In this document: positions 1 through 64,000 of the stretch, in pieces | How positions within the stretch are numbered: position 1 is the stretch's first letter | Layout: every line of letters begins with the position of its first letter | DNA from: Nitratiruptor sp. YY09-18 | GTDB taxonomy: Bacteria; Campylobacterota; Campylobacteria; Campylobacterales; Nitratiruptoraceae | Assembly (NCBI RefSeq): GCF_016593235.1 | Contig: NZ_AP023065.1 | Span: forward strand, 1,054,001 to 1,118,000 | Length of the DNA stretch: 64,000 nucleotides | Direction of reading: 5' to 3' | Made by a program: the position numbers and the translations under genes | Notes under the pieces: model-generated | Told to the model about the DNA's origin: nothing | Seen by the model: the letters and a program-made list of their open reading frames with translations, nothing else | Databases searched by the model: none

Positions 1-674
1 TCTTGGGCAATCTCTTTTGTTTTATCAAGATTACGACCAACCAAAATCACGTTGCAGCTTTGCGCTCTTAAATGTTTTGCTGCCAAACGACCCATCTCGC
101 CTGCACCTACAACGACTGCACTATATCCTCCTAGATTGCCAAGCTTCTCTCTTGCCATGGCAACGGCTGCACTTGCAACCGAGACCGGACTTTTGGTCAC
201 TTGCGTAGATGTACGCACCTCTTTGGCACATTTGAAAGCATAGTGCATCACACGGCCAAGTTTTTGTGCACTCCACCCCTTTTCAAAAGACTCTTTGTAA
301 GCATCTTTGAGCTGACCCGTGATCTGCGTCTCACCAATGACGAGACTATCAAGACCACTTGCTACGCTAAAGATGTGGTGTACCGCGCCATTATCCTCAT
401 ATACATCAGCTCTTCCTTCTAACTCTTCTTCATCCACTCCCGAGACTTGATGGAGCACTGTAAAAATTTCGTTAGAAGCTCTAAATGGATCACTAGTGCT
501 CAAGATTATCTCTACACGATTGCAGGTAGATAGAAGAATGAGCTCATGTATAAATTCTGTGTCAAGGAGCTTTTTGGCAACCTCTTCTCTCTTTTCTTCT
601 TGTGCAAGAGCCAATTGTTCACGAAGAGCCACATCGCAGTTTTTGTATGAAAAACTTACTACTACATAGTGCAT
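1..674 (-). CDS. hemA: Glutamyl-tRNA reductase, partial (C-terminus beyond left edge)
   Basis: Reading the minus strand from the ATG at 674 gives an uninterrupted frame to base 1. The enzyme reduces glutamyl-tRNA to glutamate-1-semialdehyde, the first step of C5 haem synthesis. I see the catalytic motif LLSTCNRVE with Cys near residue 51, the family segment FSVASGLDSLVIGETQITGQ at about 108-127, and the start of the NADPH-binding fold (VVVGAGEMG) near 190. The start overlaps the ispB stop as ATGA, so the two are probably translationally coupled. About 225 residues lie in the window, roughly half the family length. The hemA-ispB pairing matches Helicobacter gene order. Identity is secure; only the 3' half is missing. 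Confidence 0.95.
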   Translation of the reverse strand, partial: MHYVVVSFSYKNCDVALREQLALAQEEKREEVAKKLLDTEFIHELILLSTCNRVEIILSTSDPFRASNEIFTVLHQVSGVDEEELEGRADVYEDNGAVHHIFSVASGLDSLVIGETQITGQLKDAYKESFEKGWSAQKLGRVMHYAFKCAKEVRTSTQVTKSPVSVASAAVAMAREKLGNLGGYSAVVVGAGEMGRLAAKHLRAQSCNVILVGRNLDKTKEIAQ

Positions 675-1564
675 CAGTAAGTCCTCTCAATGAGCTCTTC
701 CATGATTTGGCGCAGCTTCTCATCACTCTTATGTAACTGTTCTAAAGCCTCGTGCCCAAGTGCTCGTGCTTGCTCTTTTGCTCTTTGTATAGCACCCGTC
801 TCTTCAAATTTATCAAAAAGCCACGCTTTTTGCTCTGGGTTAAGCTCTTTTTTGAATAAATATAGTAGCTTTTGGCGATCATCTTCGCCCAATGATTGGT
901 AGAGATAGATATACGGCAAAGTTGTTTTACCCTCTGCGAAATCTGCAAGAGCCGGTTTGCCAAGAGTCTGCTCATTTTGCGTGATATCTAAAATATCATC
1001 GACTATTTGAAATGCAAGACCGAGGTTTTTTCCATAGAGTCCATATGCCTCACTATCGAGTCCAGCTAAAATGGCAGCACTCTTTGCACTTGCTTCAATC
1101 AATGAAGCAGTCTTTTTGTAGATCATGTCGAAGTAGCTCTCTTCATTACTATTGAAACTATTGGAAAGTTCCACATCTTTTAGTTCACCAAGACTTAGAA
1201 GTGCAACAGCATGTGAAATAGTTTGTGCGATTTGGGAAGAAAATTTTGTCAGTTCATAAAAGGCTTTGGAGTATAAAATATCTCCTAGCATGATGGCACT
1301 TTTGTTACCAAAAATTGCATTGATTGAGTCTACACCTCTGCGCTTAGTAGCTTCATCAATCACATCATCGTGCAAAAGACTTGCTGCATGGATCATCTCC
1401 ACTATTGCAGCAAGCCTGACAGCTTCTGGAGTTTTTGCAATTTGTAGAATGAGCTTGGTGCGCAGCATCTTACCGCTTGGCACCTTTGTAAAAAGCTCGT
1501 AGGATCTTTCATCTCCTAATTCTTGAACAAATTGCTCTATCTGTTTTGTTACTGCAGCTACCAA
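674..1564 (-). CDS. ispB: Polyprenyl (octaprenyl-type) diphosphate synthase
   Basis: A trans-isoprenyl diphosphate synthase that lengthens an allylic diphosphate to make the quinone side chain. The first Asp-rich motif is LLHDDVIDEATKRRG (Asp 66, 67 and 70) and the second is FQIVDDILDIT (Asp 189, 190 and 193); the KxxR of the substrate pocket is GKMLRTK near residue 31. The length, 296 residues, is slightly short for the family. Chain length cannot be read from sequence, so octaprenyl is inferred from the lineage. It lies between DUF2018 (9 bp upstream) and hemA (4 bp overlap) in a long overlapping operon. Confidence 0.9.
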   Translation of the reverse strand: MVAAVTKQIEQFVQELGDERSYELFTKVPSGKMLRTKLILQIAKTPEAVRLAAIVEMIHAASLLHDDVIDEATKRRGVDSINAIFGNKSAIMLGDILYSKAFYELTKFSSQIAQTISHAVALLSLGELKDVELSNSFNSNEESYFDMIYKKTASLIEASAKSAAILAGLDSEAYGLYGKNLGLAFQIVDDILDITQNEQTLGKPALADFAEGKTTLPYIYLYQSLGEDDRQKLLYLFKKELNPEQKAWLFDKFEETGAIQRAKEQARALGHEALEQLHKSDEKLRQIMEELIERTY

Positions 1565-1573
1565 TCTCTCCCT

Positions 1574-1852
1574 TTATTCGCTTTGACTCAATATCTTACC
1601 CATGTATTCGATATAGAGTGAATTTTTCTTCTGTTCAAGGGCTGCTTTTTTAGATTCATCATAGATAATCTGTTTCACTTCCCTCTCCACATCAAGGCCG
1701 CATTTCTCCTCGATGATGAGCTCCATAGCAGCCATCCACTCTATAATGTTTTCAAGTTCACCTTCCACTACATTGCGATTGGCATGAAATACGATATCTA
1801 TAAATCTGCTCTTTGGTGTTCCACCCAATACATCATCATCTTCAAAATACAT
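1574..1852 (-). CDS. DUF2018 family protein (HP0242-like)
   Basis: A 92-residue, acidic, all-helical-looking protein starting MYFEDDDVLGG. It resembles the DUF2018 family, whose Helicobacter member HP0242 forms a tightly intertwined (knotted) homodimer of about the same length. The biochemical role is unknown. The position upstream of ispB and hemA is the same as in Helicobacter, which supports the assignment. The start codon lies 11 bp inside the end of the RND pump gene. Confidence 0.75.
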   Translation of the reverse strand: MYFEDDDVLGGTPKSRFIDIVFHANRNVVEGELENIIEWMAAMELIIEEKCGLDVEREVKQIIYDESKKAALEQKKNSLYIEYMGKILSQSE

Positions 1853-4800
1853 TTCCCCTCCTTTTAAAGAGATTTAGTATAGCAAATTTTGGCTTGGAGA
1901 AGGTAATTGTATAAAACATCAAAGGAACTATTAAGAGATTTATTACCGTTGCCCACGCAATACCATAACCAAGAGTTACTGCCATTGGTTGGAGAATGAG
2001 ACTCTGCCCGCTTGCAAAGAAGATGAGTGTTGATAGACCTAGTACGGTCGTTACAGATGTGAGAATAATAGGTCTTAAGCGAAGACTCGCTCTACGAATA
2101 ACACATTCACTATCCTTGCACTCTCGTATGAAATCAAGCATAATGAGCCCATCATTAACCACAACACCGGCAAGACCAACAAGCCCCAAAAGTCCTGGCA
2201 TTGTGAGGTTGAGTCCCATAATCTGATTGCCGATGAGAACCCCTAGGAGTGAAAGAGGTATGACACTGAGGACTATGAGGGTGTGGATAACGGAGTTAAA
2301 CATCAATAGTAGCGCAGCAAAAATCAAGAAAATTGCTATGATAAAGGCTCGTGTGATCTCTCGCATGAGCTTTTCATTCTCTTTTTGCTCCCCTTTGATT
2401 TTAATACCAACTCCTAGCTTTTTAATTTTCTCTAATACTGGAGCAATCTTGTCATAGAACTCAGCTGAAGTGATTTTGTGTTTGTCCAAAGATGCATAGA
2501 CAGTACGGATCTTCTCACCATTCTCTTTGATAATATCATAGAAGTGATCGATTTTGACAAATTTTACAATTGAGGTGAGAAGCACTTTTTGATTGGTATT
2601 TGGTACATCGATGCGCAAATCTTGCAGTTTATCGATACTGTCTTTACCCAGGCGTTTGAGTTTGATATAGATGAGTTTATTATTGCGAAACATTTTTGCC
2701 ACTTCTGCATCAAGATAGAGAGAGCGTAGATAAGATGCCAAATATCCTTCAGTGATTCCTAGTTTTTGTCCATAGTCATTGAGCACAAGTTTGAGCTCCT
2801 TTTCACCCTCTTTGGCATCATCAGTGATGTTGTAGACTCCATCAATCTTTTGCATCGCATCTTCTAAAATTTTAATAGCCTGCAAAACTTGGCTATCTTT
2901 TTCATAAACCAATGATATCTCCACATCACTTTTGACAATTCCAGCTTGCGGTACAATTACATTTATCTCCTCAAAGGGTTCATGCTGAAACTTTTGCACA
3001 ATCTTTTTCAAATCCTTAGCAATTGCAGAAGCACTGCGATCTCTTTTCATATCGCTATCATCATACTCGACTGAAAAGAGTGGCGTAATATAGCGATCTA
3101 CAAAGTTTTGGGGCTTAAGTTCATGGAGGTTGATAAAGATATGAAAGAGATTGTCTCCTAGTTGTGCATTATTTTTGGCATCAAGTTTCATCCCCACAAT
3201 TGTTGTAACAGATTTGACCTCATCTTTATTGATATGATGGATAATCTCTTTTTCTACTGCAGCAACGATCTTTTCTGTATCTTTGATATCGTTATTGACG
3301 CTCACTCGCCCTGTAATATAGATTTGTGTTGTATCAAAACTTGGAAAGAGCTGGAATTTCGCTTTTTTCATAAGCATTCCGGTTGCAAAAAGAATGGAGA
3401 TGATTATAAGCATCAACCACAAAATATTGTGTCGCAAGAGAACACGGAGCAGTTTTGTATATTGTTTACCAAGCCTCTCCCAGAGCCTGCTTCTCTTTTC
3501 CTTTGAAACTTTTAAAATATCTTTAGCGTGCAGAGGAAGAAAATAGAAAGCCTCAAAAAGAGAACTAAGCAACAAGATAGAGATAATAATTGGCAAAATG
3601 CGGATAAATTTGCCCATCTCACCACTAAGAATTATAAGCGGCAAAAAGGCAAAAATAGTCGTTGCAGTTGCGGTTAGGACCGCAGGAAACATCTCTAGTG
3701 CACCATTAATTGCTGCAGTTTTAGGATCATCACCATTTTCAAGGTGCCTATAGATATTCTCAGCTACGACAATCGCTTCATCCACTAGCATCCCAAGTGC
3801 AATCAATGCTCCAAAGAGTGAGAGCATATTGAGGCTGTATCCCAACATCTCCAAAGCTATAAGCCCGATCATGAAGCTCACTGGTATTCCCATAGCCACT
3901 ACAAGAGCTATGCGCCAGTTGACACTGAGTAAAAGAGCAAGAGTGACAAGTATGAGACCAAAGAAGAGATTGGAAGTTACTGTGTTGAGTCTGTTTCTAA
4001 TCCAAACAGATGTATCAGTATAGACTTTAAGCTCAAAGCTAGGATATTTTTTATTAAACTCCTCTAAGACCCTCTTGATTTTCCTTACCAACTCTATAGC
4101 ATTGCCGTTTTGTGTCTTTGTGATGTTGATCGAGAGGTTTGGTTTGCCATTAAAATGTGAAAGCATCGCAGGATCACTAAGTCCAAATTTGATCTGTGCA
4201 ATCTGTCCGAGCAAAACCCTCTTGCCACCAACCTCTATGATCGTATTTCGCAGCTCTTCAACTTTTTTCTTGCCATTTTCTGTAGTGAGAAAGAAGTGGT
4301 TACCTCTTTGCTTGATCGCTCCAATAGGAAAAATTGTAGAGAGATTTTGAATCTGAGAAGCTAGTAGAGAAAAAGAAATACCCAGCGCATCTATCGCATC
4401 TTTATCGATAGCAATCTTGAGCTCATCCTCTCTCCATCCTCTAATATCTATATCGCTCAAATCTTTGATAGAACTGAGCCTATCTTTGAGATCGTTGGCT
4501 ACATCGAGGAGTTTGTGTTGGTCATTTTGCGACGTAGCAATTGCAATGAGCACAAGAGGAAAACTCTTTTTCATTACTGTTGCAACAGGCTCATCCATAT
4601 CTGGAGGGAGATCTTTTTTGATTTTGGCGATTTTGTCTTTGACATCATTGAGAACTATGAGATTATTTTCCCCCTCTTTGATATCAGAGACTATTGTAAA
4701 CCGGCCATTTTTAACAATTGCATCGATATCTCCAAGTCCTTGTACGTTTTTGAGCTCATCTTCGATATTTTGCACCACCATCTTATCAAGGGTCTGCGCA

Positions 4801-4967
4801 CTCGCTCCTGCATAAGAGCCAGTAATGAGAATCTTGTCTAAAACAACAGGAGGAAAGATCTCTTTTGGAACATTTTTGTATGCAAAATAGGAAAGAATTA
4901 CTATGAGAAGAAGAAGTGTATGATTGAGCGCACTTTTGTTAATCGCAAATTCTATAAATCGTCTCAT
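1842..4967 (-). CDS. RND-superfamily efflux permease
   Basis: A 1041-residue inner-membrane RND transporter with the usual layout: one N-terminal TM segment, a large periplasmic loop, TM bundle 2-7 (about 330-550), a second periplasmic loop, and bundle 8-12 (about 860-1025). The proton-relay motif in TM4 is GMLVDEAIVVAENIYRH; the usual Asp-Asp pair is Asp396-Glu397. TM10 carries VVVNDGLIMLDF, so the lysine of AcrB-type relays is absent, as in many broad HAE-type pumps. No adaptor or outer-membrane channel gene is adjacent; candidates for both sit at 35740-40595. It overlaps the FtsL-like gene by 1 bp (TAATG). The substrate is unknown. Confidence 0.9.
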   Translation of the reverse strand: MRRFIEFAINKSALNHTLLLLIVILSYFAYKNVPKEIFPPVVLDKILITGSYAGASAQTLDKMVVQNIEDELKNVQGLGDIDAIVKNGRFTIVSDIKEGENNLIVLNDVKDKIAKIKKDLPPDMDEPVATVMKKSFPLVLIAIATSQNDQHKLLDVANDLKDRLSSIKDLSDIDIRGWREDELKIAIDKDAIDALGISFSLLASQIQNLSTIFPIGAIKQRGNHFFLTTENGKKKVEELRNTIIEVGGKRVLLGQIAQIKFGLSDPAMLSHFNGKPNLSINITKTQNGNAIELVRKIKRVLEEFNKKYPSFELKVYTDTSVWIRNRLNTVTSNLFFGLILVTLALLLSVNWRIALVVAMGIPVSFMIGLIALEMLGYSLNMLSLFGALIALGMLVDEAIVVAENIYRHLENGDDPKTAAINGALEMFPAVLTATATTIFAFLPLIILSGEMGKFIRILPIIISILLLSSLFEAFYFLPLHAKDILKVSKEKRSRLWERLGKQYTKLLRVLLRHNILWLMLIIISILFATGMLMKKAKFQLFPSFDTTQIYITGRVSVNNDIKDTEKIVAAVEKEIIHHINKDEVKSVTTIVGMKLDAKNNAQLGDNLFHIFINLHELKPQNFVDRYITPLFSVEYDDSDMKRDRSASAIAKDLKKIVQKFQHEPFEEINVIVPQAGIVKSDVEISLVYEKDSQVLQAIKILEDAMQKIDGVYNITDDAKEGEKELKLVLNDYGQKLGITEGYLASYLRSLYLDAEVAKMFRNNKLIYIKLKRLGKDSIDKLQDLRIDVPNTNQKVLLTSIVKFVKIDHFYDIIKENGEKIRTVYASLDKHKITSAEFYDKIAPVLEKIKKLGVGIKIKGEQKENEKLMREITRAFIIAIFLIFAALLLMFNSVIHTLIVLSVIPLSLLGVLIGNQIMGLNLTMPGLLGLVGLAGVVVNDGLIMLDFIRECKDSECVIRRASLRLRPIILTSVTTVLGLSTLIFFASGQSLILQPMAVTLGYGIAWATVINLLIVPLMFYTITFSKPKFAILNLFKRRGNVF

Positions 4968-5251
4968 TAAAAAATAGCATCCATTACTTGATTTTTATAT
5001 CTTTCATACTCGAGTTTTTGGCGCAAAAGCCTATTCTCCTCTTTTAAAATCTCATAATCATCAAGAAGTTTATTGATGTTGCGGCTTTTATAATATATCT
5101 GATTGCTCAGCCAAATTTTTGGAAAAAAGAGCGCAAGAGCCAAAATGAGGGCAAAGAGAACATAAATGAGCTCGCTAATCCCTACTCCTTTTTGCCTCTT
5201 TAGATCGATCGACTCTAAAAGCTGCTCTTTATCGCTGCGTTCCATTATCAT
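4967..5251 (-). CDS. FtsL-like bitopic coiled-coil membrane protein
   Basis: 94 residues: a short charged N-terminus, one TM segment (about 26-46, LIYVLFALILALALFFP), then a leucine-rich coiled coil (about 58-85, with EEN-RLLRQKL). This is the topology of FtsL and FtsB divisome proteins. It lies directly downstream of rsmH (mraW), the normal place of ftsL in dcw clusters. FtsL is too divergent to prove by eye, so the call rests on topology plus position. It overlaps rsmH by 23 bp and the RND gene by 1 bp. A start at the second Met, two codons later, is equally possible. Confidence 0.6.
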   Translation of the reverse strand: MIMERSDKEQLLESIDLKRQKGVGISELIYVLFALILALALFFPKIWLSNQIYYKSRNINKLLDDYEILKEENRLLRQKLEYERYKNQVMDAIF

Positions 5252-6155
5252 CCCTAAACTGAAAAATTCTTAGCTTCGCGCTTCTACTACGAGGATTTTG
5301 CGCAATCTCTTCTTGCGTTGCGACTATCGGCTTTTTTGTTAAAATCATTCCCAATTGATGATCACCTTCACACTCACACCGCATGCTTTGTGGCGGACAG
5401 ATACACTTTTTCGCCCACTCTTTGAATCTTTGTTTGACTATTCTATCTTCAAGCGAGTGAAAAGTAATAATGCCTATTTTAGCACCTTTTGGTTTATAAA
5501 GTTCAAGTGCATCGAGTAGTTTTTCAAGCTCTATTAGTTCTTGATTGACCTCTATACGTATGGCTTGGAAGAGTGTTGTGGCTGGATGAATTTTGCCTTT
5601 TTTGGGTAAGACTCTGCTTGCAATTGCAGCCAACTCTTTCGCACTTTTTATCGGTCTATTTTTAATAATCTCTTGCGCTATTTTGGCAGCATTTCTAATC
5701 TCACCATATTTATAGAAGATCTCTTTGAGCTGCTCTTGAGAGTAGTTGTTAACTACATCATACGCAGTGAACGGATTTGTTCTATCCATGCGCATATCAA
5801 GTACATCACTGTCGAAGCGAAAACCCCTCTCAGCCTTATCAAGCTGCAGTGATGATACGCCAATATCAGCCAAAAGCCCTTTGATAGGGAATTTTTCCAA
5901 AAGCTTTGGAACTACTTCAGAATAGCGTCCTCTATAGATTTTGATACGATCACCAAACTCTTCGAGTCTTTTACGAGAAAACTCTCTCGCCTCTTCATCC
6001 TGATCGATTCCAAGGATTTTGATATTTTTGTTTGCTTCTAGCAGTGCCTCAGAGTGTCCACCATAGCCCAATGTAGCATCTATAAAGTAACCATCGATCT
6101 CTTTAAAATTTTCAACAACTTCATCTAGGAGCACAGGAATATGAGGTATCTGCAT
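5229..6155 (-). CDS. rsmH: 16S rRNA (cytosine-1402-N4)-methyltransferase
   Basis: SAM-dependent methyltransferase of the MraW/RsmH family, acting on the decoding centre of 16S rRNA. The N-terminal IPVLLDEVVE is followed by the SAM motif FIDATLGYGGHSEALL (about 24-39). DIGVSSLQLDKAERGFRF (about 117-134) and the C-terminal NPRSRSAKLRIFQ are family signatures. The 308-residue length is normal. The ATG overlaps the bioA stop by one base (TAATG), suggesting reinitiation. Here the gene is separated from ftsI and the mur genes but keeps an FtsL-like partner. Confidence 0.95.
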   Translation of the reverse strand: MQIPHIPVLLDEVVENFKEIDGYFIDATLGYGGHSEALLEANKNIKILGIDQDEEAREFSRKRLEEFGDRIKIYRGRYSEVVPKLLEKFPIKGLLADIGVSSLQLDKAERGFRFDSDVLDMRMDRTNPFTAYDVVNNYSQEQLKEIFYKYGEIRNAAKIAQEIIKNRPIKSAKELAAIASRVLPKKGKIHPATTLFQAIRIEVNQELIELEKLLDALELYKPKGAKIGIITFHSLEDRIVKQRFKEWAKKCICPPQSMRCECEGDHQLGMILTKKPIVATQEEIAQNPRSRSAKLRIFQFRDDNGTQR

Positions 6156-7444
6156 TATAGCCCTTTGATCACATCATAGACTGTATCTATCATCGTATCT
6201 ACCTCCTCATATGAAATAATATAAGGTGGCATGAAATAGACTACCGAACCCAAAGGTCTAATAAAGACACCCCTTTTGAGAGACTCTTGATTTATTTGTA
6301 GTCCGATGCGTTTTGCTGGATCATACCCTTTTATCTCAACTGCTGCGATCATCCCTGTTTGTCTCACATCTGCAATATTTGGAAGCTCTTTAAATTTTTC
6401 TAGCTTTTGCGCAATATATGTAACCTTTTTAGCATTTTTGGCTACAACATCTTCTTTTTCAAAGATATCAAGTGTCGCATTTGCTGCTGCACACGCTAGA
6501 GCATTGCCGGTATAACTGTGAGAGTGTAAGAATGCTTTAAATTCATTATAGTCGCAGTAAAACATCTCATAGACTTCATCTGTGGTAAGTACTACTGCAA
6601 GAGGCAGATACCCCCCAGTCAAACCTTTCGAGAGGCACATGAAGTCTGGCTTGATCCCGGCTTGCTCACAAGCAAACATCGTCCCAGTGCGCCCAAATCC
6701 GACAGCAATCTCATCTGCGATAAAAAAGATCCCATACTTCTCACATAGCTCTTTTGCGAGTTTGAGAAAATTGGGATGATACATATGCATATAACCGGCA
6801 CACTGTACAAGCGGCTCTACGATGAATGCGCTGATATTTTTATGCTCTTTTTCTAAGAGCTTTTCAAACTCTTTGGCTGCATCTTTGGCAGCTTCTAAAG
6901 ATCTATCTTTTGGAACAGGAGTTTGCAATGTTTTTATCATAATCTCTTTGTAAGTATCTTTGTAAAGCTCTACATCACCCACTGCCAAAGCTCCCAAAGT
7001 CTCACCATGATAACTATTTGTAAGGGATACGAAGTATGGTCTTGTTTCGCCTCTATTTTTGAAGTAGTGGAAACTCATCTTCAAAGCCACCTCTATCGCA
7101 CTACTTCCGTTATCAGCATAGAAGCACTTATCAAATCCAGTAAGTGCACAGAGTCGCTCTGAGAGTTTTACTATCTGCTCATGGGTAAAGCCTGCAAAGA
7201 TAACATGCTCGAGCTTTTGCAGCTGCTCATTGATTTTGGAGTTGATATATTCATTGCTATGACCAAAGAGGTTGACCCACCAGCTACTTATGCTATCGAT
7301 GTATCTGTTGCCATCAAAATCGTAGAGATAGACCCCCTTCGCTCTTTTTATAGGTATGAGAGGAATTTGCTCATGATCTTTCATCTGCGTGCAAGGATGC
7401 CATATGTATGCAAGGTCTCTGGCCATCAACTCCGCATTGGTCAT
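6155..7444 (-). CDS. bioA: Adenosylmethionine-8-amino-7-oxononanoate aminotransferase
   Basis: Class III PLP aminotransferase making 7,8-diaminopelargonic acid in biotin synthesis, with SAM as amino donor. Family features: HPCTQMKDHE near residue 16, SWWVNLFGHSN near 54, the PLP aspartate in FFIADEIAVGFGRTG (Asp244), and the Schiff-base lysine in LSKGLTGGYLPLA (Lys273). Length 429 is normal. It is the first gene of the left-hand minus operon and diverges from the PpiD-like gene. The bioA-PpiD-ftsA-ftsZ order is as in Helicobacter. BioV, which makes the pimeloyl precursor, is encoded at 44272. Confidence 0.95.
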   Translation of the reverse strand: MTNAELMARDLAYIWHPCTQMKDHEQIPLIPIKRAKGVYLYDFDGNRYIDSISSWWVNLFGHSNEYINSKINEQLQKLEHVIFAGFTHEQIVKLSERLCALTGFDKCFYADNGSSAIEVALKMSFHYFKNRGETRPYFVSLTNSYHGETLGALAVGDVELYKDTYKEIMIKTLQTPVPKDRSLEAAKDAAKEFEKLLEKEHKNISAFIVEPLVQCAGYMHMYHPNFLKLAKELCEKYGIFFIADEIAVGFGRTGTMFACEQAGIKPDFMCLSKGLTGGYLPLAVVLTTDEVYEMFYCDYNEFKAFLHSHSYTGNALACAAANATLDIFEKEDVVAKNAKKVTYIAQKLEKFKELPNIADVRQTGMIAAVEIKGYDPAKRIGLQINQESLKRGVFIRPLGSVVYFMPPYIISYEEVDTMIDTVYDVIKGL

Positions 7445-7515
7445 ACCGATCCTTTTAGTAAGAATTAATTACTCTTTGAGTAAAATGTTTTCCAAAATTA
7501 TACAAAGGTTCTCTT

Positions 7516-8970
7516 ATGATAAGCTGGATGCAAAAACATAGAAAATATTTAGTTATTACAATTTGGATAAGTACCATTGCATTCGTTGGTGCTGGATTTG
7601 TAGGCTGGGGAGCATATAAGTTTGGCTCTCATGGAGATAGTGTGGCAAAAGTAGGTGATACAGACATCTCCATCAAAGCCTTTGCCCAGAAACAAAATGA
7701 GATCTATAACTACTACAACAAGATGTATGGTGGACAGCTTGATCAAGAAAAAGCTAAGCAGCTTGGAATTAACAAGATCGCTTTGCAATCACTCATCCAA
7801 CAGACGCTCTTGCTCAACTACGCAAAGGATCTTGGACTTCGTGTAAGTGATGATGAAGTGGCAGCATATATCCAGCAAATGGATGTTTTCCAAAATTCGG
7901 GTCAATTTGATAAAGAGCTCTACCTTAAAATTCTCAAACAAAACCGTCTTCGCCCAAAAGATTTTGAAGAGAGCATCAAGACAACACTTCTACTCAAAAA
8001 ACTGCAAAACGCCCTCAAACCCACTCTCTACCCAATTGAATACAACACAACCGCTTCAGCACTCTATATCGGTGATAAGATCGAGTATAAACTTCTTGAT
8101 GCCAACGATATCAACATCTCTGTCACACCGCAAATGGTGCAAAAATATTATGAGGAGCATAAGCGTGATTACCTCTCACCAAAAATCTATAGATTCAACA
8201 AGCAGGTAGTATTTCCGAAAAAAGAGGGGATTTCTGAAAAAGAGCTACAAGAATACTATAATTCTCACAAACTCCGTTATGTTGGAAAAAATGGCAAGAT
8301 TTTGCCATTTGAAAAAATTAAAGAGAGAGTCTTGGCCGATGTGGCCTTGAAAAAGAGTAAAAAAGAGGCTTTTCAAACATACCTAGCGATCAAAAAAGGC
8401 AAACTCCAACCACAAAGTGAAGTCAATCTCACCCAAGAGAATCTTCCAGCAAAAATTGAAAGAGCAAAACTAGAAAAAAATAAAACATTTAAGCCATTCA
8501 TTGAAGGTGATCACTACGCTATTTATAAATTATTACAAATCGTTCCCCCAAAACCGCTCCCTTTAGAAAAAGTCCAGTCAAGAGTTAAAAAGGATCTACT
8601 ATATTCACTCAAAACCAAAAAACTCTTCGCTCTTGCCAAAAAAGAGGTAAAAAATTTCCAGGGCATAAAGACTTCTGATTATATCTGTCGTGATGATGCT
8701 GAAAAACTCCAGCTTGATAAAATCGTAGCGATGGAATTTCTCAAAAATCTCTTTCTCTCAACGAAGCCTCAAGGATACATCCAAGTCTCACCAACACAAG
8801 TAGTACTCTATCGCATTTTAGATCAAAAACTACAAATGCCGCATAAATGGGATAAAAATAAAGCCTATATTTCCGATAATGGTTTACAACTCAAGAGTTA
8901 TCTCATAAATGCAAACATTTTAAGAAAGTTAGAGAAGCTTTATCCAATTACTGTTTATAAAGGATTATAA
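7516..8970 (+). CDS. PpiD/SurA-like membrane-anchored periplasmic chaperone
   Basis: A 484-residue protein with one N-terminal TM anchor (about 11-34) and then a SurA-type N-terminal helical domain: VAKVGDTDISIKAFAQKQNEI and the DEVAAYIQQMDVFQNSG region around 115-135. The rest is charged, and I cannot find a clear parvulin signature, so catalytic prolyl isomerase activity is uncertain; a chaperone role is the safer reading. It lies directly upstream of ftsA with no gap. The RBS is AAAGG at 7504-7508. Confidence 0.8.
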   Translation: MISWMQKHRKYLVITIWISTIAFVGAGFVGWGAYKFGSHGDSVAKVGDTDISIKAFAQKQNEIYNYYNKMYGGQLDQEKAKQLGINKIALQSLIQQTLLLNYAKDLGLRVSDDEVAAYIQQMDVFQNSGQFDKELYLKILKQNRLRPKDFEESIKTTLLLKKLQNALKPTLYPIEYNTTASALYIGDKIEYKLLDANDINISVTPQMVQKYYEEHKRDYLSPKIYRFNKQVVFPKKEGISEKELQEYYNSHKLRYVGKNGKILPFEKIKERVLADVALKKSKKEAFQTYLAIKKGKLQPQSEVNLTQENLPAKIERAKLEKNKTFKPFIEGDHYAIYKLLQIVPPKPLPLEKVQSRVKKDLLYSLKTKKLFALAKKEVKNFQGIKTSDYICRDDAEKLQLDKIVAMEFLKNLFLSTKPQGYIQVSPTQVVLYRILDQKLQMPHKWDKNKAYISDNGLQLKSYLINANILRKLEKLYPITVYKGL

Positions 8971-10338
8971 TTGTCCAAAGCAATTTTGGCCATTGATATT
9001 GGATCTACAAAAGTTTGCGCAGTTATCGCCCAAAAAAATGGTGAAAAGCTTGCAGTTGCAGGCACGGGTGTTGCAAAAGCGCAAGGCCTGAAAAAGGGTG
9101 TAATAACTAATATCGATATGGCATCACGTGCTATCAAAGAGGCCTACGAAAATGCCAAGCGTGTTGCAGGCACGACCCCTGGCAAAGCTATTGTCTCAAT
9201 CTCTGGGGCATATGTCAAAAGTACCAACAGCAACGGTATTGTTAATATCCCTAACAAAGAGATCTCGCTTGATGAGATCAACCGCGTTATGCAAACAGCA
9301 ATCTACAATGCCAATATTCCTCACGAATATGAGATAATCCATGCACTCCCCTATAAATTTAAAGTAGATGATCAAGACTTTATCGAAGATCCACTTGGCA
9401 TGAACGCTTCTAGACTAGAAGCAGATGTACATATCATCGCAGCTCCAAAATCGAGCCTCTTTAATATTCGCAAAGCTGTCAGACAAGCAGGTATTGATAT
9501 AGCTAATGTCGTCCTCACGGGCTACGCTTCAGCAATCGCTACCCTTACGCCAGAAGATAAAGAACTTGGTGCTTGTGTTATTGATCTAGGTGGTAGCACA
9601 TGCAATCTTGTCATCCATGAAGGCAACTCTATTGTCTATAACGATTTCTTGGCAGTTGGTTCTATGCATATTACAAATGACCTCTCCATGGCATTGCATA
9701 CACCACTCTCCACTGCCGAGGAGATAAAGATCTTTTATGGTGATCTCAAAGAGCCTCGAAGTGATTATATTGAGATTCCAATAATTGGAGATGACGAGGA
9801 GACTCACCAGGTCTCACTTGAGATTGTTTATAATGTCATTCATGCGCGTGTAGAAGAAACACTCATGATTTTGGCTCAATCTATTGAAAAGAGTGGTCTC
9901 AAAGATCAAATAGGTGCAGGAGTAATTCTCACTGGGGGTATGACAAAACTTGGTGGCATTAGAGAGCTAGCAAGTGTTATATTTGATAACTCTCCAGTAC
10001 GCATAGCCAAACCAAAACCCCTTGCAGGAATCGAAAATGATCTAAGTGATCCAAGTTTTTCTACAGTGGTAGGACTCTTGCTCTATGGGGCTGGTGAGCA
10101 TACAATGTATGAAATTGATTCAAATAAGAACCTTCGCTATAAAAGTGAGGAGTTTTTTTCCGATACTATGCCAAAGCATGAAGAGAGCGTCGCAGAAGAA
10201 GCTACTTCAAATAATGCTTTTGAGCTAGAAGAAAACTCTTTGGATGAACTCTCAAACACTTTGCAGTTTGAAGAAAAGAAGAGCTCATTCAAAGAATCAT
10301 TAACCAAATTTACACGCTGGCTCACACAGCTATTTTAG
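8971..10338 (+). CDS. ftsA: Cell division protein FtsA
   Basis: Actin-fold protein that tethers FtsZ to the membrane. It opens with the phosphate-1 motif ILAIDIGSTKVCAVIA; a second phosphate loop is CVIDLGGSTCNLVIHEG (about 209-225) and the adenosine motif is GVILTGGMTKLGGI near 315. The last 15 residues (ESLTKFTRWLTQLF) form the expected amphipathic membrane-targeting helix. Translation must begin at the TTG at 8971, immediately after the upstream TAA, because family homology starts there. 455 residues; ftsZ follows after 24 bp. Confidence 0.95.
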   Translation: MSKAILAIDIGSTKVCAVIAQKNGEKLAVAGTGVAKAQGLKKGVITNIDMASRAIKEAYENAKRVAGTTPGKAIVSISGAYVKSTNSNGIVNIPNKEISLDEINRVMQTAIYNANIPHEYEIIHALPYKFKVDDQDFIEDPLGMNASRLEADVHIIAAPKSSLFNIRKAVRQAGIDIANVVLTGYASAIATLTPEDKELGACVIDLGGSTCNLVIHEGNSIVYNDFLAVGSMHITNDLSMALHTPLSTAEEIKIFYGDLKEPRSDYIEIPIIGDDEETHQVSLEIVYNVIHARVEETLMILAQSIEKSGLKDQIGAGVILTGGMTKLGGIRELASVIFDNSPVRIAKPKPLAGIENDLSDPSFSTVVGLLLYGAGEHTMYEIDSNKNLRYKSEEFFSDTMPKHEESVAEEATSNNAFELEENSLDELSNTLQFEEKKSSFKESLTKFTRWLTQLF

Positions 10339-10362
10339 TGAACACTCTAGGAAGGATGGAAG

Positions 10363-11478
10363 ATGGAGGCTTTTAATATCGAAGAGAGAAAGAGAGTAAC
10401 TGGCGCAAATATCAAAGCCGTAGGTGTAGGCGGTGGTGGTGGCAATATGATAGGCCATATGATTGAACAAGGGATAGATGGTATTGAACTATTGGTAGCC
10501 AATACCGACTCTCAAGCTCTTGCTACATCCCAGGCACATGTAAAAATTCAACTAGGCGAGAAGACTACACGTGGACTAGGTGCTGGAATGAAGCCTGAGA
10601 TTGGACGAGAAGCTGCACTTGAAAGCTATGAATCTATCAAAGAAAATCTTGACGGAGCAGATATCGTCTTTATCTCTGCAGGAATGGGTGGAGGCACAGG
10701 AACGGGTGCTGCACCAATCATTGCTCAAGCTGCAAAAGAGGTAGGTGCTCTGACAATCTCAGTTGTGACAAAACCTTTCAAATTTGAAGGAAGACGCAGA
10801 GCAAGACTTGCTGAAGAGGGAATCAATGAACTCAAAAAAGAGAGCGACTCAATCGTAGTAATTCCAAATGACAAACTCCTTGCAATTGTTGACAAAAAAC
10901 TAGGAATCAAAGATAGCTTCAAAATCGTTGATGATGTCTTGGCTAGGGCTGTAAGTGGGATCAGTGGTGTAATCCTCTCTTATGGTCAAAATGATATCAA
11001 TCTCGACTTTGCAGACGTACAAACTGTCATGAGTCACAGAGGCCTTGCACTTATGGGTGTCGGCGAAGCTGAAGGTGAAAATAGCGCCTATGAAGCGATC
11101 AAAAGTGCGATCGAATCACCTCTGCTTGACAATGTGTCAATCAATGGTGCTATGGGCGTACTTGTCCACTTCACTATCCATCCAGACTATCCGCTTGTAG
11201 ATATCGGTGAAGCTATGGATATCGTCTATGAGAGCGCTGATGAAGATGCACATGTTATCTTTGGTACTACAACAAATGAAAACATGGCACCAGACCAAGT
11301 TAAAATCACACTCATCGCTACAGGATTTGAGCAAAAGATCCAAGAGGAGGAACCGTTAAAAGTTGTAGAACCTCTCCAAAACAGCATGAGAATCAGTAAA
11401 AGAAAAGTGAGTGGTGGGATAGATGAGAGCGAAGATGTTCTCGATATTCCTACATGGATGCGTAACCAAAGAGACTAA
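10363..11478 (+). CDS. ftsZ: Cell division protein FtsZ
   Basis: Tubulin-like GTPase forming the division ring. Glycine-rich nucleotide contacts are seen at GVGGGGGNMI (about 21-30) and the tubulin signature GMGGGTGTGAAP (about 107-118). The T7 loop is QNDINLDFADV near 208-218. A conserved C-terminal tail, LDIPTWMRNQ, would bind FtsA. Length 371. An SD-like AAGGATGGAAG precedes the ATG. The stop TAA is directly followed on the other strand by the stop of the mlaF-like gene, with no spacer. Confidence 0.98.
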   Translation: MEAFNIEERKRVTGANIKAVGVGGGGGNMIGHMIEQGIDGIELLVANTDSQALATSQAHVKIQLGEKTTRGLGAGMKPEIGREAALESYESIKENLDGADIVFISAGMGGGTGTGAAPIIAQAAKEVGALTISVVTKPFKFEGRRRARLAEEGINELKKESDSIVVIPNDKLLAIVDKKLGIKDSFKIVDDVLARAVSGISGVILSYGQNDINLDFADVQTVMSHRGLALMGVGEAEGENSAYEAIKSAIESPLLDNVSINGAMGVLVHFTIHPDYPLVDIGEAMDIVYESADEDAHVIFGTTTNENMAPDQVKITLIATGFEQKIQEEEPLKVVEPLQNSMRISKRKVSGGIDESEDVLDIPTWMRNQRD

Positions 11479-12246
11479 TTACTCTACCACTTTTATAGGC
11501 CCCTGGGCCTTTCCTTCCAAAAATTGCTGCACATACGGATTTGAAGAGTTTTTAAAACTCACTTCATCTCCATACTCGATTATCTTTCCATCATAAAGCA
11601 TCGCAAAGTAGTCTCCCGCTTTAAAGCTCTCTTTGATATCATGACTGATAAGCACTGAAGTGACATGGAGTTCTTCTTGCATACGGCGAATTAGCTGCGT
11701 GATAAGATCGCTTGTAATGGGATCCAGCCCACTTGTAGGCTCATCATAAAGAATTATCTGGGGATCGAGAACGATACTGCGAGCAAGTCCAACTCTTTTG
11801 CGCATACCACCGCTTAGTTCATCTGGATAGAGATCGAGCACCTCTTGCGGTTTGAGGCCAACCATCAAAAGACGCTCTTCAACCTTTTTACGAATCTCTT
11901 GCTCACTCATATCTGTATGCTCACGCAGTGGGAAAGAAACATTTTCATATACATTCATACTGTCAAAGAGCGCTCCACTTTGAAAGAGATAGCCGATTTT
12001 TTTGCGCATGCGAAAAACTGTCTCCTCATCAGCCCTTGCCATATCCACATCTTCTACCCACACTTCCCCTTTATCAGGTATGAGAAGCCTTACAATATGT
12101 TTGATGATTGTCGATTTTCCACCACCAGAGAGTCCCAATATAACTGTAGTTTTACCTCTTACAACATTGAGATTGACACCTTTGAGCACCTGCTTGTGAC
12201 CAAAACTTTTATAAAGATCTTTGATTTTTATAATATGATCCACCAC
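11479..12246 (-). CDS. mlaF: MlaF-like ABC transporter ATP-binding protein
   Basis: 255-residue ABC ATPase of the phospholipid/organic-solvent group. Walker A is GLSGGGKST (about 38-46), the signature DELSGGMRKRVGLARS about 142-157, and Walker B IILYDEPTSGLDP about 164-176; the His switch is SHDIKESF. The GGMRKR variant signature is typical of MlaF/Ttg2A and chloroplast TGD3. The partner permease MlaE is probably the gene at 32357-33148; no MlaD (MCE) gene is in the window. The start overlaps the DUF4149 stop by one base. Confidence 0.85.
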   Translation of the reverse strand: MVDHIIKIKDLYKSFGHKQVLKGVNLNVVRGKTTVILGLSGGGKSTIIKHIVRLLIPDKGEVWVEDVDMARADEETVFRMRKKIGYLFQSGALFDSMNVYENVSFPLREHTDMSEQEIRKKVEERLLMVGLKPQEVLDLYPDELSGGMRKRVGLARSIVLDPQIILYDEPTSGLDPITSDLITQLIRRMQEELHVTSVLISHDIKESFKAGDYFAMLYDGKIIEYGDEVSFKNSSNPYVQQFLEGKAQGPIKVVE

Positions 12247-12722
12247 TATCCCTTACAGCAAAGATAGAGTCTCCTTGCAAGCAGAAGTAAAAGCGAGAGG
12301 GCTAGAAGCTGGAAATCTAGCTCACTTGCTTTATGTGCATTTTGAAAAACTGGATCGTTGACTATACTCTCACCAAGTGCTTGCATCGAAACTATCTGCT
12401 TAGTATAGTACAAAGTAAATAAAAATATCATCAATACAGCCGTTCCAGCTGCTGGAACTACAATTTTATCTCTATCAAAAATTTTATATGCATACGCTTC
12501 ACGAAGAATTATGATGATAGCCAGAGTATTGAGAAAGTAGTTTCCTTTAAGAAATATTGCAGTCATGATAAGACCCATCTGGTAGTGATTGAGCAAATTT
12601 GTGCCTATATAATCATTTGCATGAAATACGACAGGAGCCACAAAAACTCCAACTGTTAGCACATATCCCAAACCGACTCCAAGAAGTATGAGATACACAA
12701 TATCTATCCATTTTTTAACCAT
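12246..12722 (-). CDS. DUF4149-type membrane protein
   Basis: 158 residues with four likely TM segments (about 7-29, 52-72, 84-104 and 135-152). Features resembling DUF4149 (TMEM205-like) proteins are the N-terminal GLGYVLTVGVFVAPVVFH and the loop rich in polar residues before the last helix. The function is unknown. It is coupled to mlaF by a 1-bp overlap and to prmC by an 8-bp overlap, but that may only reflect general compactness. Confidence 0.6.
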   Translation of the reverse strand: MVKKWIDIVYLILLGVGLGYVLTVGVFVAPVVFHANDYIGTNLLNHYQMGLIMTAIFLKGNYFLNTLAIIIILREAYAYKIFDRDKIVVPAAGTAVLMIFLFTLYYTKQIVSMQALGESIVNDPVFQNAHKASELDFQLLALSLLLLLARRLYLCCKG

Positions 12723-13530
12723 TTTTTTTCCTTATAATAAATCCTCTATCAAGATTTGCATAATCTTTATAAAAAGTTAGCGCTACATCTGCCTCTTTCG
12801 CTGTGACATACTCCTCAATATACTCTCTTTGATCATATCCCATCTCACATGCCAAGATTTTTGCATCTTTAAAGAAAAATGTATCTATAATTCTTTGCAG
12901 TATCTCATCACCTCTCTCTCCACCAAAAAGAGCACTCTGCGGCTCAAAATCACGTACACTCTCTTGCAAAGGATAATCATTGGCGATATAGGGTGGATTG
13001 CTCACAATAACATCGATTGGACTGTTTATACCATCTAGAAAAGATGTATGCACAAACTCTATAGCTACATCATGGAGTGCTGCATTTTTTTGAGCAATTG
13101 CTAGAGCTTCTTTGCTAATATCTGTTGCGATAATTTCGATATGTGGAAAGAGCTTTTTGAGCATGATGACAATCACACCACTACCTGTCCCAATCTCAGC
13201 GATTTTCTCATCTCCTTGCAAAAGAGGCTGGAGATTTTCTATAAGTAACTCCGTTTCTGGTCTGGGTATGAGAGCTCCATAATCGATGAAGAACTCTTCA
13301 CCATAAAAGCTCACTCTCTTTGTAATATACTCAACCGGCTCCCCGTGGCTTCTACGCTCTATAAACTCCCAATACTTCTTACTCTGTACAATCTCTTCAG
13401 GATGAGCATGGAGGTAGATGCGATCTTTGCCAAGGCTATGTGCAAGAAGCAGTTCAGACTCAAAAAGAGGCCTCCGTGCTACCTCTTTTAATCTTTTTGC
13501 ACCTAACTTCAAAGCCTCATCTATCTTCAT
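12715..13530 (-). CDS. prmC: Release factor glutamine methyltransferase
   Basis: Methylates the GGQ glutamine of peptide release factors. After an N-terminal helical domain come LIPRPETELLIE (about 105-116), the SAM loop IAEIGTGSGVIVIML, and the catalytic VSNPPYIAN motif. I start the protein at MKIDEALKLGAK because it aligns with the E. coli PrmC N-terminus. The frame stays open to an ATG at 13590, and an ATG at 13563 has a good SD, so a 20- or 11-residue longer form is possible. It overlaps the protease gene upstream. Confidence 0.9.
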   Translation of the reverse strand: MKIDEALKLGAKRLKEVARRPLFESELLLAHSLGKDRIYLHAHPEEIVQSKKYWEFIERRSHGEPVEYITKRVSFYGEEFFIDYGALIPRPETELLIENLQPLLQGDEKIAEIGTGSGVIVIMLKKLFPHIEIIATDISKEALAIAQKNAALHDVAIEFVHTSFLDGINSPIDVIVSNPPYIANDYPLQESVRDFEPQSALFGGERGDEILQRIIDTFFFKDAKILACEMGYDQREYIEEYVTAKEADVALTFYKDYANLDRGFIIRKKNG

Positions 13531-14773
13531 CGATTGCTGCACACTCACCTTTGAGGGCTTCATCTGCTTCGCTCTCCTCTTCAAATCCAAGCGCTTTGAG
13601 TCGCTCTAGAATTGGCGGGTGAGAGTAGTAAAAGAAGATATAGAGTGGATGCGAGAGTGGAAAATGGGCATTCTCTTCTACTAGTTTCAACAAAGCGTTG
13701 CGCAAATTTGCTCTACCGCCAAGCTCACTCCCATAACGATCTGCTGCATACTCATTGCGACGACTCACGAAATTGATAAGGGGCATAAAGAAAAAGAAGA
13801 AAACCGGGCTAAGAAGCAAAAACATAGCTATAATGCTATAGGGAGCATCTGCTGGAATACCCACCTTTTCATAGAGCGATGCAGGCAGATTGGCAAAGAT
13901 GTAAAAGAGTGCAAAAAACATCACGCCCATCATGAAGATATTTTTGAGAATATCTTTATGCTTAAAGTGTCCTAACTCATGACCCAAGACCGCTAGAAGT
14001 TCGCTGCGTGAGAGCTTTTGTAAAAGTGTATCAAAAAGCACTACTCTCTTGCTTTTTCCTAAGCCCCCAAAATATGCATTGAGCCTTGTATCTCTTTTGC
14101 TTGAATCAACCACATAGACACCATTGGCTTTAAATCCACTTCGTTCTAAGAGTTCATTGATATCTTTCTCAAGCTCTTTATCTTGCAAGGGAGTAAACTT
14201 ATTGAAAATTGGAGCAATGAGTATAGGATAGATTGCATTGATAAGAATTATAAGCCCAAATACTACTGCAAATCCCCATATCCACCAGTTTTGGACATTG
14301 ACAATGATCCAGCTTACTATATAGACAATGAGAGATCCAAAAATCAAAAAGAGCGCTGCAATTTTGAGCTGATCAGCTATGAAAAGCTTCCATGTCGATT
14401 TGTTAAATCCAAACTCTTCATCGATAACAAACTTCTGATAAATATCAAATGGAAGAGTGACAAGATAATTAATAGCAAAGAAAAGATCGATATAGACCAC
14501 ACTTTTAAGCACCACATCATCAATCTGGATCATCTGATCAAGCATGCGCAGACCAAATCCCATCCAAAAGATAAAGAGAATATATTCGATAAAAGCCTCT
14601 GCGATGACTACTCGCTCTTTTTTTATAGCATAGCGTCCAGCTTTGAAAAATTTACTCGGCATCATAAGCACAGGCTTGCCATCTTTTGCCTTGGCAACGA
14701 AGCCTGCTTGCATAGTTGCTATGTAGATTTTGATGAGGATATACAATCCATAAAAAATGCTTACACCAAGCAT
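13517..14773 (-). CDS. M48-family (Ste24/CAAX-protease-like) integral membrane metalloprotease
   Basis: 418-residue multi-TM zinc protease. The Zn motif is LAVLGHELGHFKHKDI (HExxH form HELGH, about 264-268), and the distal ligand region is NEYAADRYGSELGG. The long N-terminal membrane domain, with about four TM segments before the catalytic region, and the EEFGFNKST motif make it Ste24-like rather than short HtpX-like. In bacteria the substrate is likely membrane or misfolded protein; prenyl processing is not implied. It is the first gene of its operon, with a strong -10 upstream. Confidence 0.85.
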   Translation of the reverse strand: MLGVSIFYGLYILIKIYIATMQAGFVAKAKDGKPVLMMPSKFFKAGRYAIKKERVVIAEAFIEYILFIFWMGFGLRMLDQMIQIDDVVLKSVVYIDLFFAINYLVTLPFDIYQKFVIDEEFGFNKSTWKLFIADQLKIAALFLIFGSLIVYIVSWIIVNVQNWWIWGFAVVFGLIILINAIYPILIAPIFNKFTPLQDKELEKDINELLERSGFKANGVYVVDSSKRDTRLNAYFGGLGKSKRVVLFDTLLQKLSRSELLAVLGHELGHFKHKDILKNIFMMGVMFFALFYIFANLPASLYEKVGIPADAPYSIIAMFLLLSPVFFFFFMPLINFVSRRNEYAADRYGSELGGRANLRNALLKLVEENAHFPLSHPLYIFFYYSHPPILERLKALGFEEESEADEALKGECAAIDEDR

Positions 14774-14799
14774 TATTGTCCTTTTTGAAAATTTAGACT

Positions 14800-14805
14800 A
14801 TTATA
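14800..14805 (-). promoter_or_regulatory. Probable -10 element for the Ste24-like operon
   Basis: A perfect TATAAT on the minus strand, 27 bp before the ATG of the M48 protease, followed by an SD AAAGGA. No good -35 is seen, which is common in this phylum. Confidence 0.5.
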
Positions 14806-14867
14806 CACAAACCATATTAGTTAGGCTTTACTAATTTTTTTATCAATTTAATTTAAAAAGGTCATCA

Positions 14868-16817
14868 ATGACTCTCATAGATCTCATTGGAATAAAGAAA
14901 AACTACGAGGCACAAAAGATATTGTGCAGTGTGGATATAACTATTGATGAGGGTGAGAGGATTGCAATCGTTGGGAAAAATGGCAGCGGCAAATCAACCC
15001 TCATGAAGATCATTGCTGGAATCGAACAGCCCGACGAAGGAGAGCGTCTTGTGCGCCAAGGTATTACTATCAAGATGCTGCCACAAGTCCCTCAATTTGA
15101 AGCGCATCTGAGTGTCAAAGAAGCGATTTTAGAACAGCTCAAAGAGATAAATGAAGCCAAAAAGCGTTATGAAGAGCTCACCGAAAAAATAGCACAAGAT
15201 CCACAAAACCAAGAGTTCCTTGCGCAACTCAACGAACTCAATAACTATCTTGACTATCACGATGCGTGGAATATCGAAGAGAAAATTGAGCGTATTTTGC
15301 AAGAGTTTCGCCTCAAAGAGTATGAAGAGAGGCTGGTTAGTTCGCTGAGTGGTGGCGAGCAAAGAAGAGTGGCTCTGGCTGGACTTTTGCTCCAAAAACC
15401 GGATGTCTTGCTTCTTGATGAGCCTACGAACCATCTCGATGTCTATATGGTGGAGTTTTTGGAAGAGCTCATTCTCAAAGAGCACTATACCCTAATTTTT
15501 GTGAGTCATGATCGCTACTTCATCGACCATATCGCTACAAGAGTAGTAGAAGTAGAAGATTGCAAACTTAGAAGCTTCAAAGGTGGATATAGTGACTATC
15601 TGCACCAAAAAGAGGAGCTCTTGCAAAATCTACAAAAACAGCACGAAAACCTCCTGCGCCTACTCAAGCAAGAAGAGGAGTGGCTAAGACGCGGAGTGAA
15701 AGCGAGAATGAAAAGAAATGAAGGACGTAAAAAGAGAGTTTTGGAGCTCCGAGAACAGGCGAAAAAAAATCCTGCCATGATCAAAAAGATCCAGCTCCAG
15801 CTCCAAAGAGAAAAGAAGCACTTCAATCGTGAAGATGGAGTAAGCAAGAAAAAAGTCCTCTTTGAGATTGAGAATATCTCCAAAACCTTGGGTGGCAAAA
15901 CACTCATAAAAGATTTTACCACACGCATACTCCAGCGCGATACCATCGCAATAGTTGGGAAAAATGGTGCTGGGAAGTCTACACTTCTTAAGATTTTGCT
16001 AGGCCAAATGGAGCCAGATAGCGGAGTGATAAAAAGAGGCGATATCAAAATAGGCTATTTTGATCAAAACCGCTCCATGCTCGATGATGATAAAAATCTC
16101 ATCGAAACCTTCTGCCCCAATGGAGGTGACAGAGTCCAAGTGGGTGGCAAGAGTATGCATGTCTATGGTTATCTCAAAAATTTTCTTTTTCCTAAAGAGT
16201 TTTTGGATAAAAAGATTGGCTCATTGAGTGGTGGCGAGAAAAACCGCGTAGCTTTGGCACTTCTCTTTACCAAAGATGTGGATTGTCTCATACTCGATGA
16301 GCCTACCAATGATCTCGATATTCCAACTATCAATATCCTCGAAGAGTATCTGCAAAATTTCCAAGGGTCAGTCATATTTGTGAGTCATGACCGCTACTTT
16401 GTAGACAAAATTGCTAAAAAGCTCTTCATATTCAAAGGAGACGGCCAGATAGAGGAGACATACCAAAGCTACAGTGAATATCTTGCAATCGAAAAGGAGC
16501 TAGAAGATATTCAAAACCTCATAACCGCTTCTCAAAAAGAGCCTCCCAAAGAGCGTATCAAAAAGAGAAAACCAAAACTCTCATACAAAGAGCAAAAAAG
16601 ATTAGAAGAGCTTCCTACTCTCATAGAAGAGCTTGAAGAAAAACTTGCCCAGCTCAATGAGTGTCTGAGCGACCCTTCATGCTACGAAGAGCAAGGTCTT
16701 CTCAAACTCTCTGAAGAGTTTGAGGCTTTGCAGCAAGAGCATGAGAAACTTATGGAAGAGTATATTAATCTCGAAGAAAAAAAGGAAAAAATAGAGAATG
16801 AAATTTCAGATCAATAA
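14868..16817 (+). CDS. ABC-F family ATPase (Uup-like)
   Basis: 649-residue soluble protein with two ABC domains and no TM region. Walker A motifs are VGKNGSGKST (about 35-44) and VGKNGAGKST (about 364-373); signatures are SSLSGGEQRR and GSLSGGEKNR; both Walker B segments are followed by DEPTNHLD or DEPTNDLD. A charged linker at about 250-320 and a C-terminal coiled coil (about 560-645) fit the Uup branch, linked to ribosome or nucleic-acid transactions. Nothing suggests an antibiotic-resistance type. It overlaps corA by 20 bp. Confidence 0.9.
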   Translation: MTLIDLIGIKKNYEAQKILCSVDITIDEGERIAIVGKNGSGKSTLMKIIAGIEQPDEGERLVRQGITIKMLPQVPQFEAHLSVKEAILEQLKEINEAKKRYEELTEKIAQDPQNQEFLAQLNELNNYLDYHDAWNIEEKIERILQEFRLKEYEERLVSSLSGGEQRRVALAGLLLQKPDVLLLDEPTNHLDVYMVEFLEELILKEHYTLIFVSHDRYFIDHIATRVVEVEDCKLRSFKGGYSDYLHQKEELLQNLQKQHENLLRLLKQEEEWLRRGVKARMKRNEGRKKRVLELREQAKKNPAMIKKIQLQLQREKKHFNREDGVSKKKVLFEIENISKTLGGKTLIKDFTTRILQRDTIAIVGKNGAGKSTLLKILLGQMEPDSGVIKRGDIKIGYFDQNRSMLDDDKNLIETFCPNGGDRVQVGGKSMHVYGYLKNFLFPKEFLDKKIGSLSGGEKNRVALALLFTKDVDCLILDEPTNDLDIPTINILEEYLQNFQGSVIFVSHDRYFVDKIAKKLFIFKGDGQIEETYQSYSEYLAIEKELEDIQNLITASQKEPPKERIKKRKPKLSYKEQKRLEELPTLIEELEEKLAQLNECLSDPSCYEEQGLLKLSEEFEALQQEHEKLMEEYINLEEKKEKIENEISDQ

Positions 16818-17568
16818 ATATCTCATCGATGATATTATCAATTCGGAGCATCCGAGCGACTTTGAAGTTACAAAAGAGTATGCGATATTTATCTTGCGCC
16901 TTCCCTACATCAAAGATGATAAAGTAAAGATTATTAGCTATGCATTCTTGATAAAAGAAGGGAATGTGTATGAGTATTGTCGCAGTGCCAAAGATTTTGT
17001 GCAACTAGGTGACTTTGCAACATTGCACAACTTTTTAGATGTGAGAGTTGATAAGATATTGGCAAAGATCTCACGACTTCACACAAAAATAGAGAAAATG
17101 GAAGATATGCTCTATGAAGATACGTATGAAGGAGATTTTGCAAAAGATTGGATAGAGATCAAGAAAGAGCTCTCACTCATTGAACGCCTCATGGCTCATG
17201 CGATGATAGCTTTTAGCCGCTTTATCAAACACTACAAAGATCGTATTGATGAGCTTGCCTATAAAGATCTCGAAGAGCATATTGAGCGCTCTTTGCGCTT
17301 TTGTCGCAGTGGTATGGAAAAACTTGATAATCTCTACAGTTTCTATCGCACAAGAATAGATGAGCGGATGAATATGATAATGTTCATTCTCACAATAATC
17401 TCAGCGATCTTTTTGCCTATGACACTGGTCACCGGATTTTTTGGTATGAATACGGGAGGGCTTCCCTATACCCAAGATCCGCTGGGTACATGGAAAGTGA
17501 CTCTCTTTCTTGTAATTTTTGAGATACCTTTTGTTTACTTTATCTGGCGCCTCATGAAAAAGAGCTAG
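16798..17568 (+). CDS. corA: CorA-family divalent cation (Mg2+) transporter
   Basis: 256 residues with two C-terminal TM segments (about 196-217 and 232-250) and the diagnostic FGMNTGGLPY loop between them, the CorA selectivity filter. The N-terminal cytoplasmic domain is shorter than in classical CorA (about 316 residues), but the stalk helix is present. The ATG lies within the end of the ABC-F gene. Its stop TAG shares the palindrome CTAG with the stop of thrC on the other strand. Confidence 0.9.
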   Translation: MKFQINKYLIDDIINSEHPSDFEVTKEYAIFILRLPYIKDDKVKIISYAFLIKEGNVYEYCRSAKDFVQLGDFATLHNFLDVRVDKILAKISRLHTKIEKMEDMLYEDTYEGDFAKDWIEIKKELSLIERLMAHAMIAFSRFIKHYKDRIDELAYKDLEEHIERSLRFCRSGMEKLDNLYSFYRTRIDERMNMIMFILTIISAIFLPMTLVTGFFGMNTGGLPYTQDPLGTWKVTLFLVIFEIPFVYFIWRLMKKS

Positions 17569-19031
17569 AGGAAGCGGAGAATCTCCTCTTCGATCTGCTC
17601 TTTTGGGACGACCAAATCGTGCACAATAGGCTTATGAAAAAGCGCAGCTATAGGCTCTGGGATTTTGACACCAAGCTTTTTAGAGATTCGCTCGAGAGCT
17701 TCTTGATCGCGCACCCCCCTCTCACCCTCAATCGCTACGAGAACAGTTGGAGCAAACTTTGTCCACTCTGCAGTAGAGTAAGCTACATTTTTATCACTGC
17801 TATATTTTTTATACAGCTTAATAGTCGTTGCAGTGTGAGGATCCATGAGATAGTTTTTTTGTAGAGCGTACTCTTTGATGATCTCTTTGACTTCACTATC
17901 GAGTGTAAAATCAGCGTCAAAATCTTCGCGAAGACTCTGCAGCTCATCCACGCTTAGTTCATAAAAGCCTTGTTCTTGGAGACTCTCCATCAGCTCTTTT
18001 GTTCGCTCTGGCCCAAATTTGTCATAGAGCACTCGCTCAATATTTGAGGATTTGAGGATATCCATAGCCGGTGAGCTTGTCTTGATGAGCTCTTTGTTGC
18101 GCAGATCGTAGCGCCCCTCATTGATGAGTTGAGTAAGGACATTATTGGCATTGGAGGCTATGAGAATCTTTGCTAGAGGTGTGCCCATCTTCTTGGCATA
18201 GTATCCACCCAACGCATTACCAAAATTTCCACTTGGCACAATGATATTAGTGGCATCGCCCATACCAATTTCTCCGCGCCTCACAAGCTCAAGATAGCTA
18301 TGGATGTGATAGATAATCTGAAAAATAATACGACCAAAATTGACTGAGTTTGCAGCTGAGAGTTTGATATCTTTTTGGGCAAGAGTCTCTTTGAAACGCT
18401 GGGATGCAAGGAGGTTTTTGAGTGCTGTCTGCGCATCATCAAAGTTACCTATAATTCCGATGACTTTGAGATTTTTCCCATCTTCAGTCACCATCTGCAA
18501 GCGCTGTACATCACTCGTTCCACCAGCTGGATACATGCAAGCAACTTTTACATTGTCCCTATTTTTGAATGTCTCGAGAGTTGCAGGACCTGTATCACCA
18601 CTCGTTGCTGCCAGGATGAGATAGTTCTCTCCTCTTCTTTGCGCAAGTTTTGCCAAAATGTACCCAAAAGGCTGCAAAGCCATATCTTTAAAAGCTCGCG
18701 TAGGTCCATGGTAGAGCTCACTGACAAAGAGGTTCTCTTCCACTTTGACTACAGGCACAGGATTACTTGGATCATCAAACTTATCATACAGATCCAACGC
18801 CTCTTTTAAAAGTGCATTCTCTATATCGATTTGAAAGAGTTTCAATATAGCAAATGCTAGCTCTTTATAGCTGCTATTGAGATGATTTTGTAAAAAAACT
18901 TCATCTATTGTTGGCAAACTCTTTGGGACATAGAGTCCACCAAAGCTTGCACTAGGATTTAAAATCGCTTCCGAAAATGAAACAGTTTTGGGATGATTAC
19001 CGTCATTGCCTCGCGTCTCAACAAATTCCAT
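17565..19031 (-). CDS. thrC: Threonine synthase
   Basis: PLP enzyme converting O-phosphohomoserine to threonine. The N-terminal GNDGNHPKTVSFSEAILNP and the PLP lysine motif HGPTRAFKDMALQPFG (Lys about 117) identify the long bacterial form (488 residues here). ATSGDTGPATLE near 143 binds phosphate. A perfect -10 lies 26 bp upstream, so thrC may be transcribed separately from cutA. Confidence 0.95.
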   Translation of the reverse strand: MEFVETRGNDGNHPKTVSFSEAILNPSASFGGLYVPKSLPTIDEVFLQNHLNSSYKELAFAILKLFQIDIENALLKEALDLYDKFDDPSNPVPVVKVEENLFVSELYHGPTRAFKDMALQPFGYILAKLAQRRGENYLILAATSGDTGPATLETFKNRDNVKVACMYPAGGTSDVQRLQMVTEDGKNLKVIGIIGNFDDAQTALKNLLASQRFKETLAQKDIKLSAANSVNFGRIIFQIIYHIHSYLELVRRGEIGMGDATNIIVPSGNFGNALGGYYAKKMGTPLAKILIASNANNVLTQLINEGRYDLRNKELIKTSSPAMDILKSSNIERVLYDKFGPERTKELMESLQEQGFYELSVDELQSLREDFDADFTLDSEVKEIIKEYALQKNYLMDPHTATTIKLYKKYSSDKNVAYSTAEWTKFAPTVLVAIEGERGVRDQEALERISKKLGVKIPEPIAALFHKPIVHDLVVPKEQIEEEILRFL

Positions 19032-19056
19032 CGATACCCTTTGAATTTTTTATGCA

Positions 19057-19062
19057 ATTATA
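19057..19062 (-). promoter_or_regulatory. Probable -10 element for thrC
   Basis: Minus-strand TATAAT, 26 bp before the thrC ATG, in the 32-bp gap after cutA. A TTGAAG lies 15 bp upstream of it, a short spacing. An SD AAAGGG precedes the start. Confidence 0.4.
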
Positions 19063-19063
19063 C

Positions 19064-19366
19064 TCAATTTATACTCTCTTCAAGCCACTTCAAGTAATCA
19101 CTACTTCCATGCGAAACCTCTAGCACTACAAGTTCTGGAACTTCATAGGAGTGAAGTTCTTTGATACGATTTTCGACTTTATCAAGTGAAGTTGTTTTGA
19201 TAACCATTTGCACTTCACTATCTTCGACAATCTCACCTTGCCAAGAGTAGATGGATGTAAGATGGGGGATGATACTCACACATGCTGCCCTCTTCTCTTC
19301 TACCAAAATCTTGGCTATTGTCTTGGCTTCATCCATATTTGGCGCAGTGCATAAAACTACTACCAT
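19064..19366 (-). CDS. cutA: CutA1 divalent-ion tolerance protein
   Basis: 100 residues, the usual CutA length. Diagnostic segments are ILVEEKRAACVSIIPHLTSIYSWQGEI (about 21-47) and the C-terminal VPELVVLEVSHGSSDYLKWL. CutA forms very stable trimers; its role in metal tolerance is poorly defined. It sits 1 bp after argB in the same direction. Confidence 0.95.
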   Translation of the reverse strand: MVVVLCTAPNMDEAKTIAKILVEEKRAACVSIIPHLTSIYSWQGEIVEDSEVQMVIKTTSLDKVENRIKELHSYEVPELVVLEVSHGSSDYLKWLEESIN

Positions 19367-19367
19367 C

Positions 19368-20222
19368 CTATCCTCCTAGCACCTGTGTGCCTATACCCTC
19401 GCTTGTAAAGATCTCAAGAAGTAGCGAATGCTCAACTCTTCCATCAATGATATGGGCTTTTTCAACTCCTCCTTCAATCGCTTCAAGGCAAGCATCTACT
19501 TTTGGAATCATTCCACCGCTGATTGTTCCATCAGCTTTGAGGAGTTTGATCTTCTCTTCGGTGAGTGTTGATATGAGCTTTCCTTCTTTATCCAATACTC
19601 CAGGAGTATCGGTGAGGAAAATGATCTTTTTGGCTTTCAAAGCTGCTGCTACTTTGCTCGCACAAAGATCTGCATTGATATTGTATCCTGGATGACTCAT
19701 CTTATTGCTAGCAGCAATGGGTGCAATAACTGGAATAAACTGCTCTTGCAATAGATTGTGCACCACTGCTGGATCTATATGATCAATAATACCGGTATAG
19801 CCAAACTTCTCAAAGTCTTTAGGACGTGCTGTGATAAAATGCGCATCCTTTCCACTGATTCCTATAGCCTTCGCGCCGTGGTTATTAAGCAGACTTACAA
19901 TCTCCTTGTTGATATCACCACTGAGCACCATCTCCACAATCTCCATCACCTCTTCAGTAGTAACTCGCTGCCCATCAATAAAGTGAGTATCGATATGGAG
20001 ACGATTGAGAATCTCGGTGATACGTTTGCCGCCCCCATGGACGATTACAGGTTTGATCCCCACTGTGTAGAGGAGAAGTATATCTTGCGCAAACTGCTCT
20101 TTGAGCTTTTGGTCAGTCTGCGCACTTCCGCCATATTTGATCACAAATACTTGATCGCGAAACTTCTTGATAAAAGGGAGAGCATCAAGGAGTGTTTGAA
20201 CTATTTGTATCTTTTTTTGCAT
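19368..20222 (-). CDS. argB: Acetylglutamate kinase
   Basis: Amino-acid kinase fold, second step of arginine synthesis. VFVIKYGGSAQ (about 26-36) is the phosphate lysine-glycine motif, VIVHGGGKRITEIL (about 59-72) binds the substrate, and NINADLCASKVAAAL and the C-terminal GGMIPKVDACLEAI close the site. 284 residues is normal. Its 5' end lies 38 bp inside the end of lpxK. argD is at 36912, so arginine genes are scattered here. Confidence 0.95.
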   Translation of the reverse strand: MQKKIQIVQTLLDALPFIKKFRDQVFVIKYGGSAQTDQKLKEQFAQDILLLYTVGIKPVIVHGGGKRITEILNRLHIDTHFIDGQRVTTEEVMEIVEMVLSGDINKEIVSLLNNHGAKAIGISGKDAHFITARPKDFEKFGYTGIIDHIDPAVVHNLLQEQFIPVIAPIAASNKMSHPGYNINADLCASKVAAALKAKKIIFLTDTPGVLDKEGKLISTLTEEKIKLLKADGTISGGMIPKVDACLEAIEGGVEKAHIIDGRVEHSLLLEIFTSEGIGTQVLGG

Positions 20223-21066
20223 CGACGCTATCCTTTATATACTTTTCTACTTTTTTTCGTAACTCTTGTGAAACCTCTATCTCTAGATCCAAAAGGGAGA
20301 GCGGATAGTTAAATTTTTCTAATTTTACCAAGTCTTTGCTTGTAACCAAGAATGATGTAGGCTGCTCTTTTTGCCAAATCTGCTCCAGCTCTTGAGCGCT
20401 AAAGTAGTGGTGATCCTCAAAGTGGTATTTCTTAATATTTTTGGGCAAATAGAGATCAAGCCTTTGGGGGTTTGCAATTGCTGTGAGGAGTACCATCTTT
20501 TGTGTGGGATTTTTGATTGTAACTTTTCGCCAAAAATCTCTCCCTTCTTGAACTAAAGCGTCTGCAAATTTTATAAAAAACCTTGGTAGTCTATAGGGAC
20601 CTGCAGGAAGGCAAAGAGGGTTTGGCGGATTTGTATCAATAACAATATCAAACTTTTTTATGCAGTGGTGAAATGCATCATCTAAAAAGATAGTCTTCGC
20701 TCCATCTGCTATTGCTGTTTTTATTGCTTTTACTCTATCCTCACAAACATAGACACTTGCATGTGGCAAAGACTTTGCCAAAAGCATCGCTTCATCACCG
20801 CTTGTTGCTATATCAGTGAGAATCTGCCCATATTTACTCACTTGCACGAGGCCTTTTGAATGACGCTTATAGCCTCGAAGAATGACTGCCACATCTTCAT
20901 ACTCTTTTGCTAAAGCTATGAGGAGTGGAGTCTTTCCGCTTCCACCAACTGTGAGATTTCCAATACTTATGACAGGGATCTGCGGATTATACTTTTTGCA
21001 TAGTTTCTTAGAAATTGATGTAGCACAATAAAGAAGAGAAAGAGGAGATGCAAGTATGCTCACCAT
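20185..21066 (-). CDS. lpxK: Tetraacyldisaccharide 4'-kinase
   Basis: Inner-membrane kinase that phosphorylates the lipid A precursor at the 4' position. Walker A is GNLTVGGSGKTPLLIALA (about 37-54); VAVILRGYKRHSKG and KTIFLDDAFHHCIKK are family motifs. The coordinates begin at the first in-frame ATG, but this start is probably wrong: the 17 codons upstream, from 21117, encode FFEESFYAPSWYHW, which matches the conserved LpxK N-terminus, yet no ATG, GTG or TTG is in frame there before the in-frame stop. An ATA overlapping the upstream gene's stop (ATAG) is the most economical candidate. Confidence 0.9.
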   Translation of the reverse strand: MVSILASPLSLLYCATSISKKLCKKYNPQIPVISIGNLTVGGSGKTPLLIALAKEYEDVAVILRGYKRHSKGLVQVSKYGQILTDIATSGDEAMLLAKSLPHASVYVCEDRVKAIKTAIADGAKTIFLDDAFHHCIKKFDIVIDTNPPNPLCLPAGPYRLPRFFIKFADALVQEGRDFWRKVTIKNPTQKMVLLTAIANPQRLDLYLPKNIKKYHFEDHHYFSAQELEQIWQKEQPTSFLVTSKDLVKLEKFNYPLSLLDLEIEVSQELRKKVEKYIKDSVDAKKDTNSSNTP

Positions 21067-21113
21067 CCAATGGTACCATGAGGGAGCATAAAAGCTCTCC
21101 TCAAAGAAAGCTA

Positions 21114-22241
21114 CTATACTCTTGATTGAGCCACCTCTTTGATCTGTTCAATGACATATCCTACATCATCATCACTCATGTCTGCATGAATTGGAATCGA
21201 CATGATCTGCTGAAAATTGCGCAATGCTTTTGGATAGTCATTGACTCTGAGCGAATACTTTTGCTTGTAGTAGCTAAGTAGGTGCAATGGAATGTAGTGC
21301 AGGCCTACCTCGATGCCTCTTTTGTAGAGCTCTCTTGCAAAGGAGTCTCTGTTTTTGTCAATTTTGATGATAAAGAGCGAATAGGTATGGTCTCTTAACT
21401 CTTTTGGCAGTGTAATATGCGGTGTATTGGCAAGCTCTTTGTGATATATTGCAGCAATTTCTTTACGTCTTGCAATACGCTCATCATTTTTTTGCAACTG
21501 CGCTATGTTAAATCCTGCATCAATGCCGCTTTGTTCATACTCTAGACCGATATCTACTACATCGTATACATACCCTAAAGTTCCCTGATCATCCCACTCT
21601 TTTTTTATCATAGCATTTTGGCGCAGAAGTCTCGATCTGTAATCAAGTTCTTCATTGAAAGTTGTGAGCATTCCACCATTAGCAATGTTGTGATATCTAT
21701 GTGGATTAAAACTAAATGCTGTCATATCTGCTTTGAGTGAACCAATCTTTTCGCCATTATATGTCGCTCCCATCGCGTGGGCAGCGTTTTCGATGATCAA
21801 AATACCAAAGTGATTTGCAATGTCGTAGAGTCTATCAAGATCTGTTGGCTGTCCTGCCACATGATTGATAATTGCACCTTTGAGTTTTTTACTCTTGTTT
21901 TTACTCAAAATCGCTTCCATTGTATCAAGATCGATATTGAAATCATCTTCATTAATATCGACAAAAATAGGTTCAGCATCAAAGTGGCGCACCACCTCTG
22001 GAACATTTGGATAATCATTGACACTACATATGATCTTATCGCCACGCTTGAGGTCTATTGCAGTCATTGCTAGGTGGAGTGCAGCAGTCTCATTGCTAGT
22101 AGCAATTGCATAGTCTGTGCCGATATATTCTGCAAATGCATCTTCGAGTTCGGCCTCTTTATCGGCACCCTGTATGGCTTCGTCTATCTGTTTTTGCTCT
22201 TCCTCACCAATTTGTGCAGAAAATAGTGGTATGTGCTTCAT
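21114..22241 (-). CDS. DegT/DnrJ/EryC1/StrS-fold protein lacking PLP-anchoring residues
   Basis: 375 residues with the overall fold of sugar aminotransferases: N-terminal IPLFSAQIGEEEQKQI, a substrate loop near 50 (SNETAALHLAMTAI), and the C-terminal GIEVGLHYIPLH and IPIHADMSDDDVGYVI. At the Schiff-base position the expected SFxPxK reads SFNPHRY, giving Arg182, and the aspartate that contacts the PLP ring nitrogen reads IENAAHAMGA, giving Asn152. I re-read both codons in the DNA (AGA and AAC). It is therefore unlikely to be a normal transaminase. It lies upstream of lpxK, so an envelope-sugar role is a guess. Confidence 0.8.
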   Translation of the reverse strand: MKHIPLFSAQIGEEEQKQIDEAIQGADKEAELEDAFAEYIGTDYAIATSNETAALHLAMTAIDLKRGDKIICSVNDYPNVPEVVRHFDAEPIFVDINEDDFNIDLDTMEAILSKNKSKKLKGAIINHVAGQPTDLDRLYDIANHFGILIIENAAHAMGATYNGEKIGSLKADMTAFSFNPHRYHNIANGGMLTTFNEELDYRSRLLRQNAMIKKEWDDQGTLGYVYDVVDIGLEYEQSGIDAGFNIAQLQKNDERIARRKEIAAIYHKELANTPHITLPKELRDHTYSLFIIKIDKNRDSFARELYKRGIEVGLHYIPLHLLSYYKQKYSLRVNDYPKALRNFQQIMSIPIHADMSDDDVGYVIEQIKEVAQSRV

Positions 22242-22356
22242 TGCTATCTCCGGTTAGTTATTTTCGTAAATCTATTTTATTAAATTTTTGCTTAAATGAT
22301 TCTTTTATATATAACTCTGGCTCTTAATAATAATATTTTTTTACAGTAGATAATAA

Positions 22357-23175
22357 TTATTTACAAGAAATTTTATCCTTTGCAAGGAGCTCTATCTCTT
22401 CACAGACAAAGCCTGCAGCCTTCCTCGCAGCAATATTGAGATCCTTTTTTGAGTGAAGCGTTCCTGGATAGACTCGCTCCACCTGCTTCATATATTCAGC
22501 TATCAAGTCATCAATTCCATCAACTTTACAAGCCCAACGAAACCAGTAATCCCCTCGTTTGACATGATCGATCTCTTCTTGCAAAATGATATTGAGTGCT
22601 TCACGGATCTTTTGTGCAAAAGGATCTTTGAAAGGAGCCAGTTTTTGGATGATTTTTGGATTTGCATCCAATCCATTTGCCTCCAGATATCTCGGAACCA
22701 CACTCATGCGGCCAATGAGCGTTGGCGTAGCTTTTGCTGCATCATAGAGCCCGCTATGGACTGGAAAATCTCCATATCTGTATCCAAGCTCATGCAAAAG
22801 CCTCTCAATCATGAGAAAATGCCGGCACTCATCATAGGCTACTTTGATCCAGTCACTATAGAACTTTTGAGGAAGATTGCGAAATCTTTGTGCTGCATCA
22901 AGAGCCAAATCGATAGCACTATACTCAATATGAGCAATTGCATGCAGCAGTATTGCTCTACCCTCTTTCGTATCAAATCGCTTGCGCCTTGGAACCTTCT
23001 GCGGATCTACTACTGTGCAAAAGGCTGTAAATGAAGGCTCCTTCCATGCATACACAGGAGCATTCATTGCAAAATCATATCTTGCGAAATTTTTATAAAT
23101 TTTGCTACACTGCTCTATCTTTTGATGCGGATCAACACACTGAAGTGCCGTGATAACTGATTGAAAAAATTCCAT
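22357..23175 (-). CDS. DUF455 family ferritin-like protein
   Basis: 272 residues from the ATG at 23175, chosen because it has an SD AAGGA 5 bp upstream and avoids overlapping the divergent gene; the frame is open further up. Putative metal ligands follow a ferritin-like pattern: HIEYSAIDLALDA near 100, VAYDECRHFLMIERLL near 131, and ILQEEIDHVKRGDYWF near 214. DUF455 proteins resemble the MiaE/ferritin-like group; the substrate is unknown. A gap of 115 bp to the DegT-like gene holds AT-rich sequence with no clear terminator. Confidence 0.8.
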   Translation of the reverse strand: MEFFQSVITALQCVDPHQKIEQCSKIYKNFARYDFAMNAPVYAWKEPSFTAFCTVVDPQKVPRRKRFDTKEGRAILLHAIAHIEYSAIDLALDAAQRFRNLPQKFYSDWIKVAYDECRHFLMIERLLHELGYRYGDFPVHSGLYDAAKATPTLIGRMSVVPRYLEANGLDANPKIIQKLAPFKDPFAQKIREALNIILQEEIDHVKRGDYWFRWACKVDGIDDLIAEYMKQVERVYPGTLHSKKDLNIAARKAAGFVCEEIELLAKDKISCK

Positions 23176-23180
23176 TACTA

Positions 23181-23190
23181 TCCTTAAGGA
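23181..23190. promoter_or_regulatory. Palindromic Shine-Dalgarno shared by two divergent genes
   Basis: TCCTTAAGGA is its own reverse complement. Read on the minus strand it puts AAGGA 5 nt before the DUF455 ATG (23175); read on the plus strand it puts AAGGA or AAGGAG 6-7 nt before the TTG at 23197. The two starts are only 21 bp apart. Confidence 0.65.
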
Positions 23191-23196
23191 GCTATT

Positions 23197-23790
23197 TTGC
23201 AAATACAATACCAACCAATGGGACAGTATCAAACTAATTGCTATATTGTATCAATTGATGGCAAGGATTTCATAGTAGACCCCGGAGTCGGGGCTACCCA
23301 ATGGGTACTTTCTCACGTCAAAAATCCTGTGGCAATTCTCAATACACATGGTCATTTTGATCATGTCTGGAGCAATGCCGAGCTCAAAGAGCAGCTCGAT
23401 ATTCCCATCGTCATCAACAAAGAGGATAGCTTCATGCTTCAAAGTGACCAATTTGGCATACAGGTGCCAAAATGCACTCCTGATATTAAAGTGAGTGGTG
23501 ATGAGGAGATTGAAATAGATGGAGTCAAGCTAAAGTTTTTGCATTTTCCAGGTCACACTCCAGGATGTAGCGTGATCGATTTTGGGGATTTTTGGTGTAG
23601 TGGAGACTTTATTTTTCGTGGAAGCATCGGGAGGGTAGATTTTCCGTACTCCGATCCAGAAGCAATGCGCAAAAGTCTTGAAAGATTTAAATCACTTCCC
23701 TATGATAAACCGGTCTATCCAGGGCATGGAGAGCCCACAACTATTGCAGATGAGCAAAGGTTTGTCGATTACTGGCTACGCGCTATCTGA
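23197..23790 (+). CDS. MBL-fold (glyoxalase II-like) metallohydrolase
   Basis: 197-residue metallo-beta-lactamase-fold hydrolase. Zn ligands are in NTHGHFDHVWS (about 46-56), LHFPGHTPGCSVIDFG (about 113-128), SGDFIFRGSIGRVDFP (about 134-149) and YPGHGEPT near 177. This small form resembles bacterial glyoxalase II or persulfide dioxygenase relatives; substrate not assigned. I take the TTG at 23197 as the start because a strong SD precedes it and the next in-frame ATG has none. Confidence 0.88.
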   Translation: MQIQYQPMGQYQTNCYIVSIDGKDFIVDPGVGATQWVLSHVKNPVAILNTHGHFDHVWSNAELKEQLDIPIVINKEDSFMLQSDQFGIQVPKCTPDIKVSGDEEIEIDGVKLKFLHFPGHTPGCSVIDFGDFWCSGDFIFRGSIGRVDFPYSDPEAMRKSLERFKSLPYDKPVYPGHGEPTTIADEQRFVDYWLRAI

Positions 23791-24169
23791 CTGCAAATAC
23801 ATGTTTTAGGGTTACATAGGTTTTAAAAACCCCTTGCATCACCTCAACTTCACCTACAAAAGCGCGTACTTCCACTTGCGCTTTTGGATATTCACTCTCG
23901 AGCACTTTTGCTTCATAGACTACCTCATCTCCCACTTTTACAGGAGCTTTGAACTTCACCTCAGCTGCAATGAGCACTACATTTGGCTCATTCACAGCTA
24001 CCATAGCTACAAAATCTGCAGCTCCGAAAGTAAAGCCTCCATGCACGAGGCCCTCCTCATCAGCTGCCATTTTGGGGCTTGTTTTTTGCACAACTTTCGC
24101 ATAGCCGGGCTTGAGCTCCACTATTTCCCCACAAAGCTCTCTATCGATTTTGAGATGGGTTTTAAGCAT
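23783..24169 (-). CDS. Hot-dog-fold (PaaI-like) thioesterase
   Basis: About 128 residues from [14 protein letters not shown]. The motif GLVHGGFTFGAADFVAMVAV (about 40-59) is the hot-dog helix with the usual HGG, and VKFKAPVKVGDEVVYEAKV follows. The likely action is hydrolysis of an acyl-CoA or acyl-ACP. The frame is open 11 codons further up, where an ATG at 24199 has an AGGA nearby. It is the last gene of a three-gene overlapping operon with an ArsC/Spx-like gene and cmoB, and it overlaps the convergent MBL gene by 8 bp. Confidence 0.8.
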   Translation of the reverse strand: MLKTHLKIDRELCGEIVELKPGYAKVVQKTSPKMAADEEGLVHGGFTFGAADFVAMVAVNEPNVVLIAAEVKFKAPVKVGDEVVYEAKVLESEYPKAQVEVRAFVGEVEVMQGVFKTYVTLKHVFAVR

Positions 24170-24512
24170 CGCAAAACTCTTTTTTGTAGAGCTCTTCATC
24201 AAATCCTACAATCACTTCACCATTATCTAGCTCTATTACAGGTCTTTTGATAAGAAGATTCTCTTTGCAAAGCCACTCTCGTTTCCCATTCTCATCGAGG
24301 TTGAGCTCTTTGAGTTTTAACTGGCGATACTTTGTTCCTTTTGTATTGAAGAGTTTATCAATGGAGACTTTTTTGAGCCAACTATCAATCTTGTCACATC
24401 CTACAGGCTCTTTTTTAAAATCGACAAACTCATACTCCACTCCGCACTCATTTAATAGCTTCAACGCCTTTTTGACACTTCCACAAGTTTTGATACCATA
24501 CACTTTTATCAT
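24162..24512 (-). CDS. ArsC/Spx-family thioredoxin-fold protein
   Basis: 116 residues. The N-terminal [17 protein letters not shown] has a single active-site cysteine (about 11), and the C-terminal [30 protein letters not shown] is the family signature. It lacks the second CxxC cysteine of Spx, so it is closer to the YffB/ArsC-like group of unknown substrate; arsenate reduction is not implied. It overlaps cmoB by 4 bp. Confidence 0.85.
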
Positions 24513-25417
24513 CTCTTCTCCTTTCTATTTTTTACACGTATATAGACTCGTTTTGGAGCTGGATAGCCCTCAACAGTTTTACTCAGATCTTGGGGATCGA
24601 GAAAGTTTTCCAAACTCTCTCCCAAAATCCAATCAGTTTTTCTTTGCTCTTCAAATGTGGTTGGCTTTGTAGCCAAAACTTCAAAATCATATAGTCCTGC
24701 CTTTTCGCACCAGTTTTGCAACGCTTTAATTGTTGGGACAAAGTGGACATTTGGAATTTTAGAATAAGTAGTTGCAGGACACAAAGCCACTGGCTCATCT
24801 CCTTCGATATAGAAACTATCCAAAAAGAGCTCTCCACCCTCTTTGAGCGCTTTTTTTATACCTTTGAGCATTGCGATAGGATCGCTACGATGATAGATAA
24901 CACCAAGGCAAAAGATTGTATCAAACTTTTTGCCATAATATGGAAGATGCTCTACTCCCAAAAGTTCATATACTATATCACTTTTTACAAAATGATTGAT
25001 AAAATCAAATTGCGTCTTAAAAAGAGGCGATGGATCAAAACCTGTTAAAGAACGGGGCTTGTGTGTGAGCATGCGCAGCATATAATAACCGTTATTGCAT
25101 CCCACGTCTGCGACATCTTTATCTGCTAGATTAAAATAAGGTTCTAAGAGATTGTATTTGATGAAGCTCTTCCATTCACTATCGATAAATGTGCCTATAA
25201 CCTCAAAAGGCCCCTTACGCCATGGTCGCATCGCCCAGGCAATGTTTTGCACTTTTTTTTGTATATTTTCATCCACATCAGCTTCGATTTTGATAATATC
25301 GCCTAAACAAATTTTGGCTTCAACTTCAGGCAACTCATGCAACATTACTCTTAAAGGAGCGATATTTTTCCACTCTAGCCACCTTTTTCGCTCCTCTTTT
25401 ATCTTTTCTATATCCAT
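24509..25417 (-). CDS. cmoB: tRNA U34 carboxymethyltransferase
   Basis: Transfers a carboxymethyl group from carboxy-SAM to 5-hydroxyuridine at tRNA position 34. Identified by [20 protein letters not shown] (about 87-106) and the SAM-binding segment [16 protein letters not shown] (about 127-142), then [20 protein letters not shown] and the [13 protein letters not shown]-type region. Length 302. The carboxy-SAM synthase CmoA is not in this window. It starts 79 bp from the divergent nucleosidase gene. Confidence 0.93.
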
Positions 25418-25496
25418 CCTCTATCCAGCTTCAATTTTTTTAGCAATTATAATCAATTTTGTTACAATCTTGATTATATTTTTGCAAAGGCCTACT

Positions 25497-26039
25497 ATGC
25501 TCTTGCTCTTTGCCACGAAACAGGAGGCTCTGCCATTTATAGATGCTCTTCAGCTCCGACCATTTGAAAAAGAGCCCTTTTTACTCTACCACAATAGCCA
25601 TTTTCGCCTCATCATTAGTGGCATTGGACGTATTGCAGCTGCGAGTGCTGCTACATATGCTTTAGCAAAAGAGAGAGAACCACTTGTCAATATTGGCTAT
25701 GCTGCCGGACAAGAGGCGGGAATCTATGAAATAAAAAAGATTATAGATAGTTGTACGCATAAAGTATTTCATATATCGCCAAAGACAAACCTCCACCAAG
25801 CTGCCTGCACTACAGTAGATATTCCAGCATCCAAGCCTCTCAAAACCTTAGCTGATATGGAAGCGAGTGCACTTGTGGAGGTAGCCAAAAGATTTGCTGT
25901 GCCATTAACTATTATCAAAGTAGTAAGCGATAACTTTGCTCCACAAAAGTGTGAACACTCTCATACATTGATGGAAAAGTATGTAGATAAGATCTTAAGC
26001 CAACTTCATATACAATTATCAAAAAATTTCCAAGGATAG
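25497..26039 (+). CDS. Nucleoside phosphorylase/nucleosidase-fold protein (MTAN-like, short)
   Basis: 180 residues from the ATG at 25497. The open frame runs far upstream, but that part is antisense to cmoB and has no family match. LIISGIGRIAAASAATYAL (about 38-56), VNIGYAAGQEAGIYEI, and the acidic motif LADMEASALVEVAKRF (about 122-137) fit the purine nucleoside phosphorylase/MTAN superfamily. It is about 50 residues shorter than MTAN. A role in salvage or the futalosine menaquinone route is possible but not shown. Confidence 0.7.
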   Translation: MLLLFATKQEALPFIDALQLRPFEKEPFLLYHNSHFRLIISGIGRIAAASAATYALAKEREPLVNIGYAAGQEAGIYEIKKIIDSCTHKVFHISPKTNLHQAACTTVDIPASKPLKTLADMEASALVEVAKRFAVPLTIIKVVSDNFAPQKCEHSHTLMEKYVDKILSQLHIQLSKNFQG

Positions 26040-26041
26040 AT

Positions 26042-26920
26042 ATGACCCTGCAAAAGAAAGCGACGGTAGTAGCAAGTATTGTAGCGACTATTCTTGTCAT
26101 TATCAAACTTATTGTGGGGATATTGAGTGGATCAGCTGCTGTTCTTGCAAGTGCTATAGACTCAATACTTGATATTGCAGTCTCGATGTTTAACTATTTT
26201 GCAATTTCAAAAGCTGAAAAAGCACCAACAGAGAAATTTAACTACGGTCTAGGAAAAATTGAAGCACTTGCTGCAGTAATAGAGGGGACTATTATTACCA
26301 TTTCTGGTCTTTTTATCCTCTACAAAGGTATCCACAACATCATTACAAAGGAAAAAATTGCATATCTTGATGCATCGATAGTAGTAATGATCATATCGAT
26401 AGTTCTAACAGGATTTTTGGTAACTTTTCTCAATTATGTAGCGAAAAAGACAAACAATATGGTTGTTAAATCTGATGCACTTCACTATAAAACCGACCTC
26501 TTTAGCAATGCTGCTGTACTTCTTTCTTTGGCTGTTATTTATTTTACAAATTGGCACTGGATAGATGGTGTCTTTGGTATAGCTATTGCGATCTACATCA
26601 TCAAAGAGGCGTATGAGCTAATCAAAGAGGGAACTTTGATGCTTTTGGATGTTTCGCTTGAAGATGAAACTGTAGAAAAAATTAAAAAAGTTATAACTTC
26701 ACAACCAGAGGTAACCAATTACCACTATCTTAAAACTCGCAGAAGCGGAGACACAAATTTTGTAGATGTGCATGTAGTCTTTACTCCAGAGATTTCGCTT
26801 CTCGATGCGCATGCAGTATCAGATAGGATCGAAGATGCTATCAAGAAGTTAGATCCTAACTCAAAATGGCATATCACTATCCATCTTGATCCGTATGATG
26901 ACTTACCACACGAGGATTAA
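26042..26920 (+). CDS. Cation diffusion facilitator (FieF-like) metal exporter
   Basis: 292 residues with six TM segments. The TM2 metal site is SAIDSILDIAVSMFN (about 36-50) and the TM5 site is HYKTDLFSNAAVLLSLA (about 147-163), giving the usual Asp-Asp and His-Asp type pairs. A cytoplasmic C-terminal domain with VDVHVVFTPEISLLDAHAVSDRIE follows. Zn or Fe export is likely. It begins 2 bp after the nucleosidase stop. Its stop TAA shares the palindrome TTAA with the rny stop on the other strand. Confidence 0.93.
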   Translation: MTLQKKATVVASIVATILVIIKLIVGILSGSAAVLASAIDSILDIAVSMFNYFAISKAEKAPTEKFNYGLGKIEALAAVIEGTIITISGLFILYKGIHNIITKEKIAYLDASIVVMIISIVLTGFLVTFLNYVAKKTNNMVVKSDALHYKTDLFSNAAVLLSLAVIYFTNWHWIDGVFGIAIAIYIIKEAYELIKEGTLMLLDVSLEDETVEKIKKVITSQPEVTNYHYLKTRRSGDTNFVDVHVVFTPEISLLDAHAVSDRIEDAIKKLDPNSKWHITIHLDPYDDLPHED

Positions 26921-28485
26921 CGCGCAAACTCAATTGCGCGCTGCTCCCTAATAACATTGACTTTGATCTCACCTGGATACTGTACCTGGCCCTCAATATC
27001 TTTTGCTATCTCTTTAGCTAAAAGTACTGCTTCATTATCAGTCACAAGCTCAGCGTTGACAATGACACGCACTTCACGTCCAGCATTGATAGCATATGCT
27101 TTTTTCACGCCCGGTTTGCTCAGAGCTATCTCTTCGATTGCCTGGACACGCTTGAGGAATGCCTCAAGGACTTCGCGTCTTGCACCAGGTCTCGCAGCGC
27201 TGAGAGTATCTGCAGTACACACTGCAGCAGCTTCGATACTTCGTGGCTCCTCATGGCCATGATGTGCATAGATAGCATTGATAACAACATCAGGCTCTTT
27301 GTAGCGTCTACACACATCTGCTCCAAGATCCACGTGGCTTCCACTGTACTCATGAGTAAGCGCTTTACCGATATCGTGCAAAAGACCTGCCCGTTTAGCT
27401 AGAACCTCATCGCCACCCATCTCAGCAGCCATGATGCCAGCCAAATGTGCAACCTCAAGAGAGTGGCCGAGGGCATTTTGCCCATAACTTGCACGGAATT
27501 TGAGACGTCCTATGAGCTTGATGAGCTCAGGGTGCATCTGCCCAATTCCAAGTTCAAGCACAATCTCTTCACCCTCTTCTAAGAGCTGTTGGTCAAACTC
27601 CTCCTTGACCTTCTCATAAATCTCTTCTATGCGTGCTGGCTGAATGCGGCCATCCTCTACGAGTCTTTCGATCACTTTTGTGGCAATTGCTCTGCGATAG
27701 AGGTTAAAAGAACTCAAAATAATGGCATTTGGAGTATCGTCGATGATGATATCCACGCCCAAAAGCATCTCGAGAGTCTTGATATTGCGACCCTCTTTTC
27801 CGATGATGCGCCCTTTTATATCATCACTTGGAATATTGACAGTATTTATGAGGCGCTCAGCTGCAAACTCCCCCGCAAAACGTGTAGTCGCCTGGGCAAT
27901 GATATAATTAGCTCGTCTTTTTGCTTCTCTCTTGGCCTCCTCTTCATATTTGCGCACAATATTGGCGATCTCTGTGCGAGACTCCTCCTCAACCTTTTGC
28001 AAGATAAGCTCTCTTGCTTCTTGGGCTGTGAGGCCAGCTTGTAGTTGCAATGCTTCCATAACTTCGTTGTATTTCTCTTGATATTCAGCCTTGAGGCGCT
28101 CATACTCCTCGCGAAGTGCATTGATCTTTTCTCTCTCTTCTTTTAATTCCTGCTTTTCAAGAGTAATGTGCTTGAGTTCGTCTTTGAACATCTGTTTCAA
28201 AGACATCTCTTTTTCCATCAATTCACTAAAACGGTCATCATACTCTTTTTTAAGCTCTTCAAGCTTATTTTCGAAGTCTTTTTTGAGAGCTAGTTCACTC
28301 TCTTTGACTTTTACTTGAGCATTTTTGAGCACTATTTGTGCTTCATGCTCTATCGCTTTTGCTTTTGCTTTTGCCTGCTCTTCATAGATGCGGAATTTAT
28401 CTTTTTCTATCTTTTTTGCTGCGAAATACCCTGCAGCGCCACTTATAATGGCGGCAGAGCTTCCTACCAATAATTCTACCCACAT
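26917..28485 (-). CDS. rny: Ribonuclease Y
   Basis: Membrane-anchored endoribonuclease that starts mRNA decay. An N-terminal TM (about 3-22) is followed by a long coiled coil (about 30-200), a KH domain with GRIIGKEGRNIKTLEMLLG (about 227-245), and an HD domain with HSLEVAHLAG and GLLHDIGKALTHEY. Length about 522. I prefer the ATG at 28485 over the GTG one codon earlier. The 5' end lies about 89 bp inside the 3' end of the formyl-THF cyclo-ligase frame. Confidence 0.95.
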   Translation of the reverse strand: MWVELLVGSSAAIISGAAGYFAAKKIEKDKFRIYEEQAKAKAKAIEHEAQIVLKNAQVKVKESELALKKDFENKLEELKKEYDDRFSELMEKEMSLKQMFKDELKHITLEKQELKEEREKINALREEYERLKAEYQEKYNEVMEALQLQAGLTAQEARELILQKVEEESRTEIANIVRKYEEEAKREAKRRANYIIAQATTRFAGEFAAERLINTVNIPSDDIKGRIIGKEGRNIKTLEMLLGVDIIIDDTPNAIILSSFNLYRRAIATKVIERLVEDGRIQPARIEEIYEKVKEEFDQQLLEEGEEIVLELGIGQMHPELIKLIGRLKFRASYGQNALGHSLEVAHLAGIMAAEMGGDEVLAKRAGLLHDIGKALTHEYSGSHVDLGADVCRRYKEPDVVINAIYAHHGHEEPRSIEAAAVCTADTLSAARPGARREVLEAFLKRVQAIEEIALSKPGVKKAYAINAGREVRVIVNAELVTDNEAVLLAKEIAKDIEGQVQYPGEIKVNVIREQRAIEFAR

Positions 28486-29032
28486 CACTATCCCCTCGTA
28501 TTATTATTTTTTGCGGGGTAATCAACAAATCGCCTAAAACATCGTATCTATCGGTAACCTGTTTGTTTGTTATGCACGCTTTTTGCTGTACAAAAACAGT
28601 TAGAGGCCTCTTTGGCACAGTGGCAAAATATCTATCATACATACCTTTACCAAAGCCAACTCTTCTAAAATTCCCGTCTACCCCGATAACGGGAACAATA
28701 GCCAAATCTATATTACGTTGAAATCTTGAATTTTTTGGTTCTTTTATACCAAATCTTTTTTGCTGCAACGGTAATCGATATTTTACCACCTTGAAACTTT
28801 GCCCTTGCATAAAGGGGACAAATAAGTTTACTTTACGCCGCAGAGTTTTAAAAAGCGCACTTATATCTACTTCATGCTCCATTGGAATATAGAGTAAAAT
28901 ATTACGTGCCTTTGAGAGTGCAATCAACTTCTTTAATATCTGATTTATTTTTGAGCGATCATACGATCTTGCTCCACTTTGCAAGAGCAGTTTTTTGCAT
29001 TTTTGTCTCAATTGACCCTTCGTCCAACGCAC
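28397..29032 (-). CDS. 5-formyltetrahydrofolate cyclo-ligase
   Basis: 211 residues; converts 5-formyl-THF to methenyl-THF. Motifs are LLYIPMEHEVDI (about 42-53), VPVIGVDGNFRRVGFGKGMYDRYF (about 113-136) and the C-terminal DVLGDLLITPQ. The last about 30 residues after ITPQ are basic, unlike the family, and are read from DNA that also encodes the rny membrane anchor in another frame. The start is GTG with AGAAGG 7 bp upstream. It diverges from the thioredoxin-like lipoprotein gene. Confidence 0.88.
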   Translation of the reverse strand: MRWTKGQLRQKCKKLLLQSGARSYDRSKINQILKKLIALSKARNILLYIPMEHEVDISALFKTLRRKVNLFVPFMQGQSFKVVKYRLPLQQKRFGIKEPKNSRFQRNIDLAIVPVIGVDGNFRRVGFGKGMYDRYFATVPKRPLTVFVQQKACITNKQVTDRYDVLGDLLITPQKIIIRGDSDVGRIIGRKLCRHYKWRCRVFRSKKDRKR

Positions 29033-29050
29033 TTTTAAGCCTTCTTTGCA

Positions 29051-29056
29051 TATAAT
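29051..29056 (+). promoter_or_regulatory. Probable -10 element for the tlpA-like/ftsY/radA operon
   Basis: A perfect TATAAT 20 bp before the TTG start, followed by the SD AAAAGGGA. The -35 is not recognisable. Confidence 0.5.
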
Positions 29057-29076
29057 TAAAAGAAAAGGGATAAGAC

Positions 29077-29649
29077 TTGAAAATTTTCATACCCTTTCTT
29101 CTTGCCATTTTTATTATAACAGGATGCCAGAAAAAAGAGCACGAAGAGCATACAAAAACGCAACAAGCAAAGCAAGAGAGTGTGCAAAAGCCAAAACCTA
29201 AACCTCTACGCTCTACATTTACTCTTCGCGATACAAACAGTACAATTGCACTGAAGATCAAAAACAACGCGATTAAGATACCAAATAGCAAAAAAGTCGT
29301 AGCACTTCTTTTCTTTACTACATGGTGTCCATCGTGTAAAGCTGAGATCCCTGAGCTTGAAGCTGCAGCCAAAAAGTTTAAAAATATGCAAATAATCGGA
29401 ATACTGCTTGATCATACGAACGATATAGATAAGTTTAAAAAGGATGAGAAGATAGACTTTTTTGTCTCTACCAATATCAAAGAAAACCAAGAACTTGCTA
29501 AACGGCTCTATCCAATGGTACAAGCTCCTGCAACTATGCCAATTCCCTTGACAATAATCTTTGTTGATGGTAAATATTTCGTACACTATCTAGGAGCAGC
29601 TCCTTATGAGATGATAGTTGCAGATATGCAAAGAGTTGAAGGAGAGTGA
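29077..29649 (+). CDS. TlpA-like thioredoxin-fold lipoprotein
   Basis: 190 residues. A lipoprotein signal peptide ends in the lipobox ITGC (Cys17), then a charged linker, then a TlpA/ResA-like domain with VVALLFFTTWCPSCKAEIPE, active site CPSC (about 87-90), and the cis-proline region MPIPLTIIFVDG near 153. It should reduce or exchange disulfides in the periplasm. The start is TTG, supported by SD spacing and by the signal peptide beginning there. Its stop overlaps the ftsY start (TGATG). Confidence 0.88.
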   Translation: MKIFIPFLLAIFIITGCQKKEHEEHTKTQQAKQESVQKPKPKPLRSTFTLRDTNSTIALKIKNNAIKIPNSKKVVALLFFTTWCPSCKAEIPELEAAAKKFKNMQIIGILLDHTNDIDKFKKDEKIDFFVSTNIKENQELAKRLYPMVQAPATMPIPLTIIFVDGKYFVHYLGAAPYEMIVADMQRVEGE

Positions 29650-30509
29650 TGTTTGGATTTATAAAAAAAGCGCTTAAAAAAACTGTCCAAAATATAGAAG
29701 AGAATGTAGAAAAAAAAGAGTATGCAACACCTGAGGAGATAGAGGATGTCCTTCTTGAAGCTGATGTGGAATATGACCTTGTTGAGAAAATCGTCAACTC
29801 TCTCCCATCTAAAGTCAATCGTGTAGCATTAAAAAATGAGCTCCTCTTTCTCTTTAAACCAGCCACAACAAAAGAGATCGATGTCAAGCCTTTTGTAGAG
29901 CTCATCATCGGCGTCAATGGAGCAGGCAAGACTACAACTATAGCAAAACTCGCCTATCGCTACTTACAGGAAGGTCGTAGCGTGATTTTAGGTGCAGGAG
30001 ATACCTTTCGCGCTGCAGCGATCGAGCAGCTCTCACGCTGGGCCCAAAAACTTGGAGTCCCAATAGTAGCTAGCAAACAGGGGCACGATCCAAGTGCAGT
30101 AGCATATGATACTATCGCCAAAGCAAGAGCAAAAAATATCGATAATGTCCTCATCGATACTGCAGGACGCCTCCATACCCAGTCAAATCTTGCACAAGAG
30201 CTCAAAAAGATCGTGCGTGTATGTGACAAAGCGATGCTAGGAGCACCACATCGCAAACTCCTCGTCATCGATGGAACCCAGGGAAACTCTGCCATCAATC
30301 AAGCTGAGGCTTTCAATGAGATGGTGGGAGTAGATGGCATTATTGTGACAAAACTTGATGGGACGGCAAAAGGTGGGGCACTCTTGAGTATCTCAAATAA
30401 GCTCCAACTGCCGATCTTGTATGTAGGAGTTGGGGAGAAGATGGAAGATCTTGTTCCCTTTGATCCAAATGAGTATGTGGATACGATTTTAGATGCAATT
30501 TTTGCATAG
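29649..30509 (+). CDS. ftsY: Signal recognition particle receptor FtsY
   Basis: 286-residue SRP GTPase of the NG-domain type without a long acidic A domain. G motifs: GVNGAGKTTTIAKLA (about 89-103), DTFRAAAIEQLSRWA, DTAGRLHTQ, TKLDGTAKGGALLS (about 237-250). The start is the ATG at 29649, overlapping the previous stop as TGATG; a GTG directly before it is an alternative. It targets ribosome-SRP complexes to the inner membrane. Confidence 0.96.
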   Translation: MFGFIKKALKKTVQNIEENVEKKEYATPEEIEDVLLEADVEYDLVEKIVNSLPSKVNRVALKNELLFLFKPATTKEIDVKPFVELIIGVNGAGKTTTIAKLAYRYLQEGRSVILGAGDTFRAAAIEQLSRWAQKLGVPIVASKQGHDPSAVAYDTIAKARAKNIDNVLIDTAGRLHTQSNLAQELKKIVRVCDKAMLGAPHRKLLVIDGTQGNSAINQAEAFNEMVGVDGIIVTKLDGTAKGGALLSISNKLQLPILYVGVGEKMEDLVPFDPNEYVDTILDAIFA

Positions 30510-30738
30510 TCATTTAGAGCTACTCTTTTGGCTTGGTGTTTTTGTCATTATATTTTTTTATGTGGGGTTTTTATATATGCGTTTTCGCTATGAAAACTTC
30601 GATTTTTCGAAGCACAAATTTATCGCAATTATTTATATTGTTTTGATGGTTTTAACTATTGTTGTATGGCGCTATCTGCTTGGCATAGTTTTCAATGAGA
30701 AATTCTTAGAGATGATCATCACAAATATAGAAGTATAA
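30493..30738 (+). CDS. Small two-TM membrane protein, unknown
   Basis: 81 residues with two hydrophobic helices (about 8-28 and 43-66) separated by a charged loop. It begins 17 bp inside the end of ftsY and ends 1 bp before radA, so it is cotranscribed. I do not recognise a family. Its complete use of the space between two conserved genes argues that it is translated. Confidence 0.6.
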   Translation: MQFLHSHLELLFWLGVFVIIFFYVGFLYMRFRYENFDFSKHKFIAIIYIVLMVLTIVVWRYLLGIVFNEKFLEMIITNIEV

Positions 30739-30739
30739 T

Positions 30740-32080
30740 ATGGCAAAGAAAAAGACTCTTTTTGAGTGCCAGGCATGTGGCTACCAAAGTAGCAAATGGA
30801 TGGGAAAATGCACCAACTGTGGTGCATGGGATAGCTTCATAGAACTCACAAAAGAGCAGATCGAAGCTACGAAAGAGTTAGCTAAAGCCTCTCCATCCCA
30901 GGTAAAAGCCATCACAGATATTGGTGAGGATAGGGTTGAGCGCGTCTCCACACATATTGATGAGCTTGATCTTGTGCTTGGTGGTGGTCTCGTCACAGGC
31001 TCACTAGTACTTGTTGGAGGAAGCCCAGGAGTTGGGAAGTCTACACTACTTCTTAAAGTCTGTGCAAACTTAGCAAAAGATGGAAAAAAAGTGCTCTATG
31101 TGAGTGCAGAGGAGTCATCAGGTCAGATCAAACTACGCGCCAATCGCATAGAGGCAAACCATCCAAATCTCTACCTCATGAATGAACTAATATTAGAAAA
31201 CATCATCGCACATGTGCAAAGCGAGCAGTATGATCTTTTGGTCATAGACTCCATTCAGACAATCTACTCCAATGAAATTCCTTCAGCCCCTGGTTCAGTC
31301 AGTCAAGTAAGAGCCGTAACTTTTGAGCTTATGCGTTTAGCAAAAGCTCAAAAACTGCCAATCTTTATCATAGGCCATATCACCAAAGAGGGTGCCATTG
31401 CAGGACCTAGGGTACTTGAGCACATGGTAGATACTGTACTCTACTTTGAGGGTGATAGCTCCAAAGAACTACGCCTTTTACGAGGATTTAAAAACCGCTT
31501 TGGTAGTATTAGTGAAGTAGGGATCTTTGAGATGACTAAAAAGGGGCTGGTGAGCGCCAAAAACATTGCTAAGCGTTTCTTTGATCGTAAGCATACAACT
31601 GCAGGCTCTGCTGCTACTGTTGTGATGGAGGGTTCAAGACCTATAATTTTGGAGGTGCAAGCATTAGTTGCTGAGAGTGGCTACCCTACTCCAAAGCGGA
31701 GTGCTACAGGATTTGATGCTTCAAGGCTCACGATGCTTTTGGCACTGTTAGAAAAAAAGTTAGAGCTCCCATTCAATCAGTATGATGTCTTTGTCAATAT
31801 CGCAGGAGGTATCAAAATAGGTGAAACTGCAGCCGACTTAGCAGTCATTGCAGCAATTCTCAGTAGTTTTCGCAATAGGCCGCTGAGCGCAGAAACGCTC
31901 TTTTTGGGTGAAGTGGGACTCACTGGTGATATTCGTGATGTGATGATGCTTGATCAGCGTCTCAAAGAGGCTGCCTCGCAAGGGTTTACAAAAGCAATTG
32001 TGCCTTCAAAACCTTTGCAAAAAATTCCTCTCAAAACATTTGTAGTTGATAGCGTCGAAAAAATTATAGACTGGATGTAA
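30740..32080 (+). CDS. radA: DNA repair protein RadA
   Basis: 446 residues. An N-terminal zinc ribbon (FECQACGYQSSKWMGKCTNC, about 8-27), a RecA-like core with Walker A GGSPGVGKSTLLL, the RadA-specific RGFKNRFGSISEVG motif (about 248-261), and a C-terminal Lon-like domain (about 300-446). It is a branch-migration helicase in recombinational repair. The arrangement ftsY-small protein-radA looks like one transcription unit. Confidence 0.96.
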   Translation: MAKKKTLFECQACGYQSSKWMGKCTNCGAWDSFIELTKEQIEATKELAKASPSQVKAITDIGEDRVERVSTHIDELDLVLGGGLVTGSLVLVGGSPGVGKSTLLLKVCANLAKDGKKVLYVSAEESSGQIKLRANRIEANHPNLYLMNELILENIIAHVQSEQYDLLVIDSIQTIYSNEIPSAPGSVSQVRAVTFELMRLAKAQKLPIFIIGHITKEGAIAGPRVLEHMVDTVLYFEGDSSKELRLLRGFKNRFGSISEVGIFEMTKKGLVSAKNIAKRFFDRKHTTAGSAATVVMEGSRPIILEVQALVAESGYPTPKRSATGFDASRLTMLLALLEKKLELPFNQYDVFVNIAGGIKIGETAADLAVIAAILSSFRNRPLSAETLFLGEVGLTGDIRDVMMLDQRLKEAASQGFTKAIVPSKPLQKIPLKTFVVDSVEKIIDWM

Positions 32081-32089
32081 GGAGCAGTT

Positions 32090-32356
32090 ATGAAAAATTG
32101 TAGAGCACACATGGCTATGGAGGAGCGCTACGCAAGACTTGAGATAGATTATACAAGTATTGAAGAGAAGAAAAAGATCTGCAATCTTGTCAATGATCTC
32201 ATAGCCAAATACCATATCTCCCCGCAAATTACCGTTGAGCCAGCAACTGTTGAGACTGGAGAGTATGTGATCGAGTTTCATGATGATTATGACAAGAAGG
32301 CTGGACCCTTCTTTGAAGAGCTACTAGCCTCTCTTGGTATAAAAAAGTGTGACTAG
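32090..32356 (+). CDS. Conserved-looking small acidic protein, unknown
   Basis: 88 residues, soluble, beginning MKNCRAHMAMEERYARL and with the central stretch ISPQITVEPATVETGEYVIEF. A proper SD (AAGGAG, in the sequence taaggagcagttATG) precedes the start. I do not recognise the family. It is the last gene of the ftsY-radA run, and its stop TGA directly abuts the mlaE stop on the opposite strand. Confidence 0.6.
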   Translation: MKNCRAHMAMEERYARLEIDYTSIEEKKKICNLVNDLIAKYHISPQITVEPATVETGEYVIEFHDDYDKKAGPFFEELLASLGIKKCD

Positions 32357-33148
32357 CTACCAATCAAGAAACAAAAAGAGGCTAGAGAGGAAGTAGTTGG
32401 CTGCAAATATTGTCATAGCGGCATAGACGACTGCTTTGGTAGTTGCAATTCCTACTCCTCTTGCACCACCTCGTGTAAAATAACCAATATACGTCCCAAT
32501 GATACTGATAAGATAGCCAAAAACTACTGCTTTGATCACACCAGTACCAATATCACTAAATTCAAGATAGGTTGTGATTGTGTTTTTGTATTCAGTGGGA
32601 TTGACTCCAAGTGCTACAGTAGATATGAGGTATGCAGCGATATTTGCCAAAAAAACGAATATGATGACAAGTACCGGCGTAGAGATAGTTGTAGCAATTA
32701 TACGAGGAATCAAGAGATATTTTCTACTATCAATGGCTAATGTATCTATAGCATCGATTTGCTCTGTTACTCGCATCGTTCCAAGCTCTGCAGTCATAGC
32801 ACTTATCGCACGCGATACAAGCATCAAAGCGCCAAAAACAGGACCAAGCTCTTTGGATATAGAGACAAAAATCGTATAGCCCATGAAACTCTCTGCACCA
32901 AATTTATGGAAACCGTGATAGAGCTGGATCGCTTCTACAAGACCTGTAAAAATAGCTGTGAGTGAAATAACAAAGAGTGATCCAACTCCCACTGAGTCGA
33001 TCTGCTGTAAAATCTCATGCATACGCAATGGCGGCTTGAAATAGAGAGGCAAGAGCTTTATTTCAAAAATGATAAATGCACCAAATTTTTCTAATGAGCG
33101 GAAAAATGAGACAAAAGGAAGCCCCATATAGTACAATATACTCTGCAT
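32357..33148 (-). CDS. mlaE: MlaE-family ABC transporter permease
   Basis: 263 residues with five or six TM segments. Family motifs are the EAIQLYHGFHKFGAESFMG region (about 71-89), SKELGPVFGALMLVSRAISAMTAELGTM, and TEQIDAIDTLAIDSRKYLLIPR (about 128-149). It should pair with the MlaF-like ATPase at 11479-12246 in retrograde or anterograde phospholipid transport. It stands alone here without MlaD. Confidence 0.88.
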   Translation of the reverse strand: MQSILYYMGLPFVSFFRSLEKFGAFIIFEIKLLPLYFKPPLRMHEILQQIDSVGVGSLFVISLTAIFTGLVEAIQLYHGFHKFGAESFMGYTIFVSISKELGPVFGALMLVSRAISAMTAELGTMRVTEQIDAIDTLAIDSRKYLLIPRIIATTISTPVLVIIFVFLANIAAYLISTVALGVNPTEYKNTITTYLEFSDIGTGVIKAVVFGYLISIIGTYIGYFTRGGARGVGIATTKAVVYAAMTIFAANYFLSSLFLFLDW

Positions 33149-33197
33149 GCATAGCCCTCTAACTTTTGCGCTATTTTAACAAAAAAAGGCTTTGATT

Positions 33198-33545
33198 ATG
33201 TATATTGGAATCGATTTGATCAAAATAGAGCGTATTGAGAAGATGAGAGAGCGTTTTGGTCATAAGGGTTTGCAGCGTTTTATGCTCCCCAGTGAGATAG
33301 AGACTTTCAAACGGAGCGAATCTATTGCAGGTGTGTGGGCAGCAAAAGAGGCAATCGCCAAAGCTCTTGGCTGTGGTATAGGCAAAGACCTTGCATTTCA
33401 TGATATTCTTCTATCTAAAGATGAAAGAGGTGCTCCAAAAGCGATACTTCTTAATAATAAAGACCAAGTTTTTGGGATTAAAAAAATAGCTCTTTCTATC
33501 TCTCATGATGGCGAATATGCAGTCTGTGCAGTACTCATTGTCTAA
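33198..33545 (+). CDS. acpS: Holo-[acyl-carrier-protein] synthase
   Basis: 115 residues from the ATG at 33198 (SD AGG 8 bp upstream; an in-frame TTG two codons earlier is unlikely). YIGIDLIKIERIEKM (about 2-16) carries the Mg-binding aspartate; WAAKEAIAKALGCGIG (about 51-66) has the catalytic glutamate and lysine; the end reads ALSISHDGEYAVCAVLIV. It attaches phosphopantetheine to ACP. Confidence 0.95.
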   Translation: MYIGIDLIKIERIEKMRERFGHKGLQRFMLPSEIETFKRSESIAGVWAAKEAIAKALGCGIGKDLAFHDILLSKDERGAPKAILLNNKDQVFGIKKIALSISHDGEYAVCAVLIV

Positions 33546-33582
33546 ATATGTTACAATCTGTTATACAATAAAAAGGATATAG

Positions 33583-33977
33583 ATGAAAAAATTGATCATT
33601 GCCTCATTCATAGCAGCTGTAAGTTTAGTTGCCAGCGAACTTCCAAATGGCCAATACGTATGTGCTACAAGTGCGGTTCTAGATAAAGATTTTAAAGTAA
33701 TCAAAAAGATTCCACTAACAAAAGAGAATATTAAAAAGTTTGGCTTTGGTTATACAAAAAAGATAACCTGATCGTCGATGTAACCGGAGAGAAATTTACA
33801 AAAACTGGTACAAAAAATAGTCTCTATTTTTATGAAAATAGTGCAAAAGGTATGAAGCACATCGCTTTGGTATTCAAAGATGGCAAGTATACTGGAAAAG
33901 AGCCATTTACAATGATCGTCGCTTCACCAAAAATAAACTATACCGCTACATGTATAAAACAGGTTAAAAAGAAGTAA
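33583..33977 (+). CDS. Small secreted protein interrupted by a -1 frameshift at a slippery heptamer
   Basis: The zero frame starts at 33583 with an SD AAAAGGA and a signal peptide (MKKLIIASFIAAVSLVAS), and stops at 33769-33771 after 62 codons. The -1 frame continues without a stop to 33977. Joining them at A AAA AAG (33756-33762, in the correct X XXY YYZ phase) gives 131 residues. The joined protein has one cysteine near each end (27 and 124), suggesting a disulfide that only full-length protein could form. I do not know the family. It is either programmed frameshifting, a recent pseudogene, or a homopolymer sequencing error. Confidence 0.65.
33748..33768 (+). promoter_or_regulatory. Candidate -1 frameshift site inside a small inverted repeat
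   Basis: A AAA AAG at 33756-33762 lies in frame (ACA AAA AAG), followed by ATA ACC TGA. GGTTAT (33748-33753) and ATAACC (33763-33768) form a perfect 6-bp repeat around the 9-nt loop that contains the heptamer. No stronger stem-loop is seen downstream. Confidence 0.5.
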
Positions 33978-34178
33978 TCATCCCCCACCTGTAAAGCCAA
34001 GGAACTCAACCTTATCGCCCTCTTTGGGCGTAAACTTTTCCCAATCCTCTTTTTTGACAATCTCCATATTCACTGCAACCGCCATAACTTTATCTTCAAT
34101 TTTTAAATCTTTTAAAATATCAGCTATGCTCTTATTTGGTGCAATATCTTTTTGTTCACCGTTTATTGTTATCAACAA
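33978..34178 (-). CDS. thiS: ThiS-type sulfur carrier protein
   Basis: 66 residues, ubiquitin-like fold, starting MLITINGEQKDI and ending FLGFTGGG. The diglycine-type tail is where the sulfur thiocarboxylate forms for thiazole synthesis. A three-glycine end is slightly unusual but still leaves a terminal GG. It overlaps the upstream ankyrin gene by 23 bp; no other thiamine gene is nearby. MoaD is the alternative, but the size and IADIL segment favour ThiS. Confidence 0.85.
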   Translation of the reverse strand: MLITINGEQKDIAPNKSIADILKDLKIEDKVMAVAVNMEIVKKEDWEKFTPKEGDKVEFLGFTGGG

Positions 34179-34719
34179 TACACTCTCCTTTGGTAAATGG
34201 CTCCATATATTTTGCCACTAAAAATTTGTGTTTTGCATAAGCAAGCTGACAAGGATTCATGCCTAATGCATTTTTTAGATTTGGATTGGCACCCATTTTG
34301 ATAAGGTAATCGATAAGCTTTATATCTCCCATAAATGCAGCCTGATGGAGAGGAGTGATACCGTATCTGTTTTTAGCATTGATATCTGCATCATGTTTGA
34401 TAAGATAGTAGACTATCTTGTATCTTCTTTGCCCTACTGCATAGTGCAGCGGTGTCATGCCGTTGAGATCCTCATCATCTACATCTGCCCCATGCTCTAC
34501 AAGATATCTCACAATGGGGAGATTGCGCATCTTCACTGCCATTATAAGGGGTGTGATGCCGGCTTTTGAGCTCTTTTCGATGTCTGCTCCATAAGTTACG
34601 AGGTATTTTACCTTTTCCAAATCACCCTTATAGATAGCTTCATGGAGCTTTCCCCATCCATTGACACTATCTGCAAGTACGAAGGTTAAAGCTGCTAAAA
34701 AAAGTAGAATTTTCTTCAT
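34156..34719 (-). CDS. Secreted ankyrin-repeat protein
   Basis: 187 residues: a signal peptide (about 1-17), then about four to five ankyrin repeats. Repeats are marked by LHEAIYKGDLEKVKYLV, TPLIMAVKMRNLPIVRYLV, TPLHYAVGQRRYKIVYYLI and TPLHQAAFMGDIKLIDYLI. Likely a periplasmic protein-binding scaffold with unknown partner. An SD AAGGAG sits 5 bp before the ATG, with a TGCTATAAT promoter just upstream. Confidence 0.88.
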   Translation of the reverse strand: MKKILLFLAALTFVLADSVNGWGKLHEAIYKGDLEKVKYLVTYGADIEKSSKAGITPLIMAVKMRNLPIVRYLVEHGADVDDEDLNGMTPLHYAVGQRRYKIVYYLIKHDADINAKNRYGITPLHQAAFMGDIKLIDYLIKMGANPNLKNALGMNPCQLAYAKHKFLVAKYMEPFTKGECIVDNNKR

Positions 34720-34736
34720 TTTTGCTCCTTGTACTT

Positions 34737-34742
34737 ATTATA
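34737..34742 (-). promoter_or_regulatory. Extended -10 promoter for the ankyrin/thiS operon
   Basis: Minus-strand TGCTATAAT (TGn plus perfect -10), 17 bp upstream of the ankyrin ATG, with T-rich sequence before it. Confidence 0.55.
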
Positions 34743-34750
34743 GCAAAAAA

Positions 34751-35743
34751 TTATTGTTTAATAATATTTACCATCTTAAACCGCTCTCCCATCTGATTGG
34801 GAGCTATTAATATTTTAACCTTTTCAAGCTCCCTTTTATATACTTCAAATCCCTTGCTTTGCATAATCTTTTCTAAAAGCTCAGTAATTCCAAAATCAAC
34901 GAGTGCTGCAAGTTGTGTTTTGTATGCAACTTTTTCAAATCCTGCCTCTTCAAAAGAGTCTATGAGGTAAGCAAAATGTACATCATAGGTAATATCGCTC
35001 TTTTTGTAATATTTGCTAATATCTAGTCCCTCTTCAAAAAAGGGATGGACTTGGTGCTCATAGTATATACGCAAAGAAAATTCGTTGCGATGCTCCAAAT
35101 CCCCGTAATCAAAAGCGACAAATTCTACTTTCTCAAAAGCTTGCGCTAATTGCTTTGCAAAAGAGCCAAATCCGCGACTAATTTCACCTTTTTGTATTCC
35201 ATATTTATGTGCAATGGAGGCAATATCCTCTTCACACTCATCCCAAACTACCTGAAATTCTTTGACATATCCCATTTTGCCTTTATAGTAGAGTTCACAA
35301 GGAAATGCATCAAAGATCTCATTGGCTACAACAAAACCCTGTTTCTTTTTTACATTTTTGAGCGATATATAGTGCTCTAGCTTTACTGTATTGCCAAAAC
35401 TTTGTTTGAAATACTCTTGCTGGATCTTTTGCAGATGAGTAAATGGCTCAACTATTGCAAAAGTCAGACGCTTTATAAGAGATGGATCGAAAGTATAGAG
35501 AAACTGTACAATATCAGCCAAGAGATAGCCTCTGTGTGCTCCTACTTCAAAGATTGTAGCATCATGTGAAAGTACTCCATTTTGTATTTGTTTATAGATG
35601 TGATTTGCAATCGCTCCTCCAAAAAGCGGTGAGACACTCACAGCTGTAAAAAAGTCTCCGCTCTTTCCAATCTCTAAAGGTTTTGTATAGTATCCACCCT
35701 CACCATAGAGCCACTGATAGAAAAACTGACTAAAGGGAATCAT
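34751..35743 (-). CDS. MidA/NDUFAF7-type SAM-dependent methyltransferase
   Basis: 330 residues. The N-terminal GGYYTKPLEIGKSGDFFTAV (about 16-35) and VSPLFGGAIANHI are signatures of the DUF185/MidA family; the SAM site is IFEVGAHRGYLLADI (about 64-78), and VVANEIFDAFPCELYY follows. Eukaryotic members methylate an arginine of a complex I subunit; the bacterial target is not established. It is the last gene of a five-gene overlapping operon and overlaps the TolC-like gene by 4 bp. Confidence 0.85.
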   Translation of the reverse strand: MIPFSQFFYQWLYGEGGYYTKPLEIGKSGDFFTAVSVSPLFGGAIANHIYKQIQNGVLSHDATIFEVGAHRGYLLADIVQFLYTFDPSLIKRLTFAIVEPFTHLQKIQQEYFKQSFGNTVKLEHYISLKNVKKKQGFVVANEIFDAFPCELYYKGKMGYVKEFQVVWDECEEDIASIAHKYGIQKGEISRGFGSFAKQLAQAFEKVEFVAFDYGDLEHRNEFSLRIYYEHQVHPFFEEGLDISKYYKKSDITYDVHFAYLIDSFEEAGFEKVAYKTQLAALVDFGITELLEKIMQSKGFEVYKRELEKVKILIAPNQMGERFKMVNIIKQ

Positions 35744-36915
35744 GGATGCATCTCTTTATAGATATTTTGTAAAATCTGCTGCTTTTGAAGTTGATAGATC
35801 TCTTTATCAAGAAGACGTATCTTGTATGAATTTTGCAAAATCTCTAGATCATAGGTCGTCTTCTCACCAGCTTTTACTAAATCTTTTGTCTTTTTGACTA
35901 GATCTTTGTAGAGGGCTATATCTTCATCTGCCAAAGCCATGCGCTCTTGCAGTTTTTGCAATTTGTCTTCGACTTTAGCAAACTCCATCTCTTTGTCTCT
36001 TTGCGTTATCGCATACCCTACACGGTTTTTGAGGTAGTCGAGTTTGGCAATTTCGATATTTTTCAAAGAATTGATATCAAAAAGCGGCATACTCACTGCA
36101 AATCCGTAGGTATAAAAGTAGTCACTATACCTATATCCCGGAACATAGAGACTTCCTTGCATTGATTGGTAGTTGTATGATCCAAAAACAGAAACAGTAG
36201 GCAAGTAGCGAGCAACCTGCATCCATCTGTTATATTTGCTCGCTTGTATGCTTGCTTGTGCAATTGTCAGGTCATAATTATGTGAAAGGTAATACTCCTT
36301 TTTTATGAGCTGAAAGTTTGGCAGTTTGAGGTTATCAATGTTAGTATCACTGATTTTTGCAAAGTTCCTCGCAACCTCTCTCTTTTGGTCTTCAAGATTT
36401 ATCACTTGCAGCTTAGCACTGTTTTTTTTCATAATTGCATTATCTAAGAAGGTGCTATCTAGCTCACCATGCAGATACTGTTCTCTTTTGATTTTGATAT
36501 CGAGATATGCATTTTTTAGTGCCAACTGTTGCTTTTTTATCTGCAGATCCAAAATTTTATACTGTGTTGCTAGGGCAATAGCTTGGAAAACAAGTTGACG
36601 CCGCTTTTTATCAACACTCTTCACATTTGCTATTTTTGTAGCATCTGCATAGAGTATTGCAGCCCAGATTCCACCACTTTTAAAAAGTGGCTGCTCAAGT
36701 GTTATGGTGAAGGTTTTAAGAAGTTGATTGGGAAACTGATTGCCTTCTTGATAGCGATAGCTCATCTGAATAGGATTGATCCAGCTATCTCGTAACTTCT
36801 TTGCTTCTACAACTGCTCTTTCTCTCTCTATTTGAAGCTCTTTTTGCTGGATACTTGCAAGCCAGCTATCATCTGCTATGAGCAACAAGGGCAAGAAAAA
36901 GAGTACTCTTTTCAA
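35740..36915 (-). CDS. TolC-family outer membrane efflux protein
   Basis: 391 residues with a signal peptide (MKRVLFFLPLLLIAD) and long alternating helical and beta regions typical of outer-membrane efflux channels. The beta-barrel segment YLPTVSVFGSYNYQS is near 240, and helical barrels lie at about 120-190 and 300-385. It overlaps argD and midA by 4 bp each. With the adaptor-like gene at 39810 it may form two parts of a tripartite pump, the RND part being elsewhere. Confidence 0.8.
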   Translation of the reverse strand: MKRVLFFLPLLLIADDSWLASIQQKELQIERERAVVEAKKLRDSWINPIQMSYRYQEGNQFPNQLLKTFTITLEQPLFKSGGIWAAILYADATKIANVKSVDKKRRQLVFQAIALATQYKILDLQIKKQQLALKNAYLDIKIKREQYLHGELDSTFLDNAIMKKNSAKLQVINLEDQKREVARNFAKISDTNIDNLKLPNFQLIKKEYYLSHNYDLTIAQASIQASKYNRWMQVARYLPTVSVFGSYNYQSMQGSLYVPGYRYSDYFYTYGFAVSMPLFDINSLKNIEIAKLDYLKNRVGYAITQRDKEMEFAKVEDKLQKLQERMALADEDIALYKDLVKKTKDLVKAGEKTTYDLEILQNSYKIRLLDKEIYQLQKQQILQNIYKEMHP

Positions 36916-38099
36916 GACGTTAGCTCCACCAATGCCTCTTTGAATCTCTCAATCCCTTCATCAATCTCCTCTTTTGTAATAGTCAGAGGTGGCAAGAATC
37001 TCACTGTGTTGCGCCCAGCTTTGAGGATAAGCACCCTCTTATCAAATGCCTTATTGATGATCTGACTTTGGAGTTTGCTGCTCTTTGCACGCAGTCCTCG
37101 CATAAAGCCTATTCCTACCTCTTTGACAAATATATCTCCAAACCCTTTTGCAATCTCTTTGAGCTTCTCTTCAAAATAGATCATCTTCTGATCGAGTTTT
37201 CCACTGGCTTTGTACTCTTCTAGCATATTCACAACTTCTAATGCTGCACGCGTACTTAAGTAGTTACCTCCAAAGGTACTTCCATGATCACCTGGTTTGA
37301 AAATATCTTTGAGTCTTGTCATCACTGCACCTATTGGCACACCTCCACCTAAACCCTTTGCAAGGGTGATGATATCTGGTTCTATTTCATAGAGATTGCT
37401 TGCTAGCAATTCACCGGTGCGATAAATCCCCGTCTGTACCTCATCAACTATAAGCAAGATATCTTTTTGCTTGAGAAATTTTGCAAGCTCTTGAACAGCA
37501 ACTTTATCTTGGGGCTCTACTCCCCCCTCTCCCTGGATGAGCTCTATCATCACTGCAACTGTCTTCTCATCGATAAGTGAAGGAATCTGCTCAAGATTTT
37601 CTGCATAGACAAATCCGTCAGGAAATGGACCAAAATATGTATGCATAGCCTCTTGGCCTGTTGCTTTGAGTGCAGTAATTGTACGGCCATGAAATGAGTG
37701 TTTGAGTGTTATAATTTTGTAGCGTTTAATCTCATCATCTACTTCACCATATTTTCTAGCTATCTTGATAGCCCCCTCGTTTGCCTCGGCTCCACTATTG
37801 GCAAAGAAGAGCCTCATATCGTAGCCACTCAGCTCCACGAGTCTCTTTGCTAAAAGTGCTTGTGGCTCAATGAGATAGAGATTTGAGATATGAATAATCT
37901 TTTTTGCTTGATCACATATTGCATCAGCCAATCTCTTATTCCCATGTCCAACACTCACAACACCTATACCACTAGTAAAATCGATATAGTCTTTGTTCTC
38001 TTCATCAAAAAGCGTTGCATTTTTGCCATATTTGAAATTGACATAATTTCTTGCATATGTATGCAAAACATACTGCAGATCCATCTCTTTAAGATTCAT
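36912..38099 (-). CDS. argD: Acetylornithine aminotransferase
   Basis: 395-residue class III PLP aminotransferase. SGIGVVSVGHGNKRLADAI (about 43-61), LFFANSGAEANEGAIKIAR (about 99-117), the PLP aspartate in ILLIVDEVQTGIYRTGEL, and the Schiff-base lysine in ITLAKGLGGGVPIGAVMT (Lys about 249). The C-terminal LKAGRNTVRFLPPLTITKEEID is typical of ArgD. It lies unexpectedly between a TolC-like gene and a molybdoenzyme gene. Confidence 0.93.
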   Translation of the reverse strand: MNLKEMDLQYVLHTYARNYVNFKYGKNATLFDEENKDYIDFTSGIGVVSVGHGNKRLADAICDQAKKIIHISNLYLIEPQALLAKRLVELSGYDMRLFFANSGAEANEGAIKIARKYGEVDDEIKRYKIITLKHSFHGRTITALKATGQEAMHTYFGPFPDGFVYAENLEQIPSLIDEKTVAVMIELIQGEGGVEPQDKVAVQELAKFLKQKDILLIVDEVQTGIYRTGELLASNLYEIEPDIITLAKGLGGGVPIGAVMTRLKDIFKPGDHGSTFGGNYLSTRAALEVVNMLEEYKASGKLDQKMIYFEEKLKEIAKGFGDIFVKEVGIGFMRGLRAKSSKLQSQIINKAFDKRVLILKAGRNTVRFLPPLTITKEEIDEGIERFKEALVELTS

Positions 38100-39813
38100 T
38101 GACTTTCCTTATTGAAACTTTGACATCTTGAAAGATCGCATTATATCCCCAGTTATCTGCACGATCAGGAGTGACATAGTTGATCGCACTTCCACTATAG
38201 GCGAGGATACAGTCATCGCGCAGTTCTGCAAGGAGCCTCACTTCCATTTCCAGTTTTCCATATTCACTCACCACTTCTACCCTATCACCATCATGGAGTT
38301 TACTTGAGAGTGGCACATAGAGGTATGGGTCTCTTTTAAACTGTGAATTGATAGCATTTTTGGCTTTTGGTGTAATGAGATGATACTCATTTGTAATGAG
38401 ATCTGACTCATCCTCAACCTCATCGATGAAGCAAAAAGGCTCTTCGAAACCCTCTTGATAGGGCACCTCCTCAAAACTTGGCAAAAGATAGTATTCGCCT
38501 CTTTTTTTGAGCTGCTTAAGAAAGTGATCGATGTATTCTTGCTCTGGTTTTAATTCCCCCAATCCAAAACGGTTCATCATTGCATTTGTAAACTCATATT
38601 CACTCAGCGCCTTCTCATTTTCCTCAAGCTTTGGCATCAGCTCAACATACTCATGCCCATAGCTAAAGCGTATATCGTTTTTTTGCAAGAAATTTTTGGC
38701 TGGAATAAAAAGATCTGCCATCTTGGCAGTCTCATCTTCATAAAGTCCAAAAACAACAGTGAAGCTCTCTTGCAGTCCAGCTCTCACCTTTGCACTATTT
38801 GGCATAGTGACTGCTGGATTGCTGCCTTGAATGAAACACAAATCATATGCTCCAAAATCAACCAAGGGTTTTGCTACCCGTTTGGCTTTGACTGCAAAAG
38901 GATCATCCAATCCAGCAGATGTATCACCCAAAAAGCTTACTCCACATCCTTCTTTGCCAAAAAGACCAAGCATCGCAGCCAAACTATCTATTGCTCTGAC
39001 TACTTCAGTGCCATGAGCATACTTTTGCACACCATTACCTACCAAAATGACCGTTTTCATATCCATCATAAGTTCAGCAAGTGTTGCGATATCCACAAGA
39101 TCTACGCCAATTTTATCAGTGGTAGGCACCATGCGATAACTGCGGATAAAGTCTACATAGAAACTATAATCTTGCGTATGCTTTTCTATAAATGCTTCAT
39201 CCTCTCTATTTTGCATATAGACAAATCGGGCAAGAATGCAGGCTAGCTCAAGGTCGGAACGTGGAGTAATCTGCAGATGCATAGCAGCATTTTTTGCCAG
39301 ATTCGTACGCACCGGATCGATTACTACAAGAGATTTACCCTCTAAAAATGGAAGAATGTGATGGTTGGTATAGCCGATATTTCTCCCCCACACAATAACT
39401 AGCTCACTCTTTTGAATCTGCTCTAAAGGAAGAATGAGATTTTTCCCTCTTCCCTGCTTGATACCTAGCTGCCCCGCTGCATCACAGAGGCTTCCTTCGG
39501 TAAGAGTTGCTCCAATTGCACTAAAGAAAAGATCAGTGACAGCTTGCATCTTGCCTACATTGCCACTACCACGAAAATGGAGAATCTCATTTGACTCTTT
39601 AATCTTCTCCTCTAAAATATCGAGAGCTTCATCAAGGGTTATCTCTTTGCCTTTGAAGCGTGCAGTGGTGCTTTGAGGATAATCGAAGTAGTGATTGAGC
39701 TTGTAGCAAAGATGCCCTCTTGTTAAAGGGTGACCCTTGTCTCCTTTAAGCTCTTTTCCATTATAGATGACGCTACATGCATCATAACAATCTAAAGGAC
39801 ATGCAGTTTTCAT
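38089..39813 (-). CDS. Short molybdopterin oxidoreductase (DMSO-reductase superfamily)
   Basis: 574 residues. The N-terminal cysteines CPLDCYDAC with a fourth in GHLCYKLNH (about 5, 9, 13 and 35) form a [4Fe-4S] site. LHFRGSGNVG, VIVWGRNIGYTNHH, VIDPVRTNLAKNA and the C-terminal cofactor domain INYVTPDRADNWGYNAIFQ bind the bis-MGD cofactor. There is no Tat signal, so it is probably cytoplasmic. The substrate is not readable. Redox partner subunits are missing next to it. mog at 43746 serves cofactor synthesis. Confidence 0.85.
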   Translation of the reverse strand: MKTACPLDCYDACSVIYNGKELKGDKGHPLTRGHLCYKLNHYFDYPQSTTARFKGKEITLDEALDILEEKIKESNEILHFRGSGNVGKMQAVTDLFFSAIGATLTEGSLCDAAGQLGIKQGRGKNLILPLEQIQKSELVIVWGRNIGYTNHHILPFLEGKSLVVIDPVRTNLAKNAAMHLQITPRSDLELACILARFVYMQNREDEAFIEKHTQDYSFYVDFIRSYRMVPTTDKIGVDLVDIATLAELMMDMKTVILVGNGVQKYAHGTEVVRAIDSLAAMLGLFGKEGCGVSFLGDTSAGLDDPFAVKAKRVAKPLVDFGAYDLCFIQGSNPAVTMPNSAKVRAGLQESFTVVFGLYEDETAKMADLFIPAKNFLQKNDIRFSYGHEYVELMPKLEENEKALSEYEFTNAMMNRFGLGELKPEQEYIDHFLKQLKKRGEYYLLPSFEEVPYQEGFEEPFCFIDEVEDESDLITNEYHLITPKAKNAINSQFKRDPYLYVPLSSKLHDGDRVEVVSEYGKLEMEVRLLAELRDDCILAYSGSAINYVTPDRADNWGYNAIFQDVKVSIRKVNES

Positions 39814-40595
39814 TTAATCTCCACCTTTACTATTTTTCCAAAAATTTTGGGAGCAGGTATTGCAATTTCTGCTTTATACTGCGTAATAAAATTGGTATCT
39901 GTAATGCGATGTAAAGTAATAAATTCCCCTACAACTCTTTTGCCATTTATAAAAATCTTTTTCTCTTTTATCCCCTCGATCTCCTGGGGGCTCAGATAGA
40001 GAGTCACTTTTGCTTTTGTAATATCGGCTACATCTACTAAAGGCGCTCCCATAGCTACAAAATCACCAACCCTAGGGTAGATATTATAAACATAGCCAGA
40101 AATTTTGGGATTCTTTTTGCTTATCACATCTTTGGTTTTTGTAAGCTGTAGCTGCAAATCAGCCAACTGCATCAAGAGGTTATCGAGTTTCTCTTTTGTA
40201 GCGAGATAGTTTTGACGCGCTGCTAAGTATTCAGCTTGGCGCATATTCTTCTCATAGCGAGGTTTTGTGGAGAGATTTTTAATGCGCTCATAATTTTCTC
40301 TTTTGATCTGCATGACTGCCGCAGCTGTCTGCAAAGAGTCTTTCGTGATTTTGATGATTGATTGAAGGTTATTAGTCTTTTTTTGAATATTTTTAAGTGT
40401 GGCACGATCGATCTTGTCATCAATGCCAACAATTACTGCATCATGCACCACTTGTGACTCTTTTGTATAGTCACTAAAAACAACTTCGCCGCTTGCAGCC
40501 GCTTTGATATGATAGATTTGCAGTGGTTCCACCTTAACACTATGGACTTTTGCTATGAGCATCAAAGGCAAAACCATCAAAAAAAGTAGTCGCAT
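39810..40595 (-). CDS. Membrane-fusion (HlyD-like) efflux adaptor protein
   Basis: 261 residues: signal peptide (about 1-16), a first half-lipoyl segment (IKAAASGEVVFSD), a long helical hairpin (about 65-155), and a second lipoyl half (ISGYVYNIYPRVGDFVAMGAPLVDVADI, about 163-190) followed by a beta-barrel domain. This order is diagnostic of periplasmic adaptors even though sequence identity is low. It is the first gene of the adaptor-molybdoenzyme-argD-TolC-midA operon, directly downstream of two overlapping inverted repeats. Confidence 0.82.
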   Translation of the reverse strand: MRLLFLMVLPLMLIAKVHSVKVEPLQIYHIKAAASGEVVFSDYTKESQVVHDAVIVGIDDKIDRATLKNIQKKTNNLQSIIKITKDSLQTAAAVMQIKRENYERIKNLSTKPRYEKNMRQAEYLAARQNYLATKEKLDNLLMQLADLQLQLTKTKDVISKKNPKISGYVYNIYPRVGDFVAMGAPLVDVADITKAKVTLYLSPQEIEGIKEKKIFINGKRVVGEFITLHRITDTNFITQYKAEIAIPAPKIFGKIVKVEIK

Positions 40596-40610
40596 ATACT
40601 CCCTTTTGAA

Positions 40611-40643
40611 GTAGTAAAGATATTTTACTACAACTTGTTGTAG
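40611..40643. promoter_or_regulatory. Two overlapping perfect dyads, candidate operator for the adaptor operon
   Basis: GTAGTAAA (40611-40618) and TTTACTAC (40624-40631) form an 8-bp perfect inverted repeat with a 5-bp centre. It overlaps CTACAACTTGTTGTAG (40628-40643), a 7-bp perfect repeat with a 2-bp centre. On the minus strand a -10-like TAAAAT follows the second dyad, about 15-30 bp before the adaptor ATG. This is a typical place for a TetR- or MarR-type repressor; no such regulator is in the window. Confidence 0.5.
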
Positions 40644-40681
40644 ATGGATAAATATTTCAATGCTATCAAAATGCGTAAACT

Positions 40682-41989
40682 TTACTTAATTTTCAAACGC
40701 TCTATCATCTTTTGGAGACACTTTCCGATCTTTGGCAAGTGTGGTGAAACTGTATGAATGCCCTTTATATGAGATGGAAGAGCTACTATTCTTTGGAGAC
40801 ACTCTTTTTGCATTGCTTCGAGATTTTTTTCTTCTATACACCTTTTTCCTTTATCCATCACTTTTTTTAGAAGCTTTTTATGCCCAGGATGCTCGCTCTT
40901 TGCACAATCTACAATATCATCATACTCTTTCCTAAATACCTGCTTCAAACCTGGAAGAGTGATTTTATGAGGGCTCCATTTCATCTTTGGCTGATTTGCA
41001 TATGCTGCAAGTTTATAAGCGCAATCAAGAGAGGGCATATCATCACATGTTGTAAGTTTCGTTCCCACTCCCCATGCATCGATTGGAGCACCTTTGGTTA
41101 AAAACTCATCTATCATGTACTCATCCACGCCACCACTCACTAAGATTATCGCATCTTCGAATCCTGCACTATCGAGTATTTTTCTTGCCTCTCTTGCGAG
41201 AATTTCGATATCTCCACTATCTATGCGAATACCTTTGAAACTTTTAAGCCCCAATTTTTTTACAACTTCGATAGCTTTTTTCACACCTTCTAGAGTATCA
41301 AATGTATCTACGAGTAAAATTGCGTTATCTGGATAGGTGTGAATAAAATCTTTAAATGCTTCCTCTTCACTATTATGCGCTAGAATAAATGAGTGTGCCA
41401 TAGTACCAAAAACATTGATACCATACATTTTGCCTGCTAAGAGATTGGATGTACCCAAAAATCCAGTCATATAGGAGTACTTGGCAGCTTTAAGGCTTGA
41501 ATCTATTCCATGAGCTCTTCTCGCTCCAAAATCTACAAGCTTCGTATCTCTTGCTACGCTTACACACCTGGCTGCCTTAGTAGCTGCCATGATGGGATAC
41601 TGTAAAGTGTTAATAAGAAGTGTCTCAATGATTTGCGCTTCCACCAAAGAGGCTTTGACTACTACTAAAGGCTCATTGGCAAAGACTATCTCGCCATCAT
41701 CTACTGCCCAGACCTCTCCACAAAAGCGAAAATTTGCAAGATAATCCAAAAACTCACTTGAAAAGAGGTCTAACGAATCAAGATATACTAAAGTTTCACG
41801 AGAAAAACGAAAATTCTCAATATTTTCTATAAGTTCTGCTACTCCACCCATTATAAAATATGCTCTTTTGCTACTTGGACGGATATAAAAATCAAATACC
41901 GCCTCCTCATTCATCCCTTTATCAAAATAGACCTGTGCCATTGTAAGCTCATAGAGATCGGTCATGAGAACTTTGAGAGAATCGTGCAT
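40682..41989 (-). CDS. pncB: Nicotinate phosphoribosyltransferase
   Basis: 435 residues; makes nicotinate mononucleotide from nicotinate and PRPP for NAD salvage. DLYELTMAQVYF (about 11-22), KLVDFGARRAHGIDSSLKAAKYSY (about 150-173), and FKGIRIDSGDIEILAREAR with the phosphate-binding GVGTKLTTCDDMPSLD identify it. It is paired divergently with pncA, which makes its substrate. Confidence 0.93.
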   Translation of the reverse strand: MHDSLKVLMTDLYELTMAQVYFDKGMNEEAVFDFYIRPSSKRAYFIMGGVAELIENIENFRFSRETLVYLDSLDLFSSEFLDYLANFRFCGEVWAVDDGEIVFANEPLVVVKASLVEAQIIETLLINTLQYPIMAATKAARCVSVARDTKLVDFGARRAHGIDSSLKAAKYSYMTGFLGTSNLLAGKMYGINVFGTMAHSFILAHNSEEEAFKDFIHTYPDNAILLVDTFDTLEGVKKAIEVVKKLGLKSFKGIRIDSGDIEILAREARKILDSAGFEDAIILVSGGVDEYMIDEFLTKGAPIDAWGVGTKLTTCDDMPSLDCAYKLAAYANQPKMKWSPHKITLPGLKQVFRKEYDDIVDCAKSEHPGHKKLLKKVMDKGKRCIEEKNLEAMQKECLQRIVALPSHIKGIHTVSPHLPKIGKCLQKMIERLKIK

Positions 41990-42011
41990 TGTATCTCCTA
42001 TGGTAAACTAC

Positions 42012-42022
42012 TATAAATTATA
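42012..42022. promoter_or_regulatory. Overlapping divergent -10 elements of pncB and pncA
   Basis: In the 46-bp gap a minus-strand TATAAT (42017-42022) lies 27 bp before the pncB ATG, and a plus-strand TATAAA (42012-42017) lies 18 bp before the pncA ATG. They overlap, so the two promoters probably compete or are co-regulated. Confidence 0.45.
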
Positions 42023-42035
42023 CCAAGGAGCGGTT

Positions 42036-42620
42036 ATGAGAGTACAGATAACTTCCTACGATACACTCATAGTAGTCGATATGCAAAAAGATTTCATGCC
42101 TGGTGGTGCACTTGCAGTCAAGGAGGCTGATACAATTATTGGAAGAGTCAATGCGTATATAAAGCTTTTTACGAAAACTTCGCAGCCGATCTTTTTCACT
42201 CGTGACTGGCATCCCCACAATCACATCTCCTTTCAAGACCAAGGGGGCGCATGGCCACCGCACTGCGTGCAAGGAACCCAAGGAGCAGCATTTGCTGATG
42301 GTCTTTATATCCCACAGGATAATCGCTTCATTATCTCAAAAGGAACATCGCAAGATTTTGATGCATACTCTGGATTTCAAGGAACACTTCTTTTGGATCT
42401 TTTGCAAGAACGTGGTATAAAACGGGTCTTTATTTGCGGTGTTGCTACCGATTTTTGCGTCAAGCATACCGCTCTTGGAGCATTGCACTATGGATTTACT
42501 ACATTTGTTTTAGAAGATGCTACCAAAGCAGTATTTGATCAAGAAGCTGCTCTTAAAGAACTCTTAAAAAGCGGTGCTATTGCAACAGATTTCAACTCTA
42601 TAAGTAAGTATAAGTTATAA
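42036..42620 (+). CDS. pncA: Nicotinamidase
   Basis: 194 residues from the ATG at 42036, which has a perfect SD AAGGAG 5 bp upstream; the frame is open 24 codons further up but without support. Catalytic triad region: LIVVDMQKDFMPGGAL (Asp about 16), a lysine near 100, and ICGVATDFCVKHTALGA (Cys about 141). Metal ligands lie in FTRDWHPHNHISF. It converts nicotinamide to nicotinate, the substrate of the divergent pncB product. Confidence 0.94.
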   Translation: MRVQITSYDTLIVVDMQKDFMPGGALAVKEADTIIGRVNAYIKLFTKTSQPIFFTRDWHPHNHISFQDQGGAWPPHCVQGTQGAAFADGLYIPQDNRFIISKGTSQDFDAYSGFQGTLLLDLLQERGIKRVFICGVATDFCVKHTALGALHYGFTTFVLEDATKAVFDQEAALKELLKSGAIATDFNSISKYKL

Positions 42621-42640
42621 TTTGAAAAAAAGGAGCACAT

Positions 42641-42955
42641 ATGCAAGAAACACAACTACAAAAATTCAAAAATCTTTTAGAACAGCGATTAGAAAAGATT
42701 GAGAGTGAGATTAAAAATCTTCAAAATGAGTTGGAAGAGTTGGCAAATTACGACAGTATTGATGACTTGGAGGATCTCTCCGTTATTGAAAATATCAACG
42801 ATGATGATAAGGCACTCTTACAAAAACTTTTGTATGAGAGAAAAAGCGTTAAAAAAGCTCTAAAAAAAATCGAAACAGGTGAGTATGGCAAATGTAGTGA
42901 CGGATCAGAGATACCTTTAGAAGTTTTAGAAGCGAATCCTTTACATGAGTGCTAA
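42641..42955 (+). CDS. DksA/TraR-like protein with a degenerate zinc finger
   Basis: 104 residues: an N-terminal coiled coil (about 5-75) and a DksA-type end, KKIETGEYGKCSDGSEIPLE. In DksA the finger is C-x2-C-x17-C-x2-C; here only Cys85 and the terminal Cys104 remain and Gly88 replaces the second cysteine, so a normal zinc site cannot form. It probably still enters the RNA polymerase secondary channel as a transcription factor. It starts 20 bp after pncA and ends 3 bp before fur. Confidence 0.75.
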   Translation: MQETQLQKFKNLLEQRLEKIESEIKNLQNELEELANYDSIDDLEDLSVIENINDDDKALLQKLLYERKSVKKALKKIETGEYGKCSDGSEIPLEVLEANPLHEC

Positions 42956-42958
42956 GAT

Positions 42959-43408
42959 ATGCAAGAGCTAGAACTCTATCTTGATCAACTCAAAGATATT
43001 GTAAAGAAGCGGGGACTCAAATACTCCTCGCAACGTGAACAGATTTTGCGTGTGCTCTTCAACGCCAAAAAACATCTCACTCCTGAAGAGATCTACAATG
43101 AAGTAAAAAAAGAGAACCCCTCTATCGGGTTAGCAACTGTCTATCGCACATTGGCATTTTTGGAAAGAGAAAAATTTGTTAACTCCATATCATTTGGAAC
43201 TGAAGGGAAAAAATATGAACTCAATAGAGGTGAGCATCACGATCATATGATATGCATCAAATGTGGAGATATTTTGGAGTTTTTCAATGAAGAGCTAGAA
43301 TCTCTTCAAGAAGAGATTGCCAAAAAGTTTAACTTCAAACTCATTACCCATGAGATGAATATGTATGGTATATGTCCAAAGTGCCAAAAAACTAGTGACG
43401 ATATATAA
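42959..43408 (+). CDS. fur: Fur-family metalloregulator
   Basis: 149 residues. A winged-helix DNA-binding part with KYSSQREQILRVLFNAKKHLTPEEIY (about 21-46) and GLATVYRTLAFLEREKFV is followed by the metal-binding dimer domain GEHHDHMICIKCGDILEF (about 90-107) and CPKC near the end; both CxxC pairs of the structural zinc site are present. Full length and motif set suit Fur more than PerR, but the two cannot be separated for certain by eye. Its end overlaps a small gene on the other strand by 17 bp. Confidence 0.9.
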   Translation: MQELELYLDQLKDIVKKRGLKYSSQREQILRVLFNAKKHLTPEEIYNEVKKENPSIGLATVYRTLAFLEREKFVNSISFGTEGKKYELNRGEHHDHMICIKCGDILEFFNEELESLQEEIAKKFNFKLITHEMNMYGICPKCQKTSDDI

Positions 43409-43553
43409 GTTCTCTTTGCTCTTTTGGTTTTTTTGCATCGCTTTGGACTTTATTGACCATATAGATAGGCGCAATAAAAATAAAAAGAATTGTAACTACT
43501 AAAAAAAGAGCCAAAAGATACATAGGGATAAGGCGCTTATGCTTACTCTCCAT
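43392..43553 (-). CDS. 53-residue single-TM membrane protein, unknown
   Basis: Minus-strand frame MESKHKRLIPMYLLALFL... to a TAG at 43392-43394. One TM segment (about 9-31) is preceded by basic residues and followed by a charged tail. The SD AGGAG is 5 bp from the ATG, and the gene overlaps the 67-residue gene upstream by 11 bp. These make translation likely although the gene is tiny. No family recognised. It overlaps the 3' end of fur by 17 bp. Confidence 0.6.
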   Translation of the reverse strand: MESKHKRLIPMYLLALFLVVTILFIFIAPIYMVNKVQSDAKKPKEQRELIYRH

Positions 43554-43746
43554 TACTGCTCCTCTCTACGAGTTTGAGTGACTCTAAGGTATTGAGTAAA
43601 ATCTGCTTTTTTGTGACAAGTGGCTTCGTGCGAAGATTTTTTTCTTTCTTATCAAGTTTAGGATTGGCGATGATCTGCATAAACTCCTCTTCTAGCTTTT
43701 TAATGAGTTTATGCATACACTCTTCATACTCTTTTGTAATATCCAT
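43543..43746 (-). CDS. 67-residue helical protein, unknown
   Basis: Soluble, charged, probably all-helical protein (MDITKEYEECMHKLIKKLEE at the start). Its ATG overlaps the mog stop by one base (TAATG), so it is coupled to mog, and its stop overlaps the 53-residue gene. I do not recognise it. Confidence 0.6.
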   Translation of the reverse strand: MDITKEYEECMHKLIKKLEEEFMQIIANPKLDKKEKNLRTKPLVTKKQILLNTLESLKLVERSSNGE

Positions 43747-44279
43747 TACTTACTCTTTGGTCTAAAGACTTTGATGACACTCTCATCTGTTTCGATATAT
43801 GGTCCTCCAATGAGATCGATACAGTATGGAACAGCTGGAAATACAGCATCAAGACACTCTCTGATACTCTTTGGCTTACCGGGGAGATTGATGATGAGAC
43901 TCTTGCCGCGAATACCAGCAGTTTGCCTCGATAAAATTGCAGTAGGAACATACTGCAAGCTCACTGCTCGCATCTGCTCACCAAATCCCGGAAGCATCTT
44001 TTCGCACACAGCCTCTGTGGCTTCAGGAGTTACATCTCTTGGTGCCGGTCCAGTCCCACCGGTAGTTACAACAAGAGCACACTCTTCATCATCACAAAGT
44101 TCAATGAGAGCCTTTTTGATCTCATCGAGCTCATCTGGAATGCAACGATAGACTATCTCAAAATCATTTTTGAGATATTCACTCATTGTATCCATTATTG
44201 CTTTGCCACTAATATCTTCATAGATACCAGCGCTTGCCCTGTCACTCGCTGTTATTACGCCAATTTTAATCTTATTCAT
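43746..44279 (-). CDS. mog: Molybdopterin adenylyltransferase
   Basis: 177 residues; adenylylates molybdopterin before molybdate insertion. IGVITASDRASAGIYEDISG (about 6-25), VVTTGGTGPAPRDVTPEATE (about 70-89) and LIINLPGKPKSIRECLDAVFPAVP (about 129-152) are the MogA/MoaB signatures; size and GGTGP-type motif favour Mog. It fits with the molybdoenzyme at 38089. It overlaps bioV by 8 bp. Confidence 0.92.
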   Translation of the reverse strand: MNKIKIGVITASDRASAGIYEDISGKAIMDTMSEYLKNDFEIVYRCIPDELDEIKKALIELCDDEECALVVTTGGTGPAPRDVTPEATEAVCEKMLPGFGEQMRAVSLQYVPTAILSRQTAGIRGKSLIINLPGKPKSIRECLDAVFPAVPYCIDLIGGPYIETDESVIKVFRPKSK

Positions 44280-44802
44280 CCCTACCCTTTAAAAGATGTC
44301 CTACATCTTTGATCATATAGACTGTGGCATATTGTATAAAAAACTCTTTTGCTTTTTTACTATCTATTATTTTATCTTGTTCGCCTAAGTAAACCTCAAT
44401 CTCTACTCCACTTCTCTTCAAACTCTCAAGATCTTCACACTTCCATTCAAAAAAGAGAAGCTCTTTGAGCTCTCCTAAAGTCGGCTTACTTTGAAACTTC
44501 TCTAGATCCATCATGGCTGGATAGCTCGCCTTTTTGTAAAAAAAACGCATATAGAGCTCTTGATTTTTTGCGTAAGCTATGATCTCTTTGTTTTTTAGCT
44601 CTTTTGGAAGATAGTTGAAAAAAGCAGGAGAAAAGAGCTGCAACTTCTCTACTCTCCCTCCCTCAGTAATAGTCTGGAGTGCATCAAGCAAAGCCTTTTG
44701 TGTTCCAAAGCTGAATCCAGCAATACAAAATTTTCCTCTATCAAGGTACTCCAAAAAAAGCAATTTATCATTGCGAAATCCAAAGCCACTATAAAAGCGC
44801 AT
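44272..44802 (-). CDS. bioV: Pimelyl-ACP methyl ester esterase, BioV type
   Basis: 176-residue small alpha/beta hydrolase. The start MRFYSGFGFRNDKLLFLEYL is typical of BioV, the Helicobacter-type enzyme that releases pimeloyl-ACP for biotin synthesis. The nucleophile is Ser31 in IAGFSFGTQKALLDAL, an acid candidate is in YLGEQDKIID, and the catalytic His is in IKDVGHLLKG (about 169). It is shorter than BioH. bioA is at 6155, so biotin genes are dispersed. Confidence 0.85.
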   Translation of the reverse strand: MRFYSGFGFRNDKLLFLEYLDRGKFCIAGFSFGTQKALLDALQTITEGGRVEKLQLFSPAFFNYLPKELKNKEIIAYAKNQELYMRFFYKKASYPAMMDLEKFQSKPTLGELKELLFFEWKCEDLESLKRSGVEIEVYLGEQDKIIDSKKAKEFFIQYATVYMIKDVGHLLKGRDE

Positions 44803-46471
44803 CTAACAGCTCTTTAATTTCTTGATTTGTGAGAGATTCTTTTCTTTGCAACTCTTGTGCAATTTTTTGGATAGTTTCACGGTGTTGATGGAGATACTTT
44901 TGCAGTTCACTCAAGGCACTATCGATTATGGCCATAGCATCTGCTATATCGCCATAGAGCCTCTCACCCATCCCATACTCTTGCACCATCTCGATTGCCA
45001 TCTGCTTCGCTCTTGCCAAATCTTGCGCAGCATTGGAAAAAGCTTCATTGTAAAAGATCTGCATTGCCACATACCCAGCAAGAAGTACTTTGATTCTTGC
45101 AAGATAATCACTCTTTGATACAATCTCTTTATCAAGCTCTTTTATTGTGCCACCTATCAAAGATATCTTGTCAAACTCAACTTCATACCAGTGAGCAGCT
45201 AGCGCTTTGGCTGCTTGGTATACCGATTGTATCTCTTTCTCTTTTTCGCTAAAAGCGAGGATCTTTTTCTTGCCAAAGAGTACTTTATCCTTGACCTCTT
45301 CAAAATCACTGAGCTCCACCATTCGTTTCTTTTTGCGCAGAGCATGGAGTGCTGCTTCATTGACTAGACTTGCCAGTGCCGCACCACTAAATCCAACTGT
45401 CATGTCAGCTAGCTTATTCACATCTACATAATGGGGAATATTTTTGAGATAGATTTGTAAAATTTTTGCTCTTTCTTCTTTATTTGGCAAAGAGACAAAT
45501 ATACGCCTATCAAATCTACCAGGTCTTAAAAGCGCTTCATCTAAAACCTCGATCTTGTTTGTCGCCCCTATAACAATCACACCGCTTGAAGGCTCAAATC
45601 CATCCATCTCAGTGAGCAACTGGTTGAGTGTGGCTTCTCTCTCGTCATTGCGCATTCCACCTCTAGCTTTTCCTACAGCGTCAATCTCATCGATAAAGAC
45701 AATACTTGGTGCCATCTCTTTGGCTTTTGCAAAGAGCTCACGCACCCGCTTTGCGCCCATACCTACATAGATCTGGACAAATGCACTTCCACTTTGATAA
45801 AAAAACGGAACTCCCGCTTCTCCTGCTACAGCTTTTGCTATGAGTGTTTTTCCAACTCCAGGAGGTCCTACGAGTAAAACCCCTTTGGGCATGCGTACAC
45901 CAAACTCAGTATATTTTTGTGGATCTTTTAAAAAATCGATTATCTCTTCAAGTTCTTCTTTGACCTCTTCAATACCTGCCACATCATCAAAAGTGACATC
46001 ACTCACTTGTGGTGCAATATTGGATTTAAACTCTTCTGGCTCTTGCACAGGAGCTATCTGGATCTGATGTTGGATTGGAATTGGCTCGCTTTGTCGTTTG
46101 CGCAAATAGTAAAGCAGATAGCCAAGAACCCCTGTTAACAAAATCAAAGAGATAATATCTATAACAAACTGGCTATTTTCTTGCATCGTTACCGGAACCT
46201 TCTTATAAAGTGTAGCTATATCTATAGCATCTTTTGGAATTGTATAGCTATGCCCCTGACTCACAATTGTGACATATTTTTGACCTATAATAGCTTTGTC
46301 TATCATATTATTATCCAAAAGTGTCTCATATGTTGTGATATCGAGGGGTTGTTCGTTTTCATATTTTGAGACAAAAAGAGCTGCCAAAAGTACAAAGAGA
46401 AGAAGAGAAGATAGAAGTATAAGAAGTTTTTTTCTAAATTTTTGCAAAATTTCCCTCTTTGGTGACTTCAT
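44789..46471 (-). CDS. FtsH-like AAA+ membrane protein without the protease motif
   Basis: About 560 residues. Two N-terminal TM segments (about 15-35 and 103-123 from this start) flank a periplasmic domain, then an AAA+ module: Walker A LVGPPGVGKTLIAKAVAGEAG, Walker B IVFIDEIDAVGKARGG, pore loop FVQIYVGMGAKRVRELF, arginine finger region LLRPGRFDRRIF. Where FtsH has AYHEAGHAL this protein reads VYQAAKAL: all three catalytic zinc-site residues are gone. It is thus an ATPase/unfoldase paralogue, as in Helicobacter HP0286. I start at the ATG at 46471; the frame is open to 46546, and a TTG at 46447 with SD GAGGGA is also possible. Confidence 0.88.
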   Translation of the reverse strand: MKSPKREILQKFRKKLLILLSSLLLFVLLAALFVSKYENEQPLDITTYETLLDNNMIDKAIIGQKYVTIVSQGHSYTIPKDAIDIATLYKKVPVTMQENSQFVIDIISLILLTGVLGYLLYYLRKRQSEPIPIQHQIQIAPVQEPEEFKSNIAPQVSDVTFDDVAGIEEVKEELEEIIDFLKDPQKYTEFGVRMPKGVLLVGPPGVGKTLIAKAVAGEAGVPFFYQSGSAFVQIYVGMGAKRVRELFAKAKEMAPSIVFIDEIDAVGKARGGMRNDEREATLNQLLTEMDGFEPSSGVIVIGATNKIEVLDEALLRPGRFDRRIFVSLPNKEERAKILQIYLKNIPHYVDVNKLADMTVGFSGAALASLVNEAALHALRKKKRMVELSDFEEVKDKVLFGKKKILAFSEKEKEIQSVYQAAKALAAHWYEVEFDKISLIGGTIKELDKEIVSKSDYLARIKVLLAGYVAMQIFYNEAFSNAAQDLARAKQMAIEMVQEYGMGERLYGDIADAMAIIDSALSELQKYLHQHRETIQKIAQELQRKESLTNQEIKELLDALL

Positions 46472-47666
46472 ACTCTTCCACATAGACCCAATTTCCTCTA
46501 AGATCCAAATCACTCTCAATTGTAATTGGATTGTAAAACTGATCATATCCTAAATATTTCTCACCTTTTTTACTCTCAACAAGTACTTCTAGAGGTTTTT
46601 TCTCCTGGCGGAATTCAAAATTTTTCTCCTCAATTAGTCCTTTGATAACACGATATCTTTGCTTTGCCACATCACCACGGACCTGTTCTTTCATTGCAGC
46701 TGCCGGTGTACCATCACGCTTAGAGTAGGTAAAAAGATGAATATGTGTAAGTGGAAATTTAGCAAGATTTTCCAAAGCCTCCTGGAAATTTTTCTCATTC
46801 TCACCAGGGTGTCCTACTATAAAATCTGTCCCTATTGCATATCCATGGGATGCTATTTCATCAAAGAGTTCGAGATCTTGTGTAACTTTATTGCGTCTAT
46901 GCATAATTGCTAGCATCTCTTCACTTGTATGTTGCAAAGCTATATGGAGATGTTTTGCCATCCATGGCTCATCAAGAAGCTCTTTAAACTCATCAGTAAT
47001 CTGCATAGGCTCAATTGAGCCTATGCGGACTCTGCGCACACCTCTAATCTGCGATACTCTCTTGAGCAGCTTTGCTAGTGAAGTGCCTCTATCTTTTCCA
47101 TAACTTCCAACATTAGTGCCGGTAAAAATAAATTCACCAAAGCCATTGGCTGCGAGTTTGCGGATCTGCTCTAAGATCAGCTCTTCATCGTGGCTCCTTG
47201 CATTTCCACGTACATAGGGAATGATGCAGTAGCTGCAGCGAAAATCACACCCCTCTTGGATTTTGATAAATGCTCTGCTTTTACCCACAAATTCGCTCAC
47301 TATAGTATCATCAACACTTTCCAAATCACCTAGTTCAAAAAAGTCGTTTCGTTGGAGCAATTCGTTGATTTTTGTCTTTTCTGAGTGACCAAAGACTCCA
47401 GCTACCTTTTTCTCTTGAAAAAGTGATTCTCCTTTGGTAAATGCCCCACAACCAGTCAGATAGATCTTTTTGCCAAGGCGATTGATGCGGTTTATATAGT
47501 GGCGCACACTACTATCTGCTCCGTTTGTAACGGTACAAGAATTCACAACAATGATATCGGCATCATCCTCTTTTTGGGTGAGAGTAAAATCTTTTAAATT
47601 GCTCATCATTACCTGTGTGTCGAAAAGATTTGTTCTGCACCCAAAGGTTTTAAAATAGACTTTCAC
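46434..47666 (-). CDS. mtaB: tRNA t6A37 methylthiotransferase
   Basis: 410-residue radical-SAM methylthiotransferase. An N-terminal MTTase domain with FKTFGCRTNLFDTQ and NSCTVTNGAD and TGCGAF supplies three cysteines for one cluster, and the radical SAM motif is EGCDFRCSYCIIPYVRGNARS (CxxxCxxC, about 138-158); a TRAM domain ends the protein. MtaB adds the 2-methylthio group to t6A37. It overlaps mscS by 4 bp and the FtsH-like gene by 38 bp, or more. Confidence 0.92.
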   Translation of the reverse strand: MKVYFKTFGCRTNLFDTQVMMSNLKDFTLTQKEDDADIIVVNSCTVTNGADSSVRHYINRINRLGKKIYLTGCGAFTKGESLFQEKKVAGVFGHSEKTKINELLQRNDFFELGDLESVDDTIVSEFVGKSRAFIKIQEGCDFRCSYCIIPYVRGNARSHDEELILEQIRKLAANGFGEFIFTGTNVGSYGKDRGTSLAKLLKRVSQIRGVRRVRIGSIEPMQITDEFKELLDEPWMAKHLHIALQHTSEEMLAIMHRRNKVTQDLELFDEIASHGYAIGTDFIVGHPGENEKNFQEALENLAKFPLTHIHLFTYSKRDGTPAAAMKEQVRGDVAKQRYRVIKGLIEEKNFEFRQEKKPLEVLVESKKGEKYLGYDQFYNPITIESDLDLRGNWVYVEEYEVTKEGNFAKI

Positions 47667-49276
47667 GCCTCCACCTCATAAATATTTTCTGGTGGCTTTG
47701 TAGCAGAAGATTGATCTTTTGTCAAGAATATTTTTTGAGCAGGATATGTGATAGTGATGTCTGGTTCTGCAAGATAGCGCTCTATGATTTCTGCAGAGAT
47801 TGTGCTGCGGAGTGTCAAGGTTGCATAGGAGTTTGTCATGTACCATAAACTCACGCGTATACCATACTCCTCTGCAAATGTGTAGACACGCACATCAACA
47901 TTTGTATTTTTGAGATGGTATGTACTGCGAAGTTTGTTGAGCTGTTTGCGTGCAATATCTGTGTAGCCTTTTGCATATTTTCTCGCAATTTCTCGAGCTA
48001 TATGAGCTGCTTTTTTATAGTTTGAATCAAAAGTAATATTGAAATTGATACTATCCCATACAGTTTTGAGTCCAAGATGTGTATAGTTAGCGATAAGATC
48101 TGTAAAAATATAGTTGTTTGGTACAAAAATCACACGCCCTGAGCGAATATTATGAAGATAGCTTGTGAGAGTAACATCTTCTAATATGGTTATACGCAAA
48201 AGAGAAATATCGATCACATCTCCTACAAAATCTCTCCCCTCTTTCGTCACCTTTATTCTATCGCCTACATGTATTGATCCTCCTACGACTATCACCATCC
48301 AGCCCAAAAGACTCATAAACATATCTTTCATAGCGATCGCGATACCAGCTGATGCAAAACCGAGTATTGTTACAAGATAACTCACATTTTCAATATAAGC
48401 AAAGAGAAGTATAAGAATAATGAGTATGGCAAAATTGAAATTGACTATTTTATTCGCCATATAAGCACGCTGATTATCTTGGATATAGCGGCGTATCATC
48501 CATTTTAAAATGAGAGTCAAAATAAAAAGTCCCAAAATGATAGCACCTATAGTAGCTGCTTTTTGGCTTTGGAGTTTGATCTCTTCAGTAGTTTTGAGAA
48601 TATTTTCTTCGATCTTTCTCGTATAAACTGAGAGGGTCTCTTGTGCAATACGCAGTGCCTCTTTGAACTCTTTGATCTCTTGAGTCAGTTCATCGATCTC
48701 TTTACGTAGTTTTGGATCTTTAGTGAGTCTGTACTCTTTAAGAAGAAGTGTATTCTTCTCTTCTAAAAGCTTAAGTGCCGCTTGTAAATCGACAAGCTTT
48801 TGCTTGTAATACTCTTTATAGCTTTTTATCTTTTTGATATATGAAAGAGCAGAAATTATTTTAAACGGATTTTTGATCTCTGGTGCTTTTTCAATCGGGT
48901 GAGGTTTGAGAACCTCTACAAAGGGAGACTCTTTGTATTCATTAAGGAGAGTGAGTTGGCTCTTGAGAGTCTCTAGCTTTGCTTGATAATCTTGCAGCTC
49001 CCTCTTCTTTTTGCGTTTTTTTATTTTTCCTATCTTTTTTTCTAGCTCTTTGAGCTCTTTTTGGATCTGATAGTAGGTTTTATAATTTTCATATCTTTTA
49101 ATCCAGATATTTTTGGATAATTTTTCATCTACACTCTTTAACTCATCATTATAAAGAGCAATTTGTGCTCTCTTTTGTACTTCGATCTCTTCTTGTTTTT
49201 GCTTTTGTAGCGTGATATTCTCTTCTGCAAAGCCTAATATAAGAAAAGTAAAAAGCGCTAGGAAAACTCTTAGCAT
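47663..49276 (-). CDS. MscS-family mechanosensitive channel with long periplasmic domain
   Basis: 537 residues: signal peptide (about 1-17), a periplasmic coiled-coil region (about 20-240), TM segments at about 242-262, 280-300 and the pore helix TM3 (VTILGFASAGIAIAMKDMFMSLLGWMVIVVGG, about 304-335). The beta domain has IHVGDRIKV and the SGRVIFVPN motif. It relieves osmotic pressure. The long N-terminal part is unlike E. coli MscS. It overlaps aroB by 7 bp. Confidence 0.88.
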   Translation of the reverse strand: MLRVFLALFTFLILGFAEENITLQKQKQEEIEVQKRAQIALYNDELKSVDEKLSKNIWIKRYENYKTYYQIQKELKELEKKIGKIKKRKKKRELQDYQAKLETLKSQLTLLNEYKESPFVEVLKPHPIEKAPEIKNPFKIISALSYIKKIKSYKEYYKQKLVDLQAALKLLEEKNTLLLKEYRLTKDPKLRKEIDELTQEIKEFKEALRIAQETLSVYTRKIEENILKTTEEIKLQSQKAATIGAIILGLFILTLILKWMIRRYIQDNQRAYMANKIVNFNFAILIILILLFAYIENVSYLVTILGFASAGIAIAMKDMFMSLLGWMVIVVGGSIHVGDRIKVTKEGRDFVGDVIDISLLRITILEDVTLTSYLHNIRSGRVIFVPNNYIFTDLIANYTHLGLKTVWDSINFNITFDSNYKKAAHIAREIARKYAKGYTDIARKQLNKLRSTYHLKNTNVDVRVYTFAEEYGIRVSLWYMTNSYATLTLRSTISAEIIERYLAEPDITITYPAQKIFLTKDQSSATKPPENIYEVEA

Positions 49277-50319
49277 TTTGTAAATTCCTTCAAAACTGCA
49301 ATGACATCATCTTTTGCCACCTCATCTGAAATGACAAAATCTCCGATTCTTTTTGGCAAAACAAACTTGATTTTGCTATTTTGACTCTTTTTATCAAGAA
49401 AGAAGTGTTCATAAAACTGTTCTGGATCTTTGACCCGATAGCAAATAGGCAATCCATATGCAAGCAAGAGATTGCGAATGCGCGCTTCTTCATCTTCACT
49501 CATAAGTCCTAATCGCACTGCTAGTCTGTTGGCCATCACTATTCCAATCGCAACAGCTTCACCATGGAGATACTTTTTGTACTGGGTTTCATTCTCTATC
49601 ACATGGGCAAATGTATGGCCATAGTTGAGACTTGCTCGCACACCTGATTCTTTCTCATCCAAAGAGACAATTTTTGCTTTGAGTTCAACTGAGCGCTTAA
49701 TTGCCTCTTTGATATGCTCTTCATTTTTGAGTTCATTTTTTTCAAGCCATGCAAAAAACTCCCTATCAAAAACTACAGCCATTTTGATAATTTCTGCCAC
49801 TCCAGCTGCAAACTCGCGCAGAGGAAGAGTAGAGAGGAAATAAGGATCAATATAGACAGCCTTTGGCTGGTGAAATGCTCCTATAAGATTTTTGCCAAAT
49901 CTGTTGTTGATACCCGTCTTACCACCTACACTTGCATCTACCTGTGCCAAAAGTGTTGTGGGGATCTGGATAAAATCGATTCCTCTTTGATAGATTGCAG
50001 CTGCAAATCCTGTCATATCTCCTATGACTCCCCCTCCAAATGCGATGAGCGTTGATTTGCGATCGATCTGGTGATCGAAAAGGCGATCCAATAGATAGTT
50101 CAAACTCTCTTCATTTTTGTAATCCTCTCCATCGGGAAGGGTAACGATGTAGAGCTCTTTTGCTTCTATTTTTGGCAAGAGATAGCCTAGATGGAGGCCC
50201 CCAACCTTTGGATTTGTGACCACTACAGCTTTGCTTAAGCCATCAATTTTTGCAATACTGTCAATAAAAATATCATAACTTCTATCATCACTCTTCTTTA
50301 GATCAATGTGCACGCGCAT
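49270..50319 (-). CDS. aroB: 3-Dehydroquinate synthase
   Basis: 349 residues; second step of the shikimate pathway, NAD- and metal-dependent. LPDGEDYKNEESLNYLLD, AFGGGVIGDMTGFAAAIYQRG (about 94-114), IPTTLLAQVDASVGGKTGIN (about 120-139) and RASLNYGHTFAHVIE (metal His) are diagnostic. A TATAAT lies 20 bp upstream of its ATG in the 46-bp gap after the COG3400 gene. Confidence 0.96.
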   Translation of the reverse strand: MRVHIDLKKSDDRSYDIFIDSIAKIDGLSKAVVVTNPKVGGLHLGYLLPKIEAKELYIVTLPDGEDYKNEESLNYLLDRLFDHQIDRKSTLIAFGGGVIGDMTGFAAAIYQRGIDFIQIPTTLLAQVDASVGGKTGINNRFGKNLIGAFHQPKAVYIDPYFLSTLPLREFAAGVAEIIKMAVVFDREFFAWLEKNELKNEEHIKEAIKRSVELKAKIVSLDEKESGVRASLNYGHTFAHVIENETQYKKYLHGEAVAIGIVMANRLAVRLGLMSEDEEARIRNLLLAYGLPICYRVKDPEQFYEHFFLDKKSQNSKIKFVLPKRIGDFVISDEVAKDDVIAVLKEFTKC

Positions 50320-50339
50320 CGATACCCTTTTTTCTTTTT

Positions 50340-50345
50340 ATTATA
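50340..50345 (-). promoter_or_regulatory. Probable -10 element for aroB operon
   Basis: Minus-strand TATAAT 20 bp before the aroB ATG, followed by the SD AAAAAGGG. -35 not convincing. Confidence 0.45.
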
Positions 50346-50365
50346 AGGAAATGTTGTTTAGAGTT

Positions 50366-53684
<3,319 letters not shown>

Positions 53685-53707
<23 letters not shown>

Positions 53708-54608
53708 TCTTGGTGATTTTAACGGCATAGGTCCAGAAATCGCCCTACGATCTCACGATACGATCAAAGAGTGGTGCACCCCTCTTTATATGACAAATAT
53801 CAAAATACTCCAAAAAGCTGCAAAACTTTTGCATATAGATATTCCCAAAGATTTGGAAATAGAATATGTGAGTGGGGATTTTGCTATTCGTCCTGGTAGA
53901 GTGAGTAAAAAAAGTGGGAAGTATAGCTTTAAAGCCTTCAAAAAGGGTGTGGAATTTACTACAAATGGAATAGCCCAAGCTTTGGTTACACTGCCGGTGC
54001 ATAAAGAGGCATGGATGAAAGCAGGAATTCCATACAAAGGGCATACAGACTATTTGCGCCATAGATTCAAAAAAGATGCTATTATGATGCTTGGATCGCC
54101 AAGACTCTTTGTAGCACTTTACACTGAGCACATCCCTCTCAAAGAGGTCCCAAAAGCAATAAAGACTAAAAAACTAAAAAAATTTCTCCTCGATTTTTAC
54201 AAAAATACTAGACCCAAAAAACCGGTAGCAGTTTTGGGGCTCAATCCCCATGCTGGAGATAATGGAGTTTTGGGGAATGAAGAGAAGTATATTTCCAAGG
54301 CAATCGGTTTAGCCAATGAAACTATTGGCAAAGAGATCTTTTTTGGACCTGTTGTACCAGATATCGCCTTTACACCAAATTTTCGCAAAAACCTCACGCA
54401 CATTGTGGCAATGTATCATGATCAAGGTTTAGCGCCTCTCAAAGCGCTCTACTTTGATGAATCGATCAATGTCTCTTTGAATCTTCCAATACTGCGCACA
54501 TCAGTCGATCATGGAACAGCGTTTGATATTGCTTACAAAAATAGAGCCAATACTCTTAGCTACCTCAACGCAGTCAAATATGCTCTCTCGCATATCAAAA
54601 AGGGATAG
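53685..54608 (+). CDS. pdxA: 4-Hydroxythreonine-4-phosphate dehydrogenase
   Basis: 307 residues. The N-terminal IAISLGDFNGIGPEIALRS, GHTDYLRHRF (metal His), VLGLNPHAGDNGVLGNEE, AMYHDQGLAPLKAL and LPILRTSVDHGTAFDIAYK are PdxA signatures. It supplies the aminoacetone-phosphate precursor used by PdxJ. Its last 14 bp overlap the end of the frameshifted lipoprotein gene on the other strand. Confidence 0.96.
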
Positions 54609-54773
54609 CTTCGTCGACGACATCTCCCACACCGCTTATAGAATTGCCCACTTCACTCGGTGCTACTACATTGACAACAGCACCGGTTACTTTAAAGGTA
54701 AAGCTACGATAGAGCCTACCCCACAGCCAATAAAAAGTAGCACTACCGTAATTGGAAAAATAACTTTTTTCAT
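54595..54773 (-). CDS. Small lipoprotein requiring a -1 frameshift
   Basis: The zero frame begins at the ATG at 54773 (overlapping the previous stop as ATGA) and encodes a lipoprotein signal with the lipobox FIGC (Cys17), ending after 28 codons at a TAA (54687-54689). The -1 frame continues to a TGA at 54595, adding VTGAVVNVVAP...GVGDVVDEAIPF. The junction CCT TTA AAG TAA contains the slippery heptamer T TTA AAG in exact phase. The joined 59-residue product reads ...VALPLKVTGAVVNVV..., the continuous pattern of very short lipoproteins. This is programmed frameshifting or a pseudogene; function unknown. Confidence 0.65.
54658..54696 (-). promoter_or_regulatory. Candidate -1 ribosomal frameshift signal: heptamer plus stem-loop
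   Basis: Heptamer T TTA AAG at 54696-54690, a zero-frame TAA directly after it, then a 4-nt spacer (TAAC) and the perfect inverted repeat CGGTGCT (54685-54679) / AGCACCG (54664-54658) with a 14-nt interior that can add wobble pairs. This is the classical slippery site plus downstream stimulatory hairpin. Confidence 0.6.
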
Positions 54774-55084
54774 CTCTTTTCTTCTTTGAGATGTTTTTGA
54801 ACTGATGCAACCTTTTGGCGCAAGCGATCACTCTTGCCAGGTCGGATATCAAACTTGGCTACACTATAGACTCTGCCTACGCCCATTTTTTCTAAAGCAT
54901 GATACATTTTTGGTATAAGTGCACTCACCTCTTCTATGCTCTGTGCTTCAACAATAGTAGCCATGGGAGTAAGCTGATATGCTAGACCACTCTCTTCTAT
55001 CACTTTTAGAACCTCGGCAACATATCTACTCTTGCTCTCTCCTACATCAGTAGGGAACATTGCTATTTCCATCAATACACTCAT
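54770..55084 (-). CDS. MTH1187/YqgV-family thiamine-binding-like protein
   Basis: 104 residues, ferredoxin-like fold. MSVLMEIAMFPTDVGESKSRYVAEVLKVIEESGLAYQLTPMATIVEA is the family N-terminus, and MGVGRVYSVAKFDIRPGKSD is the C-terminal signature. Members bind thiamine or related ligands and form tetramers; the physiological role is uncertain. It is translationally coupled to the small lipoprotein gene by ATGA. Confidence 0.88.
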   Translation of the reverse strand: MSVLMEIAMFPTDVGESKSRYVAEVLKVIEESGLAYQLTPMATIVEAQSIEEVSALIPKMYHALEKMGVGRVYSVAKFDIRPGKSDRLRQKVASVQKHLKEEKR

Positions 55085-55112
55085 GCTACCCCTCCGACTC
55101 CAATTTTACGAT

Positions 55113-55865
55113 TTACTCTTTTACACTCAACTGATCTGCAAAAACGTAAATAGCTGCATTGTAAAGACTAAGTAGATACATAATCACTGCCGCAACCGGT
55201 ATGAGAATGAGTGTCATAGCTGTTATACCTATCAAAAATACTGCACCTAGCACTATCAATGACCAGATAAGAATGAGAACAAAGTACTCTTTGTTAAAGC
55301 ATGATTTCCATAGTGTTGGACTAAAGATAAGGAAAGATGTTTTAAAAGCCGCTACAAAATCTTCAGTTTTAATCACTCTTCCAATAACTGCAGGAAAGAA
55401 GTAGAAGAAAAAGCCTGCTACAATTAAAAGCAAGAGGCCAATTGCCCCAAAACTCGTCACAGCAGCTTCCATGTTGTCAATATTTTGTGGATCCATAGCA
55501 GCTGCTGACATTCCACCTAGCAAAGAAAACAGAATTCCAAAGAAAATTCCTATGAAAAAATATGCCAAAAATGCACCGGCTGCAACTTGGAGCCATTGTG
55601 TCAAAAGTTCCCCTATTTTAGTGTTTTGGGCTATTTCTCCCATCTCTTGTGGAGTTGAGACACGCAACACATTTTTGCCAAAATATACCTGGATCGATAG
55701 ACTCAATATGGAGTAAGCCATGATAAAGAGTAGCCCTATGATAGGAAGCATTCCCAGCAGATAGATAACGATCAAAATTGCTAATGCTGCAAAATTGAGT
55801 GCATAGTTTCCTTTGAAAAACTCCCATGCTAGGGCGATAGCATTTTTATTACTTGGCGCAACCAT
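55113..55865 (-). CDS. Multi-TM membrane protein, unknown
   Basis: 250 residues with about five to six TM segments (roughly 20-45, 48-65, 92-118, 138-160, 185-205 and 210-240). The repeated pattern with the FKTSFLIFSPTLWKS segment resembles membrane proteins of glycerophosphodiester- or DUF-type domains without an assignable function. It is flanked by small enzymes on the same strand. Confidence 0.55.
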   Translation of the reverse strand: MVAPSNKNAIALAWEFFKGNYALNFAALAILIVIYLLGMLPIIGLLFIMAYSILSLSIQVYFGKNVLRVSTPQEMGEIAQNTKIGELLTQWLQVAAGAFLAYFFIGIFFGILFSLLGGMSAAAMDPQNIDNMEAAVTSFGAIGLLLLIVAGFFFYFFPAVIGRVIKTEDFVAAFKTSFLIFSPTLWKSCFNKEYFVLILIWSLIVLGAVFLIGITAMTLILIPVAAVIMYLLSLYNAAIYVFADQLSVKE

Positions 55866-55899
55866 CTTCGATCCTTTTAATCAAATTTTTCAATTATAG

Positions 55900-56241
55900 C
55901 TAACATCCACTCTTTTTCATAGTTTTTGCAATATCTACCGGAAATCTTTTGTGGTTTTTAGCAATCTTTTTCTTCGATGCTTCATACAGATCGATGTCCA
56001 TTACTGAAGCAAGACGCAAGAGGTAGTGCAAAACATCTGCCATCTCTTCACCAATCTCCTCTTTTTCTTCCTTGCTAAACTCTTCGGGGTCTTTGTCACA
56101 CCATTGAAAATGTTCCATCAGTTCAGCTGCCTCTATTGCTACACTCATTGCCAAATTTTTAGGCCGATGATACTTTTGCCACTCACGCTGTGCTATAAAC
56201 TCATCCAATTGCTGCTGCAGCTCATACAAACTACCCTTCAA
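55900..56241 (-). CDS. MazG-like nucleotide pyrophosphohydrolase
   Basis: 113 residues. NLAMSVAIEAAELMEHFQW (about 29-47) and EEIGEEMADVLHYLLRLA (about 61-78) are the ExxE and ExxD metal motifs of the MazG/RS21-C6 type. It probably hydrolyses non-canonical or dCTP-like nucleotides as house-cleaning. It overlaps the HIT gene by 11 bp. Confidence 0.88.
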   Translation of the reverse strand: MKGSLYELQQQLDEFIAQREWQKYHRPKNLAMSVAIEAAELMEHFQWCDKDPEEFSKEEKEEIGEEMADVLHYLLRLASVMDIDLYEASKKKIAKNHKRFPVDIAKTMKKSGC

Positions 56242-56728
56242 AATATTCCTTTGCTCGCTCTTTTAGCTTTTTATAGATTTTGAAAAAGTCTGTGCTATAA
56301 ACTCTCGTATTGGCAATTGTAGTGATAAAGTTTGTGTCTCTTTGCCATCTTGGTACCAGGTGCATATGAATATGCTCTGCTATACCAGCTCCCGCAGCAG
56401 CTCCCAGATTCATCCCTATATTGACCCCTTCCGCATGTAAGACATCTTTGAGTAGCTTCACCCCTCTTTTGGTAAGCATTGCAATCTCAAGCCATACTTC
56501 ATCTTCTAAATTCTCAAGGTTATCGATATGACAATTGGGAATTACCATAAAATGGCCTGGTGAGTAGGGGTATTTATTCATAACTACAAAGCTGTTCTGT
56601 GCTCTATACAAAACTCCCAACTCCACATCTTCTTCGGGATGCTCTGCAATATAACAAAACACACATCCTTCGATTTTTTTCCCTGTCACATATTCACTTC
56701 TCCATGGTGCATAGAGAATTTCTCGCAT
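56231..56728 (-). CDS. HIT-family nucleotide hydrolase/phosphorylase
   Basis: 165 residues. An N-terminal zinc-like CVFCYIAE (about 22-29), SPGHFMVIPNCHIDNLENL (about 56-74) and the histidine triad AEHIHMHLVPRW (about 115-126). The C-terminal helix and N-terminal APWRSEYV place it with Ap4A-type HIT proteins. It abuts the TRAP permease by TAATG. Helicobacter also has a HIT gene near murF. Confidence 0.9.
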   Translation of the reverse strand: MREILYAPWRSEYVTGKKIEGCVFCYIAEHPEEDVELGVLYRAQNSFVVMNKYPYSPGHFMVIPNCHIDNLENLEDEVWLEIAMLTKRGVKLLKDVLHAEGVNIGMNLGAAAGAGIAEHIHMHLVPRWQRDTNFITTIANTRVYSTDFFKIYKKLKERAKEYFEG

Positions 56729-58578
56729 TAAAAGACCTTTATAAGATTTGGAAAAAGATAGATTATAACCAATACAACAAGTTGTAAGAGGATAAAAGGA
56801 ATAACTCCTCTATAAATATCTTTTGTGCTCACTAGCTTTCCTGCACTCCCTTTGAGATAAAAGAGCGAAAATCCAAAAGGAGGAGTAAGAAATGATGCCT
56901 GGAGATTGAGTGCCACAAGGATACCAAACCACAATGGATCGATACCAAAAGTGTGGATAACTGGCACGAAGAGTGGAATGACCACAAAACAGATCTCTAC
57001 AAAATCGATAAAAAAACCAAGCAAGAAGATGCTTAGCATCGCAATGAGAATAAAAAGTGTAGATGATCCGATTTGATGGGAAAAGAAATTATGCACTAGC
57101 TCTTCTCCACCGATCTCATTGAAAACGAGACTAAAAGCTGTCGCACCTATTAAAATCGTAAAAATCATGGCGCTCAATTTCACTGTCTCCAAACTCACAT
57201 AGCGCAGCATACTCCACGAAAAGCTTTTCGTTGCAATTGTCAAAATGAGTGCACCGATTACACCCATAGCTGCTGATTCAGTAGGGGTAGCAATACCTGC
57301 AAAGATTGATCCAAGAACCGCTACGATGAGTAAAAATGCTGGAATAATAGAGAGAAGTATATCTTTTGTTTGCGGTTTTTTCTCTAGTCTTACCGGAGGC
57401 GCAGCTTCCGGCTTGAAAAAAGCATAGAAAAGTATATACACAATATAAAAGAACACCAGCAAAAGCCCAGGAACCACCGCACTTTTAAAAAGATCTCCCA
57501 CACTCACACTAAGAACATCACCCAAAACAATGAGAACGATAGAAGGAGGGATAATCTGTCCAAGTGTTCCACTGGCTGCTATTGTTCCACTTGCTAAGGC
57601 TTTGTCATAGCCATACTTTATCATGACTGGTAGCGTAATGACACTCATCATCACTACACTAGCTCCCACTATTCCAGTAGCTGCAGCCAAAATTGCACCA
57701 ATGATCACTACACCAATTGCCAAGCCGCCACGAATCTCCCCAAAGAGAGCGCCTACATTTTCTAAAAGATTTTTAGCTATCTGGCTCTTTTCTAAAATGA
57801 GTCCCATAAGGATAAAGAGTGGTACTGCCATGAGGGTAAAGTTTTGCATAATCCCATAGATACGCATTGGTAAAAGATTAAAAATATTGAGCCCCAGATC
57901 CACATCTATAAGAGCAAATACTATTGCAGAGATTGCAAATACAAAAGCAACGCGAAATCCAAGGAGCAATAATATAAGAGAGAGTCCAAACATCAATATT
58001 GCTGGATGGAGAATATAAAAAATCTCTGAGCGACTCAATACAAAAACGGCAGCAATAAGCAAGCTAGCAATTATTAAAGGCTTTTTGAGAGCAATGCGCT
58101 GTGAAAGCTTGATTATTTCGCTAAGAGCTTGCACAAAAAGCAAGAAAGCAAAAAGCACAATTGCAGCTTTGATAATCCAACGGTGCGCAAGTCCTCCAGG
58201 ATCGCTTGAAGCCTCATGTTGCACAAAGCTTTGGAGCGCAAATTCATACCCATAATAGAAAATAATAAGAGAAAACGGAATAATGAGCAGCAGTGCATCG
58301 AGAAATGCTATAGTATATTTGATGTTTTTGGGAAATTTTTCAAAAAAGATATCCACACGCACATGTTTATCGTGCTTGAGAGCATAGCCAGCACTGAGCA
58401 AAAAGGTAAGATCAAAAAAGTACCACTCAAGCTCCTGGAGCGCAACTGAGCCAGCATGGAAGAAGTAGCGCATCAGTGCATCATAAAAGACCAAAAAAGC
58501 AAGAGCAAGAGCAAAAAACGCACTTATACCACCAAAAAAGCTATTGATTCGATCGATGTAGTAAGAGAGCCTATTCAC
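56728..58578 (-). CDS. TRAP transporter fused permease (DctQ-DctM)
   Basis: About 616 residues: an N-terminal four-TM DctQ-like small permease (about 1-165; ALQELEWYFFDLTFLLSAGYALKHDKHVRVDIF), then a DctM-like large permease with about 12 TM segments (GRAAATGIVGASVV-type region AILAAATGIVGASVVMMSVITLPVM). I choose the GTG at 58578 because AAGGA stands 7 bp upstream; a TTG at 58605 lacks an SD. No DctP substrate-binding protein is encoded nearby, so substrate is unknown. Confidence 0.88.
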   Translation of the reverse strand: MNRLSYYIDRINSFFGGISAFFALALAFLVFYDALMRYFFHAGSVALQELEWYFFDLTFLLSAGYALKHDKHVRVDIFFEKFPKNIKYTIAFLDALLLIIPFSLIIFYYGYEFALQSFVQHEASSDPGGLAHRWIIKAAIVLFAFLLFVQALSEIIKLSQRIALKKPLIIASLLIAAVFVLSRSEIFYILHPAILMFGLSLILLLLGFRVAFVFAISAIVFALIDVDLGLNIFNLLPMRIYGIMQNFTLMAVPLFILMGLILEKSQIAKNLLENVGALFGEIRGGLAIGVVIIGAILAAATGIVGASVVMMSVITLPVMIKYGYDKALASGTIAASGTLGQIIPPSIVLIVLGDVLSVSVGDLFKSAVVPGLLLVFFYIVYILFYAFFKPEAAPPVRLEKKPQTKDILLSIIPAFLLIVAVLGSIFAGIATPTESAAMGVIGALILTIATKSFSWSMLRYVSLETVKLSAMIFTILIGATAFSLVFNEIGGEELVHNFFSHQIGSSTLFILIAMLSIFLLGFFIDFVEICFVVIPLFVPVIHTFGIDPLWFGILVALNLQASFLTPPFGFSLFYLKGSAGKLVSTKDIYRGVIPFILLQLVVLVIIYLFPNLIKVF

Positions 58579-58687
58579 CCATCTTCCTTTTGAAAAAATA
58601 TGCAAATATCTTGCCTAGACCCACAACCACCAACACCATGATGGTAATTGCCAAAAACTCCCACAAAAGATCGTTAATAATGCTCAT
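58571..58687 (-). CDS. 38-residue single-TM protein between murF and TRAP permease
   Basis: Frame MSIINDLLWEFLAITIMV... to TAG at 58571-58573. It has one TM segment (about 10-31) and a basic end (FKRKMGE). The ATG overlaps the murF stop as TAATG, and the stop overlaps the GTG of the TRAP gene. Exact fit between two coupled genes argues that it is translated; the function is unknown. Confidence 0.6.
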   Translation of the reverse strand: MSIINDLLWEFLAITIMVLVVVGLGKIFAYFFKRKMGE

Positions 58688-60108
58688 TACATAAAACTCG
58701 GTGTATCGTTACTAAACAAGATCAGATCCCCAGGCTTTGTATGTTGAGCGAGGAGATTTTGTAGTTGCGACTTATCTTCGACGATAATTTTCGGTTTTGT
58801 AATATTTTGCTCTAATATTTCTCTATTGATTTTACCTGTAATAAAAACGAGATCAAACACTTCATCGATCTTTTTTGCTAACTTTTTGTTTGCCTCTTCG
58901 GTGCTCTCAATAATGCCAGGTGTGACAATCACTTTTCTTCCCACATATGTAGCAACAAGCTCATAAGAGCCGATCATCCCTTCAAGATTTCCATTGAAAC
59001 TATCATCTATGATCACTTTCCCACCAGCCTCAATCTTTTGAAGTCTGTGTTCTACGCTTTTGAGGTTTGCTACTGCTTTACATATCGCATCCCATGACAT
59101 GCCTAGTTCATGTGCTACTAATACAGCTGCTGTTATATTGAGTGCATTAAATGCTCCAAGCACAGGAGCTTTGCATGCAATTGTCCCCTCTTTAGTCTCT
59201 ATTTGCCACGCAATACCATCAAGTGTTGCTTGCACATTTTTGATATTTTTGCCAAATTTGACAAACTTTGGATCATCTTTGACCTCAATTCCATCCCAGA
59301 TAAAGGCTTTTTTGAGCCTTGGAGAGTGGAGGAGTTCAAGTTTTGTCAAAATTATGTTTTCAAGAGTTTTAAAATACTCGATATGCTGCTCACCAATTTT
59401 TCCAATCACCACATAGTGAGGCTGCGTAAACTGAGCAATTTCCAAGATATCTCCCCGCTCTCTTGCACCCGCTTCTACGATATAGACGTGTGTATCTTGA
59501 GGCAGGTTTTCATTGATATCTTTCATAATGCCTGCAATGGTATTGACACTACGTGGAGTATGATAGACCTTAAAGCGTGAAGAGAGAATTTGAGCAAGAA
59601 AATTTTTGATGCTCGTCTTTCCATAACTTGCAGTGATTGCTATGACAATCGGATCTATTGTATCAAGCTTTTGCTTTGCCTCTTTTGCATACAACTTAAA
59701 GAGAAACCTCTCAATGAGATTGCTGATGAGAAGAGCAAAGGCTAAAGGTAGCAAAGTGCTAAAAAGAGGGAGTTTTTTAATGAGAAATATAAAATCAAAA
59801 AAGATGGTAAAGAGAAGTAAAAGCATAAAAAAGCGCTTCACGCGCGCAGTAAAGACGAGCTTTTTATCAAACCCTCCTTGCCATACATAGAGGGCTCCAG
59901 CAAAGAGAATATCAAAAATGATGATATATTCACGCAATCCTATATAGACAAAAAAAGGAAGAAGAAAAAAGAGAATATGTTGCCAGGGAGCATGGTGATG
60001 GAGAATTACACGAGAAAGTTTATAGTTGTACCACTGCAGGTTTGTAATGAGGTAGTAGCCAAGAAGCAATACAAAAATAATATGACCAATGAGATGAAGC
60101 CAAATCAT
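58687..60108 (-). CDS. murF: MurF with an N-terminal membrane domain
   Basis: 473 residues; joins D-Ala-D-Ala to the UDP-MurNAc-tripeptide. About four TM segments (1-130) precede the Mur ligase domain with VIAITASYGKTSIKNFLAQIL (about 155-175), VYIVEAGARERGDILEIA, and IIDDSFNGNLEGMIGSYEL (about 372-390). The membrane extension is typical of this phylum. ddl, which makes its dipeptide substrate, is at the right edge. Confidence 0.92.
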   Translation of the reverse strand: MIWLHLIGHIIFVLLLGYYLITNLQWYNYKLSRVILHHHAPWQHILFFLLPFFVYIGLREYIIIFDILFAGALYVWQGGFDKKLVFTARVKRFFMLLLLFTIFFDFIFLIKKLPLFSTLLPLAFALLISNLIERFLFKLYAKEAKQKLDTIDPIVIAITASYGKTSIKNFLAQILSSRFKVYHTPRSVNTIAGIMKDINENLPQDTHVYIVEAGARERGDILEIAQFTQPHYVVIGKIGEQHIEYFKTLENIILTKLELLHSPRLKKAFIWDGIEVKDDPKFVKFGKNIKNVQATLDGIAWQIETKEGTIACKAPVLGAFNALNITAAVLVAHELGMSWDAICKAVANLKSVEHRLQKIEAGGKVIIDDSFNGNLEGMIGSYELVATYVGRKVIVTPGIIESTEEANKKLAKKIDEVFDLVFITGKINREILEQNITKPKIIVEDKSQLQNLLAQHTKPGDLILFSNDTPSFM

Positions 60109-60374
60109 CGCACCACCTCAAAGCCACCGCTATAGCTTTTATCTATATCTTCTACTTCGATACGATCAACTCTTGCTAGTGGTGGTCCTTGCTTGATTGC
60201 TTCATAAAATTTTGGCCATACGTTTTTTGGCATACTTGCCTCTATCTCTACGCTTCCATCGGGCATATTGCGCACCCAACCACTCACACCAAGCTCATTT
60301 GCAATATTTTGTGTAAATTTGCGAAACCATACACCTTGTACTCTTCCATAGACTCTACAGCGACAATTTTTCAT
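60105..60374 (-). CDS. acyP: Acylphosphatase
   Basis: 89 residues from MKNCRCRVYGRVQG; four more upstream codons are open (ATG at 60386). CRVYGRVQGVWFRKFTQNIA holds the phosphate loop and catalytic Arg, and GVSGWVRNMPDGSVEIEA holds the catalytic Asn. It hydrolyses acyl phosphates. It overlaps murF by 4 bp. Confidence 0.93.
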   Translation of the reverse strand: MKNCRCRVYGRVQGVWFRKFTQNIANELGVSGWVRNMPDGSVEIEASMPKNVWPKFYEAIKQGPPLARVDRIEVEDIDKSYSGGFEVVR

Positions 60375-61077
60375 ACTCTTCCTCAACCTTTTTCATAATA
60401 AAATCTCCGTAATGTAAAAAGAAGTAGTGATCGCCATCGAGTGAGTAAAATTTTGCATTTTCTATCAAACTCGCAATCATCTCTCCACTTTGCAAAGACG
60501 TAGCTTTATCCTCTTTGCCCCAAAAGATGAGTGCTCTTTTCTTATGTGCTGCAAACTGTGAGCGAAAATCTTCGTCAACTACATTTTTAAAAGTCTCATA
60601 CATGTTTTGTGGCATATTTTTGGCATCATTCGAGACAAAGAGATTGCGTATTTTAGCTCCGCCAAAGGGTTTGAACAGCTTAAATAAAGTAATCTTTGCA
60701 CGCACTTTGAGAGGCTTTGGCTCTACAATACCAGCACTACTTAAAAGCACTAACAGTTTTGGATCTAAAAGTGTAGCGACCTTGCCACCAAAGGAGTGGC
60801 CAAAGATTATATCTGGTGATGCATCAATTGCTTGCAAAAAAGATCTCACAATTTTGGCATAGTCGTGGGTAGTGAGAATATAGTCGTTGCTACTTTTGCC
60901 AAATCCTGGAAGATCAAGGTAGATCTTTTCAAACTCCCCTTTGCCCCCAAATGCTTGGCGCATTATCTCTTTGTTGCTCCCCCATCCATGGAGGATGAGA
61001 AGCTGGGGACCTCTTCCCTCTTTTTCATATGCAAGGGAAAACTTCTTACCATCAACCTCTATCTCTTTGCGTGCCAA
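60355..61077 (-). CDS. Alpha/beta-fold hydrolase
   Basis: 240 residues. Oxyanion segment LLILHGWGSNKEIM (about 27-40), nucleophile elbow IIFGHSFGGKVATLL (Ser about 95), an acid in ALIFWGKEDKATSL, and the histidine in YSLDGDHYFFLHYGDF (about 222). Substrate unknown. Helicobacter has a hydrolase between ddl and murF too. It overlaps both neighbours. Confidence 0.88.
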   Translation of the reverse strand: MARKEIEVDGKKFSLAYEKEGRGPQLLILHGWGSNKEIMRQAFGGKGEFEKIYLDLPGFGKSSNDYILTTHDYAKIVRSFLQAIDASPDIIFGHSFGGKVATLLDPKLLVLLSSAGIVEPKPLKVRAKITLFKLFKPFGGAKIRNLFVSNDAKNMPQNMYETFKNVVDEDFRSQFAAHKKRALIFWGKEDKATSLQSGEMIASLIENAKFYSLDGDHYFFLHYGDFIMKKVEEEYEKLSL

Positions 61078-61255
61078 TAAAGACCTTTTTTTGCTTTAAT
61101 TGTAGCATTTTTGAGTTTTGGCACGTCTTAACACAAGAGCGTTTTGAGGTTACATCTTGGATAACAAAGTATGTTGTGGTAATCATAAAGATGATGAAGG
61201 CTAGCAAAATAGCAGTGACAAGGTAGATGTTGCGATACTCTTTATTAAATGTCAT
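61052..61255 (-). CDS. 67-residue single-TM membrane protein, unknown
   Basis: MTFNKEYRNIYLVTAILLAFI start; one TM segment (about 10-32), then a soluble tail with two cysteines (SCVKTC). A perfect SD AAAGGAGG lies 5 bp before the ATG, with a consensus-like promoter above, so it is expressed. It heads the hydrolase-acyP-murF operon and overlaps the hydrolase by 26 bp. Confidence 0.7.
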   Translation of the reverse strand: MTFNKEYRNIYLVTAILLAFIIFMITTTYFVIQDVTSKRSCVKTCQNSKMLQLKQKKVFIGTQRDRG

Positions 61256-61290
61256 GATAGCCTCCTTTAGTTAGGCTATCTTCATTATCC

Positions 61291-61319
61291 ATTATATTTT
61301 CTTAACTTTTAATAGACAA
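61291..61319 (-). promoter_or_regulatory. Promoter of the 67aa-hydrolase-acyP-murF operon
   Basis: Minus strand TTGTCT (61319-61314), 17-bp spacer, TATAAT (61296-61291), 35 bp before the ATG. This is the best -35/-10 pair I found in the window. Confidence 0.65.
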
Positions 61320-61336
61320 AGAAAAATAATTTTATT

Positions 61337-61942
61337 TTATAATTTTGGGAGTCTCCAATTTCTTCGTATAGCCATGAGACGCAAAAAGATTGCAAATAAG
61401 AGTAACAAAAAGAGTGTAAAAAGATTTATAAATCCAAAATGATCAAGAAGGTAAACTATAGCTCCCACAATCAACGCAACTGTACCGTAAAAACCGGTTT
61501 TGAGAATAAAGGGAACTTCATTGAGTAAAATATCGCGCAAAATCCCTCCCCCAACAGCAGTAGTGAGGGCCAGAAGAAGCGTACCAAAAAAGCCAAGCTC
61601 ATACTGCAAAGCTGCAAGAGCTCCACTTATTGAAAACGATCCAAGCCCAATGGTATCGCTCAAAATAAAAACGTGTTTCTTTTGATAATCGAAAAATCTG
61701 TGAAGCTTCATAAAATATGCAATAAAAACAACTGCAAGTACAAGGAGTGCTGGTATATTGGAAGTAAGAGCATCTGGAATTTTGCCAACTATCACATCTC
61801 GCACCACACCACCACCAAGAGCAGTGAGAAATGCCAAAATAAAAGCGCCCAAGAAATCTAGTTTGTGTGCAGCAGCTACCCAGTAACCACTCAGAGCAAA
61901 AGCGATTATCCCAACAATATCAGCTATGTGCAATAGATGCAT
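61337..61942 (-). CDS. TRIC/YicG-family (UPF0126) membrane protein
   Basis: 201 residues from MHLLHIADIVGIIAFALSG, the usual N-terminus; the frame is open 19 codons further up. Two repeats of the three-TM unit are visible: LTALGGGVVRDVIVGKIPDAL and LTTAVGGGILRDILLNEVPFIL, each with the GGG-xxRD motif of trimeric intracellular cation channels. It is likely a monovalent-cation channel. It overlaps the BaiN-like gene by 23 bp. Confidence 0.9.
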   Translation of the reverse strand: MHLLHIADIVGIIAFALSGYWVAAAHKLDFLGAFILAFLTALGGGVVRDVIVGKIPDALTSNIPALLVLAVVFIAYFMKLHRFFDYQKKHVFILSDTIGLGSFSISGALAALQYELGFFGTLLLALTTAVGGGILRDILLNEVPFILKTGFYGTVALIVGAIVYLLDHFGFINLFTLFLLLLFAIFLRLMAIRRNWRLPKL

Positions 61943-63050
61943 TGATACCCTTTGCAGCCCTTTTGGCACTACTAAATGCCCACTGGAAATTATACCCACC
62001 TAGCTCACCTGTTACATCACACACCTCTCCAGCGAAGAAAAGACCAGGCACAATTTTGCTTTGCAAATATTCATCCAACTCATCAAGCATCACCCCTCCT
62101 CTCGTTACTTCAGCTCTCTCATAACCAAATGTTCCAGCAGGAGCAAATGTAAATGCTAGGAGATTTTGTCGCACTATGTGCAGCTGCTCTTTGCTAAGGT
62201 CCACAACTTTTCTATCTGGTATACCGATATGCTGCAAAAAGTGCTTGATAAATCGCTTTGGTAGAGGGAGTTGGGTTGAGAGGATTTTGTGAGGGATAAG
62301 TTTTGGAAACGCCTGTAAAAAACCTATCTCGATAGTACCACTTTTCCAATAGAGTGATGCATTTAAAATCGCTGGACCACTTATGCCTCTGTGTGCAAAG
62401 AGAATATCATCATAAAACTCTTTATCCCCTACTTTGACTCTCGCTTTCATCGATACACCGCTGAGTTCCTTGAACCAAAACTGCTCCTTTTGTACTGTAA
62501 GCCCTACAAGAGCCGGAAACAAAGGCGCAATTGTGTGTCCAAATTTTTGCGCTATTTTATACCCAATATCACTGGCACCTATCTTTTTGTAACTGAGCCC
62601 CCCAGTTGCTACCAAAATGGTACGTGAAATATACTTTTGTTTTTTAGTTGTAGTAATGAAACGACCATTCTCATATACTACATCCACAATCTCTTCGCCC
62701 AAAATGACTCTTTTATTAGCCAATAAATCAATAAGCTGCTGAGAACTTTGAGGGCAAAAATATTGGCTCGATTTACGTATAACTGGTTCGCATCCATGCT
62801 CTATAAGCCATGATAGCAGTGCAGTATTATTGAAATCATGCAAAATCTCACGTGCAAGATTTGGATGGTGTGTGAAATAGTTTTCAATTGATAGATTGAG
62901 ATTTGTAATGTTGCAGCGACCACCACCGCTAATTTTTATTTTTTGCGCTGGTTTGGTATTATGCTCGAGAATGAGGTAGTTATCACTTTGGAGCCATTTG
63001 GCACAAAAGAGCCCAGCAGCTCCAGCCCCAAGTATGAGTATATCGATCAC
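61920..63050 (-). CDS. BaiN/HI0933-family FAD-dependent oxidoreductase
   Basis: 376 residues. The FAD motif is DILILGAGAAGLFCAKWL (about 3-20), then KIKISGGGRCNITNLN (about 38-53), ILVATGGLSYKKIGASDIGYKIA, and the C-terminal GLFFAGEVCDVTGELGGYNFQWAFSSAKRAA. Family members are flavoproteins of unclear substrate. It overlaps ddl by 4 bp. Confidence 0.92.
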   Translation of the reverse strand: MIDILILGAGAAGLFCAKWLQSDNYLILEHNTKPAQKIKISGGGRCNITNLNLSIENYFTHHPNLAREILHDFNNTALLSWLIEHGCEPVIRKSSQYFCPQSSQQLIDLLANKRVILGEEIVDVVYENGRFITTTKKQKYISRTILVATGGLSYKKIGASDIGYKIAQKFGHTIAPLFPALVGLTVQKEQFWFKELSGVSMKARVKVGDKEFYDDILFAHRGISGPAILNASLYWKSGTIEIGFLQAFPKLIPHKILSTQLPLPKRFIKHFLQHIGIPDRKVVDLSKEQLHIVRQNLLAFTFAPAGTFGYERAEVTRGGVMLDELDEYLQSKIVPGLFFAGEVCDVTGELGGYNFQWAFSSAKRAAKGINASIAHS

Positions 63051-64000
63051 TTCTTGGCTGATTGGATAGAGTTGATGTAGCGATAGTCGATGGCTATATC
63101 ACGCTCTTTTGGTAGAGTGCGCGTAAGAGCTTGCAAAACGGTTTCAAAATCATCGAAGAGGTAGTTCGCCAAACTTCCAGGAATTGAGTTTATCTCATTG
63201 ACATAGACCTCATTCTCTTTGACAAAGAAATCGATGCGAATGAGTGCTCCACGAAAGAGAGGATAGTATATCTTTTTAAAACTCTCTATAATCTTCTCTC
63301 TCACTGGAGCCAAAAGCTCTGCCTCCTCTACATCACCGCTGCGACCAAAATCGAGATACTTCTTCTCAAAATCCAAAAACTCACCCTTTTGCGGCTCTTC
63401 GATTTTGGAGAGATACCAGTTGCCTAAAACTTCGCAACCAGCGAGATTGTACTCTTTGATTCCAGCAATAAATGGCTCAATGAGCACCTCATCATCAAAC
63501 TCAAATGCCACATCCAAAGCGTAGCTAAGCTCTTTGTCGTCATTGACAATACTTATTCCAATGCTACTACCAAGGCGTAAAGGCTTTACAATCACTGGAT
63601 ATGCAAATCGCAAAGGCTCAATATTCTCTTTGTGCATTATTTGATATTCAATTGTGTTAATTCCTAAATGTGCTAACAATAGCTTTGTAAAGAGTTTGTT
63701 GTAGCTAATAACACTCGCTTCTACTCTTGGACCAATATAGGGAATTTGATAAAAGTCGAAGAGTGATGCAAGTTTTCCATCCTCACCGTCAGCACCATGA
63801 ATAAGATTAATCGCTACATCAAAAGCGATGCGCTTCTCTTTCAAAAAGCCTTTTTGATAGAGTCCCCCTTTTTTGAGCTCAACTTGGGGCATTTTTTTGT
63901 ATTCTTGGGAACTAAAGAGCTTTGATTTGAGTTTTTTTGGATCGATGAGATAGAGATCACGCTCTTTATCGATAAAGACAAAAAGTGCATCTTTGATTTT
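63047..64000 (-). CDS. ddl: D-alanine--D-alanine ligase, partial (N-terminus beyond right edge)
   Basis: The frame is open through the edge: upstream of the Met at 63892 it continues with KDALFVFIDKERDLYLIDPKKL. It makes the D-Ala-D-Ala dipeptide used by MurF. VAINLIHGADGEDGKLASLF (about 27-46 from the Met), the ATP-grasp segments VIVKPLRLGSSIGISIV and VLIEPFIAGIKEYNLAGCEV, and the metal site IRIDFFVKENEVYVNEINSIPGSLANYLF are clear. About 317 residues are present; full length should be near 345. Confidence 0.95.
   Translation of the reverse strand, partial: KIKDALFVFIDKERDLYLIDPKKLKSKLFSSQEYKKMPQVELKKGGLYQKGFLKEKRIAFDVAINLIHGADGEDGKLASLFDFYQIPYIGPRVEASVISYNKLFTKLLLAHLGINTIEYQIMHKENIEPLRFAYPVIVKPLRLGSSIGISIVNDDKELSYALDVAFEFDDEVLIEPFIAGIKEYNLAGCEVLGNWYLSKIEEPQKGEFLDFEKKYLDFGRSGDVEEAELLAPVREKIIESFKKIYYPLFRGALIRIDFFVKENEVYVNEINSIPGSLANYLFDDFETVLQALTRTLPKERDIAIDYRYINSIQSAKK

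Follow-up and report, generated by a model that had tools for sequence, protein, structure and literature searches.

In E. coli, dnaX and the IS3 family use programmed -1 frameshifts at the heptamer A AAA AAG, and in dnaX the shift yields the shorter of the products. With stimulators present this heptamer ranks with the most efficient ones of E. coli, while without them shift-prone heptamers exceed a background of ~0.05% by a factor of only about 2 to 10 (PMC4066793). Homonucleotide repeats are also the places at which indel hot spots and slippage-bypass sites coincide (PMC3812077). Transcriptional slippage is known from longer runs, which for A means n > 7 (PMC3711429), and in Citrobacter rodentium tssM1 is rescued by an A11 tract at about 20% (PMC4256274).

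Here we considered a locus of the deep-sea vent bacterium Nitratiruptor sp. YY09-18 at positions 33583-33977 of the window, that is, of the whole stretch of 64,000 nucleotides that was analysed, where two ORF halves are offset by one base at an A tract. An earlier note had read this locus as an exported protein expressed through a -1 frameshift, and what it described of the sequence was found as claimed: the heptamer in the phase of frame 0, the stop two codons after ACA AAA AAG, the 71 further codons open in the -1 frame, a cysteine in each frame and the repeat flanking the A run. The features, in window coordinates, are the following:

33572..33577, plus strand: AAAGGA-like stretch 5' of the ATG at 33583, read from the sequence as a probable ribosome-binding site
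33583..33771, plus strand: frame-0 ORF of 62 aa, with a signal-peptide-like N terminus MKKLIIASFIAAVSLVAS and Cys27, ending with TGA at 33769-33771
33748..33753, plus strand: left inverted-repeat arm GGTTAT, 5' of the A run
33756..33762, plus strand: A AAA AAG in frame-0 phase, the point at which the sequence is one base short of an uninterrupted 131-aa frame
33763..33768, plus strand: right inverted-repeat arm ATAACC, 3' of the A run
33762..33977, plus strand: -1 frame of 71 codons with Cys124 and a stop at 33975-33977, second half of the gene

The A6 run occupies 33756-33761 and the frame-0 ORF ends with GGT TAT ACA AAA AAG ATA ACC TGA, while the -1 frame, entered at G33762, begins with GAT AAC CTG. 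Reading through the junction gives a product of 131 residues that carries both Cys27, from frame 0, and Cys124, from the -1 frame. The coding character of the two halves was evaluated with a codon-usage model derived from 271 long ORFs in the 464 kb around the locus. The frame-0 half scores 0.233 bits per codon and the -1 half 0.283, typical gene windows having a mean of 0.244; among chance ORFs within genes, of 70 codons or more, none scored as high as the -1 half (0/891), and no further lesions were found in it. A structure model of the -1 half alone is meaningless (pLDDT 42). Throughout the 464 kb scanned, this junction is among the very few start-less joins of two coding-like frames. Two separate genes, the second starting within the -1 frame, would account for the open -1 frame and for nothing more; however, no ATG, GTG or TTG was found near the junction and the first in-frame ATG lies 83 nt past the stop, deep in the coding-like stretch, which makes such an arrangement very improbable. 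Because codon usage is gene-like in both halves and no start lies near the junction, the view that they are one interrupted gene for an exported protein of 131 aa is well supported, and this part of the earlier reading stands.

The gene appears to be an orphan. No homologue of the read-through protein was found in 60 relatives, in 397 genomes of the phylum, or among GTDB contigs, viral contigs and plasmids, and searches of PDB, Pfam and NCBIfam with the read-through protein and with the -1 half gave no homologue, the best matches in the homologue searches with both being unrelated proteins at chance level. Looking for paralogues by the motif P.G.Y.C also gave none. The orphan sits between acpS and the convergent thiS, and where genomes of the same genus retain the acpS-thiS neighbourhood, no gene was found between these two. 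Downstream of acpS (window 32357-34719), the genomes of the same genus carry either a thiS/ankyrin-repeat or an mlaE-like neighbourhood. Since no homologue was found in the collections searched, the ancestral frame of the orphan cannot be proved from orthologues, nor can a conserved position of the frameshift be shown, and the latter counts against a programmed event.

Programmed -1 ribosomal frameshifting would here mean a slip from AAA AAG to AAA AAA that yields the 131-aa and the 62-aa products at a set ratio. The in-phase heptamer fits this explanation, given its efficiency in E. coli with stimulators, and so does the intact, gene-like -1 half. The only tRNA-Lys on the chromosome is UUU, in two copies, which is a further point in favour. 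tRNA-Lys(UUU) alone is the background in which A AAA AAG slips in E. coli. The 16S tail of YY09-18 carries CCTCCT; however, no GGAG/AGGA-like word that could act as a Shine-Dalgarno-like stimulator is present in the 22 nt 5' of the heptamer, AAAAGTTTGGCTTTGGTTATAC, and the upstream stretch TTTGGCTTTGGTTATAC also has no SD-like sequence. As the earlier note had stated, a classical downstream hairpin is absent: folding downstream of the site is no better than that of shuffled sequences (z +0.20 and +0.24, pseudoknots being outside the folding model). The short segment with the GGTTAT/ATAACC hairpin, whose 6-bp stem has the slippery site in its loop, does reach z -2.5 and could be taken in favour of a programmed site. 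A stem of this kind is melted by the ribosome before it reaches the slippery site, and it is not a classical stimulator. Perfect stems of at least 6 bp occur around 31 of the 3,762 A6+ runs in genes (about 0.8%), and the enclosing inverted repeat is a mild oddity. Against a programmed event we also count the low yield of stimulator-free heptamers in E. coli and the nature of the short product, which adds only about 44 residues to a signal peptide. The heptamer is the one feature that supports programming, all the others being lacking, and we consider this explanation unlikely. The claim of an expressed -1 frameshift is therefore the part of the earlier reading that was not supported, as stimulators are absent and the heptamer itself is common.

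How common it is was evaluated in the coding ORFs of the chromosome, which contain 296 in-phase copies of A AAA AAG, and in the 271 genes of the 464-kb segment, which contain 65; its presence in so many ordinary genes argues against a programmed role, as does dnaX of YY09-18, which was taken as a positive control and has no in-phase A AAA AAG. The heptamer is mildly under-used, since 21% of the codons preceding AAA AAG end in A, versus 31% of all codons, the corresponding values before the other Lys-Lys pairs being 23% to 37%. We then removed in silico one A from the A7+ runs found in genes. This left an in-phase A AAA AAG in about 231 of 1,114 runs (20.7%), and in 43% of the 1,114 it left some in-phase slippery A heptamer. 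From this rate, a suitable heptamer in the suitable phase can be regarded as a by-product of the loss of an A; and since a single-A deletion produces it in about one fifth of A7+ tracts, in A-rich genomes heptamer and phase by themselves say little in favour of programmed frameshifting.

The earlier note had also counted two split genes of this kind in the window, but when all in-phase copies of A AAA AAG present there were scanned, only the orphan was obtained. Window positions 42851, 48016 and 63874 proved to be matches in the wrong frame of intact genes, and candidate 721592, from the heptamer scan of the chromosome, looks like a chance upstream frame. The second split at A AAA AAG lies outside the window, at about 838,377 of the chromosome on the minus strand, in a gene for a rhodanese-domain protein. 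When the chromosome was scanned for joins of two coding frames lacking a start, a handful more broken genes, including this one, was obtained (chromosome positions):

about 837985-838490, minus strand: exported rhodanese-domain protein (loci L145 and L164), split at an in-phase A AAA AAG, the -1 frame coding for the domain
1678657-1679216, plus strand: exported outer-membrane-barrel-like protein (loci L176 and L179), with a one-base frame change at a non-slippery place
about 1302440 and 1301685, minus strand: type III-A cas10/csm1, which frame shifts divide into three pieces, with an A9 run at the second junction
about 1297586, minus strand: csm5-like gene, in which coding goes on in the -1 frame beyond the stop

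For the rhodanese, the comparison with orthologues was possible. Its split site is CAA AAA AAG (A7), while in orthologue L151 the same peptide, MQKKGA, is coded by CAAAAAAAAGG (A8). Orthologues uniformly in a single frame speak against a frameshift as the normal way of expressing a gene, and this is what was found, all of the strong ones (8/8) being in one open frame. The orthologues of the barrel-like protein are also intact, at 78% and 75% identity. The three pieces of Csm1 (Cas10) span profile positions 4-155, 156-396 and 399-753, the csm5-like gene probably carries another frameshift near its end, and the type III-A system may be decaying. Single-base indels in YY09-18 thus hit slippery and non-slippery places alike. 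Both breaks derived from presumed A7+ tracts, those of the orphan and of the rhodanese, left A AAA AAG, for which the rate of 20.7% gives a chance of about 4%.

A run of six bases seldom troubles Illumina sequencing. It could still be asked whether the true tract is A7 and leaves the gene intact, the break being an error of sequencing or assembly, as the orphan is broken by just one base within a homopolymer, and the same record has several more homopolymer breaks. However, no split housekeeping gene appeared in the junction scans, and the genome, with a chromosome of 1,732,647 bp and a plasmid of 24,473 bp, belongs to isolates sequenced by Illumina MiSeq mate pairs (PMC9723563), because of which a miscall of the A6 run is improbable.

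We favour, with a probability of about three in four, a frameshift mutation that is specific to this strain and hit a lineage-specific gene coding for a small exported protein; it would be at most leaky and not programmed. As expected of an indel in a homopolymer, the orphan consists of adjacent coding frames offset by one base at such a run. The lineage-specific gene would have encoded the exported protein of 131 aa, whose two cysteines probably become disulfide-bonded after export. In YY09-18 one base would then have been lost, most simply one A of a putative ancestral A7 tract, through replication slippage, so that normal translation would yield 62 residues only. The A6G tract that is left reads A AAA AAG in frame, and a few of the ribosomes may slip there by one base into the -1 frame and make the full-length protein; any such leak would be incidental and not programmed. 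An extra A added to part of the mRNA by transcriptional slippage would restore the frame as well, and the rescue of tssM1 is a precedent; but the tract is just A6, short of the about 8-9 A or more that this process calls for and of the known cases cited above, and we give this route hardly any credit.

Some observations go against a mutation. The collections searched gave no homologue in which an ancestral single frame could be seen. The -1 half is intact, which points to a recent break or to a product that is still being made; the coincidence of about 4%, the sole tRNA-Lys(UUU) and the rarity of the enclosing repeat (0.8%) also weigh on that side. Two of these points, namely that both breaks of long A tracts left A AAA AAG and that the -1 half of the orphan is free of lesions, keep alive a leaky reading, according to which losses in A tracts are retained when they result in an in-phase A AAA AAG, since stimulator-free slippage with tRNA-Lys(UUU) yields enough full-length protein. 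We regard this as unlikely. If it were true, leaky -1 frameshifting would express the orphan as well as the exported rhodanese, and a leak shown at both sites would make tolerance of indels by slippage testable in a free-living bacterium. Rescue of indels is known from endosymbionts, and the two genes would then be a free-living counterpart to it.

Compared with the known systems, the orphan resembles dnaX and the IS3 family in having the same heptamer in the same phase, with a -1 frame that stays open past the frame-0 stop. It differs from them because it has no SD-like element upstream, no hairpin or pseudoknot was seen downstream, no conserved position can be shown and no need for two products is known. 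With indels bypassed by slippage (PMC3812077), such as the one of tssM1 (PMC4256274), it has in common an A-tract indel at which slippage of ribosome or polymerase could partly restore the frame, although its tract is short and for the orphan the bypass is only predicted. With the singleton class of GeneTack, which corresponds to indel mutation or sequencing error (PMC3711429), we found no difference: the orphan, like the members of that class, has no homologue cluster sharing its break and is a case of one genome with a single-base offset at an A run.
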